A stretch of DNA of 42,724 nucleotides from Nitrospirae bacterium GWB2_47_37. Lineage in GTDB: Bacteria > Nitrospirota > Thermodesulfovibrionia > Thermodesulfovibrionales > Dissulfurispiraceae. The stretch covers positions 1 to 42,724 of the forward strand of contig MHDU01000073.1 in the NCBI GenBank assembly GCA_001803635.1, given 5' to 3'. The translations under genes were made by a program, and so were the position numbers. This document shows, piece after piece, positions 1-42,724 of the stretch. How positions within the stretch are numbered: the stretch's first letter is position 1; the number at the start of each line of letters is the position of its first letter. The notes beneath the pieces were generated by a model. It saw nothing but the letters and a program-made list of their open reading frames with translations. It searched no databases and was not told where the DNA came from.

Positions 1-934
1 TTGCCGCCAATTTTATTGCCTCGATAATGCTTGAAGGATTTGCGATGCCTTTCCACGCTATGTCGCAGGCTGTGCCGTGGTCAGGAGAAGTCCTGATAAT
101 CGGCAGGCCGACGGTCATGTTCACGCCTTTTTCAAAGGCTATCATTTTAAACGGCGTCAAGCCCTGATCGTGATACATGCAGACTATTATATCAAATTCT
201 CCGTTATATGCCCTGTGAAATAAAGTGTCGGCAGGGTAGGGGCCTGAAACCGGAATTCCCATATTTTGCGCCTCTTCGATTGCCGGAGCAATCTCTTTTA
301 TCTCCTCATTTCCGAAGATGCCGGATTCTCCGGCATGGGGATTAAGCCCTGAGACAGCGATGAGGGGATTTTTAATGTCCAGCATGTCGCATGATTTTTT
401 CGCGAGTATGATGGTTTTCAGGACTTTTTCTTTTTTTATTAAATCCGGAACATTACTTAATGCAGTATGGATAGTAACGAGGATGACCTTCAGCTTTTCG
501 CTGTAAAACATCATCGCAAAATCTTTTGTATTTGTTAATTCAGCAAGCATTTCAGTATGCCCCGGCCATTTAAATCCTGCCATTTTCAATGCTTCCTTAG
601 AGATGGGCGCTGTTACAACAGCATCAACGCTTTTATTCAGAGCAAGCTCGACGGCCTTTTTTATATAGCTTGCGCAGGCCCTACCGCCTTCGGCAGTGGG
701 CTTGTTTTTCTGAAAATTCCCGTCTTTGATAGAACTCGTGTCTATTAATTCAAGATCTTTTATGCCGGCAGGAAGGCCGAGTTTGCCGATAGCTTCTTCG
801 ATGACGGCTCTATCTCCAACAATCACTGGCTCGCATATTCCGGTGATCTCATGCGACATGATAGCCTTCAATACTATCTCAGGCCCTATGCCTGCAGGGT
901 CCCCGATGGTTATGGCGATTTTTTTGCTTTTCAT
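1..934 (-). CDS. pdxA: 4-hydroxythreonine-4-phosphate dehydrogenase PdxA, 3' end cut off by the window
   Basis: PdxA oxidises 4-phosphohydroxy-L-threonine in the DXP-dependent route to pyridoxal 5'-phosphate, in the cytoplasm. I translated it by hand on the minus strand from the ATG at 934. The N-terminus has the family's ITIGDPAGIGPEI stretch. Further on are APISKEAL, the metal-ligand segment GHTEML, SGLNPHAGE and MYHDQGLTPFK, all PdxA signatures carrying the metal-binding histidines. About 311 codons are present out of the usual 320-340, so only the extreme C-terminus is missing. The start lies one base after the lolA stop, so it is probably cotranscribed with lolA. Confidence 0.93.
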   Translation of the reverse strand, partial: MKSKKIAITIGDPAGIGPEIVLKAIMSHEITGICEPVIVGDRAVIEEAIGKLGLPAGIKDLELIDTSSIKDGNFQKNKPTAEGGRACASYIKKAVELALNKSVDAVVTAPISKEALKMAGFKWPGHTEMLAELTNTKDFAMMFYSEKLKVILVTIHTALSNVPDLIKKEKVLKTIILAKKSCDMLDIKNPLIAVSGLNPHAGESGIFGNEEIKEIAPAIEEAQNMGIPVSGPYPADTLFHRAYNGEFDIIVCMYHDQGLTPFKMIAFEKGVNMTVGLPIIRTSPDHGTACDIAWKGIANPSSIIEAIKLAA

Positions 935-935
935 C

Positions 936-1559
936 TCATTGCCGTAATATATTTACGTTTTCAGGCGGTGAGAACTCGAAAATTTTGTCTTTCAAATCGG
1001 TATTGATTTTCACGTCTTTAAGATGAATCTCGACCCTGTTGGATAGCGTGTCGATAATTGCAAGGGATTCTATGGGGAATTCGCCGTTCGACGGCAGAAG
1101 CTCTATATGCGATATATTCCCCATCGGCTTTTTAGGCTTTAAAATAAGCCTGTCGTTTTTAGTCGATACATTAAATTCGTTATCGATATTTCCGAATCCT
1201 CCCAAAAGCGCAATCGGCGCTTGCCCGTACGTTGCCCTGTCGAATTTCGCCTTGAATGCCTGCCTTTCTTTTTTCTGATAGATGATTATATCGTCTCCGT
1301 TGATATATACCGTCTGCGGCTTGTCTCCCTTATATTCCCACCGCATCTCCTTAGATTTTATGAAGAATTCTCCCTTGTATGTATCCGTCCGTTTAAGGTC
1401 TTTGATATGGCTTTTCTGAATGAAATTCCCACGGATGTCCTTTATATTCTCGTATGCCTTTTGGATTTTCTCTACTTGATTATCGGCATGGCAAAGGGCA
1501 AAAGGCAAAAGGCTAAAGATAGTGAATAAACAAATAGTAATGGTTTTTAATAGGGCCAT
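936..1559 (-). CDS. lolA: Outer-membrane lipoprotein carrier protein LolA
   Basis: Periplasmic chaperone that takes lipoproteins from LolCDE and delivers them to the outer membrane. The 207-residue product has a signal peptide (hydrophobic residues 5-22, then a likely cut after ALCHA). It continues with the LolA beta-sheet pattern: GNFIQ near 44, GEFFIKSKEMRWEY near 63, a FxFSPP-type C-terminus. A Shine-Dalgarno (GGAGAT) sits about 12 bases before the ATG, inside the 8-base gap after ftsK. The signal-peptide codons contain a heptamer tandem repeat (1490-1517; see repeats). Its presence argues for a diderm cell envelope. Confidence 0.9.
   Translation of the reverse strand: MALLKTITICLFTIFSLLPFALCHADNQVEKIQKAYENIKDIRGNFIQKSHIKDLKRTDTYKGEFFIKSKEMRWEYKGDKPQTVYINGDDIIIYQKKERQAFKAKFDRATYGQAPIALLGGFGNIDNEFNVSTKNDRLILKPKKPMGNISHIELLPSNGEFPIESLAIIDTLSNRVEIHLKDVKINTDLKDKIFEFSPPENVNILRQ
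1490..1517. repeat. Heptamer tandem repeat inside the lolA signal-peptide region
   Basis: Four consecutive 7-base units read GGCAAAG, GGCAAAA, GGCAAAA, GGCTAAA on the plus strand. They lie in the first codons of lolA, where they encode part of the signal peptide region. The same GGCnAnn seven-base rhythm recurs in rimO (5361-5391). Confidence 0.7.
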
Positions 1560-1567
1560 GAGCTTTT

Positions 1568-3661
1568 TTATCTCCTTCCGAGAAAATCCCTCGGCTTTCC
1601 CGCGCCCTTCGGCGGCCCCACGAGGCCGTCTTCTTCCATAAGCTCCATCATCCTCGCGGCTCTGTTATAGCCGATTTTGAATCTCCTCTGAATGGACGAG
1701 ATCGAAACCTCTCCGATGGAATCGGCAAAGTCGATTACTCTCTGATACATCTCATCCCTTTCACCGGAGAGGTCTATTCCCTTTTCATGCTCATCCGCTA
1801 CTGCAATATTATCAAAGGGTGAATAGTCGGGGTTCCCCTGTGATTTTACGAATTCTCCTACTTGTTTGACTTCAGAATCGCTTACATATGCCCCGTGAAT
1901 TCTAATTATTTTAACGCCCGGAACCATAAAGAGCATGTCGCCCATTCCCAAAAGCTGCTCGGCTCCCTGAGCGTCGAGGATAGTCCTCGAATCTATTTTT
2001 GAGGTTACCTGAAACGATATTCTCGCGGGAAAGTTCGCCTTGATCAATCCGGTAATGACATCCACGGAGGGCCTCTGCGTGGCGAGTATAAGGTGTATGC
2101 CGGATGCCCTCGCCATCTGCGCGAGCCGGGCAATTGCGTTTTCTACATCGCTTGGAGCCGTGAACATGAGGTCTGCGAGTTCGTCTATGAATACTACGAT
2201 ATACGGCAATCTTTCGGAGTCGGACGCCTGCCTGTTAAATGTCTCTATGTTCCGTGCGCCTTTTTCGGCAAGCAGCCTGTATCTCCTTTCCATTTCGAAT
2301 ACCATTTTTTTCAGCGCATCCGACGCCTCTTTAGGGCTCGTTATTACCGGAGATATTAGATGGGGGATATCGCCGTAAGCGGACAGTTCCAAAAGTTTGG
2401 GATCTACCATCAGCATTTTAACCTCATCCGGCGTGGCCCTGTATAAAAGGCTCATTATCATGGAATTTACGGAGACGCTCTTGCCGGAACCCGTAGCTCC
2501 CGCCACAAGCAGGTGCGGCATCTTCGCGAGATCTGCGATTACAGGGTTGCCGAATATGTCTTTCCCGAGCGCGAGAGTCAGGAGCGAAGCGCTTTTCTGG
2601 AATATATCCGAGGATATTATCTCCTTCAGAGAAACGGTTGCGCGTTCGTTATTAGGGACTTCTATCCCTATAGTCGCCTTGCCCGCGATGGGATAAACCC
2701 TGATGCTCTGAGCGCGAAGGGCGAGGGCGAGGTCGTCAGAAAGCGAGACTATCCTGTTTATCTTCACGCCGGCCGCAGGCTCGAATTCATACATCGTGAC
2801 TACAGGACCAGGATGCGCCTGTTTTATCTTGCCGTTTACTCCGAAATCCAAAAGTTTCTTTTCAAGTCCTGCTGCCGCCGAGTTCATCTCCTCTTTTGCA
2901 GGCCCGGATACGCCCTCGGCATCTTTTAAAAATTCGAGAGGAGGAAGATTATAACCGCCGTCACCCGATGTCTTTTTTACACGCCTTTCCCTCACGGTTT
3001 TTTGTTCAGGCGCGGGCTGTACCCGCACTGTTTCCATTTTCGGTTCATTGATTATGATGCCTGAATCATAAACTTCAGGCTCCGGTTCTTGTTCGATTGT
3101 TCTTTTCTCTCTCATTTTTTTGATATAAGAAAATATAGATACAGGGCTTGCGAGAATGAGAGATACTATAACGAGAGCTATCGAAATGATATATGCCCCT
3201 GTCCCTGATAACAGTCCTATAAAGATATTGGAGAGAGAAATGCCGATAATCCCTCCGGATATGTCTATATGCGCGGTGTCGGCTATGATCTGTAAAAAGG
3301 CCGATAAGGAAACCAAAAGGAGGAGGGATCCTATTACATGAGCGATATTTTTTTCTTTGCCGAGAACCTTTCCGGCTCCGTATACGATGAGAAGCAGCGG
3401 GATTAAAATGCCGGAGAAGCCTATCAAAGAGAATATGATATCGGATATATGCGCGCCTACGATGCCCCCGTAATTTTTAGGCGGCGTATTGGAAAATGCG
3501 AAGAGGGACGGATCCCATTTGCTGTAAGTAAAGAGCGAGACCGCAAGGTATAACCCGCCTAATATTAAGACTACGCCTGCTATTTCCTGCAGCCGTTTGC
3601 TTCGATTATTATGAGCGTCGTCGAATTTTTCCTGCATGTCTGATTTTATCATTTCCCTCAT
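1568..3661 (-). CDS. ftsK: DNA translocase FtsK/SpoIIIE
   Basis: Septum-bound ATP-driven DNA pump that clears the chromosome terminus during division. The 697-residue protein has about four membrane helices in residues 25-180 and a short charged linker to about 235. A RecA-like motor follows, with Walker A GATGSGKS near 389-396 and Walker B VVFIDELADL. The C-terminal winged-helix gamma domain (about 630-697, with SSIQRRFKIGYNRAARMMEL) recognises KOPS-type sites. It is much shorter than E. coli FtsK and resembles the short-linker form common outside enterics. Its ATG overlaps the uppP stop (ATGA, 3658-3661), which indicates translational coupling. Confidence 0.95.
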   Translation of the reverse strand: MREMIKSDMQEKFDDAHNNRSKRLQEIAGVVLILGGLYLAVSLFTYSKWDPSLFAFSNTPPKNYGGIVGAHISDIIFSLIGFSGILIPLLLIVYGAGKVLGKEKNIAHVIGSLLLLVSLSAFLQIIADTAHIDISGGIIGISLSNIFIGLLSGTGAYIISIALVIVSLILASPVSIFSYIKKMREKRTIEQEPEPEVYDSGIIINEPKMETVRVQPAPEQKTVRERRVKKTSGDGGYNLPPLEFLKDAEGVSGPAKEEMNSAAAGLEKKLLDFGVNGKIKQAHPGPVVTMYEFEPAAGVKINRIVSLSDDLALALRAQSIRVYPIAGKATIGIEVPNNERATVSLKEIISSDIFQKSASLLTLALGKDIFGNPVIADLAKMPHLLVAGATGSGKSVSVNSMIMSLLYRATPDEVKMLMVDPKLLELSAYGDIPHLISPVITSPKEASDALKKMVFEMERRYRLLAEKGARNIETFNRQASDSERLPYIVVFIDELADLMFTAPSDVENAIARLAQMARASGIHLILATQRPSVDVITGLIKANFPARISFQVTSKIDSRTILDAQGAEQLLGMGDMLFMVPGVKIIRIHGAYVSDSEVKQVGEFVKSQGNPDYSPFDNIAVADEHEKGIDLSGERDEMYQRVIDFADSIGEVSISSIQRRFKIGYNRAARMMELMEEDGLVGPPKGAGKPRDFLGRR

Positions 3662-4443
3662 AAATAGTAAAAAAGTATGCCCGCGCCGAAGGCAATGCGG
3701 TATATCGCAAACGAGTTGAACGTATGTTTTGTAACGAACCCTAAAAACGCCTTTATGACAATCAGCGCCGAAAAGAAAGAGACGAAGAAACCGACGGCAA
3801 AAGTAGGCGTATCGCTTGCGCTTAGATTATTAATGTTTTTCAATAGATCGTACGATGTCGCGGCAAACATTGTAGGTATTGCCAAAAAGAAGGAAAACTC
3901 GACGGCCGTTTTCCGCTCCAACCTAAAGCACATGGCGCCCATTATTGTCGCGCCTGCCCTCGATACGCCCGGAAAAAGAGATAATGCCTGCGCCAAACCG
4001 ATGCCTAATGCCTGTTTAAGAGAGACCTTGTCTATGTCCGTTACGGACGGTGTTTTAACCGTGTTTTCGATAATAAATATGGCGATGCCGCCGGCTATAA
4101 GCGCAAAGGCAACGCTTACTGGATTAAACAGGTAATGCTTTATGATGGAGTGCGTTATAAGACCGAGAAACGCGGCAGGCAGAAATGCTATGAAAAGATT
4201 TAATAAAAACCGGTTCGATCCTTTCGCGCCGAATCCGGTAATGGATGACAGTATCTTATCGCGATACATCCAAACCACGGCAAGGATCGCGCCGAGCTGT
4301 ATGAATATCTCGAAGGTCTTTGCCTTATCGCCGGTAAAGCCGAGCATCTCTCCCGCAAGTATCAAGTGGCCTGTTGAAGATATAGGCAGGAATTCGGTAA
4401 CTCCCTCTACTATGCCGAGTATTACGGCTTTAAATATTTCCAT
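3658..4443 (-). CDS. uppP: Undecaprenyl-diphosphatase UppP (BacA)
   Basis: Integral membrane phosphatase that recycles undecaprenyl pyrophosphate to the lipid carrier used for peptidoglycan and O-antigen synthesis; it can confer bacitracin resistance. The 261-residue protein is hydrophobic throughout. It carries both signature segments: EGVTEFLPISSTGHL at residues 13-27 and LFPGVSRAGATIMGAM near 156-171, which includes the catalytic Arg. GGAGG and AGGAT lie just upstream of the ATG. It overlaps ftsK by four bases and follows rimO by about 20 bases. Confidence 0.95.
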   Translation of the reverse strand: MEIFKAVILGIVEGVTEFLPISSTGHLILAGEMLGFTGDKAKTFEIFIQLGAILAVVWMYRDKILSSITGFGAKGSNRFLLNLFIAFLPAAFLGLITHSIIKHYLFNPVSVAFALIAGGIAIFIIENTVKTPSVTDIDKVSLKQALGIGLAQALSLFPGVSRAGATIMGAMCFRLERKTAVEFSFFLAIPTMFAATSYDLLKNINNLSASDTPTFAVGFFVSFFSALIVIKAFLGFVTKHTFNSFAIYRIAFGAGILFYYL

Positions 4444-4463
4444 ATCCTAAAAGCCTCCGGAGC

Positions 4464-5774
4464 TTATATTATTTTGCCCTTTACATCATAATCGAACGCG
4501 TCCGTAATCTCAACAGTAACGATATCTCCGATCTTTATTGTCATATCGTCCGTTGGCTGCTCTATAATCACCGTTCCGTCTATCTCCGGCGCATGAGAGT
4601 AGAGCCTTGCAATAGAGATATTGCCGTCGATCTCTTCTACTATCGCCTCATATCGCCTGCCTATCAATTCCCTGTTTTTTTCGAGAGATATGGCCGCCTG
4701 CCTCCGCATTATCTCGTCGAGCCTTCTGTCTTTAGTCTTCTCCGGCACTTGTCCTTTAAGCTTTGAAGCGGGAGTGCCTTCCTCTTTTGAATACTTAAAG
4801 ACTCCGAGCCGGTCGAACCTTATCTCCTCTATGAAATCAACAAGGCCGTTAAAGTCTTCCTCAGTCTCTCCGGGGAAACCCACAATGAACGTAGTCCTCA
4901 GGGCAACGCCCGGAATTTTCTTTCTGATAGTTCTTATCAGTTTTATGTATTCCTTGCGCGTTCCTCTCCTTCCCATCGCCCGCAAAATTTTGTCTTCCGA
5001 GTGCTGTAACGGTATATCGAGGTATTTTTGTATCCTGTCTTCTTTTGCCATGTACTCAAGCAGTTCATCGGTTATTTCCGTGGGATAAAGATAAAGGAGC
5101 CTGATGCGGAAGTTTCCCTTAATGGCCGCCATGTCCTTGAGCAAAGAAACGAGGTTATACTTTTCCGATTCCTTGCCGTAATTTGTAATGTCCTGAGCTA
5201 CGAGTATAAGCTCTCTTGCGCCCTTACGGATATACTCTTTTGCCTCTTTCAATATCTGCCCGGAATCGACGCTCCTGAATTTTCCCCTGATCGAAGGTAT
5301 TACGCAGAACGTGCATTTTTTGTTGCAGCCCTCCGCGATTTTGAGATAGGCGTACGATGAGGCGATAGGCGATGGGCGATAGGCAATAGGCATCTTAATA
5401 TCTCTCTTAGCCTTTTGCATATTGCCGAATGCCGAATGCTTACAATATTCGATAATCCTGTCCTCTTCTCCAACCCCGAAGATGGCGTCGATTTCAGGGA
5501 TATCTTTCATTAGTTCATTTTTATATCTCTTTGCGAGGCAGCCGAATACTACGAGTTTTTTGCCGCCCTTTTTCAGCTTCGCTAAATCGAGTATTTCTTC
5601 GATGGATTCTTCCTTCGCGTCCTTGATAAATCCGCATGTGTTTACGAGGATTATATCCGCATCAGCGGCATCGTCTACAGGCGTAAAGCCTTGCGATGCG
5701 AATGCCTTTGTCAGATGCTCGGAATCGACCTGATTCTTGGGGCAGCCGAGAGTTGTGATGTTTATTTTAGCCAT
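4464..5774 (-). CDS. rimO: Ribosomal protein S12 methylthiotransferase RimO
   Basis: Radical-SAM enzyme that methylthiolates the conserved Asp of ribosomal protein S12. It has an N-terminal MTTase domain (INITTLGCPKNQVDSE at the start, NTCGFI near 45). The radical-SAM cluster motif is EGCNKKCTFC (CxxxCxxC) near residue 150, and a C-terminal TRAM domain is present. I chose the ATG at 5774 because the family begins right before the TLGCPKN segment, and a TGn-TATTAT -10 box ends 7 bases before it. An upstream ATG at 5801 would add nine residues and has only a weak AAGAG in front. The linker before the Fe-S motif is encoded partly by heptamer repeats. Confidence 0.94.
   Translation of the reverse strand: MAKINITTLGCPKNQVDSEHLTKAFASQGFTPVDDAADADIILVNTCGFIKDAKEESIEEILDLAKLKKGGKKLVVFGCLAKRYKNELMKDIPEIDAIFGVGEEDRIIEYCKHSAFGNMQKAKRDIKMPIAYRPSPIASSYAYLKIAEGCNKKCTFCVIPSIRGKFRSVDSGQILKEAKEYIRKGARELILVAQDITNYGKESEKYNLVSLLKDMAAIKGNFRIRLLYLYPTEITDELLEYMAKEDRIQKYLDIPLQHSEDKILRAMGRRGTRKEYIKLIRTIRKKIPGVALRTTFIVGFPGETEEDFNGLVDFIEEIRFDRLGVFKYSKEEGTPASKLKGQVPEKTKDRRLDEIMRRQAAISLEKNRELIGRRYEAIVEEIDGNISIARLYSHAPEIDGTVIIEQPTDDMTIKIGDIVTVEITDAFDYDVKGKII
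5361..5391. repeat. Heptamer tandem repeat inside rimO
   Basis: Units GGCGATA, GGCGATG, GGCGATA, GGCAATA then GGC follow each other without a break. They encode the segment just before the radical-SAM cysteines (IAYRPSPIAS). A second heptamer pair, GCCGAAT twice, lies at 5424-5437 in the same linker. The repeats keep the frame and fall in a variable linker, so function is probably retained. Confidence 0.75.
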
Positions 5775-5781
5775 GAATTTT

Positions 5782-5787
5782 ATAATA
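5782..5787 (-). promoter_or_regulatory. Extended -10 box immediately before rimO
   Basis: On the minus strand TGT precedes TATTAT, and only 7 bases separate the box from the ATG at 5774. Transcription would start at or within a base or two of the start codon, giving a leaderless mRNA. No Shine-Dalgarno is visible there. Confidence 0.5.
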
Positions 5788-5832
5788 ACATGAATCCGCA
5801 TTATTGCTCTTGTGGTTGTCCTTGTCCTTTGT

Positions 5833-5838
5833 TATAAT
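5833..5838 (+). promoter_or_regulatory. Extended -10 box for the 5848 gene
   Basis: A perfect TATAAT preceded by TGT lies 9 bases before the ATG at 5848. A weak -35 (TTGTGG, 5810-5815) lies 17 bases upstream. This promoter is divergent from the rimO box and also predicts a leaderless transcript. Confidence 0.55.
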
Positions 5839-5847
5839 TCCGGCAAG

Positions 5848-6432
5848 ATGAATATCACTCAAATTTTCCTGATAGCGGCTCTCATCCTTTTTGCCCTCGC
5901 GCTCCTCGCCATATTGTTCAAGGCGAAGCGGTATAAAACCCATATGGAAGGGCTTGCGAAAGCCGTAGGCGGCACTGCGGAAGTATTATCGAGCCTCCGC
6001 ACGCGTATTTACCTATTACATGCAGTTCACAATAATTTGAAATACAGGTGCAGCTTCACTCCCGCCAAAAACAACCCTCCTGAGTTCGCCATTTCTTTAT
6101 ACGGAAGTTTTCCGGCAGGACTAAGCATAGTTAAAAGGAAAAAATCCGACAGTGAAGAGGCAAAGGCAGGCGGGGCAGAGGAAATCCGGACAGGGGACGC
6201 GGATTTCGACAGACTCTTTATTGTCAGGGTAAGGCAGGGGCACTCCTCGCGCAATTGCCTCGAATTACAGTCAAGAAGGACGCTCATTTCAAAACTCTTG
6301 AGCCGGGAGGATGTAGGGCTTTTCTCGGAAGGGGCATCTATGCGCGTAATCTTTAAGGGGCTCGAACTGGAAGAAGTAGATTCCAATGTCTTGAGAGAAT
6401 GCCTCGAACAGATGACGGCGCTGGCGATATAA
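5848..6432 (+). CDS. Membrane-anchored protein of unknown function
   Basis: I do not recognise this protein. From the ATG at 5848 it has 194 residues. One N-terminal membrane helix (about residues 4-24, rich in Ile, Leu and Ala) is followed by a charged cytoplasmic or periplasmic domain of mixed alpha/beta character, with no cysteine motif or catalytic signature that I can name. The upstream ATG at 5812 would start inside the promoter and gives an unlikely extension, so I prefer 5848. It stands alone on the plus strand, divergent from rimO and convergent with the rhodanese gene (15-base gap). Confidence 0.7.
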   Translation: MNITQIFLIAALILFALALLAILFKAKRYKTHMEGLAKAVGGTAEVLSSLRTRIYLLHAVHNNLKYRCSFTPAKNNPPEFAISLYGSFPAGLSIVKRKKSDSEEAKAGGAEEIRTGDADFDRLFIVRVRQGHSSRNCLELQSRRTLISKLLSREDVGLFSEGASMRVIFKGLELEEVDSNVLRECLEQMTALAI

Positions 6433-6447
6433 AGAGGTATTTGGCCT

Positions 6448-6789
6448 TTATTTCATCTCCAACGGATATTCAGCCTTTCGCCAAGCGGCCCAGCCGCCTT
6501 TGAGGGCCGAGACCTTTGCGAACCCTTCTTCGATAAGTATGCCTGCCGCACGGGCGCTGGAGTGCTCTTCTTTTCAGGTGCAGTAGGCGATAATAGTACC
6601 GTTTTTATCCAGCCCCTTTGCGAATTCCTTTATTGCCGCATCATTGTTAGGGTCGAGATATACGGCGCCTTTTATCTTTTTGTTGCCGGTTGCATAGGCT
6701 CCGGGCTGCCGCACATCGAGGATAGTGAGGGCCTCTCCCCTGTCCATCATTGCCTTAAGCTCATCTGTTGTGATCCTCGGGACTTCCAT
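6448..6789 (-). CDS. Rhodanese-like protein, predicted selenoprotein (in-frame UGA read as selenocysteine)
   Basis: The reading frame starts at the ATG at 6789 with a strong GGAGGT Shine-Dalgarno 8 bases upstream. It meets a TGA at 6576-6574 after 71 codons and continues in the same frame to TAA at 6450-6448, giving 113 residues with one Sec. Before the TGA are the rhodanese features ILDVRQPGAY and AYCT; after it come KEEHSSARAAG, GFAKVSALKGGWAAW and YP, which complete the domain. Single-domain relatives commonly read YCTC or YCAC at this loop, so the UGA replaces the second Cys of CxC (C70-T71-U72). Rhodaneses move sulfane sulfur or bind selenium. A nonsense mutation is the alternative, but nothing after the stop has decayed. 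Confidence 0.8.
6541..6588 (-). promoter_or_regulatory. Candidate SECIS-type stem-loop around the rhodanese UGA
   Basis: On the minus strand GCCTACTGCAC (6588-6578) can pair with GTGCGGCAGGC (6551-6541): 11 pairs with one A-C mismatch and one G-U. The TGA lies one base inside the 26-base loop. An alternative smaller hairpin pairs GCAC (6565-6562) with GTGC (6551-6548), 8 bases after the TGA, with a 10-base loop. Bacterial SECIS elements lie at and just after the UGA, so either could serve. The geometry is not a textbook match. Confidence 0.4.
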
Positions 6790-6824
6790 ATATTACCTCC
6801 ATTTGCTGCTGTAATCTTTATTGC

Positions 6825-7457
6825 CTATCCTTCAAGCATAACTATGGAACACATCATTGCGACTGCCCATACAATGTCGGAAAGGGAGAGTTGAAACTCG
6901 CATGTGGAATCGAATAATAAGTCGGCCTTAGCCGGAAATTCTTCATCCTCAAGCCATAATATCATCGTAACAGGCACCCTCGGCAGAGAGAAAAGCCTTA
7001 TGCCGGCGTCTCCGTATCCCGTAAGTACTTCAGCGCCGTATTCCTGTCCCTTCGCGATAAAACCTTCGGGGTCTTTAGCGTATTTTTTCGCGATTTCATC
7101 AAGGGGAAGAACGTGCGTGCCTACAGTGAACTTATGACCGCCCTTTACATCCTCGGGCCTCAGCAATCTGCCGCTCTGCGGAATATCCATTGCGCTGTTC
7201 ATGTACCGGAGGATCGAAAGCCTGAAGAAGTCCTTGAGTTTGCCGAGGAACAAATCGCCTTTTTCGGAAGCGGCGGATATTCGCATTTCGCACGGGTTGA
7301 CATGAAAATCTATTCCGAAACATCTGAGCCTGAAAGCGCCGGCTTTCTCGTCAAAAACAGCGCCGGTTTTTCCGCATATTTCGTCACGGGAAAGCCCGCA
7401 TATTTTCTCCCATGCCTTTTCTTCGCCGTGTTCTATCTTAATAGGTACAAGTTCCAT
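6825..7457 (-). CDS. DUF3786 domain-containing protein
   Basis: A 210-residue soluble protein of a family I recognise as DUF3786, whose function is not established; it is found mainly in anaerobes. The recognisable part is the C-terminal half: GAEVLTGYGDAGIRLFSLP, then VPVTMILWLEDEEFPAKADLLFDS, and an amphipathic end with WAVAMMC. Cysteines at about 20, 28 and 46 do not form a standard metal motif. It lies 35 bases before the rhodanese and 32 bases after the DUF2062 gene. A TGn-TATATT box sits 6 bases before its ATG with no Shine-Dalgarno, so it may also have its own leaderless promoter. Confidence 0.75.
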   Translation of the reverse strand: MELVPIKIEHGEEKAWEKICGLSRDEICGKTGAVFDEKAGAFRLRCFGIDFHVNPCEMRISAASEKGDLFLGKLKDFFRLSILRYMNSAMDIPQSGRLLRPEDVKGGHKFTVGTHVLPLDEIAKKYAKDPEGFIAKGQEYGAEVLTGYGDAGIRLFSLPRVPVTMILWLEDEEFPAKADLLFDSTCEFQLSLSDIVWAVAMMCSIVMLEG

Positions 7458-7463
7458 TTCTTA

Positions 7464-7469
7464 AATATA
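7464..7469 (-). promoter_or_regulatory. Extended -10 box before the DUF3786 gene
   Basis: On the minus strand TGC is followed by TATATT, ending 6 bases before the ATG at 7457. It lies in the short gap between the DUF2062 and DUF3786 genes and would act as an internal operon promoter giving a leaderless transcript. Confidence 0.45.
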
Positions 7470-7489
7470 GCACAATTAAAACAGCTTCT

Positions 7490-7927
7490 CTATTTCAGCG
7501 TCTGTCTGCTTTTAACTACGGCATGATAGATAATGATATAACCTGCTATTGATGACAGGATTCCGACGAGGGTTGTGCCTACGAGGAACGGTATTAAAAG
7601 AGGTTTCATTTCATTCATAAGATACGAAAAGCTTATGTCGTTCCAGTTGATATCTGGAATTATTTTATCCATCCCTAAAAGTTTTGCGCCGAACCATGTC
7701 GCGAACGTATATATCGGCACGATAGTCCATGGATTGGTGATGTATACCCCGACTATGGTCACAAATTTATTGAGCCTGAAAATCCATGCTGCGGCAATTC
7801 CGAGTACGGTATGAAGTCCGAGAAGCGGAGACATTCCGAGGAATACGCCGATTGCAAAAGATACGGCGATCTTTTTCGGGGAGTCTTTAACGCTGAAAAC
7901 AGCGGAGAGCTTGTCACGGAGCGCCAA
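7490..7927 (-). CDS. DUF2062 domain-containing membrane protein
   Basis: A 145-residue membrane protein. The DUF2062 signature is clear: SPKKIAVSFAIGVFLGMSPLLG, then LNKFVTIVGVYITNPWTIVPIY, with about three membrane helices. Its function is unknown; relatives are often fused or linked to lipid or envelope sugar genes. The only plausible start is TTG at 7927, inside the end of thiL (14-base overlap), so translation is likely coupled to thiL. Confidence 0.85.
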   Translation of the reverse strand: MALRDKLSAVFSVKDSPKKIAVSFAIGVFLGMSPLLGLHTVLGIAAAWIFRLNKFVTIVGVYITNPWTIVPIYTFATWFGAKLLGMDKIIPDINWNDISFSYLMNEMKPLLIPFLVGTTLVGILSSIAGYIIIYHAVVKSRQTLK

Positions 7928-8909
7928 AGTGCCGGTACCCCTCTGCTTTCATAGGAAATTCTTTTCCTGTTTTATCCACAGCAATCCTGTCTTTTTCTAT
8001 AATCTCGCCTATGCAGGTTATATTTACCCCCCCTATCCCCCCCTTATCAAGGGGGGGAGCAGGGGGGGTAGGAGGAGCCGTAAATAAAAGCTCGTAGTCC
8101 TCGCCGCCGGATACGGCAAGATGCATCGCGTCTAATCCCATAATCCCGGCGGCATTTTCCATCTCATCCGAAATCGGAATTTTATCGAGGTAAACTTTCG
8201 CTCCGACATTGCTCTCATCGCATATCCTGCAAAGGTCTATAAAAAGGCCGTCGCTTATATCTATCATAGAGGTTGCGTGTTTCGCGATTTCGGAGGAGTC
8301 CCTTGCAACGGGCATTAGATGTCTCTCGATCAACGCCTCTGCGGAACTTCCGATTTTTTCTTTCAGTTCGGGCGTAAGTTTTTTCAGTATCTCAAGTCCG
8401 CATGCGGAATCGCCGAGAGCGCCCGTGACGTATATCTTGTCTCCGGCCTTTGCGCCTGCCCTCGAAATGAATTTCTCAGCCGTGCCTATCACGGTAGCGG
8501 ATAAAACCATATCATTTTTTGCCGAGCACAGGTCTCCTCCGACAAGTTTCACGCCGTACATATCCATTGCCTTTGAAATCCCTTCATACATATCCCAAAA
8601 CATCTTTTCGTCCGCATCGTTTTTCAACGCGATATTGAGGAATAGATATTTCGGCCTTCCTCCCATTGCCGTAATGTCGCTCACATTTACCGACACCAGC
8701 TTAAAGCCGAGTTGAAAAGGCGGGGTAAAGCTCAAGTCAAAATGAATCCCCTCGTTCATCATATCCGTTGTAACGAGGATGTTTTCTTTTTGAGGGGCGA
8801 GGACGGCGGCATCGTCTCCGATGCCGAGGATGATGCCGCTGTCTTCGGTTTTAAACCTTTTTCTTACTTCTTGGAGAAGTTTTAGTTCTCCTATTTTTTG
8901 AAGCTTCAT
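7914..8909 (-). CDS. thiL: Thiamine-monophosphate kinase ThiL
   Basis: Phosphorylates thiamine monophosphate to thiamine pyrophosphate, the last step of cofactor synthesis. ThiL features: GIGDDAAVL near the N-terminus, [41 protein letters not shown] and [11 protein letters not shown] proline/glycine stretch ([11 protein letters not shown]) lies between EDYELLF and the next strand; it is encoded by a C/G palindrome and looks like a tolerated insertion. The start is ATG 8909 or 8918; both lie within the end of lon, an overlap of about 60 bases in another frame. Confidence 0.93.
8027..8068. repeat. C/G-rich palindromic repeat inserted in frame in thiL
   Basis: On the plus strand there are two runs of C separated by TAT, then a short TTATCAA centre, then two runs of G separated by AGC. 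The two halves are near-perfect reverse complements. It is read through in thiL as [13 protein letters not shown]. From memory, PPLDKGG-type peptides recur in unrelated proteins of many bacteria, as expected of a mobile palindromic repeat that tolerates coding regions. Confidence 0.75.
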
Positions 8910-11265
8910 TTTTCCCATCGCCTACCGCAATTTTTAAAACGTCGTCCATCGACTCCGCGAGGATAAAGTTCATTCCTTCCTTAACATATTTCGGAAGGTC
9001 TTCGAGGTCTTTTTTATTTCTGTGAGGTATTATCACCGTTTTTATCCCCATGCGCTTGGCGGCGAGCGTTTTTTCCTTAAGCCCGCCTATGGGGAGGACC
9101 TTTCCTCTCAGAGTTACCTCTCCCGTCATTGCTACGTTCTTTTTTACGGGTTTGCCTGTAAGCGCAGAGGCTATGGCGGTAGCCATTGTTATGCCGGCTG
9201 AAGGCCCGTCTTTCGGGATCGCGCCCGCCGGGACATGGATATGGAGATCGGTCTTTGAAAAAGTATCGTCGCTTATTTTCAGTTTTTTGGCTTTTGACCT
9301 GATATAGCTCAACGCGGCCTGCGCGGACTCTTTCATAACGTCTCCCAATTGCCCGGTCAGGGTAAGGCTGCCTTTGCCCTTCATAATGGTCGCTTCGATA
9401 TATATAATATCCCCTCCGGCCTCTGTCCATGCAAGGCCTGTGGCGACGCCTATTTCGCTCTTCTTCATCTCTTCTTCCGGCAGATATTTTAGAACTCCGA
9501 GGTATTTATGAAGATTCCCGGCGGTAACATTGAACCGTTTTGCCTTTCCCTCGGCAACCTGTCTTGCAACTTTTCTGCAAAGATTTGCGATCTCGCGCTC
9601 AAGATTTCTGACCCCGGCCTCCCGCGTATAATGGGATATTATCTGTTTCGTAGCCGAATCGTTTAACGTTAATATCTTTGTTGTTATGCCGTGTTCTTCG
9701 AGTTGTTTCGGTATAAGGTATTTTTTAGCTATCTCCAGCTTTTCCTCTTCGGTATAACCGGAAAGATAGAGTATCTCCATTCTGTCCCTCAATGGCCCGG
9801 GTATTGTGTCCGTAAGATTTCCTGTCGTTATGAACATGACGTTCGACAGGTCGAACGGAACCGCGAGGTAGTGGTCCATAAAGGAATTGTTCTGTTCCGG
9901 GTCGAGCACCTCGAGTAGCGCGGAAGACGGGTCTCCCCTGAAGTCCATGCCTATCTTGTCCACTTCGTCAAGCATGAATACGGGATTGTTCGTTCCCGCG
10001 TTCTTTATTCCCTGTATTATCCTGCCGGGAAGGGAGCCGACATATGTCCTTCTGTGTCCCCTGATTTCCGCTTCGTCCCGGACTCCTCCGAGGGACATCC
10101 TTACGAATTCCCGTCCGAGGGATCGCGCTATGGAACGTCCAAGAGATGTTTTTCCGACTCCCGGAGGGCCTATGAAACAGAGGATGGGGCCTTTCATTTT
10201 CTCTTTCAGTTTCCTCACGCTCAGGTATTCGAGTATCCTCTCCTTTATTTTTTCGAGGTCATAATGGTCTTCGTTTAAGATCTTCTCGGCCGTTTTTATA
10301 TCCAGTTGGTCTTTGGTGCTTTTAGACCACGGGATCTCCGTAAGCCATTCGAGATATGTCCTTATAGTGCCGGCCTCTGCGCTGTCCGGATGCATTTTTT
10401 CTATGCGCTTGAGCTGTTTTTCAGCCTCTTTCATGACCTTTTCCGGCATCTTGGCTTCTTCTATTTTTTTTCTGAACTCTCGGACCTCTTCCGCGCGCTC
10501 GTCTATGTCTCCCAGCTCTCTTTGTATTGCCTTGAGCTGTTCGCGCAGGAAATATTCACGCTGGGTCTTGTCTATTTCACCGCGCGCCTCGGTCTGTATT
10601 TTCTGCTGAATGGTCAAAAGCTGTATCTCGCGCGAGAGTATTTCGCTTATTTTTTTCAGCCGCTCGATGGGATCGGACATCTCCAATATTTCCTGCGCCT
10701 GATCCGTCTTAAGCCCCAAATTCGACGCTATGAGGTCGGCAAGCCTTCCGGGGTCGTCGATGTTCTCGATAACTACCATCACGTCCGGCAATATTGTTCT
10801 GCCGAGAGATACCGTCTTGTCCATCTGTTCTTTTACGTTTCGTATCAATGCCTCGTTTTCAAGAGTCATCTCCACAGGTTTTTCCTCGGCCGTTTTTTCT
10901 ATTTTGGCCATAAAGAAAGGGTCCTGTTGGGAGAATTTTATGACTTGCGCCTTGCTCAATCCCTGCGCTAATATTTTAACGCGTCCGTCGGGAAGTTTGA
11001 GCATTCTCATGATCATGCAAACCGTTCCCGTAGAGTATAGGTCATTAGGAGAAGGCGCCTCTATATTGAGGTCTTTCTGGGTAAGGAGCAGTATCATCCT
11101 GTTCGTGTTCAGGGAATGGTCGATGGCTTTAATGGAAACATCCCTCCCCACGAAAAGAGGCAATATCATATATGGAAAGACGACAATATCCCGTGCAGGC
11201 AGCACCGGTAATATCTCCGGAATCTCCACCTGTTCTTTATCGCTATTCTTTTCTGTTTCAGCCAT
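8851..11265 (-). CDS. lon: ATP-dependent protease La (Lon)
   Basis: Cytoplasmic AAA+ protease that degrades misfolded and regulatory proteins. The 804 residues match the family length. They comprise an N-terminal substrate domain ([19 protein letters not shown]), a coiled coil around 190-290, the AAA+ module (Walker A GPPGVGKT near 366-373, Walker [10 protein letters not shown]) and the C-terminal protease domain. The catalytic Ser is in [13 protein letters not shown] and the Lys in [28 protein letters not shown] lies just before the ATG. It follows hsp20 closely (29-base gap), pairing a chaperone with a protease. Confidence 0.97.
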
Positions 11266-11294
11266 ATTATCTCTCCTCCGTTATTCCGCGGCAG

Positions 11295-11672
11295 CTATCT
11301 TTTCTCTATCGCGATATGTATAATTTTGCCTTTCAGTTTAGGAAACGTTATGGTCATAACTCCGTTATTATAAATCGCGTCTCCGGCTGTTGCATTTACA
11401 TGAACCGGTATCTTTATTACACGCCTGAAATCCTTAATGCCTCTTTCCATGCAAAGGTATTTTATTTCGCCCGACGCCGATTTTTCTTCGTCATCTCTCT
11501 CTCCCTCGATAATCAGCAGGTTTTCATAGACTTTTATCGAGATGTTCGCCGGGTCTATTCCCGGCAGGTCGACCTCGAATACGAGATCTTCAGCGGTCTC
11601 ATAGAGGTCGACAAGAGGGCCTCCGCAGGTCTCCGCCTCGTAAAAAAACAAGCCTTTTAAGACGCTTTTCAT
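11295..11672 (-). CDS. Hsp20/alpha-crystallin family small heat-shock protein
   Basis: A 125-residue ATP-independent holdase. The alpha-crystallin domain is recognisable from YETAEDLVFEVDLPGIDPANISIKV through ENLLIIEGER to the strand FRRVIKIPVHV and GVMTITFPK. The usual C-terminal I-x-I tail is represented by KIIHIAIEKR. The N-terminal arm is very short (about 18 residues), so it may form small oligomers. It overlaps the galU stop by four bases (ATGA) and precedes lon. Confidence 0.88.
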   Translation of the reverse strand: MKSVLKGLFFYEAETCGGPLVDLYETAEDLVFEVDLPGIDPANISIKVYENLLIIEGERDDEEKSASGEIKYLCMERGIKDFRRVIKIPVHVNATAGDAIYNNGVMTITFPKLKGKIIHIAIEKR

Positions 11673-12541
11673 CTCAGTGTCTTTGCTTTTTCGATCAGAT
11701 ACTTCTTAAAATCTCCGGATAATTCCCTGTTTTTGAGCGCTAAATCCACAGTCGCCTTCAAATATCCTATTTTGTCGCCCGCGTCATACCGTTTGCCCTT
11801 TATGAGATAGCCGTAAATGGGAGTCTTTTTCACAAGCCTTTTTAGCGCGTCCGTAAGCTGTATTTCTCCTCCCGCGCCCGGTTTCTGCTTTTCGAGGATG
11901 CCGAATATATCGGGCGTCAGTATGTATCTTCCTATTATAGCCAAATTCGACGGCGATTTCTCCGGTCGCGGCTTTTCGACCATGTCCCTGATCCTGTATA
12001 CCCCGTCTTCCGGCTTGCCGTCGACGATGCCGTAGCGATTGACCTCCGACATAGGCACTTCTTCAAGCGCTATCACCGGGCACTTCTTTTTTTCGTAGAT
12101 CTTTATCATCTCTTTTAAAAGCGGATATTCAGGGTCTATCACGTCATCGCTCAATATGACCGCAAAAGGCTCGTTATCTACAAACGGTTTAGCGCAAAGT
12201 ATCGCGTGTCCAAGGCCTAAAGCGACCTTTTGACGGATATAGGCGAAATTTACATGACTCAGTTTGTTGATCTCTTCGAGCAGTTTGTTCTTCCCTGTGC
12301 TCTTAAGCTTTTCCTCGAGCTCGTATGCCGAATCGAAATGATCTTCGATAGCCCTTTTATTTTTTCCCGTAATAATAATAAATTCCTCTATCCCGCATGA
12401 GATGGATTCTTCAACGGCATACTGTATCAACGGCTTGTCTACAATGGGCATCATCTCTTTCGGGGACGCCTTGGTAGCAGGCAAAAACCTCGTGCCGAGG
12501 CCCGCTGCGGGAAGAATTGCTTTTTTAATTGTTGTTTTCAT
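11669..12541 (-). CDS. galU: UTP-glucose-1-phosphate uridylyltransferase GalU
   Basis: Makes UDP-glucose from UTP and glucose-1-phosphate for LPS, glycogen or trehalose and envelope sugars. The 290-residue protein opens with the nucleotidyltransferase loop AILPAAGLGTRFLPATK, followed by SPKEMMPIVDKPLIQYAVEE, VILSDDVID and GEIQLTDAL, all standard for GalU. GGAG lies about 9 bases upstream of the ATG. It is the first protein gene after tRNA-Leu and heads the run galU, hsp20, lon, thiL. Confidence 0.95.
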   Translation of the reverse strand: MKTTIKKAILPAAGLGTRFLPATKASPKEMMPIVDKPLIQYAVEESISCGIEEFIIITGKNKRAIEDHFDSAYELEEKLKSTGKNKLLEEINKLSHVNFAYIRQKVALGLGHAILCAKPFVDNEPFAVILSDDVIDPEYPLLKEMIKIYEKKKCPVIALEEVPMSEVNRYGIVDGKPEDGVYRIRDMVEKPRPEKSPSNLAIIGRYILTPDIFGILEKQKPGAGGEIQLTDALKRLVKKTPIYGYLIKGKRYDAGDKIGYLKATVDLALKNRELSGDFKKYLIEKAKTLR

Positions 12542-12560
12542 GTCATTACTCCAGTTATAT

Positions 12561-12647
12561 TGGTGCCGGAGACGAGACTCGAACTCGTACAGAGCAGGCT
12601 CCGAGGGATTTTAAGTCCCTTGCGTCTACCAATTCCGCCACTCCGGC
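12561..12647 (-). tRNA. tRNA-Leu (anticodon UAA)
   Basis: The minus strand folds into a complete class II tRNA of 87 bases including an encoded CCA. The acceptor stem is GCCGGAG pairing with CTCCGGC. The D arm contains GGAATTGGTAGACGC. The anticodon loop is CTTAAAA (12615-12609), giving UAA for codon UUA. A long variable arm typical of Leu is present, and the T arm contains GTTCGAGTC. Confidence 0.97.
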
Positions 12648-12841
12648 AATAATTGAATAAGATACTAAAAACCAAGGATAAAGTGCAACTTAACAATCGT
12701 AGAGATGCTTATAAAGGCAAGGCAGGTATGGATGAAAAGCCTTTATCAGCGATACCTAAGCGCCGAACCCTCCCGGTGTTTAAGGGCAACTTCAGTATCA
12801 CATTTACATTAAACAATATAAACAGGCATCCAATAATCTTA
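12648..12841. other. Intergenic region between tupC and tRNA-Leu
   Basis: No gene seen. Besides the tRNA promoter candidate it holds a perfect 8-base inverted repeat, ATAAAGGC at about 12714 with GCCTTTAT about 20 bases on. No T-run follows, so I do not call it a terminator. Confidence 0.5.
12659..12688 (-). promoter_or_regulatory. Candidate promoter of tRNA-Leu
   Basis: On the minus strand TTGCAC (12688-12683) lies 18 bases before TATCTT (12664-12659). Transcription would begin about ten bases before the mature tRNA 5' end. Both boxes match the consensus at four of six positions. Confidence 0.35.
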
Positions 12842-13519
12842 TCACATTGATAAAGGCGTTGAAGCCGTGCCTGCCTTGATGTTGCCGTTATGGATAATCA
12901 GCAGCGTATCCGCGAGTCTTTCAGCTTGAAGCCTATCGTGGGTGGTGATAATGATGGTCGATCTGCTCTCTTTCTTCATGTTCAAAATTATATTCTCGAT
13001 GATGCGCGTATTTTCTTCATCAACAGATGCTGTGGGTTCATCGAGGAAGAATATCTCAGGCTCTATGACAAGCGCCCTCGCAATGCCGAGCCTTTGAGCC
13101 TCTCCGCTCGAAAGGGTAAGGGCATTCTGATCCGCCTTGTTAAGAAGGCCGGCAAAATCCAACACCTTTTCAACCCGATTCTCTATATCTTTTCCCTTAA
13201 TCCCTCTTGTTTTCAAGCCGTATGCGGCGTTCTGAAAAACAGTTGTATTAAATATACCGATTTTGGGCAATACAAGGGTTATTCTTCGGCGGAGTTCAAG
13301 ATCATTGCTTATAATGCCGCTTCCTGAAAAATAATTGACTTCTCCAGTGTCGGGATTTTCAAGAAGGCTGCATATCTTCAGAAATGTTGACTTGCCCGCG
13401 CCGTTCTGTCCCATCAGAGCATAAACGCCTGCCTTATCGAATGAGAACGAACAGTCTTTAAGCACGGTTTTCCCGTTATAACTCTTGGAGATATTCGATA
13501 CATTCAGCCTTAATCCCAT
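12842..13519 (-). CDS. tupC: Tungstate ABC transporter ATP-binding protein TupC
   Basis: Energises tungstate import. The 225-residue ABC ATPase has Walker A GQNGAGKST near residues 37-45, the signature LSSGEAQRLGIARAL, Walker B EIFFLDEPTA and the switch His in TTHDR. It lacks the extra C-terminal TOBE-like domain of ModC-type molybdate ATPases, consistent with the compact Tup type. The start overlaps the end of tupB by about ten bases. The assignment to tungstate rests on the neighbouring tupA and tupB. Confidence 0.88.
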   Translation of the reverse strand: MGLRLNVSNISKSYNGKTVLKDCSFSFDKAGVYALMGQNGAGKSTFLKICSLLENPDTGEVNYFSGSGIISNDLELRRRITLVLPKIGIFNTTVFQNAAYGLKTRGIKGKDIENRVEKVLDFAGLLNKADQNALTLSSGEAQRLGIARALVIEPEIFFLDEPTASVDEENTRIIENIILNMKKESRSTIIITTHDRLQAERLADTLLIIHNGNIKAGTASTPLSM

Positions 13520-14223
13520 AAAGCCGCCTCTACGGTTCCATTTTTTTGAACAAAATGCAGAAGCGCATTTATAAACAGCGATATAGTTAATAATATTATG
13601 CCGAGGGCAACGGCAAGTTCAAAATTCCCCTTATCCGTCTCAAGCGCAATGGTAGTAGTCATTACCCTCGTATATCCCGCAATGTTGCCGCCGACTATGA
13701 GGATCGCTCCCACCTCTGCCATTACCCTGCCTAAAGCAGCGATGATGCCCGACATTATGCCGTATCTTGCCTCTTTAATAATCGTAATCGAGGTCTGAAA
13801 CGGAGTTGCTCCGAGAGTTTGAGACGCAAGCCTGATATTGCGGTCAACGGCTATAATTGCGGAATGACAGAGCGATACCACTATCGGCAGCGCAAGAATT
13901 GTCTGGGCAATGATCATTGCCGACGGAGTATAGAGCAGACCTAAGAATCCCATAGGCCCGCTCCTTGAGAGCATCATATAAACGAAAAGACCGACGACAA
14001 CCGGCGGAAGTCCCATAAATGTATTCATAAGGCTGACGAATATTCCCTTTGCCGGAACCTTCCTCAAACCGAGCATCGCAGATAGAGGAAGACCTATGGC
14101 CGATGCGATCAAAAGCGCAGTACCGGATACCTTGAGAGATAAAAGGATAATCCCTAAGAGTTCAGGGTCGAGGCTGAGTATAAGCACGAATGCCTTTTTA
14201 AATGCTTCGATTATCGAATACAT
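13510..14223 (-). CDS. tupB: Tungstate ABC transporter permease TupB
   Basis: A 237-residue inner-membrane permease with about five or six helices. The conserved permease loop that contacts the ATPase is ASQTLGATPFQTSITIIKEA. Upstream, NTFMGLPPVVVGLFVYMMLS and AQTILALPIVVSL are typical of TupB/WtpB. No clear Shine-Dalgarno is visible before the ATG. A 188-base gap holding a palindromic repeat separates it from tupA. Confidence 0.9.
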   Translation of the reverse strand: MYSIIEAFKKAFVLILSLDPELLGIILLSLKVSGTALLIASAIGLPLSAMLGLRKVPAKGIFVSLMNTFMGLPPVVVGLFVYMMLSRSGPMGFLGLLYTPSAMIIAQTILALPIVVSLCHSAIIAVDRNIRLASQTLGATPFQTSITIIKEARYGIMSGIIAALGRVMAEVGAILIVGGNIAGYTRVMTTTIALETDKGNFELAVALGIILLTISLFINALLHFVQKNGTVEAALWD

Positions 14224-14242
14224 ATATTAGAGTTTCCATCGA

Positions 14243-14380
14243 AATGATTTGGCAGGGCATTGTATTGGAGCGGTTTCAGCAGCTCGAAGTTTCGCCGTGC
14301 CGGCGAAACCGAGCTGGTGCCTCGGAGACGGACATGGATGTTCGTCGAGAATGAGCGGAAATACTGTGCCCTGTCAGATC
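14243..14380. mobile_element. MITE-like palindromic element between tupA and tupB
   Basis: About 138 bases bounded by imperfect inverted repeats: 14247-14266 (ATTTGGCAGGGCATTGTATT) and 14360-14379, matching at about 16 of 20 positions after reverse complementing. The inside holds a strong hairpin with arms 14280-14297 and 14301-14316 (CAGCTCG then GTTTCGCCG against the complement, loop TGC). A shorter relative lacking the interior is at 16232-16280. There is no transposase and no obvious target duplication. Confidence 0.6.
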
Positions 14381-14411
14381 CAACTATTATTTTGTTATAG
14401 GTTTTCAATTA

Positions 14412-15224
14412 TCATCTTCCATTCGGCATAAATAAAGGGTTGCCGTTTTTATCCTTAAACGCCCCGATAACCTGCCGGCCTTCCTTTGATATAAGCCAGT
14501 TTATGAATTCCATCGCCTCTTTGTATTTTACATGTTTATGCTTTTGGGGATTTACCGCCATTACCCCGTATTGATTGAATAGAGTAGGGTCTCCTTCAAG
14601 GACGATTATCATTTCAAGTTTGTCTTTATCTTTTGTCGCAAGCCATGTTCCTCTGTCGGTCAGCGTAGATGCTCTTTTTTCATTCGCGATTCTCTGGGTT
14701 TTTTCCATTCCCTGCCCCACCTCAAGATACCACTTCTGTCCTTTTGGATCAATGCCTGTCTTTTTCCATAAGGATAATTCCTTTGTATGAGTGCCGGACT
14801 TGTCGCCGCGCGAAATAAATAACGCTCCGTTTTCGGCAATTTTTTTGAATGCCGCTAAAGCGGATTTCATGCCTTTCATTTTTATCGGATCATGTTGAGC
14901 GCCGATGATAACAAAGTCGTTATACATCACATCATGGCGGTTTACGAAATATCCTTCCTCTACTGCCTTCATCTCCAGTTCCTTTGCGTGGACGAATACT
15001 ACATCCGCGTCGCCCCTTTTGCCGATCTCTATGGCAGCTCCTGTGCCGACCGCCACGACATCAACCTTTATGCCTGTCTTTTTCTCGAAGACAGGAAGGA
15101 TGTAGTCGAGAAGTCCCGAATTCTGAGTGCTCGTGGTTGACGCGCAGCGAATGCGTGTTTCTGTAAACGCTATCTGAGCAGAAAGAGACAGAAAAATAAC
15201 CAGGCAAACAAATAAGCTTTTCAT
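14412..15224 (-). CDS. tupA: Tungstate ABC transporter substrate-binding protein TupA
   Basis: Periplasmic receptor that captures tungstate with very high affinity. The 270-residue protein has a signal peptide (residues 1-20, cut near SAQIAFTET). The mature start RCASTTSTQNSGLL holds the Ser/Thr-rich oxyanion loop of the TupA family. GTGAAIEIGKRGDADVVFVHA and FISRGDKSGTHTKEL supply further oxyanion contacts. AGGAGG lies 10 bases before the ATG. Tungsten uptake suggests tungsten- or molybdenum-pterin enzymes such as formate dehydrogenase elsewhere in the genome (inference). Confidence 0.92.
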   Translation of the reverse strand: MKSLFVCLVIFLSLSAQIAFTETRIRCASTTSTQNSGLLDYILPVFEKKTGIKVDVVAVGTGAAIEIGKRGDADVVFVHAKELEMKAVEEGYFVNRHDVMYNDFVIIGAQHDPIKMKGMKSALAAFKKIAENGALFISRGDKSGTHTKELSLWKKTGIDPKGQKWYLEVGQGMEKTQRIANEKRASTLTDRGTWLATKDKDKLEMIIVLEGDPTLFNQYGVMAVNPQKHKHVKYKEAMEFINWLISKEGRQVIGAFKDKNGNPLFMPNGR

Positions 15225-15258
15225 TTATGAAATGCCTCCTGCATATTCTTATACCGAC

Positions 15259-15264
15259 ATTATA
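15259..15264 (-). promoter_or_regulatory. Candidate -10 box of tupA
   Basis: A perfect TATAAT on the minus strand lies about 35 bases before the tupA ATG and upstream of its AGGAGG site. No good -35 is seen. Confidence 0.35.
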
Positions 15265-15343
15265 ATATAGAAAAGGGACGAAAAAGACAGAACAGATGAA
15301 ACGTACTTTTTTAAAGAATACGGCTTATGGAGCGTGGCGGCTT

Positions 15344-15381
15344 TAAAAAGCTCTTACGGACAGTAACAGTCCGTAAGAGCC
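15344..15381 (-). terminator. Rho-independent terminator after the 15388 gene
   Basis: A perfect 12-base stem, GCTCTTACGGAC (15350-15361) with its complement at 15369-15380 and a 7-base loop. On the minus strand it is followed by a run of five T. It lies just after the stop of the secreted-protein gene. Confidence 0.9.
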
Positions 15382-15387
15382 AAAATA

Positions 15388-16107
15388 CTATTCAGCCGGG
15401 CAATACCCCTTACTCTCGGAGACAAACTTTACCTTCCACGGGGCTCCGGGATCTTTTCCCTCCGCTCCTTTTTCGCCTCTGAGGAGCTGCATCTTTAAGT
15501 CTTTGCATTTTTGATTCCGGCCTTCGGCATTTGTCACAAACACATCTCCATCAAGCCAGTACCACCAGCGGTCTTTGTATTGATTAAATTCCGGATCCGA
15601 TAACAGCACCTTTCTTACCTTGTCGGTAGCCTGCATGTCCCTGACCCATGCCTCGGCAACCATCTTCTTTATTTCATCCTTGGGAGGAGCCTCCTGACCT
15701 TTCTTTGCGACCTCCGCTACGGCGCCGACGGAAAAATGAGAATAGACATATTTATTTTCCACCTTTTTGAAGTGCCATGAGGTATTGAACTCGACTTTTG
15801 TACCGCTTGCCCTCTCAACATGCACCCTCACAGGCTCCTGACAAAAAGGCACTTTGACGAAATATTCATATATATCGCCTGTCTTAGGGTCTTTCTTCGT
15901 CGTTCCCGTGCCTATCTCTTTTTCATACACGCCGGACTCTCCCGTCCTCTCAATTTTGAGTATCTTTTCTCCCGGATACTTCTTCGCCCAGTTCGTGCGG
16001 ATTATCTGCTCCGTATCCTTCCATGGAACACAATCTGCTGCTGAAAAAGACGCCCAGCACAGGACAATCAAAACTGCAATAACGTTCATTATCTTTTGCA
16101 TTTTCAT
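15388..16107 (-). CDS. Secreted protein of unknown function
   Basis: I do not recognise the family. From the ATG at 16107 it has 239 residues. That start is preferred over 16125 because AGGAGG lies five bases before it. A signal peptide (hydrophobic residues 6-22, cut near SAA) is followed by a mature domain rich in Lys, Glu and Trp. Four cysteines occur, one near the mature N-terminus (ADCVPW), one in VPFCQEP, one in NQKCKD and one at the C-terminus (GYCPAE), compatible with two disulfides. It is a single-gene unit with its own terminator. Its divergent position beside tetR does not by itself imply a role in efflux. Confidence 0.75.
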   Translation of the reverse strand: MKMQKIMNVIAVLIVLCWASFSAADCVPWKDTEQIIRTNWAKKYPGEKILKIERTGESGVYEKEIGTGTTKKDPKTGDIYEYFVKVPFCQEPVRVHVERASGTKVEFNTSWHFKKVENKYVYSHFSVGAVAEVAKKGQEAPPKDEIKKMVAEAWVRDMQATDKVRKVLLSDPEFNQYKDRWWYWLDGDVFVTNAEGRNQKCKDLKMQLLRGEKGAEGKDPGAPWKVKFVSESKGYCPAE

Positions 16108-16147
16108 ATAATCCTCCTTAGACAATTACATTTTTGTATTTTGTGAA

Positions 16148-16153
16148 AGTATA
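16148..16153 (-). promoter_or_regulatory. Extended -10 box of the secreted-protein gene
   Basis: On the minus strand TGG precedes TATACT, about 40 bases before the ATG at 16107. It is divergent from the tetR promoter, and the TetR operator lies upstream of it. Confidence 0.4.
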
Positions 16154-16177
16154 CCACGGAAAAAGACCTGCGACATA

Positions 16178-16207
16178 TTGACAAACCATCTCTTCATTTT
16201 ATATGTT
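16178..16207 (+). promoter_or_regulatory. Promoter of the tetR-efflux operon
   Basis: A perfect -35 TTGACA (16178-16183) is followed, after 16 or 18 bases, by TATATG or TATGTT, overlapping bases. The -10 falls inside the left arm of the TetR operator, so repressor binding would block RNA polymerase directly. Confidence 0.65.
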
Positions 16208-16228
16208 AGTAAGCACTAACATATAAAA
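16197..16228. promoter_or_regulatory. TetR operator, perfect palindrome
   Basis: TTTTATATGTTAGT (16197-16210) and its exact reverse complement (16215-16228) are separated by AAGC. The 14-base perfect arms and the TTAGT-ACTAA core are typical of a TetR-family operator. Its position over the -10 and 70 bases before tetR indicates autorepression of the whole efflux operon. Confidence 0.8.
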
Positions 16229-16231
16229 TGC

Positions 16232-16280
16232 AAATGAGACGGTAGGACATTGTATTGGAAATACTGTGCCTTGCCGGATC
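16232..16280. repeat. Short copy of the MITE-like palindrome in the tetR leader
   Basis: Bases 16237-16256 and 16260-16279 match the two ends of the element at 14243-14380, joined directly through GGA with the roughly 85-base interior absent. It lies in the 5' untranslated leader of tetR, where it would form a hairpin ahead of the ribosome-binding site. Confidence 0.6.
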
Positions 16281-16297
16281 GGAGAAGGTAAAGCGCT

Positions 16298-16924
16298 ATG
16301 AACATTAAGGATAAACCTGTAACAAGAGATAAAATTCTCGAAGCCGCCTTATTTTTGTTTTCCAAGAAGGGTTATCTCGGCGCTACTACAAAAGAGATCG
16401 CGAAAGAGGCGGGTATTGCCGAGCTTACCCTTTTCAGGCATTTCGCCTCAAAAGAGAAACTTTTTGAAGATGTATTAAACACCTATTCGTTCCTTCCGGC
16501 ATTAAAGGAACTTATGCCGGAAGTAGCGGCTATGCCGTATGAAAAGGCATTGACCGAAATCGCAAAGAGATTTTTGGATACGCTTGAATCAAGAAAAGAC
16601 CTCATACAGATAATGCATTCCGAGATACAGAGGTATCCGGAAAAGATTCACAGGATATACCATTCTTTTATCGACGAGATATTCAAAATTCTTGCGGCAT
16701 ATTTTAACGAAATGCAGAAGAGGAAACTCCTTGACCGGTTCGACGCCGAGTTCGGCGCGCGTGCGTTTTTAGGCATGTTCTTTTCGTATTTCAATGTGCA
16801 TGAAATCATGATGCACAAGAAATACAGGCATGTGGATAAAGATGATACGATAAAGGAATTTGTAAGGATTTTCATGAGAGGCACGGTCAGATCCAAAGGT
16901 AAGAAAGGAGTTAAGTGTATATGA
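16298..16924 (+). CDS. TetR/AcrR family transcriptional repressor
   Basis: A 208-residue regulator with an N-terminal helix-turn-helix (about residues 10-57: RDKILEAALFLFSKKGY, TTKEIAKEAGIAELTLFRHF). A helical C-terminal ligand domain of about 150 residues follows. By position it is the local repressor of the downstream pumps: it is the first gene of the operon, and its promoter carries a perfect palindromic operator. AGAAGG lies about 10 bases before the ATG. Its TGA overlaps the ATG of the following tolC-like gene. Confidence 0.93.
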   Translation: MNIKDKPVTRDKILEAALFLFSKKGYLGATTKEIAKEAGIAELTLFRHFASKEKLFEDVLNTYSFLPALKELMPEVAAMPYEKALTEIAKRFLDTLESRKDLIQIMHSEIQRYPEKIHRIYHSFIDEIFKILAAYFNEMQKRKLLDRFDAEFGARAFLGMFFSYFNVHEIMMHKKYRHVDKDDTIKEFVRIFMRGTVRSKGKKGVKCI

Positions 16925-18294
16925 TGGGATTGAAATTTATTCTTACCGCTGTCATTACCTTAGCCATGACGATGTTGCATGCGGCAGGTAATGTTTCTGC
17001 CGCGGAGCGCTCAACGGATGATCCTGATGCGGTTGTTTCAGAAATCCCTAAGGCAGCAAAGATAAAAACGCCCGATGAAGAAACAATAAAGAAGGGCGAG
17101 TTGCTTACGCTGCAACGCTGTCTTGAGATAGCCCTGAAAAGACAGCCTAATATTATCGCCGCGCGAAATATTGTTACGGCAAACGAAAGCAGAGTCGGAC
17201 AGGCAAAGGCGAATTATTATCCTCAGTTGGATGTCTCGTCGGGCTACAGCAAGATAGCCCCGGTGCCCACCGCAACAAGCCTCTCATCAAATGCCGTTGA
17301 TCAGTATACGAGCAGCATAGGGCTCAAACAGAATATATATGATTTTGGAAAAACTTCGACACAGGTGAAAATTCAGAAATTCAATACCGATGCGGCCAAG
17401 TTAGACCTCGAAAGTGTTTCCGAACAGATAGTGTTTAACGTAAAACAGGCATATTACGGCGTATTGCAGGCACGAAAGAACAGGACAGTTACAGAAGAGG
17501 CCGTAATGCAATTCGAGCATCATCTCGGGCAGGCGAAGGGATTTTTCGAGATGGGGATTAGGTCGAAATTCGATGTGACAAAGGCTGAAGTGGACCTCAG
17601 CGCCGCCAAATTGAATCTGATACGGGCTGACAATGCCTTCAAAATAGCCATAGTCAGTCTGAATAACGCTATGGGAGTGATCGGCGCTTCCGATTACGTG
17701 CTTGAAGATATTTTAGAATTCAAAAATTATGAAATCATATTTGACGATGCGACGGCAAAGGCTTTTGGGAACAGGAATGATATGCAGGCAATCGCTGCGA
17801 GAAGGAAGGCGCTGGAGGAGAATGTCGAGCTTGCGAAAACGAATTACTATCCGGCGCTTACGGGCAATGCGGCATATAATTGGGGAGGCTCTAAGTTCCC
17901 GCTCGAAGACGGCTGGAATGTAGGGGCTACCATTACCCTGCCTATTTTCAGCGGCTTTCTGACAAAGAACCAGATCGCGGAAGCGGAAGCGAATCTTAAC
18001 GTAATAAAGGCGAATGAAGATCTGCTCAGGCAGAATGTATACTTCGAGGTGCAGCAGGCGTTTCTGAACCTTAAAGAGGCTGAGAGCAGGATCCCGACAG
18101 CCGAGCTCGCGGTTAAGCAGGCAACCGAAAATCTTGATATTGCGAACGGCAGGTATACAGCCGGTGTCGGGAATCCCATAGAGGTAACAGATGCTCAGGT
18201 GGCTTACAGTAATGCGAAAACTGCGTATATACAGGCGCTTTCAGATTACAAGGTGGCACAGGCGGCGCTTGAGAAAGCGATGGGGGTCAGATAA
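16921..18294 (+). CDS. TolC-family outer-membrane efflux protein (first copy)
   Basis: Outer-membrane channel of a tripartite pump. The ATG at 16921 overlaps the tetR stop (ATGA) and has AGGAG ten bases upstream; a GTG at 16915 is too close to that site. The 457-residue product has a signal peptide (to about ADA-like VSAAE near 30). Two repeated OEP domains follow, with long coiled-coil helices and the characteristic YPQLDVSSGY and YYPALTGNAAYNWGG strands. It is immediately followed by the RND adaptor and pump, its likely partners. Confidence 0.92.
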   Translation: MMGLKFILTAVITLAMTMLHAAGNVSAAERSTDDPDAVVSEIPKAAKIKTPDEETIKKGELLTLQRCLEIALKRQPNIIAARNIVTANESRVGQAKANYYPQLDVSSGYSKIAPVPTATSLSSNAVDQYTSSIGLKQNIYDFGKTSTQVKIQKFNTDAAKLDLESVSEQIVFNVKQAYYGVLQARKNRTVTEEAVMQFEHHLGQAKGFFEMGIRSKFDVTKAEVDLSAAKLNLIRADNAFKIAIVSLNNAMGVIGASDYVLEDILEFKNYEIIFDDATAKAFGNRNDMQAIAARRKALEENVELAKTNYYPALTGNAAYNWGGSKFPLEDGWNVGATITLPIFSGFLTKNQIAEAEANLNVIKANEDLLRQNVYFEVQQAFLNLKEAESRIPTAELAVKQATENLDIANGRYTAGVGNPIEVTDAQVAYSNAKTAYIQALSDYKVAQAALEKAMGVR

Positions 18295-19454
18295 TGAAGC
18301 AGAATACGGAAGGCAGAAGTCAGAGGCCGCCGGCCGGTAGCAGGCCGGCATTGTGCCGCAGCATTTTTTCTATCGTTACGAGATGTTGCGTTTGGATTGC
18401 ATGCGTTTTGCTCGTCACAGCGTGCTCCGATACCAAGTCGAAACAGGAAAAACCTAAAGCAGTCCCGGTCCTCGTTGCATCAGCAGTGCAGAAGGATGTT
18501 CCGGTGCAAGTTACCGCAATCGGCAATGTAGAGGCGTATTCCACGGCAGCGGTAAACGCGCGCGTTGGAGGTCAGCTTCAGAGAATTCATTTTAAAGAGG
18601 GGCAGGATGTGAAAAAGGGGGACATCCTCTTCACCATAGACCCGAGGCCTTTTGAGGCGGCGCTGAGGCAGGCCGAAGCGACGACGGCAAGAGATACCGC
18701 ACAGATGGAGAACGCCCGACTACAGGCCCGGCGCTATGAGGAACTTGTAAAAAAGGGATATGTCGCGCAGGCGGATTACGACCAGATGCGCACCAACGCC
18801 GATGCGCTTGAGGCTGTTGTCAGAGCGGATAAGGCCGCGGTTGAAAATGCCCAACTGCAGTTAAGTTATTGCTACATATACGCTCCGATTACGGGACGCA
18901 CCGGTAATTTGACGGTTAATCAGGGGAATCTTATAAAGGCGGACGACAAAGCCATTGTGACCATAAATCAGATTCAACCGATCTATGCGGCATTTTCCAT
19001 GCCGGAACAAAACCTGCCGGAAATAAGAAAATATGCTGCCGGAGGGAAAAGGATTAAAGTAAGCGCCTTGCCGCAGAACGAAGGATTACAGGTGCAGGGC
19101 GAACTCGCTTTTATCGACAATGCCGTGGACACGGCAACCGGAACTATACGGCTTAAAGCTATATTTGAAAACAGGGACAGAAGGCTCTGGCCCGGACAGT
19201 TCGTGAATGTTGTTGTGACGCTTACGACAAGGCATGATTCAATAGTCATCCCTTCACATGCCGTTCAGACAGGCCAGGCAGGGCAGTATGTTTTTGTTGT
19301 TAAGGGTGATGCGGCAGAGCTGCGTCCTGTTATAGCCGGTATCACGCATGAGGATATGACGGTCATCGAAAAAGGGATTGAGCCGGATGAGGTGGTGGTT
19401 ACCGACGGCCATATGCGCCTTATGCCGGGGGCTAAGGTAGAGATAAAGAAGTGA
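18294..19454 (+). CDS. RND efflux periplasmic adaptor (MdtA/AcrA-like membrane fusion protein)
   Basis: Links an RND pump to TolC in the periplasm. The 386-residue protein has a hydrophobic segment at about 32-43 ending in LVTAC, a plausible lipobox with Cys44, so it is probably a lipoprotein. The lipoyl halves (VGGQLQRIHFKEGQDVKKGD and YAPITGRTGNLTVNQGNLI) flank a coiled-coil hairpin, and then come the beta-barrel domains. The first 25 residues before the signal are an odd, low-complexity Arg/Pro-rich extension (RPPAGSRPAL). The ATG overlaps the tolC stop by one base. Confidence 0.93.
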   Translation: MKQNTEGRSQRPPAGSRPALCRSIFSIVTRCCVWIACVLLVTACSDTKSKQEKPKAVPVLVASAVQKDVPVQVTAIGNVEAYSTAAVNARVGGQLQRIHFKEGQDVKKGDILFTIDPRPFEAALRQAEATTARDTAQMENARLQARRYEELVKKGYVAQADYDQMRTNADALEAVVRADKAAVENAQLQLSYCYIYAPITGRTGNLTVNQGNLIKADDKAIVTINQIQPIYAAFSMPEQNLPEIRKYAAGGKRIKVSALPQNEGLQVQGELAFIDNAVDTATGTIRLKAIFENRDRRLWPGQFVNVVVTLTTRHDSIVIPSHAVQTGQAGQYVFVVKGDAAELRPVIAGITHEDMTVIEKGIEPDEVVVTDGHMRLMPGAKVEIKK

Positions 19455-22400
19455 ATATTTCCGATCTGTTTATAAAACGACCGATAATGACCAGCCTCGT
19501 AATGCTGGCTGTGATGATCTTCGGTATTTTCGCCTACCGGATACTGCCGGTTAACGACCTGCCTAATATCGATTTTCCGACAATACAGGTTACTTCCAAT
19601 CTGCCCGGCGCAAGCCCGGAGACCATGGCAAGCGCAGTGGCAACTCCTCTGGAGCGCGAGTTTTCTACTATTGCAGGGCTTGATTCCATGAACTCTACAA
19701 ACGGGCAGGGGATTTCGATCATCACACTCAAATTCGCTCTTGAGCGTGACATTGATGCAGCCGCTCAGGATGTGCAGGCCGCCATATCAAAGGCCGCCAG
19801 GCAATTGCCTCAAGATATGCCGAGCCCGCCTTCGTATAGGAAGGTTAATCCGGCTGATCAGCCGGTATTATATCTGGCACTAAGTTCGCCGACCCTTCCT
19901 CTGTCGGAAGTGAATGAGTTTGCAGACACGATAATTGCGCCGCGCATCTCCATGATCAGCGGTGTGGCTCAGGTTCTGGTATACGGATCCCAGAAGTATG
20001 CGGTACGGGTGCAGCTCGACCCAAGGGCTTTGGCTAACCGGAAGATAGGCATAGATGAGGTTTCATCGGTTCTGGCGAGCTGGAACGTGAACCTGCCTAC
20101 AGGAGGTCTTCAGGGCAGCAGACAGGCATTCACTATTCAGGCAACCGGTCAGCTTTACAACGCTGAGGCGTTCAAGCCTGTGATCGTCGCCTACCGCAGC
20201 GGTTCGCCGGTTCGTTTGCAGGACATAGCCGTGGTTACCGACAGCGTTGAGAACGACAAAATCGCTGCATGGTACAACACCGGCGGCAAGTCCACAAGGG
20301 CTATTGTTTTGGCTATTCAGCGTCAGCCCGGCACTAATACTATCGAAGTTGTGGACAGCATAAAAAAGCAGATACCCGCTTTCAAAAGCCAATTGCCGGG
20401 TAATGTTCAACTTAATGTACTCTTTGACCGCACGGTATCCATCAGGGATTCGGTAGCGGATGTTAAATTCACACTGGTGCTTACCGTTGCCCTGGTGATT
20501 TTGGTGATATTTCTCTTTCTGCGTAATCTGTCGGCTACGGTTATCCCGAGCCTTGCCCTGCCTCTCTCCATTATCGGTACCTTTGCGGCTATGTATGGAA
20601 TGGGGTTTTCGGTAAACAATATTACCCTGATGGCGCTTACACTCTCGGTAGGCTTTGTAGTGGACGACGCAATAGTCATGCTCGAAAACATAGTCCGCCA
20701 TATGGAGCGCGGCGAAAAGCCCTTGGATGCGGCATTCAGGGGTTCTAAGGAAATCGGGTTCACTATCATCTCCATGACTCTTTCACTGGTAGCGGTTTTT
20801 ATTCCGGTTCTTTTTATGGCAGGGATGCTCGGAAGAATGCTCCACGAGTTTGCCGTGACAATTACTATTGCTATTCTCATTTCAGGGGTTGTTTCCCTGA
20901 CGCTGACGCCTATGCTCTGCAGCCGTTTTCTTAAGCCGCACTCGGAAGAGCGGCACGGCAGGCTTTACAATATGCTGGAAAGATTTTTTGATAATATGCG
21001 CAACCTCTACGAGCGCACACTCAAGCGGGTACTCGTCTTCCGCCGTGCAGTGCTGATTGTTACTTTGGTTATGACGGTCTTTACGGTATGGCTTTTTGCA
21101 AAAATGCCTACCGGTCTTCTTCCGCCGGATGACATAGGAGCCGTTTTTGCCGTTACCGAGGGAGCGCAGGGCGTTTCCTTCGAGGACATGAAGATGCATC
21201 AGCAGAAACTTGTCGAAATAGTGCTGAAGGATAATAATGTCGAGGCGTTCATGTCATCCGTAGGCGCAAGCGGAACAAGGGTAGGCTCCAACAGCGGTTT
21301 TATGTTTCTTAAACTTAAACCGCGGCACGAGCGCAAACTGAATGCGGACCAGGTTATTCAGGAACTCAGGCCTAAGGTTATGGGAGTTCCGGGCATTATG
21401 GTATTCATGCAGAATCCGCCGCCCATTCGTCTTGAGGCGACCCTCTCAAAGGCTCAGTACCAGTTTGTCCTCCAGAGCCCTGAAACTGATGAGTTATACA
21501 GATATGCCGGCGATTTTGAGATGAAGCTTCGCGGCTTGCCGATGATTCAGGATGTTACAAGCGACCTTCAGATAAAGAACCCGCAGGTCAATCTGGCTAT
21601 AGACCGCGATCGCGCCGCCGCCCTCGGTATTACCGCCCGGCAGATAGAGGATTCCCTTTATTCGGCATATGGAGCGAGACAGGTTTCCACCATATATTCC
21701 CCGTCAAACCAATACAAAGTGGTTATGGAGCTTGAACCGAAATACCGGATGGATCCGTCGGTGCTCGGCATGTTATATGTCCGTTCCAACACCGGACAGC
21801 TTGTTCCGCTTTCTTCGCTGGCGGTAATTACGAGGGGGCTCGGACCATTGTCCGTGAACCATCTCGGACAGATAACATCCGTTACGATTTCATTTAACCT
21901 TAAACCGGGCGCTCCGCTGGGCGATGCCGTAACTGCCGTACAGAAAGAGGCTAAGGCGCTGCCCCCTTCCATTACTACAGGATTTCAGGGAACTGCACAG
22001 GTTTATCAGGCTTCCACAAAGGGACTGGCTATGCTTCTTATTCTATCTATTACGGTTATTTATATAGTTCTCGGCATCCTTTACGAGAGTTATATACATC
22101 CCCTGACGATATTGTCGGGTCTTCCTTCAGCAGGCTTTGGGGCGTTGATTACTTTGCTGCTGTTCGGCAAGGATCTGAATCTGTATGCCTTTGTCGGGAT
22201 TATAATGCTTGTCGGAATCGTGAAGAAGAACGCCATCATGATGATAGACTTTGCGTTGGATGCGCAGCGAAACGAAGGGAAAAAGCCGATAGATGCCATT
22301 TATGAAGGAGCTATTATCCGTTTCAGGCCGATAATGATGACCACTATGGCTGCGCTTATGGGCACATTGCCGATAGCCGTCGGCTTCGGGGCCGGAGCGG

Positions 22401-22546
22401 ATTCGCGCCGTTCTCTCGGTTTTGCCGTTGTGGGCGGACTTATATTTTCACAGATGTTGACGCTGTATATTACTCCGGTTATTTACATTTATCTTGACGA
22501 ATTTCAGAAGAGGTTCGGGCGTAAAAAGAAGGAGGCAGAGGGATGA
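19451..22546 (+). CDS. RND multidrug efflux permease (MdtB/MdtC/AcrB-like)
   Basis: Inner-membrane proton-driven drug pump of the HAE1 type, 1031 residues, the standard length. It starts with NISDLFIKRPIMTSLVMLAVM, has twelve helices and two large periplasmic loops. The proton-relay Asp pair is in VGFVVDDAIVMLENIVRHME near residue 405, and NAIMMIDFALDA lies in the second half. It uses a GTG start overlapping the adaptor stop (GTGA). With one pump gene it should be a homotrimer, unlike MdtBC. Confidence 0.95.
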   Translation: MNISDLFIKRPIMTSLVMLAVMIFGIFAYRILPVNDLPNIDFPTIQVTSNLPGASPETMASAVATPLEREFSTIAGLDSMNSTNGQGISIITLKFALERDIDAAAQDVQAAISKAARQLPQDMPSPPSYRKVNPADQPVLYLALSSPTLPLSEVNEFADTIIAPRISMISGVAQVLVYGSQKYAVRVQLDPRALANRKIGIDEVSSVLASWNVNLPTGGLQGSRQAFTIQATGQLYNAEAFKPVIVAYRSGSPVRLQDIAVVTDSVENDKIAAWYNTGGKSTRAIVLAIQRQPGTNTIEVVDSIKKQIPAFKSQLPGNVQLNVLFDRTVSIRDSVADVKFTLVLTVALVILVIFLFLRNLSATVIPSLALPLSIIGTFAAMYGMGFSVNNITLMALTLSVGFVVDDAIVMLENIVRHMERGEKPLDAAFRGSKEIGFTIISMTLSLVAVFIPVLFMAGMLGRMLHEFAVTITIAILISGVVSLTLTPMLCSRFLKPHSEERHGRLYNMLERFFDNMRNLYERTLKRVLVFRRAVLIVTLVMTVFTVWLFAKMPTGLLPPDDIGAVFAVTEGAQGVSFEDMKMHQQKLVEIVLKDNNVEAFMSSVGASGTRVGSNSGFMFLKLKPRHERKLNADQVIQELRPKVMGVPGIMVFMQNPPPIRLEATLSKAQYQFVLQSPETDELYRYAGDFEMKLRGLPMIQDVTSDLQIKNPQVNLAIDRDRAAALGITARQIEDSLYSAYGARQVSTIYSPSNQYKVVMELEPKYRMDPSVLGMLYVRSNTGQLVPLSSLAVITRGLGPLSVNHLGQITSVTISFNLKPGAPLGDAVTAVQKEAKALPPSITTGFQGTAQVYQASTKGLAMLLILSITVIYIVLGILYESYIHPLTILSGLPSAGFGALITLLLFGKDLNLYAFVGIIMLVGIVKKNAIMMIDFALDAQRNEGKKPIDAIYEGAIIRFRPIMMTTMAALMGTLPIAVGFGAGADSRRSLGFAVVGGLIFSQMLTLYITPVIYIYLDEFQKRFGRKKKEAEG

Positions 22547-23859
22547 CGCGGCTCAAACTGATTTTCATTGTCTCGGTTTTTTTAATGACGGAATCTTCCT
22601 GTTATGCGCTTGATATGCCGAATGTCCTTACTCTTTCGGATGGGCTTAGGGTCGCAACCGAGAATAACAGGCTTGTAAAAATTTCATTCCGCGAAAGGGA
22701 TATATCATATGAAGATAGTTTGATTACGCGTTCGAGGATGCTTCCGGGCGTTAACGCGACAATAAATCAGACGTTCTTATCGAATCAACCCGGCGCGCGC
22801 CTCGGCGCACAGAATCTCTACACCTCAGAAAGAAATTATCTGTCTTACGGAATAAACGCGTACCAAACGCTATTTTCCTTTGGAGGGGATTCATCGAGGT
22901 ATGAGGCATCCAAATCCATATTAGACGCGAAGAAATTAAATATAGACCTTACGAAAAATATCGTCGCCCTGAACTTCATAACCGCTTATTTCGACCTCCT
23001 CGAAACCGAGAAGATGCTCGCTGTTTCCAAAAAGGAAGTCGAAAGTCTCGAATCGCACAGGCTTGTCGCAAGGAATCTCTTTAATGAAGGTGTTATCACG
23101 AAGAACGACCTTTTACAGGCCGAGGTCAGGCTCTCCGACGCAAGGCAGCGCATGCTTACCCTGAAAAATATCAGGGCAACCGGCGCGTCGAGGATCAACA
23201 ATATCCTCTCAAGGCCGCTTAATACGACAGTGGACGTGGAAGAAGTTCATGTTAACGCAATATCTGCCGATAAACTGCCGGCGATTGAAAGCGCATGGGC
23301 GAATGCGGAAAAGCAGCGCACGGAACTGGGCATTATCGACCGCGAGATAAAGGCAACTGAATTGGAAGAAACCGTGAAAAAATCCGATTATTTCCCCAAG
23401 TTGTTCGCTCAGGGCGGATACAATTACACGGAAAACCGCTATCAATTGCAGGAAGATAACTGGTCCGTTGTTATGGGTGTCAATCTTAATCTATTCAGCG
23501 GCGGAAGCACTAAGGCCGAAGTGTCGAAGGTCAGGCACAGGAAAGAACAGCTTAACGAGCAAAGGAAAAAGCTCGTTGACGACATCAGGCTGGATGTCGA
23601 GAAGAATTATCTCGATATCAAAAATGCCGGGGAAAAGATCAAGGTCACAAAAGACGCCGTAGCGCAGGCAGAGGAAAATCTGCGGATTAATAAGGTCAGA
23701 TACGAGGAAGGGATAGGCACGGCTACGGATGTCCTCGACGCTATAACACTTTTTACAACGGCCGAGACGAATTATTACCGTGCGGCATATGAATTGAGGC
23801 GGGCGGAGGCCGGATTTGGATATGCGATAGGAACGGATTTAGTATCGGCCTACAAGTGA
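22543..23859 (+). CDS. TolC-family outer-membrane efflux protein (second copy)
   Basis: A second, clearly diverged TolC-like channel of 438 residues. Its signal peptide spans about residues 1-22 (cut after YALD or nearby). It shows the two OEP domains and the family strands FSFGGDSSRYEASK and FPKLFAQGGYNYTEN. The C-terminal RYEEGIGTATDVLDA motif is the usual TolC repeat end. It overlaps the RND pump stop (ATGA) and precedes emrA by 17 bases, so it probably serves the MFS pump while the first copy serves the RND pump (inference from order). Confidence 0.9.
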   Translation: MTRLKLIFIVSVFLMTESSCYALDMPNVLTLSDGLRVATENNRLVKISFRERDISYEDSLITRSRMLPGVNATINQTFLSNQPGARLGAQNLYTSERNYLSYGINAYQTLFSFGGDSSRYEASKSILDAKKLNIDLTKNIVALNFITAYFDLLETEKMLAVSKKEVESLESHRLVARNLFNEGVITKNDLLQAEVRLSDARQRMLTLKNIRATGASRINNILSRPLNTTVDVEEVHVNAISADKLPAIESAWANAEKQRTELGIIDREIKATELEETVKKSDYFPKLFAQGGYNYTENRYQLQEDNWSVVMGVNLNLFSGGSTKAEVSKVRHRKEQLNEQRKKLVDDIRLDVEKNYLDIKNAGEKIKVTKDAVAQAEENLRINKVRYEEGIGTATDVLDAITLFTTAETNYYRAAYELRRAEAGFGYAIGTDLVSAYK

Positions 23860-23876
23860 TATTTTCGGAGGTTTAA

Positions 23877-24965
23877 ATGGAAGAAAATAAGACAATCAAC
23901 GGCAGAAGAAAAAAAATAGCGTTAGTCGTATTTGCGCTTATGGGAATAGCCGGCGGCGTATTTCTGTATTTTTATCTTAACTACAAGGCAGTGCATATCG
24001 GCACCGACGACGCCTTTGTTGATGGGAGCATACACGTCATAGCGTCAAAGATTTCAGGGACGGTAAAGACCGTTAATGTTAAGGATAACCGGCATGTGAA
24101 GAAGGGAGACTTGTTGTTGGAGATAGAACCCTCGGATTATGATGTAAGGGTAAAAGAGGCATCGGCGGGATTCGATGCGGAAAAGAAACGGATACTGGAG
24201 GCCGGGACGAGGGTGGAGGCTTCCAAGAAACGCTTAAACGAATTGAATGCCGGCGTTGAAACGGCAAAGGCGAATCTCCAACTTCAGGACGCGAATTTGA
24301 AACAGGCTGAAAGAGACTTAAGACGCGCGGAGAACCTTTATGCAAAAGATGCTATTTCTAAAGAGAGATATGAAAAGACAAAGACCGCATTTGATGTAGC
24401 GGCTGCTCAGTCAAAGGCGGTTCAGGAGCAATTGAGACAGACGGAAACCGCGGTTGATACCCAGAAGGCGGTTATTAAACAGGTGGAGGTTGAAAAGACG
24501 ATAGTAATGTCGTCCATTAAGCAGAGAGAGGCGCTGCTCGAAACAGCGCAGCTTAATTACGGATATACGAAGATTTATGCGCCCGCAGACGGGTATGTAA
24601 CAAAGAAATCCGTCGAGGCGGGCAATCAGATACAGGCAGGGCAGCCGTTGATGGCGGTGGTTCCGCTGGACGGCGTATATGTCGTCGCCAACTATAAAGA
24701 AACGCAGCTCGCAAAGATAAGGCCGGGGCAGAAAGTGAGAATAAAAGTCGATACGTATCCCGGCAAGGTTTTTCAGGGGAAGGTGGACAGCATTATGGCA
24801 GGGACGGGTGCGGTGTTTTCGTTGTTCCCCCCTGAAAACGCCACAGGCCAGTTTGTGAAGGTGGTGCAGAGGATACCCGTGAAAATTGTTCTCGATAAAG
24901 ATACGGATAAAGAGCATATATTGAGAATCGGTATGTCGGTAGCTCCGACAGTGATTACGGAATAG
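23877..24965 (+). CDS. emrA: EmrA-like adaptor of an MFS tripartite pump (HlyD family)
   Basis: A 362-residue membrane-fusion protein. It has one membrane helix (about residues 14-33) followed by HIGTDDAFVDGSIHVIASKISGTVKTVNV and DNRHVKKGDLLLEI, the EmrA/HlyD lipoyl signature. A long coiled coil (about 90-215) and the returning lipoyl half YAPADGYVTKKSVEAGNQI come next. Unlike the upstream adaptor it is membrane-anchored, not lipidated, as in EmrA. CGGAGG lies before the ATG. Its TAG shares one base with the GTG start of emrB. Confidence 0.93.
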   Translation: MEENKTINGRRKKIALVVFALMGIAGGVFLYFYLNYKAVHIGTDDAFVDGSIHVIASKISGTVKTVNVKDNRHVKKGDLLLEIEPSDYDVRVKEASAGFDAEKKRILEAGTRVEASKKRLNELNAGVETAKANLQLQDANLKQAERDLRRAENLYAKDAISKERYEKTKTAFDVAAAQSKAVQEQLRQTETAVDTQKAVIKQVEVEKTIVMSSIKQREALLETAQLNYGYTKIYAPADGYVTKKSVEAGNQIQAGQPLMAVVPLDGVYVVANYKETQLAKIRPGQKVRIKVDTYPGKVFQGKVDSIMAGTGAVFSLFPPENATGQFVKVVQRIPVKIVLDKDTDKEHILRIGMSVAPTVITE

Positions 24966-26494
24966 TGAATAAGTGGATTATCGCCCTCACCGTCATGCTT
25001 CCCACGCTCATAGAGATTGTGGACACTTCCGTTGTGAATGTCGCGCTCGATCATATAAGGGGAAGCCTCTCGGCGGGCATAGACGAATCCACATGGACTA
25101 TCACCTCCTATCTCGTATCTAACGCGATCATCATTCCCATGACCGGTTGGCTGAGCAGAATGTTCGGCAGGAAGCGCTACCTGATTTTTTCCATAACCCT
25201 TTTTACCGTAAGCTCTTTTTTATGCGGCTCCGCGTGGAATCTTCAGAGCCTTGTGTTTTTCAGAATACTTCAGGGAATAGGCGGCGGAGCGCTCCAGCCG
25301 ATTTCGCAATCCATACTCCTTGAGACGTTTCCGCCGCGACAGCACGGCATGGCTATGGCGATATTCGGCACAGGCGTAATGTTCGGCCCTATCGTCGGTC
25401 CGCTTCTGGGAGGCTGGATTACCGACAACTGGTCATGGCATTGGATCTTTTATATCAATATTCCCATCGGCATAATCTCGATTATCATGACAATGTTTTT
25501 CATAACGGACCCTCCGTACATGAAGCGGATGAAGATGAAGATTGACTATTGGGGGCTTGCCCTTTTGGCCGTAGGTCTCGGATGCCTTCAGATAGTCCTC
25601 GACAAGGGAGAGAGTGAGAATTGGTTCGACTCGGACTTTATAGCCGTCCTGAGCGTCATATCCGTTATTTCAGTGGTGCTCTTTATAATTGTGGAAATGT
25701 TCGCGGAGCATCCGATCGTAAATCTCAAGACATTCAGGAATATTTCTTTCAGCACCGGCAGTATAGTAATGTTTTTCGGATTTTTTAACCTGTTTGCGAG
25801 CATAGTGCTTCTGCCTATCTATTTACAGACCTTAATGGGATATACGGCAACTCTTGCGGGCATAGTGCTGGGGCCGGGGGGCGTTGCAACGCTCATAGCG
25901 CTTCCGGTCGCGGGAAGGCTTGTGACTTCCGTTAATCCGAGGGGGCTTTTGGCATTCGGACTGATCACATGCGCCTATGCTACGTATCTCATGTCGAAAT
26001 TCAATCTTTACGCTGATTTCGATACGGTGATATGGCCGAGAATAATCCTCGGAGTAGGAATGGGATTTTTTTTCATACCTCTTACTACGCTTACGATGTC
26101 GGGAATAAAAAAGGAAGACATGGGTAACGCCTCGGCGATATATAATTTGCTGAGGAACCTTGGCGGAAGTTTCGGAGTGGCCTTTGTGACCACGATACTT
26201 TCGAGGCAGTCCCAGTTTCACCAAAACCGTCTTGTGGAGCATCTGACGCCTTTCGATATGAACTATCAACTCGCATCCCGACAAAGCGCTCAGATACTTC
26301 AGTATAAAGGTTTTGACGGCGTGACCGCCCAACAGGGCGGCCTTGCGGGGATTTACGAGCAGCTTATCAGGCAGGCGTCGATGATGTCGTTCAACGATGC
26401 CTTTTATCTTACGAGTATCATAATGGTATGCATATTACCCCTTCTGTTCTTTATGAAAAGGGGCAAGGCTTCGATGCATATTGAAATGCATTGA
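24965..26494 (+). CDS. emrB: EmrB/QacA-type drug:H+ antiporter (MFS, DHA2, 14 helices)
   Basis: A 509-residue inner-membrane antiporter. DHA2 landmarks: motif D1 around LIEIVDTSVVNVALDHI, motif A around GWLSRMFGRKRYLI, motif B RILQGIGGGALQPI and motif C GTGVMFGPIVGPLLGGWIT. The fourteen-helix length separates it from DHA1 pumps. It starts with GTG overlapping the emrA stop. It is the last gene of the efflux operon; the following gene has its own -10 box. Confidence 0.94.
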   Translation: MNKWIIALTVMLPTLIEIVDTSVVNVALDHIRGSLSAGIDESTWTITSYLVSNAIIIPMTGWLSRMFGRKRYLIFSITLFTVSSFLCGSAWNLQSLVFFRILQGIGGGALQPISQSILLETFPPRQHGMAMAIFGTGVMFGPIVGPLLGGWITDNWSWHWIFYINIPIGIISIIMTMFFITDPPYMKRMKMKIDYWGLALLAVGLGCLQIVLDKGESENWFDSDFIAVLSVISVISVVLFIIVEMFAEHPIVNLKTFRNISFSTGSIVMFFGFFNLFASIVLLPIYLQTLMGYTATLAGIVLGPGGVATLIALPVAGRLVTSVNPRGLLAFGLITCAYATYLMSKFNLYADFDTVIWPRIILGVGMGFFFIPLTTLTMSGIKKEDMGNASAIYNLLRNLGGSFGVAFVTTILSRQSQFHQNRLVEHLTPFDMNYQLASRQSAQILQYKGFDGVTAQQGGLAGIYEQLIRQASMMSFNDAFYLTSIIMVCILPLLFFMKRGKASMHIEMH

Positions 26495-26499
26495 TATGC

Positions 26500-26505
26500 T
26501 ATAAT
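26500..26505 (+). promoter_or_regulatory. Extended -10 box before the 26514 gene
   Basis: TGC followed by a perfect TATAAT ends 8 bases before the ATG at 26514. There is no Shine-Dalgarno and no terminator between emrB and this gene. A leaderless transcript is predicted. Confidence 0.55.
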
Positions 26506-26513
26506 CAACAATT

Positions 26514-27260
26514 ATGAAAGAATTGCATCTTGAAGGGCTGAACCCTGTAGTTTCCAATAGAATGGCTCCTTTTATCGGAGAGATACTGGAGAGCCGCAAC
26601 GGAAATATCCATTCGATTCATATCGTAGGCAGTTCTATTACGGCGGATTTCGACGAAAAGTCTTCGGACATTAATTCCGTAATAGTCCTCAAAAAAATGG
26701 ATTTAGGATTTGTCGAATTCCTTGCGCCTTTAGGGAAAAAATACAGCAAGAAGGGAATTGCCGCGCCTCTTATCATGACGCCTGAGTACATACAGGAGTC
26801 GCTCGATGTCTTCCCCATAGAGTTTCTCGATATAAAGAATATCCATAAAACCGTTTACGGAGAGGACATATTCGGAGAATTGGAGATTAACAGGCCGCAT
26901 CTGAGGCTTCAGTGCGAGCGCGAAATAAAGACGAAACTCATCGGGTTGAGGCAGGGTTATATATCTTCTCTCGGCGATAAAAAAATCCTCACGGAAAGGC
27001 TGTCCCTTTCCATTACCGGATATATGCCTCTTTTTAGGGCTATTATTTATCTGTTGGGCAAAGAGCCTCCTATACCGAAACATGACGTTGTCGCAGCACT
27101 GCAGAAAATGACGGGAACAGAGACCGCTGTATTCGAAAGTATGCTTTTACTGAAAAGGAAAAAGATTGTCCTGTCAAAAGAAGATCTCGGCTCCTCTTTT
27201 GAGCAATATTATTCGGCCACAGAAGGCATAGGCAAGATAGTAGATGAACTTCAGGCATAA
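26514..27260 (+). CDS. Nucleotidyltransferase-fold protein, probably degenerate
   Basis: A 248-residue soluble protein. Residues 35-62 resemble the Pol-beta-type nucleotidyltransferase core: HIVGSSITADFDEKSSDIN then a VIVLKK strand. That fold normally reads GS...SDxD; here the second Asp is Asn, so catalysis may be lost or the family differs. The rest is helical. It is not a known antitoxin-toxin MNT pair: no HEPN partner is adjacent. It overlaps the next gene by 17 bases, suggesting coupling with the TPM protein, but I can assign no function. Confidence 0.6.
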   Translation: MKELHLEGLNPVVSNRMAPFIGEILESRNGNIHSIHIVGSSITADFDEKSSDINSVIVLKKMDLGFVEFLAPLGKKYSKKGIAAPLIMTPEYIQESLDVFPIEFLDIKNIHKTVYGEDIFGELEINRPHLRLQCEREIKTKLIGLRQGYISSLGDKKILTERLSLSITGYMPLFRAIIYLLGKEPPIPKHDVVAALQKMTGTETAVFESMLLLKRKKIVLSKEDLGSSFEQYYSATEGIGKIVDELQA

Positions 27261-28035
27261 GTCTTCGTTATTTCTTTTTTTAACCTCTTGTTTTCTCATC
27301 TTCATATCGTCTGTTTCCTTTGCCGTTACTCCCGAACCCCCGAAGGTTCCGTCCGACTATGTAAACGACCTTGCCGGGATTATAGAGACCGGCGTAGAGA
27401 CTCGATTAAATGCGTACCTGAAAGAACTCGAACAAAAAACAACGGCGCAGGTGTTTGTTCTTACGGTGCAGAGCCTCGACGGAGAAGACATAGAGGGCTT
27501 TTCCCTGAGAACCGCCGAGAAATGGAAGCCCGGACAGAAGGGCAAAGACAACGGCGTGTTGATAACCGTTGCCCTGAATGACAGGAAATACAGGATAGAG
27601 ACCGGTTACGGCATCGAGGGAATATTGCCCGACAGCCTTGTAGGTTCCATAGGAAGGCAGCATCTTGTCCCGTATTTCAGAAAGGGAGATTACAGCACGG
27701 GCATATTCAATGCCTCCGTTGTTGTAGCGCAAAAGATAGCTGAACACGAAGGCGTAGAAATAACCGGAATGCCGAAGATAGAAGTAAGGGGTGACAGGCA
27801 AGGGATAAGAGGCAAAAAGGAGATCGGATTTTTTGATGCTATAATACTTTTCGCGGTATTTGGAGTAATCATTTTCCTCTTCATAAAGCATCCGCGCCTT
27901 TTGCTTCTGCTTTTGTTAAGTTCTTCGATGGGCGGCAGAAGAAGCGGCTGGTCCGGCGGCGGAGGATTCGGAGGCGGTTTCGGCGGGGGCGGCGGCGGAG
28001 GATTCGGAGGAGGAGGGGCGTCAGGGAGTTGGTGA
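27244..28035 (+). CDS. TPM domain protein (YgcG family)
   Basis: A 263-residue exported membrane protein. It has a signal or anchor helix (about 6-26) and a TPM domain (about 35-165, starting PPKVPSDYVNDLAGII and including DNGVLITVALNDRKYRIETGYGIEG). A second membrane helix lies near 198-225, and the C-terminal tail from about 235 is almost entirely Gly, Ser and Phe. This layout is typical of YgcG-like proteins. The adjacent lemA gene is the usual companion; the pair is common in bacteria but its biochemical role is not settled. Confidence 0.88.
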   Translation: MNFRHKSSLFLFLTSCFLIFISSVSFAVTPEPPKVPSDYVNDLAGIIETGVETRLNAYLKELEQKTTAQVFVLTVQSLDGEDIEGFSLRTAEKWKPGQKGKDNGVLITVALNDRKYRIETGYGIEGILPDSLVGSIGRQHLVPYFRKGDYSTGIFNASVVVAQKIAEHEGVEITGMPKIEVRGDRQGIRGKKEIGFFDAIILFAVFGVIIFLFIKHPRLLLLLLLSSSMGGRRSGWSGGGGFGGGFGGGGGGGFGGGGASGSW

Positions 28036-28053
28036 AAATAAAAGGAGGTTTTT

Positions 28054-28629
28054 ATGAGTAATGGAGTGAAGATCGCATTGGGAATTGTCGGGCTTATCGT
28101 AGTAATAGGCATCATCTTTATCGGATGGGGAATCGGCCAGTATAACAGGGTCATCTCGATAGACGAGCAGGTGAAGGCGCAGTGGGCGCAGGTGGAGAAC
28201 CAGTTGAAGAGGCGTTATGACCTTATTCCTAACCTTGTTGAGACCGTAAAAGGATACGCAAAGCACGAGAAGGAGATATTCGAGAATATCGCTCAGGCGA
28301 GGACCCAGTATTTTCAAGCCAAAACCACAAAAGACAAGATTCAGGCGTCAAATGCGCTTGAAGGCGTATTATCGAGGCTGCTTGTACTGAGAGAAACGTA
28401 TCCGCAGCTTAAGGCGAATGAGAACTTTTTGAAACTTCAGGACAGCCTTGAAGGCACAGAGAACAGGATTGCAGTGGAAAGGAAACGTTACAACGATTCC
28501 GTGCAGGTTCTTAATACGTACAGAAGAACGGTTTTCGGAAAGATATTCGCGGCGGTTGCGGGAGTAGGCGAGGCTGCGTATTACGAGATTCCGGCTGCCG
28601 AAAAAGAGGCTCCGAAGGTAAAATTTTAG
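28054..28629 (+). CDS. LemA family protein
   Basis: A 191-residue protein with one N-terminal membrane helix (about 7-29) and a helical bundle. The LemA signature QYNRVISIDEQVKAQWAQVE is followed by NQLKRRYDLIPNLVETVKGYAKHE and RYNDSVQVLNTYRRTVFGKI. AAAGGAGG lies 5 bases before the ATG. It is 18 bases after the TPM gene, so the two are cotranscribed; both are probably envelope proteins acting together. Confidence 0.93.
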   Translation: MSNGVKIALGIVGLIVVIGIIFIGWGIGQYNRVISIDEQVKAQWAQVENQLKRRYDLIPNLVETVKGYAKHEKEIFENIAQARTQYFQAKTTKDKIQASNALEGVLSRLLVLRETYPQLKANENFLKLQDSLEGTENRIAVERKRYNDSVQVLNTYRRTVFGKIFAAVAGVGEAAYYEIPAAEKEAPKVKF

Positions 28630-28635
28630 ACATTA

Positions 28636-28813
28636 ATTGAGCGATTCGTACAGGACGGGCATAGCTCAAGCCTTTAGAAAGTGTTTGTTGAAATGCATGC
28701 GAGAGATTAAAAACGCATCGCTCAATAAGTAAGCACCGATGCGGATGACGGATATAAGATTATGTTATTTGAAATACGGTGGTCTAAAGGCTTTTCGCAA
28801 TACCCGTCCTGTA
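28636..28813. repeat. Interleaved inverted repeats between lemA and copA
   Basis: This 307-base gap (28630-28936) has no gene. Arm A, ATTGAGCGAT (28636-28645), is the exact reverse complement of 28717-28726. Arm B (28649-28678) pairs with 28783-28813; its outer 11 bases (TACAGGACGGG) and inner 11 bases (AAGCCTTTAGA) match perfectly. The two pairs interleave, so as RNA they would exclude each other or form a pseudoknot. It could be a MITE of about 165 bases or a structured RNA. There is no T-run after it. Confidence 0.55.
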
Positions 28814-28898
28814 TTTATTATAATCGGGCTGTCGGAGTCGCTCCAATACTATGTGCTCTCTATTTTATTAGAGATTTTATAAAGGTTATGGATAGAAT

Positions 28899-28928
28899 TT
28901 TACATTTTAAGATATTTATTTTTAAAAT
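28899..28928 (+). promoter_or_regulatory. Promoter of copA
   Basis: TTTACA (28899-28904) and TAAAAT (28923-28928) are separated by 18 bases, each matching consensus at five of six. The ATG follows 8 bases after the -10, with no Shine-Dalgarno, so the copA mRNA is predicted to be leaderless. The region is very AT-rich. No recognisable CopY/CueR site is seen. Confidence 0.6.
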
Positions 28929-28936
28929 AAACAGTT

Positions 28937-31357
28937 ATGGCTAACAAGATAGATATACCCGTCACAGGAATGACCTGCGCCGCGTGCGCTGCCGCCATCG
29001 AGAGGGCCTTGCCCAAGGTTGACGGCATAAAAAGCGCGGTGGTCAATTTTCCCGCCGAAAAGGTTACCGTCGAATTTGCAGATCCTGAAAGTCCGGCGCC
29101 GCTTCAAACCATAATAGACGCCATAGAGGGCGAAGGCTATGGAGTTTCTACTGTTAAAACTGATTTTGCGGTCAGGGGCATGACCTGCGCGGCATGCGTG
29201 GGCGCTGCGGAGAGGGCATTGAAAGGACTGTACGGAGTCCTCGATGTAACGGTCAATCTTGCCGCTGAAAAGGCCTCCGTAGAATACATCCCGACCATAG
29301 CGGGTTTTGAAGACTTCAAAAAGATAATCGCGGAGGCGGGGTATTCTGCGGAGCAGATAACCGAAGAATTCATCGACAGGGAGCGCGAGCGGCGCGAGAA
29401 GGAATTTAATGAGTTAAAAAAACGGTTTATCGCAAGCGCGGTGCTTACCGCGCCGATAATTATCGGAAGCATGATCGATATTCCTGTTTTGTCCAATTGG
29501 TATCTGTTATTCCTATTAGCGTCACCGGTTCAGTTCTGGAGCGGTATGAGGTTTCATAAGGCGGCGTTTTCCGCTCTCAAACACCGCACAACCAACATGA
29601 ATACCCTCATAAGCGTAGGAACGTCATCGGCCTATATTTACAGTCTGGCAGCCGTGTTCATGCCGGAATTGTTCTTTAAGGGAGGGATAAATCCTCATGT
29701 ATATTTCGATACATCGGCGACCATAATAACCCTTATCCTTTTGGGCAGGCTTCTTGAAGCGAAGGCGAAAGGCAAGACTTCCGATGCGATAAGAAAACTC
29801 ATGGGGCTTCAGGCAAAAACAGCCATAGTTATCCGCGACAACGAAGAGAAAAATATACCGATAGAAGAGGTTACCGCCGGAGACATTGTCGTTGTCAGGC
29901 CCGGAGAGAGGATTCCGGTTGACGGCGAGGTGATTGACGGCTATTCCACAACGGACGAATCCATGCTCACCGGAGAAAGCCTGCCGGTCGAGAAATCTCC
30001 GGGAGATAAGGTTTTCGGCGGAACGGTGAATAAGGTGGGGAGTTTTAAACTACGGGCGTTAAAGGTAGGCAAGGATACGGCATTGGCGCAGATAATAAGG
30101 CTTGTCGAAGAGGCGCAGGGAAGCAAAGCGCCCATTCAAAGGCTTGCGGATAAGGTCGCTTCCGTTTTTGTGCCGACGGTAATAGGAATAGCGGTAATTA
30201 CTTTTCTGGCATGGTTCGTATTCGGCCCCAAACCGTCGTTCACTCTCGCGTTAATGAATTTTATCGCGGTGCTCATCATAGCCTGTCCTTGCGCGCTGGG
30301 TCTTGCCACGCCGACGGCAATAATGGTAGGAACGGGAAAGGGCGCCGAGAAAGGAATACTCATAAGGGACGCCGGAGCGTTGGAGTTGTCTCATAAGATC
30401 GAGGCGGTGATATTGGATAAGACAGGCACGATAACCAAGGGCGAACCCGAAGTCGTGGATATAACGATAGTTAATGAGACTCATGACTCCGAACTCATAT
30501 TGCAGATTGCCGCATCGGCGGAAAAACTATCCGAACATCCTCTCGGGCAGGCGATAGTAAGAAAGGCAACGGAAGATAAAATAACGTTTTTAGAGCCTTC
30601 CGTGTTCGTCGCAATACCCGGAGGGGGAATAAAGGCGAAAGTGGACGGCGCCGATATTTTTATAGGAAACGAAAACATGATGAAGAATGAGGGTGTATCC
30701 GTCTTAGCTGTAAAGGCGTTATCGGAAAAGATATCCTTGGAGGCAAGGACGCCTGTCTTCATGGCTGTAAATAACGAGATTAAGGCGATATTTTCTATTG
30801 CCGATACGATAAAAGAGGGGTCTTTGGAAGCCATCGGGGAGATGAAAAAGATGGGGATTGATGTTATAATGCTTACCGGCGATCATCAAAATACCGCGCG
30901 GTCAATCGCGAAAGTGGCCGGAATCGACAGATTTTTTGCGGAAGTTATGCCGGATCAGAAGGTTGAGATTGTGAAGAAGGTGAAATCCGAAGGGAAAGTT
31001 ACGGCAATGGTAGGCGACGGAATTAACGATGCGCCGGCTCTTGCCGAAGCCGACGTTGGAATCGCCATAGGCACCGGCACCGATATAGCTATCGAGGCCT
31101 CGGATATAACCCTCATAAAAGGCAATTTGAAAAGCGTAGTGGATGCCGTCAGGTTAAGCAGGCTTACCATTAATACCATAAAGCAGAATCTTTTCTGGGC
31201 ATTTTTTTATAACGCAGTGGGTATTCCTGTTGCGGCCGGACTCCTTTATCCGTTCGGCGGGCCGCTGCTGAACCCCATGATCGCGTCGGCGGCGATGGCC
31301 TTCAGTTCGGTTTCGGTTGTGAGCAATTCTTTAAGGCTGAGAAAAAAACGTCTTTAG
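28937..31357 (+). CDS. copA: Copper-exporting P1B-type ATPase CopA
   Basis: Pumps Cu(I) out of the cytoplasm. The 806 residues comprise two N-terminal heavy-metal domains, each with GMTCAAC (residues 11-17 and 81-87), and eight membrane helices. The actuator motif is [11 protein letters not shown], the transport motif Cys450-Pro-Cys452, the phosphorylation site D494KTGT, and the hinge [14 protein letters not shown]. The nucleotide-binding domain has [11 protein letters not shown] with two MTCAAC domains indicates the Cu(I) class, not Zn/Cd. It follows a 307-base gap and has its own promoter. Confidence 0.95.
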
Positions 31358-31372
31358 TTCACGGAGGGATAG

Positions 31373-32491
31373 ATGCGGAGAACAGTATACGTTGCGGATG
31401 ACGTTCCTACGAATATAGAACTTGTGGAGGCCGTTTTCAGGAGCGACCCCGATATCGTCATTAAAAAGGCATGCGACGGCGGCGAACTCCTCGATGCTAT
31501 GCAAAAGGACGGATTTCCCGATCTCATAATCCTCGATCTAATGATGCCGGTAATGGACGGTTTCGAGGTTCTTAAAAAGTTAAAGGACGTGAGGGCGAGA
31601 AATTATTTCCCGATCGTTGTCCTCTCGGCGCTTACCGATAAGCAGAGCATTATAAATGCCCTTTCGATGGGAGCCGACGACTATGTGACAAAGCCGTTTT
31701 TTGTTGAAGAACTGAAGGCAAGGGTTTACAATATGCTCAAGCTCAAGGAGCGCGATGAATTTCTCAATACCTCCCTTGATGTCATGGAATCCAACCTCCT
31801 TGAAAAGCTCAAGATGCTCGAGCATACGCAACTGGAGATTGTCGTAAGGCTCGGTAAGGCTTCGGAGTTCAGGGACGACGAGACAGGAAGGCATATCGAG
31901 AGGATAGCGGATTATGTAGGACTGATAGCGGGAGAGATGCATATGCATAACGACCACGTCATGATGATGAAATACGCCTCGCCCATGCACGACGTAGGCA
32001 AGATAGGGGTTCCGGACAGCATACTTCTCAAACCGGGCAAACTGACCGAAGACGAGTTCAAGATAATAAAACTCCATACGGTAATAGGCGGCAAGATATT
32101 AAGCGGCACTACACTTCCTCTTCTCGAACTGGCGAGAGAAATAGCGTTAAGCCACCACGAGAGATGGGACGGCAGCGGTTATCCGCTCGGCCTGAAAGGC
32201 GACGACATCCCGATATCGGGCAGGGTAGTAGCCATCACCGATGTCTTTGACGCCCTGACATCGGCAAGGGTATACAAGGCCGCGTGGTCCGTGGAAAAGG
32301 CGCTGAATTACATAAAGGAGCAGAGAGAGAAGCAATTCGATCCGGATATCGTCGATGCGTTTTTTGTAGTTGCCGAAAAGATAATGCAGATTAAGCAATT
32401 TAAAACCGATGAGCATATCGCGAAGCCTATCATACAGCAGGTTCTGGACGGCGATATATCCGTAGGAGAAGCGGTAGAAAGGTGGAGGTAA
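31373..32491 (+). CDS. Response regulator with HD-GYP c-di-GMP phosphodiesterase domain
   Basis: The 372-residue protein has a receiver domain (about 1-125; phosphoacceptor Asp55 in LIILDLMMPVMDG, Lys in YVTKPF) and a linker helix. An HD-GYP domain follows (about 155-345) with MHDVGKIG near 205 and HHERWDGSGYPLG near 260-272, so it should hydrolyse cyclic di-GMP when phosphorylated. No cognate kinase is directly adjacent; the GAF kinase is one gene further. GGAGGG precedes the ATG, 15 bases after copA. Confidence 0.93.
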   Translation: MRRTVYVADDVPTNIELVEAVFRSDPDIVIKKACDGGELLDAMQKDGFPDLIILDLMMPVMDGFEVLKKLKDVRARNYFPIVVLSALTDKQSIINALSMGADDYVTKPFFVEELKARVYNMLKLKERDEFLNTSLDVMESNLLEKLKMLEHTQLEIVVRLGKASEFRDDETGRHIERIADYVGLIAGEMHMHNDHVMMMKYASPMHDVGKIGVPDSILLKPGKLTEDEFKIIKLHTVIGGKILSGTTLPLLELAREIALSHHERWDGSGYPLGLKGDDIPISGRVVAITDVFDALTSARVYKAAWSVEKALNYIKEQREKQFDPDIVDAFFVVAEKIMQIKQFKTDEHIAKPIIQQVLDGDISVGEAVERWR

Positions 32492-34140
32492 ATTCGCTTT
32501 CGGTAATCCCTCTCGGAGGTCTCGAAGAGATCGGTCTTAACATGACCGTATTTCAATACGCCGATGATCTGATTATCGTGGACGCCGGCCTTATGTTTCC
32601 GGAAGAGGATATGCTTGGAGTGGATTTCGTCATACCCGATTTTTCTTATGTCCTCGATAATCGTGAAAAAGTAAAGGGTATTATCCTTACCCACGGGCAT
32701 GAAGACCATACCGGCGCCCTGCCGTTTTTGCTTAAAGAGATAAACGTCCCTGTTTTCGGAACACCCCTTACCCTTGCCCTCGTCAGGGAAAAGTTAAAAG
32801 AGCATAATATCACCGACGTTTCCCTCATGCCTATCAGGCCGAGGGATACGGTTAATCTCGGCGCTTTTAAGATAGAGTTCATGAGAGTTACTCACAGCAT
32901 TGTCGACGGGGTAGGTCTCGGCATCAATACTCCGCTCGGCAATATTATTCATACCGGCGACTTTAAGCTCGATCCCACGCCCGTAGACGGCGAATTAATG
33001 GACTTTCACAAATTTTCGGAATACGGGGAGAAGGGAACATTACTGATGCTTTCAGACAGCACCAATGCCGAAAAAGGAGGGTTTACATTCTCCGAAAAAG
33101 AGGTGAGAAGGGCGTTTGAAGACATATTTTCGAAGGCAAAGGGAAGAATAATCATAGCCACCTTTGCGTCCAATATACACAGGATACAGCAGGCTATCGA
33201 CGTCGCAGTGCAATACGGAAGGCGCGTTATCATGTGCGGAAAGAGCATCGTTTCGAACTCGCAGATAGCCCTCGACTTAGGCTATTTGAAGATGCCCGAA
33301 AAAACATGGGTGAGGCTCGAAAACCTTAAAGACCTGCCGGACAATGAAGCGGTCATCATAACCACCGGAAGCCAGGGCGAGCCCATGAGCGTTCTTTCCA
33401 GAATCGCTATCGGCGAGCATAAGCACATAAAGATAAAAGAGGGGGACACGGTCATCCTCTCGGCAAAGATCATCCCCGGCAACGAGCGATCCATAGGGAG
33501 GATCATCAACCACTTGATGAGGAGAGGGGCCGACGTTATATACGAAAAGGTTTCCGAGATACACGTATCGGGGCATGCCTCAAAAGAAGAGTTGAAGCTG
33601 ATGATGAATATAGTCAGGCCGAGATATTTTATGCCTATACACGGAGAATACAGGCACTTGAAATATCACGCCAAACTGGCGGAAAAGTCGGGCATACCGG
33701 CGGAGAATGTTTTTATCATGGAAGACGGAGGTGTTCTCGAAATAACGGGAGAGGGCGCGTCAAAAAACGGAAAGGTGACTTCCGGCAGGGTATTCATAGA
33801 CGGCAAGGATATAGGAGGAGTTGAAGACATCGTTTTGAGGGACAGAAAACGGCTCGCGCACGACGGAATAGTGATAGTCCTGGTGGGAATAGAGAAGCTT
33901 ACCAAGAAGATAGTTTCAGGGCCCGATATAATATCGAGGGGATTCGTATTCGAGGACGTCTCTCAGGATATAATCAACGAGGTAAGGGATTTGATGACGA
34001 ATACCCTTGCGAATCTCGAAGATGATATAATCGCGGATATAAGCCTGATTCAGGCGAAATTGCGTTCAACGCTCAAAAAATACTTGAGGAATACGATGGA
34101 CAGAAAGCCCATGATAATGCCTATAGTCATGGAAGTATAA
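32482..34140 (+). CDS. rnj: Ribonuclease J
   Basis: A metallo-beta-lactamase/beta-CASP RNase with 5'-3' exo- and endonuclease activity in RNA turnover. The 552 residues match the family. It opens with SVIPLGGLEEIGLNMT, has the metal motif THGHEDHTG at 70-78, HTGDFKLDPTP, SDSTNAEKGG and TTGSQGEP, then the late motif HVSGHASKEELKLMM with PIHGEYRHL. It starts with GTG at 32482, inside the end of the HD-GYP gene (10-base overlap). Confidence 0.94.
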   Translation: MEVNSLSVIPLGGLEEIGLNMTVFQYADDLIIVDAGLMFPEEDMLGVDFVIPDFSYVLDNREKVKGIILTHGHEDHTGALPFLLKEINVPVFGTPLTLALVREKLKEHNITDVSLMPIRPRDTVNLGAFKIEFMRVTHSIVDGVGLGINTPLGNIIHTGDFKLDPTPVDGELMDFHKFSEYGEKGTLLMLSDSTNAEKGGFTFSEKEVRRAFEDIFSKAKGRIIIATFASNIHRIQQAIDVAVQYGRRVIMCGKSIVSNSQIALDLGYLKMPEKTWVRLENLKDLPDNEAVIITTGSQGEPMSVLSRIAIGEHKHIKIKEGDTVILSAKIIPGNERSIGRIINHLMRRGADVIYEKVSEIHVSGHASKEELKLMMNIVRPRYFMPIHGEYRHLKYHAKLAEKSGIPAENVFIMEDGGVLEITGEGASKNGKVTSGRVFIDGKDIGGVEDIVLRDRKRLAHDGIVIVLVGIEKLTKKIVSGPDIISRGFVFEDVSQDIINEVRDLMTNTLANLEDDIIADISLIQAKLRSTLKKYLRNTMDRKPMIMPIVMEV

Positions 34141-34171
34141 CCCCGAAATGTTTAATCCGCAGTGATTTTAT

Positions 34172-34200
34172 CTGAAATATAATGAAAATTTTGCTATACT
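34172..34200 (+). promoter_or_regulatory. Promoter of the GAF histidine kinase gene
   Basis: CTGAAA (34172-34177) is followed after 17 bases by TATACT (34195-34200), preceded by TGC as an extended -10. The ATG at 34207 follows 6 bases later without a Shine-Dalgarno, so the mRNA is predicted to be leaderless. Confidence 0.55.
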
Positions 34201-34206
34201 TTCAAT

Positions 34207-35445
34207 ATGTCGTACGACCTCTGCGAAAAATATAATATCGGCAAGACGCTCTTGCGGCAGGACGTTTCGCTGGACGAAAAGCTGCAGGAGGTGGTGAATA
34301 TTCTTGCGGACTGCCTTAAGGTGAAGAAATGCTCCATAATGATAATCAATCACGAGGACCAGACGCTCGAGGTAAGGGCATCCGTAAATCCGGAGATAGT
34401 CGGACGTAAAAGAAACCTGTCGGATGTCACAATCGCGACAAGGGCATTAATAGATGACGCGCCGTTTTATGCGGATGAAAAAAGGCTGGAGTTTTTTTCC
34501 CCGCCCGATTCTTCCAAATATAAATCGGGTAATTCTCTCAGCATCCCCATGAAATATCTCGGCAAGAAATTGGGCGTTGTGAATTTAGCGGATACGGAAG
34601 GAGGAATGCCTTTTACCAAAGACCATGAAAACGTCTCGGTAGATATCGTCGAACATCTGGCTCCGTTTATTTATGCGGCTCAGGCAAAAGAGCTTCTCGA
34701 CAAAAAGGTCGGCATGCTCGAAGAGTCGAATAAACGGCTCATGGAGATGGATGACCTGAAGACGAACCTGACCAATTTTATAGTGCATGACCTGAAAGGA
34801 CCCATCAGCACCATAACTGCAAACCTCGATCTGCTCACCTATGAGCCGCTCACCGGGGAACAGTTCGAATACCTGAACTTAGCCATAGAAGACACCTATA
34901 AATTACAGAGGATGGTGCTTAATATACTGGATCTGTCGAAACTCGAAGAGGGTAAGATCAAGGTATTCAGGGAAGAAACGAATCTCTATGAACTGGCGAA
35001 AAGCGAGGTATCGTCTTTTAAAAACAGCGCCGCCCGCAAGGATATAGTTTTAGAACTTAACGGCAGTTCATGCATGTGTTACATCGACGAAAATCTTATA
35101 GGCAGGGTGCTTTCCAACCTCCTGTTGAATGCCATAGAACATTCTCCGGAAGGCTCTAAGATTACGATCGACGTCCGGCATGACGATACCTGCAAAGAAT
35201 TGTCGGTAAGCGTGTCGGATGAGGGTATAGGCATTCCCGGCGAACTGAAACATAAAATATTCGATAAATTTTTTCAGGTGGGAGAAGCCGGCAAACAAAG
35301 GAAAACGACCACCGGCCTCGGGCTGACGTTCTGCAAACTCGTTGTGGACGCTCACGGCGGCAGGATATGGGCGGAAGATTCGGCATCCGGCGGCGCCGTG
35401 TTTGTATTTACAATCCCCGAAACGTTGAAGGAGGTTAATGCATAA
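34207..35445 (+). CDS. GAF-domain sensor histidine kinase (cytoplasmic)
   Basis: A 412-residue kinase without membrane helices. It has an N-terminal GAF domain (about 15-165) and a short coiled coil. HisKA carries the phosphoacceptor His194 in FIVHDLKGP, and HATPase_c has the N box NLLLNAIEHSPEG, G1 DEGIGIPG and G2 TGLGLTFCK. The input ligand is unknown. Its TAA shares one base with the ATG of the next gene (a receiver-TPR protein), the obvious candidate phosphorylation partner. Confidence 0.93.
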   Translation: MSYDLCEKYNIGKTLLRQDVSLDEKLQEVVNILADCLKVKKCSIMIINHEDQTLEVRASVNPEIVGRKRNLSDVTIATRALIDDAPFYADEKRLEFFSPPDSSKYKSGNSLSIPMKYLGKKLGVVNLADTEGGMPFTKDHENVSVDIVEHLAPFIYAAQAKELLDKKVGMLEESNKRLMEMDDLKTNLTNFIVHDLKGPISTITANLDLLTYEPLTGEQFEYLNLAIEDTYKLQRMVLNILDLSKLEEGKIKVFREETNLYELAKSEVSSFKNSAARKDIVLELNGSSCMCYIDENLIGRVLSNLLLNAIEHSPEGSKITIDVRHDDTCKELSVSVSDEGIGIPGELKHKIFDKFFQVGEAGKQRKTTTGLGLTFCKLVVDAHGGRIWAEDSASGGAVFVFTIPETLKEVNA

Positions 35446-36626
35446 TGGGCGTTCCCATGCAATATTTGAATATAAACTGCCTTGTCGTGGACGATGAGGC
35501 GTCCATGCGCAGGACCATAAGCAATATGATGCAGAAGCTCGGCTTCAAAAGCGTAGTCACGGCGGAGAGCGGTAAAAAGGCTCTCGATATAATCAACTCG
35601 GTTAAGATAGACCTCGTCATCAGCGATATCAATATGCCGGAAGTCAGCGGCACCGAATTTTTCACCGCAGTCAGAAAGGACAAGAAGTACGACCGCGTTA
35701 ATTTTATATTCGTTACGGCGGAGGCAAACAAGAGCGCAGTAGCCAAGGCCGCGGAAAGCGGCGCGGACGATTACCTCATAAAGCCTTTCGTGCTTGCCAA
35801 CCTCGAAACAAAGCTTTCAAAGGTGCTGGCCAAAAAGTTTAACCCCTCTAATTTCGAGACTCACCTCAAGGATTTCAAGAGGCATCTGGACGAACGCGAT
35901 TTAAGCGAGGCCGAAAATCAGCTTTTAAGGGCGTCGGAATATTATCCCGACAGCCCTACGGTCGCCTATAACTTCGGGCTTTTGGCGGTCGCTAAAGGGG
36001 ACGCGTATACGGCGATAGATTTTTTTAAAAAGGCCATAGATAAAAAACCCATGTTCGTGAACGCGTATAACTCCATAGCCGAGGTATATGAGAACCTCGG
36101 CGATATGGAATCGGCGATAAAGTATTATGAAATGGCGCGGGAGATAAGCCCCGCAAGCACCGAGCGGCTGATTACCTTGAGCAAAATCTATACCGCAAAG
36201 GGCGAAACCAATAAGGCGGAGACGATACTGAAGGACGCTATCTCAGGAACGAGGGAAGATATTTCCGCATCGAGCCACCTGATGGGACAGATGTATCTGG
36301 CAAAGAACGAGAACGAAAAGGCGCTCGAAATGCTTCTTAAGGCTTACAAGAAGAACCCTTATGATCCGTCCATTTTGCAGAGCCTCGCTGAGGCATACAG
36401 GAAAGTCGCCAAGCATGAAAAAGCGATCGAGACATATAATGAGGCGTTAAAAGTAAGGCCGAACGACGCTAATATAAAATACCAGATAGGCAAGACATAT
36501 CTGGAGATGGGCGATAAACAGAAGGCTATAGAAGAGATAAAATCGGCATGGGAGATCAATCCGTTTTCAAAAGACATAACGAGCGATCTGAGAGCCCTTG
36601 CCGAGACCGCTAAATTCGACATCTGA
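35445..36626 (+). CDS. Response regulator with TPR repeats
   Basis: A 393-residue protein: a receiver domain (about 8-130; Asp61 in LVISDINMPEVSG, Lys in DDYLIKPF) followed by a TPR superhelix from about 140 to 385. Repeat hallmarks include AYNFGLLAVAKGDAYTAIDFF, AYNSIAEVYENLGDMESAIK and IKYQIGKTYLEMGDKQKAIE. There is no DNA-binding or enzymatic output, so phosphorylation probably controls protein-protein contacts. It is translationally coupled to the GAF kinase. Confidence 0.92.
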   Translation: MGVPMQYLNINCLVVDDEASMRRTISNMMQKLGFKSVVTAESGKKALDIINSVKIDLVISDINMPEVSGTEFFTAVRKDKKYDRVNFIFVTAEANKSAVAKAAESGADDYLIKPFVLANLETKLSKVLAKKFNPSNFETHLKDFKRHLDERDLSEAENQLLRASEYYPDSPTVAYNFGLLAVAKGDAYTAIDFFKKAIDKKPMFVNAYNSIAEVYENLGDMESAIKYYEMAREISPASTERLITLSKIYTAKGETNKAETILKDAISGTREDISASSHLMGQMYLAKNENEKALEMLLKAYKKNPYDPSILQSLAEAYRKVAKHEKAIETYNEALKVRPNDANIKYQIGKTYLEMGDKQKAIEEIKSAWEINPFSKDITSDLRALAETAKFDI

Positions 36627-36631
36627 TTTTA

Positions 36632-37468
36632 ATGAAAAGAATTCCGTATCTCCACATCCTTTTGTTTGCCGTTACGTTTTTGACCGTGCTGGCGGCGGGA
36701 GCGCTTCAAAAGGGAATAAATATAATTAACGAGCCGGGCAGGATAATAGAGGGATTGCCGTTCGCCGGCACATTGATGACAATCCTACTGTGCCACGAGT
36801 TATCGCATTATATCGCGTCGAAAAAACATCACACAAAAGCGACCCTGCCGTATTTCATTCCCGCGCCGTCCATAATAGGGACGTTCGGAGCTTTTATAAA
36901 GATGAAGTCGCCCATTGTGACGAGAAAGGCCCTTATAGACATAGGCGCGTCAGGCCCGATAGCCGGATTTGTAGTATCGGTGACAGCGAGCATTATCGGC
37001 CTCAGTATGTCCGAGGTGGTTTCTTTAGCGCAGACCGGCGGCGCTTTGAGCCTTGGAGACTCAATTTTGTTTTCATTTCTTTCGGAGGTTGTAATGGGTG
37101 TCGCGCCTGATAATCACGATATCCTCCTTCATCCGGTTGCATTCGCGGGCTGGATAGGCCTGTTTGTTACGTCGCTCAATCTCATTCCCATCGGTCAACT
37201 CGACGGGGGCCATATTGCATTTGCAATCTTAGGCGAAAGGCATAAATATATATCGATAGTTCTTGTCGCGATCCTCGGCGTGCTGGGCATCTTTTACTGG
37301 GAGGGTTGGGCTTTGTGGGCGGTGTTGATGCTTATCCTCGGAATAAAGCATCCGCCCGTGATTTATTGGGAAATCCCTCTCGACTCAAACAGACGATTCA
37401 CAGGACTCCTATCGTTAATTATATTTATCATTACCTTCATACCGTCGCCGTTTAAACTTCTGCCGTAA
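36632..37468 (+). CDS. Site-2 protease family (M50) membrane metalloprotease
   Basis: A 278-residue polytopic protein with the zinc motif HELSH near residue 53-57 in a membrane helix. The second metal-binding segment, NLIPIGQLDGGH, contains the Asp ligand near 190. No PDZ domain lies between them, which separates it from RseP/RIP proteases and resembles the compact EGY1/Sll0862-like group (inference). TLPYFIPAPSIIGTFGAFI is characteristic of that group. It starts 6 bases after the TPR gene. Its substrate is unknown. Confidence 0.88.
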   Translation: MKRIPYLHILLFAVTFLTVLAAGALQKGINIINEPGRIIEGLPFAGTLMTILLCHELSHYIASKKHHTKATLPYFIPAPSIIGTFGAFIKMKSPIVTRKALIDIGASGPIAGFVVSVTASIIGLSMSEVVSLAQTGGALSLGDSILFSFLSEVVMGVAPDNHDILLHPVAFAGWIGLFVTSLNLIPIGQLDGGHIAFAILGERHKYISIVLVAILGVLGIFYWEGWALWAVLMLILGIKHPPVIYWEIPLDSNRRFTGLLSLIIFIITFIPSPFKLLP

Positions 37469-37510
37469 TTAGTCCTTGGATTTACCCGTTCGTGAATTGT
37501 TTTTTACAAA

Positions 37511-37539
37511 TAGACAACATTGTCGATTTGTGTTATTAA
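37511..37539 (+). promoter_or_regulatory. Candidate promoter of the heme sensor kinase gene
   Basis: TAGACA (37511-37516) and TATTAA (37534-37539, preceded by TGT) are 17 bases apart. A short palindrome, GACAACATTGTC-like arms GACAA/TTGTC at 37513-37524, overlaps the -35. A GAGGG site lies about 12 bases before the ATG, so this transcript would have a short leader. Confidence 0.4.
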
Positions 37540-37562
37540 TTGAGTGAGGGAATTAAAGACAT

Positions 37563-39854
37563 ATGAAGGATAATGACGGCATAAATAAAGGACTTTCAGT
37601 GATCTACATATACGTCGCGTCGGCAATAGTCGTCTGGACTATTGTTTTGGGCGCGTCTCTCATATGGGATATGCACAGCACGAAAAAAACGACGGAAGAG
37701 CTTGCAAAGAAAGAGGCGAGAGTACACTTCAACAAGGATCAGGCGTTCAGGTTCTGGGGGTCAAAGCACGGAGGCGTCTATGTGCCTGCAACAAAGGATA
37801 CGCCTCCTAATCCTAATCTGTCTCATGTTCCGGAAAGGGACATAAAGACGCCGTCAGGCAGGCAATTGACATTGATGAACCCGGCGTACATGATCAGGCA
37901 AATGATGAATGAATTTTCGGAGCTTTACGGCGTAAAAGGACGCATAACGAGTTTCAAGCCCTTATATCCTCCGAATGCTCCCGACGAATGGGAAAAAAAC
38001 GCATTGACGGCATTTGAAAAAGGAGTGAAAGAGGTCTTTGAGTTTACGGGTATAGACGGAGAGCCGTATCTTAGGCTGATGCGGCCGATGATTACTCAAA
38101 AGCCGTGCCTTAAGTGTCATGCCTTTCAGGGATACAAAGAGGGAGATATAAGGGGCGGGGTCGGCGTGTCGGTTCCTATGAAACCTTATTTAGCCGTCCG
38201 GCAAAAGACAACAAATACGCTGATAACAGCCCATTTTTTCCTATGGATTTTTGGACTGGCGGTTATCGGTTTTATATCCGTGAGGGCGAGGAATCGCGCC
38301 TTCGAACGGATCGAGGCCGAGGAAGTTATCAGGCGTTCAAAGGAATTCAATGAGACGATTCTCAACAGCATGAAAGACTCGATTATAGTTATAGATGTCG
38401 TTGATTACAAAATAGTATCCGCCAATAATGCCTTTTTGAATCTGTATCAATTAGGGGAAAAAGATGTGATCGGAAAGACATGTTACGAAATAACCCATCA
38501 CATAGAAAAACCGTGCGATTTGCCCGACCATCCCTGTCCGATGGTCGAATCTTTAAAGGACAGCGGGCATACGACATACGAGCATGTGCATTTCAGCATG
38601 GACGGATCAAAGAGATATGTAGAGGTAACAACGGCGCCTATAAGAGACGCCGGTGGAAATATAATTCAAGTCGTCCACTCCGAGAGGGACATTACCGAAA
38701 GAAAGCGTCTCGAAGAACAGTTGAGGCAGGCGCAAAAGATGGAGGCGATAGGCCTTTTGGCGGGAGGCGTTGCCCACGATTTTAACAACATGCTCACGAC
38801 CATTATAGGCTACGGGAATTTGTTGAGAACGAACATGAGGGAGGACGACCCGCTTGTTACTTACGCCGAACAGATACTATCTTCGGGCGAAAAGGCGGCC
38901 AATCTTACGCAGAGCCTCCTTGCCTTCAGCAGAAAACAGATACTCAGCCCCAAGCCGGTAAACCTCAACGACATTGTAAAAAGGATGCAGAAGTTTTTGT
39001 TTAGGCTTATAGGCGAAGATATAGAGCTTAAGGCAATCCTGTCGAAGAATGACCTGACAGTAATGGCCGACAGCGGACAACTCGAGCAGGTAGTAATGAA
39101 CCTCTGCACGAATGCAAAGGACGCGATGCCCGACGGAGGGGCGATAACTCTGGAGACGTCCGTTATCGATGTCGATGAAGCCTATGCGAAAGCCCGTCTA
39201 TTTGAAAAGACGGGGATGTATGCAGTTATCTCGGTTTCGGACACCGGTATAGGAATAGATGAAAAGACAAAGGAGAGGATATTCGAGCCATTTTTCACAA
39301 CAAAGGAGCCGGGCAGGGGAACCGGTCTCGGGCTTTCGATAGTGTATGGAATAATCAAACAGCATAACGGGTATATCAATGTCTACAGCGAATTAGGCAG
39401 GGGGACGACATTCAGGATATACCTGCCGTTGATGAAAACAAAGCTTAAAGAGACGGAGAAAAAGATCTTACCGCCTCCAAAAGGCGGAACAGAAACCATA
39501 CTTGTCGCCGAGGATGACAGGGATGTGAGGGAGCTTATAAAAGAAGTGTTTACCGGGGCGGGTTACGAGGTAAAAGAGGCGGGTGACGGAGAGGATGCCG
39601 TAAAAGTATTCGTAGAAAATAAAGATGAGATACAACTCCTTTTGTTCGATGTAATAATGCCGAAGAAAAACGGGAAGGAGGCATACGAAGAGATAAAGAA
39701 GATGGCTCCGGAAATAAAGGCATTGTTCATGAGCGGCTATACAGCGGATATCGTCGGCAGAAAGGGAGCGCTTGAACAAGGGGTTAATTTTATTTCAAAA
39801 CCTGTTATACCTGATGAGCTTTTGAGAAAGGTGAGGGAGCTTCTGGACGGGTAA
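37563..39854 (+). CDS. Hybrid sensor histidine kinase with c-type-heme DUF3365 input domain
   Basis: The 763 residues comprise a membrane helix (about 15-35) and a periplasmic DUF3365/Tll0287-like domain with CxxCH heme attachment (Cys182, Cys185, His186). A second helix follows (about 216-238), then a PAS domain (about 262-380) with its own cysteine-rich loop ([14 protein letters not shown]). HisKA has His405 in [11 protein letters not shown], HATPase_c has DTGIGIDE and [10 protein letters not shown], and a C-terminal receiver has Asp696 in [12 protein letters not shown]. Heme in the periplasm suggests sensing of redox state, NO or O2. The sensor domain is nearly identical to that of the gene at 41144. 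Confidence 0.93.
37830..38200 (+). repeat. Direct repeat, copy 1: heme sensor domain
   Basis: This segment matches 41411-41781 with about a dozen mismatches by hand count, including identical runs of 59 (37851-37909) and 139 bases (37911-38049). The coding sequence before and after is much more diverged. Confidence 0.85.
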
Positions 39855-39948
39855 TGCCGGGTGTTCAAGCTATCATCGTGAATAATCTCTTGTTTCACAG
39901 TTAAGAATTTTCTTTACAAATATGAAAAAGCCGGGGATTTTCTGTTAC

Positions 39949-39954
39949 TATAAA
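39949..39954 (+). promoter_or_regulatory. -10 box before the Cache/PAS sensor gene
   Basis: TATAAA ends 8 bases before the ATG at 39963. No Shine-Dalgarno and no good -35 are seen. It is another candidate leaderless start. Confidence 0.4.
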
Positions 39955-39962
39955 TAATCCCT

Positions 39963-41147
39963 ATGATGAGTTGTGTTCACAAAGAAAAAGCAATAAAAGC
40001 CATTCTTATTGCGGCATTGGTAGCTGCGATAGTATTACCTCTATACAATATCTTTTTCATTTATCCCTCTTTTAAGCGGCAGTTGGTTCAAAATATCGAA
40101 GACGATGCCGTGCGCGTGGCGGCTCATCTGTCGTCGATGTTTACCCAGACGGCAACTGAATTACGAAAAGAAAACCTCCCGCATGAATTGATACACATGA
40201 CGGAGGCATTAAAACGAGACTTTAAGCTGATGAAGCTGAAAGTCTTTTCGGAATTGGGCGAGGTGATATACTCCACAGATCCGAAAGACATCGGGAATAT
40301 AAACAAATACAAATATTTCCATGAGATTGTGGCAAAGGGGAAAGTCCATTCCGTCGTCGTAAAAAAAGGCACCCTTTCATTGGAAGGGCAAAAGGTAACG
40401 GCGGATGTGGCCGAAACATATGTCCCGATAATGAGAGACGGCAAATTTATCGGAGCGTTCGAGATTTATTATGACATCACAACAAGAAAACAGAGGTTTG
40501 ACGCATTAATAAAAGATTATTCCTGCATACTGTTTTTTGTCGGCATTATTTCCATTGCGCTGATAATATTCCTTTTTAAGGCCAATAAGGATGTCATTGC
40601 CGAGAAAGAGAGATGGGATATTACGTTTGATTCCATAAGCGACCCCATTGCGATTATAGACAGAAATCACCGGTTAGTCCGCGTCAATAAGGCAATGTCG
40701 GATAAGTTGAATATATCGAGGGATAAAGCGGTCGGGCTTAAGTGCTACGAGGCTGTTCATGGGAAGTGCGAACCAATACTCCAATGCCCTCATACAAAGT
40801 TGCTGTCCGACGGGCAGGTCCATATAGAGGAAGTCTACGAGGAAAGGCTCGGAGGATGGTATCTTGTGAGCGTATCGCCTATTCATGGTGCAAAAGGACA
40901 GGTCATAGGCTCGGTGCATATAGCTTACGATATTTCCGCCCGCAAGAAGGCGGAGGAAGACCTGAAACAGGCTTATGAAAAATTGACCGATAAGAATAAG
41001 CAGCTCGAGAGGTTCCAAAATATAACGGTTGACAGGGAATTGCGTATGATTAAATTGAAGGAAGAAATAAACGCTTTTTTGGAAAAATCGGGAGAGCCGA
41101 AGAAGTATGATATATCGGATAAGGTTGAGGGGACGGAAGAGGTATGA
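39963..41147 (+). CDS. Membrane sensor with Cache and PAS domains, no kinase domain
   Basis: The 394 residues comprise a membrane helix (about 13-33), a periplasmic single-Cache-like domain (about 40-180), a second helix (about 188-208) and a PAS domain (about 215-335). The PAS domain has a cysteine-rich loop CYEAVHGKCEPILQCPH. A coiled C-terminus ends with FQNITVDRELRMIKLKEEI. No HisKA, HATPase, GGDEF or methyl-accepting domain follows, and the gene ends with TGA overlapping the next ATG (41144-41147). It may signal through the adjacent kinase by dimer or coiled-coil contact. Confidence 0.8.
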   Translation: MMSCVHKEKAIKAILIAALVAAIVLPLYNIFFIYPSFKRQLVQNIEDDAVRVAAHLSSMFTQTATELRKENLPHELIHMTEALKRDFKLMKLKVFSELGEVIYSTDPKDIGNINKYKYFHEIVAKGKVHSVVVKKGTLSLEGQKVTADVAETYVPIMRDGKFIGAFEIYYDITTRKQRFDALIKDYSCILFFVGIISIALIIFLFKANKDVIAEKERWDITFDSISDPIAIIDRNHRLVRVNKAMSDKLNISRDKAVGLKCYEAVHGKCEPILQCPHTKLLSDGQVHIEEVYEERLGGWYLVSVSPIHGAKGQVIGSVHIAYDISARKKAEEDLKQAYEKLTDKNKQLERFQNITVDRELRMIKLKEEINAFLEKSGEPKKYDISDKVEGTEEV

Positions 41148-42724
41148 GGGGAAACGACAGCTTAGAAAACCGGCCTTCGCTGATTTATAGAAATACGGTT
41201 TTAGGAATAATTATCTGGACGGTGATAATTTTTTTGTCTCTTACATGGAATATGTACAGCGCTAAAGAGGTAACAAAGGAGATAGTAAAAAACGAGGCGA
41301 GGGCGAACTTCAATAAAGACTATGCGTTCAGGCTGTGGGGAACAAAGCATGGGGGCGTCTATGTTCCTGCGACGGAAAATACGCCTCCCAATCCTAATTT
41401 GTCTCATATTCCGGAAAGGGACATAAAGACACCGTCAGGCAGGCAATTGACATTGATGAACCCGGCGTACATGATCAGGCAAATGATGAACGAATTTTCG
41501 GAGCTTTACGGCGTAAAAGGACGCATAACGAGTTTCAAGCCCTTATATCCTCCGAATGCTCCCGACGAATGGGAAAAAAACGCATTGACGGCATTTGAAA
41601 AAGGAGTGAAAGAGGTCTTTGAGTTTACGGACATAGACGGAGAACCGTATCTGAGGCTGATGCGGCCGATGATTACTCAAAAGCCGTGTCTTAAGTGCCA
41701 TGCCTTTCAGGGGTACAAAGAGGGAGATATAAGGGGCGGGGTCGGCGTGTCCGTTCCGATGAAACTTTATTTAGCCATCCGGCAAAAGACAATAAATACG
41801 CTGATAACCGCCCATTTTTTTATATGGACATTCGGACTGGCCGGTATCGGATTTATATCCGTAAGGGCGAGAGCCCTCGTTTCTAAGCGGATCGAGGTAG
41901 AAGATATGCTGAGGCGCAGCGAAGACAATCTTAATCGCGCTCAGAAAGTAGCCCATATCGGAAGCTGGTATTTCGATATTCCGAAAAACGAATTGCTGTG
42001 GTCTAAGGAGACATCTCTGATATTCGGAGTTACGTTCGATACCCCTCTAACCTATGAAGCCTTTTTACAGATGATTCATCCGGATGACCGTAACTATGTC
42101 GATAGGTCTTGGAAGGCCGCCCTGTCCGGGGAGCCTTACGATATAGAACACCGTATAGTCGTAAACGGGGATATAAAGTGGGTGCATGAAAAAGCCGAGC
42201 CGGCGTTTAACGAAAAGGGCGAGCCGCTATCCGGCATAGGCACTGTTCAGGATATTACCGAACATAAAATGGCCACAGAGTATCTGAAAGATACCGTACA
42301 TACCCTTGAAATGACAAAGACCGCCTCGCTTAATATTATGGAAGACCTCCAGCATGAGATTATGGAACACAAAAAGACAGAGGAGGCATTAAGGGAAAAG
42401 TCTCTGCAACTCGATGAATTAAACAGGATGCTGGAGCATAAGGTAGATGAGGAGGTAAAGAAGAATATCGAAAAGGGATCCATAATGCTGCATCAGTCCC
42501 GGCTTGCCGCAATGGGAGAGATGATAGGGGCGATAGCGCATCAGTGGAGGCAGCCGTTAAACGCAGTAGGTCTTATGATTCAGGATATAAAAGACGCGTA
42601 TGAGTTCGGAGAGATGAATAAGGATTACCTCGATGACTCGGTAAAGAAATCGATGATCCAAATAAAGTTCATGTCGAAGACGATTGACGACTTCAGGAAT
42701 TTCTTCAGGCCCGATAAGGAAAGA
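41144..42724 (+). CDS. Heme-binding DUF3365 sensor histidine kinase, cut by the window end
   Basis: I translated this by hand from the ATG at 41144 (ATGA overlap with the Cache/PAS gene); 527 codons are present. It has a membrane helix (about 17-37), a DUF3365 domain with the heme motif Cys182-x-x-Cys185-His186 and a second helix (about 216-236). A PAS domain follows (about 260-375, PEDDRNYVDR-like HPDDRNYV), then a coiled coil, and the HisKA start with His466 in AHQWRQPLN. The HATPase domain must lie beyond the window. The HQWRQPLN box marks a different kinase subfamily from the 37563 kinase despite the near-identical sensor. Confidence 0.9.
   Translation, partial: MRGNDSLENRPSLIYRNTVLGIIIWTVIIFLSLTWNMYSAKEVTKEIVKNEARANFNKDYAFRLWGTKHGGVYVPATENTPPNPNLSHIPERDIKTPSGRQLTLMNPAYMIRQMMNEFSELYGVKGRITSFKPLYPPNAPDEWEKNALTAFEKGVKEVFEFTDIDGEPYLRLMRPMITQKPCLKCHAFQGYKEGDIRGGVGVSVPMKLYLAIRQKTINTLITAHFFIWTFGLAGIGFISVRARALVSKRIEVEDMLRRSEDNLNRAQKVAHIGSWYFDIPKNELLWSKETSLIFGVTFDTPLTYEAFLQMIHPDDRNYVDRSWKAALSGEPYDIEHRIVVNGDIKWVHEKAEPAFNEKGEPLSGIGTVQDITEHKMATEYLKDTVHTLEMTKTASLNIMEDLQHEIMEHKKTEEALREKSLQLDELNRMLEHKVDEEVKKNIEKGSIMLHQSRLAAMGEMIGAIAHQWRQPLNAVGLMIQDIKDAYEFGEMNKDYLDDSVKKSMIQIKFMSKTIDDFRNFFRPDKER
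41411..41781 (+). repeat. Direct repeat, copy 2: heme sensor domain
   Basis: Offset by exactly 3581 bases from 37830-38200 without any indel. It covers the C-terminal two thirds of the DUF3365 domain, including the CxxCH heme site. Confidence 0.85.

Follow-up and report, generated by a model that had tools for sequence, protein, structure and literature searches.

A leaderless Nitrospirota rhodanese with a predicted Cys-Thr-Sec active site and relatives with UGA codons at both active-site positions

GlpE-type rhodaneses have a single catalytic Cys, carried on a shorter loop, and lack selenocysteine (Sec, U), unlike the protein described here. Rhodaneses with a CxU loop are a catalogued kind of predicted selenoprotein. 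They are held as NCBIfam NF041203, as form 3 in a 2026 review that lists the family with one Sec (PMC13188914), and as form 2 of COG0607 (PMC9312934). The TsoB rhodanese/DsbD fusion-like selenoprotein (NF045694) has two Sec in a UxxxxU arrangement. Herein, we analyzed a rhodanese gene in a 42,724-nt stretch of DNA ("the window") from Nitrospirae bacterium GWB2_47_37. The window protein shares the domain, the CxU motif and one predicted Sec with NF041203 (rhodanese_LYCAU, "rhodanese-related (seleno)protein"). It differs in lacking an N-terminal leader, with its match starting at profile position 19, and in carrying a few more residues within its first half. It scored 114 bits on this profile against a cut-off of 115, which was its best NCBIfam match by about 70 bits, and the relatives L028 and L033 scored 163-165 bits. 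Because the cut-off was missed by one bit, we treat the window protein as a related, borderline leaderless branch and do not claim formal membership. NF045694 is likewise a rhodanese-domain selenoprotein with two Sec, as are the predicted UxU relatives described below, but its Sec spacing is different and it is a 572-position fusion, on which the window protein reached 30 bits (cut-off 805). A preliminary description of this locus had noted that rhodanese-related selenoproteins were already reported, and the catalogued CxU family agrees with this (NF041203; PMC13188914). The window rhodanese is thus a leaderless member of a known predicted selenoprotein kind; the selenoprotein idea is not new, and the locus is less novel than proposed.

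The gene has 113 codons on the minus strand (window 6451-6789), from the ATG at 6789-6787 to the TAA at 6450-6448 (Table 1). Read through the TGA, it encodes MEVPRITTDELKAMMDRGEALTILDVRQPGAYATGNKKIKGAVYLDPNNDAAIKEFAKGLDKNGTIIAYCTUKEEHSSARAAGILIEEGFAKVSALKGGWAAWRKAEYPLEMK. Residues 7-105 of this product matched Pfam Rhodanese (PF00581; E 4.9e-18, 65.9 bits against a gathering cut-off of 22.2). The preliminary description had placed the TGA at 6576-6574 within an otherwise intact rhodanese, had claimed a Shine-Dalgarno sequence, and had expected automatic annotation to truncate the protein at 71 residues. All three points were borne out: the first by the reading frame, the PF00581 match and selection of equal strength before and after the TGA (below), the second by the GGAGG at 6800-6796, and the third by standard ORF calling, which yielded a 71 aa product. 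With the thresholds used, the window held 13 in-frame TGAs with open flanks, including this one, which was the only one shown inside a conserved domain; the other 12 were assessed by reading the flanking sequence only. Such TGAs arise readily by chance; one by itself is therefore weak evidence, and the real evidence comes from homologues.

Table 1. Positions of the rhodanese gene, its predicted recoding elements and its upstream neighbor in the window
Feature	Position	Strand	Basis
Predicted leaderless single-domain rhodanese selenoprotein, coding region (113 residues + TAA)	6448..6789	-	Sequence, Pfam, 27 aligned relatives at 81% to 31% identity
In-frame TGA, predicted Sec U72 of motif C70-T71-U72	6574..6576	-	Same-column TGA in 55/75 homologues with the motif, Cys in the remaining 20
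Shine-Dalgarno GGAGG, 6 nt 5' of ATG	6796..6800	-	Sequence
Predicted SECIS hairpin core GCC-CGUGC-GGC (consensus GCC-N-GU-N-Y-GGC)	6545..6555	-	Codon conservation, covarying arms, absent from Cys homologues
Possible hairpin extension CC-AGC-GCC-loop-GGC-A-GG, weak in window copy	6542..6560	-	Inspection; folds do not favor it thermodynamically
DUF3786 gene upstream of rhodanese, neighbor only	6825..7457	-	Pfam PF12654, E 9.6e-32

Homologues were gathered from 150 related genomes and 396 genomes of the phylum. The closest ones carried TGA in the same column as U72. Counting the window protein, 75 sequences had a [CU]x[CU] loop (41 CxU, 14 UxU and 20 CxC), and the column was TGA or Cys in the proportions of Table 1, a check that the preliminary description had proposed. 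The CxU relatives L047-L050 were in named Nitrospirae metagenome-assembled genomes (MAGs), as was the UxU relative L051. Longer Nitrospirota rhodanese-domain proteins (L103-L116, L118, L121) shared the loop C-x-C-P-N-[ED]-x-[ST]-[SA]-A; they differed in having Cys at both positions, open frames mostly over 300 aa, and no GU signature at codon 8 after the TGA (below). In six genomes tested with the long CxC form, no tRNA-Sec scored above the family cut-off. The genomes of three divergent CxC proteins (L043-L045) did have selA.

The preliminary description had proposed a check of the same genome for Sec machinery, and all four components were found. The host genome (2.47 Mb, 98% complete) contained selA (E 5e-188), selB (E 3.5e-117), selD (E 1e-96) and a tRNA-Sec scoring 71.2 bits, above cut-off, with which ARAGORN agreed. 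The selD gene (L060, 1501-2415) had its own in-frame TGA and a downstream hairpin, GGUCC-GUC-GGACC, with the apical loop GUC. Among the 150 related genomes, every one with an unambiguous CxU or UxU relative had selA or, in G086, tRNA-Sec; since 131 of the 150 have selA anyway, this co-occurrence is only modest evidence. Two apparent counter-examples, G086 and G097, in which selA was missed beside a TGA rhodanese, were set aside because both had tRNA-Sec (75 and 71 bits), and the G097 protein belongs to a different rhodanese family, CRGxGU. Together, the machinery, the TGA column, selection and the family hairpin support the earlier proposal that Sec replaces the second Cys of the loop. The UGA at 6576-6574 is thus very probably decoded as Sec, a reading drawn from comparison of sequences. 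The SelA/SelB/SelD/tRNA-Sec system of the host would carry out this decoding, directed by a short downstream hairpin with an apical GU.

This predicted hairpin lies 19-29 nt 3' of the UGA, its first stem base at 19 nt and its loop start at 22 nt. Codons 7-9 after the UGA (GCC CGT GCG in the window) were the top three of 101 usable columns for synonymous-codon identity relative to degeneracy. Codon 8 ended in T in 48 of the 51 Sec genes, vs none of 18 Cys genes (Fisher test, p 8e-14), and the third bases of Ser-6 and Ala-10 covaried as T-A or C-G by 44 against 6 (50 cases whose second site was A or G, p 2e-8), where both p-values overstate independence because related sequences were counted as independent. 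The Cys homologues encode almost the same peptide here (SSAR/TSAR), which makes them a good control for this signature. Computationally, these patterns demonstrate RNA-level constraint with covariation on the predicted family hairpin. The published bSECIS model asks for a stem of 4-16 bp, a minimum free energy at or below -7.5 kcal/mol, a G in the first two loop positions, and a loop 16-37 nt from the UGA (PMC13188914). The family hairpin agrees with this model in its stem, loop G and loop start. The window copy keeps the core and loop but has three G-C pairs followed by a C.A mismatch, below the published stem criterion, and the leaderless clade has lost part of the outer pairing. The window stretch downstream of the TGA folded no better than its shuffles (z +1.0); the core had -3.6 kcal/mol, and the best 51-nt fold reached -7.7 kcal/mol but was another structure. 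RNAalifold on ten leaderless relatives picked a different helix, without covariation. The hairpin was revealed only by codon conservation and covariation across the wider family, not by folding the window stretch alone, and a search starting from SECIS elements might overlook this copy.

Fourteen relatives had TGA at both active-site positions: L022-L027, L051 (5001-5339), L086, L092-L095, L097 and L098. Their loops were UTU, USU, UAU and UNU, and they occurred in both leaderless and leader-bearing branches, UNU in the leader-bearing one. Identity of the UxU relatives to the window protein reached 76% (L051). On a tree of the 75 proteins, built on 109 columns and with many forks unresolved, the UxU label needed 8 changes, of which well-supported branches force at least 5; the CxU protein L019 and the UxU protein L051 were sisters (95/87). 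These repeated changes indicate that the first position switched between Cys and Sec more than once. UxU genes have two UGAs six bases apart and one hairpin, whose loop starts about 22 and 28 nt away, both in range. We consider it reasonably probable that the leaderless clade has repeatedly swapped its catalytic Cys for Sec, giving UxU proteins in which both UGAs are decoded via one GU hairpin, and that these form an undescribed double-Sec rhodanese type. A text search of an incomplete literature set found no UxU or two-Sec rhodanese of this kind, which may be described elsewhere.

Other rhodaneses with in-frame UGA codons were also observed. L052 and L053 (from 5001), from Thermodesulfovibrio and another Nitrospirae MAG, are a different rhodanese-like candidate, YUNGVKCW, with TGA at the first position only. 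Another leader-bearing rhodanese family, YCRGxxUxxS (L100, L124-L130), had TGA in the same place in several genomes. L131 in G068 is a YUASGSRS rhodanese whose TGA occupies the canonical place of the catalytic Cys. The single-contig genome G125 held several paralogous UGA rhodaneses (L030, L084, L086 and L096), including one UxU copy; its L096 (YUAR) seems frameshifted.

AlphaFold predicted a rhodanese fold for the window protein (mean pLDDT 91), in which the strand at residues 65-69 runs straight into C70 and a helix follows at 76-87. The predicted fold resembled the PDB matches Alr3790, BH2092 and GlpE; with GlpE (PDB 1gmx), it shares the fold (TM 0.77-0.80), the single domain and the absence of a leader. 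The C70-T-U72 motif was located after the fourth strand, the place where rhodaneses carry their catalytic Cys. In this model, C70 is likely to occupy the usual position of the rhodanese nucleophile, with Sec72 two residues on; since aligning the sequences on the helix can move this position by two residues, the assignment falls short of certainty. L119 (YCTR) and L096 keep only the first loop position, which also favors C70 as the catalytic position.

Without a leader, the protein is probably cytoplasmic. We tentatively suggest that it may be a persulfide/polysulfide or thiol-disulfide oxidoreductase that works through C70-Sec72 and not a plain sulfurtransferase. C70 would bear a persulfide or another oxidized form; attack by Sec72 would release sulfide and leave a C70-Sec72 selenylsulfide, which thioredoxin or another thiol might reduce. 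The corresponding site of UxU relatives would form a diselenide. A competing account, which accepts Sec insertion and differs in the chemistry only, is that the protein acts as an ordinary sulfurtransferase or as a carrier that delivers selenium (selenide or selenite-derived Se). Its rhodanese fold and its conserved D25-x-R27 motif favor this account, and rhodaneses generally move sulfane sulfur. However, the CxU and UxU pairs, two residues apart, resemble a redox pair, and the 1-5 kb flanks gave no link to selD or selA. Beyond the fold, nothing in the sequences supported a selenium-transfer role. The window neighbors include no sel gene and do not recur around the leaderless relatives: DUF3786, DUF2062, thiL, lon and others were not found beside the leaderless relatives examined, except for DUF3786 near L021. 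Because flanking genes differ among relatives, operon logic was rejected as a clue to function, and the neighborhood gives no pointer to substrate. We regard the sulfurtransferase or carrier account as a real though somewhat doubtful possibility.

Sec decoding itself has weaker competitors. The TGA could truncate a dead rhodanese, as a pseudogene or a sequencing or assembly error; the window gene is one copy from a MAG, and the standard call is a truncated one. Against this, the same TGA column recurred in over 50 homologues from many genomes, and its recurrence in many independent relatives argues that it is not a read error. Among seven close relatives, pN/pS was 0.23 for the part upstream of the TGA and 0.20 for the part downstream, so the gene is not a decaying pseudogene, and synonymous sites of the hairpin were conserved. 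This explanation is highly improbable, and we rejected it as refuted for practical purposes. Alternatively, the 71-residue product, for which a standard ORF exists, could be functional, with the downstream part a leftover or a separate reading. Such a product would end at the active site and lack the helix and strand that come next in the rhodanese fold, as well as its GGW motif. Purifying selection is equally strong beyond the TGA, and this reading is exceedingly improbable. A reassigned code, in which UGA means Trp or another residue genome-wide, had nothing in its favor and is excluded, with a negligible chance of being right, because UGA is the ordinary stop of 14 of the 31 long ORFs of the window, both Trp codons of the gene are TGG, and relatives have Cys in this column.

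Our reading of this UGA as very probably Sec corrects an annotation that would otherwise be truncated and adds a leaderless Nitrospirota branch to a known predicted family. The analysis also supplies a codon-level SECIS signature for Nitrospirota. The UxU genes allow one to ask whether a single SECIS serves two nearby UGA codons. If the double-Sec interpretation is true, CxC, CxU and UxU proteins would be a natural series for testing the contribution of each Sec. This set within one small soluble fold raises the question of why these bacteria would pay for one or two Sec in sulfur handling.
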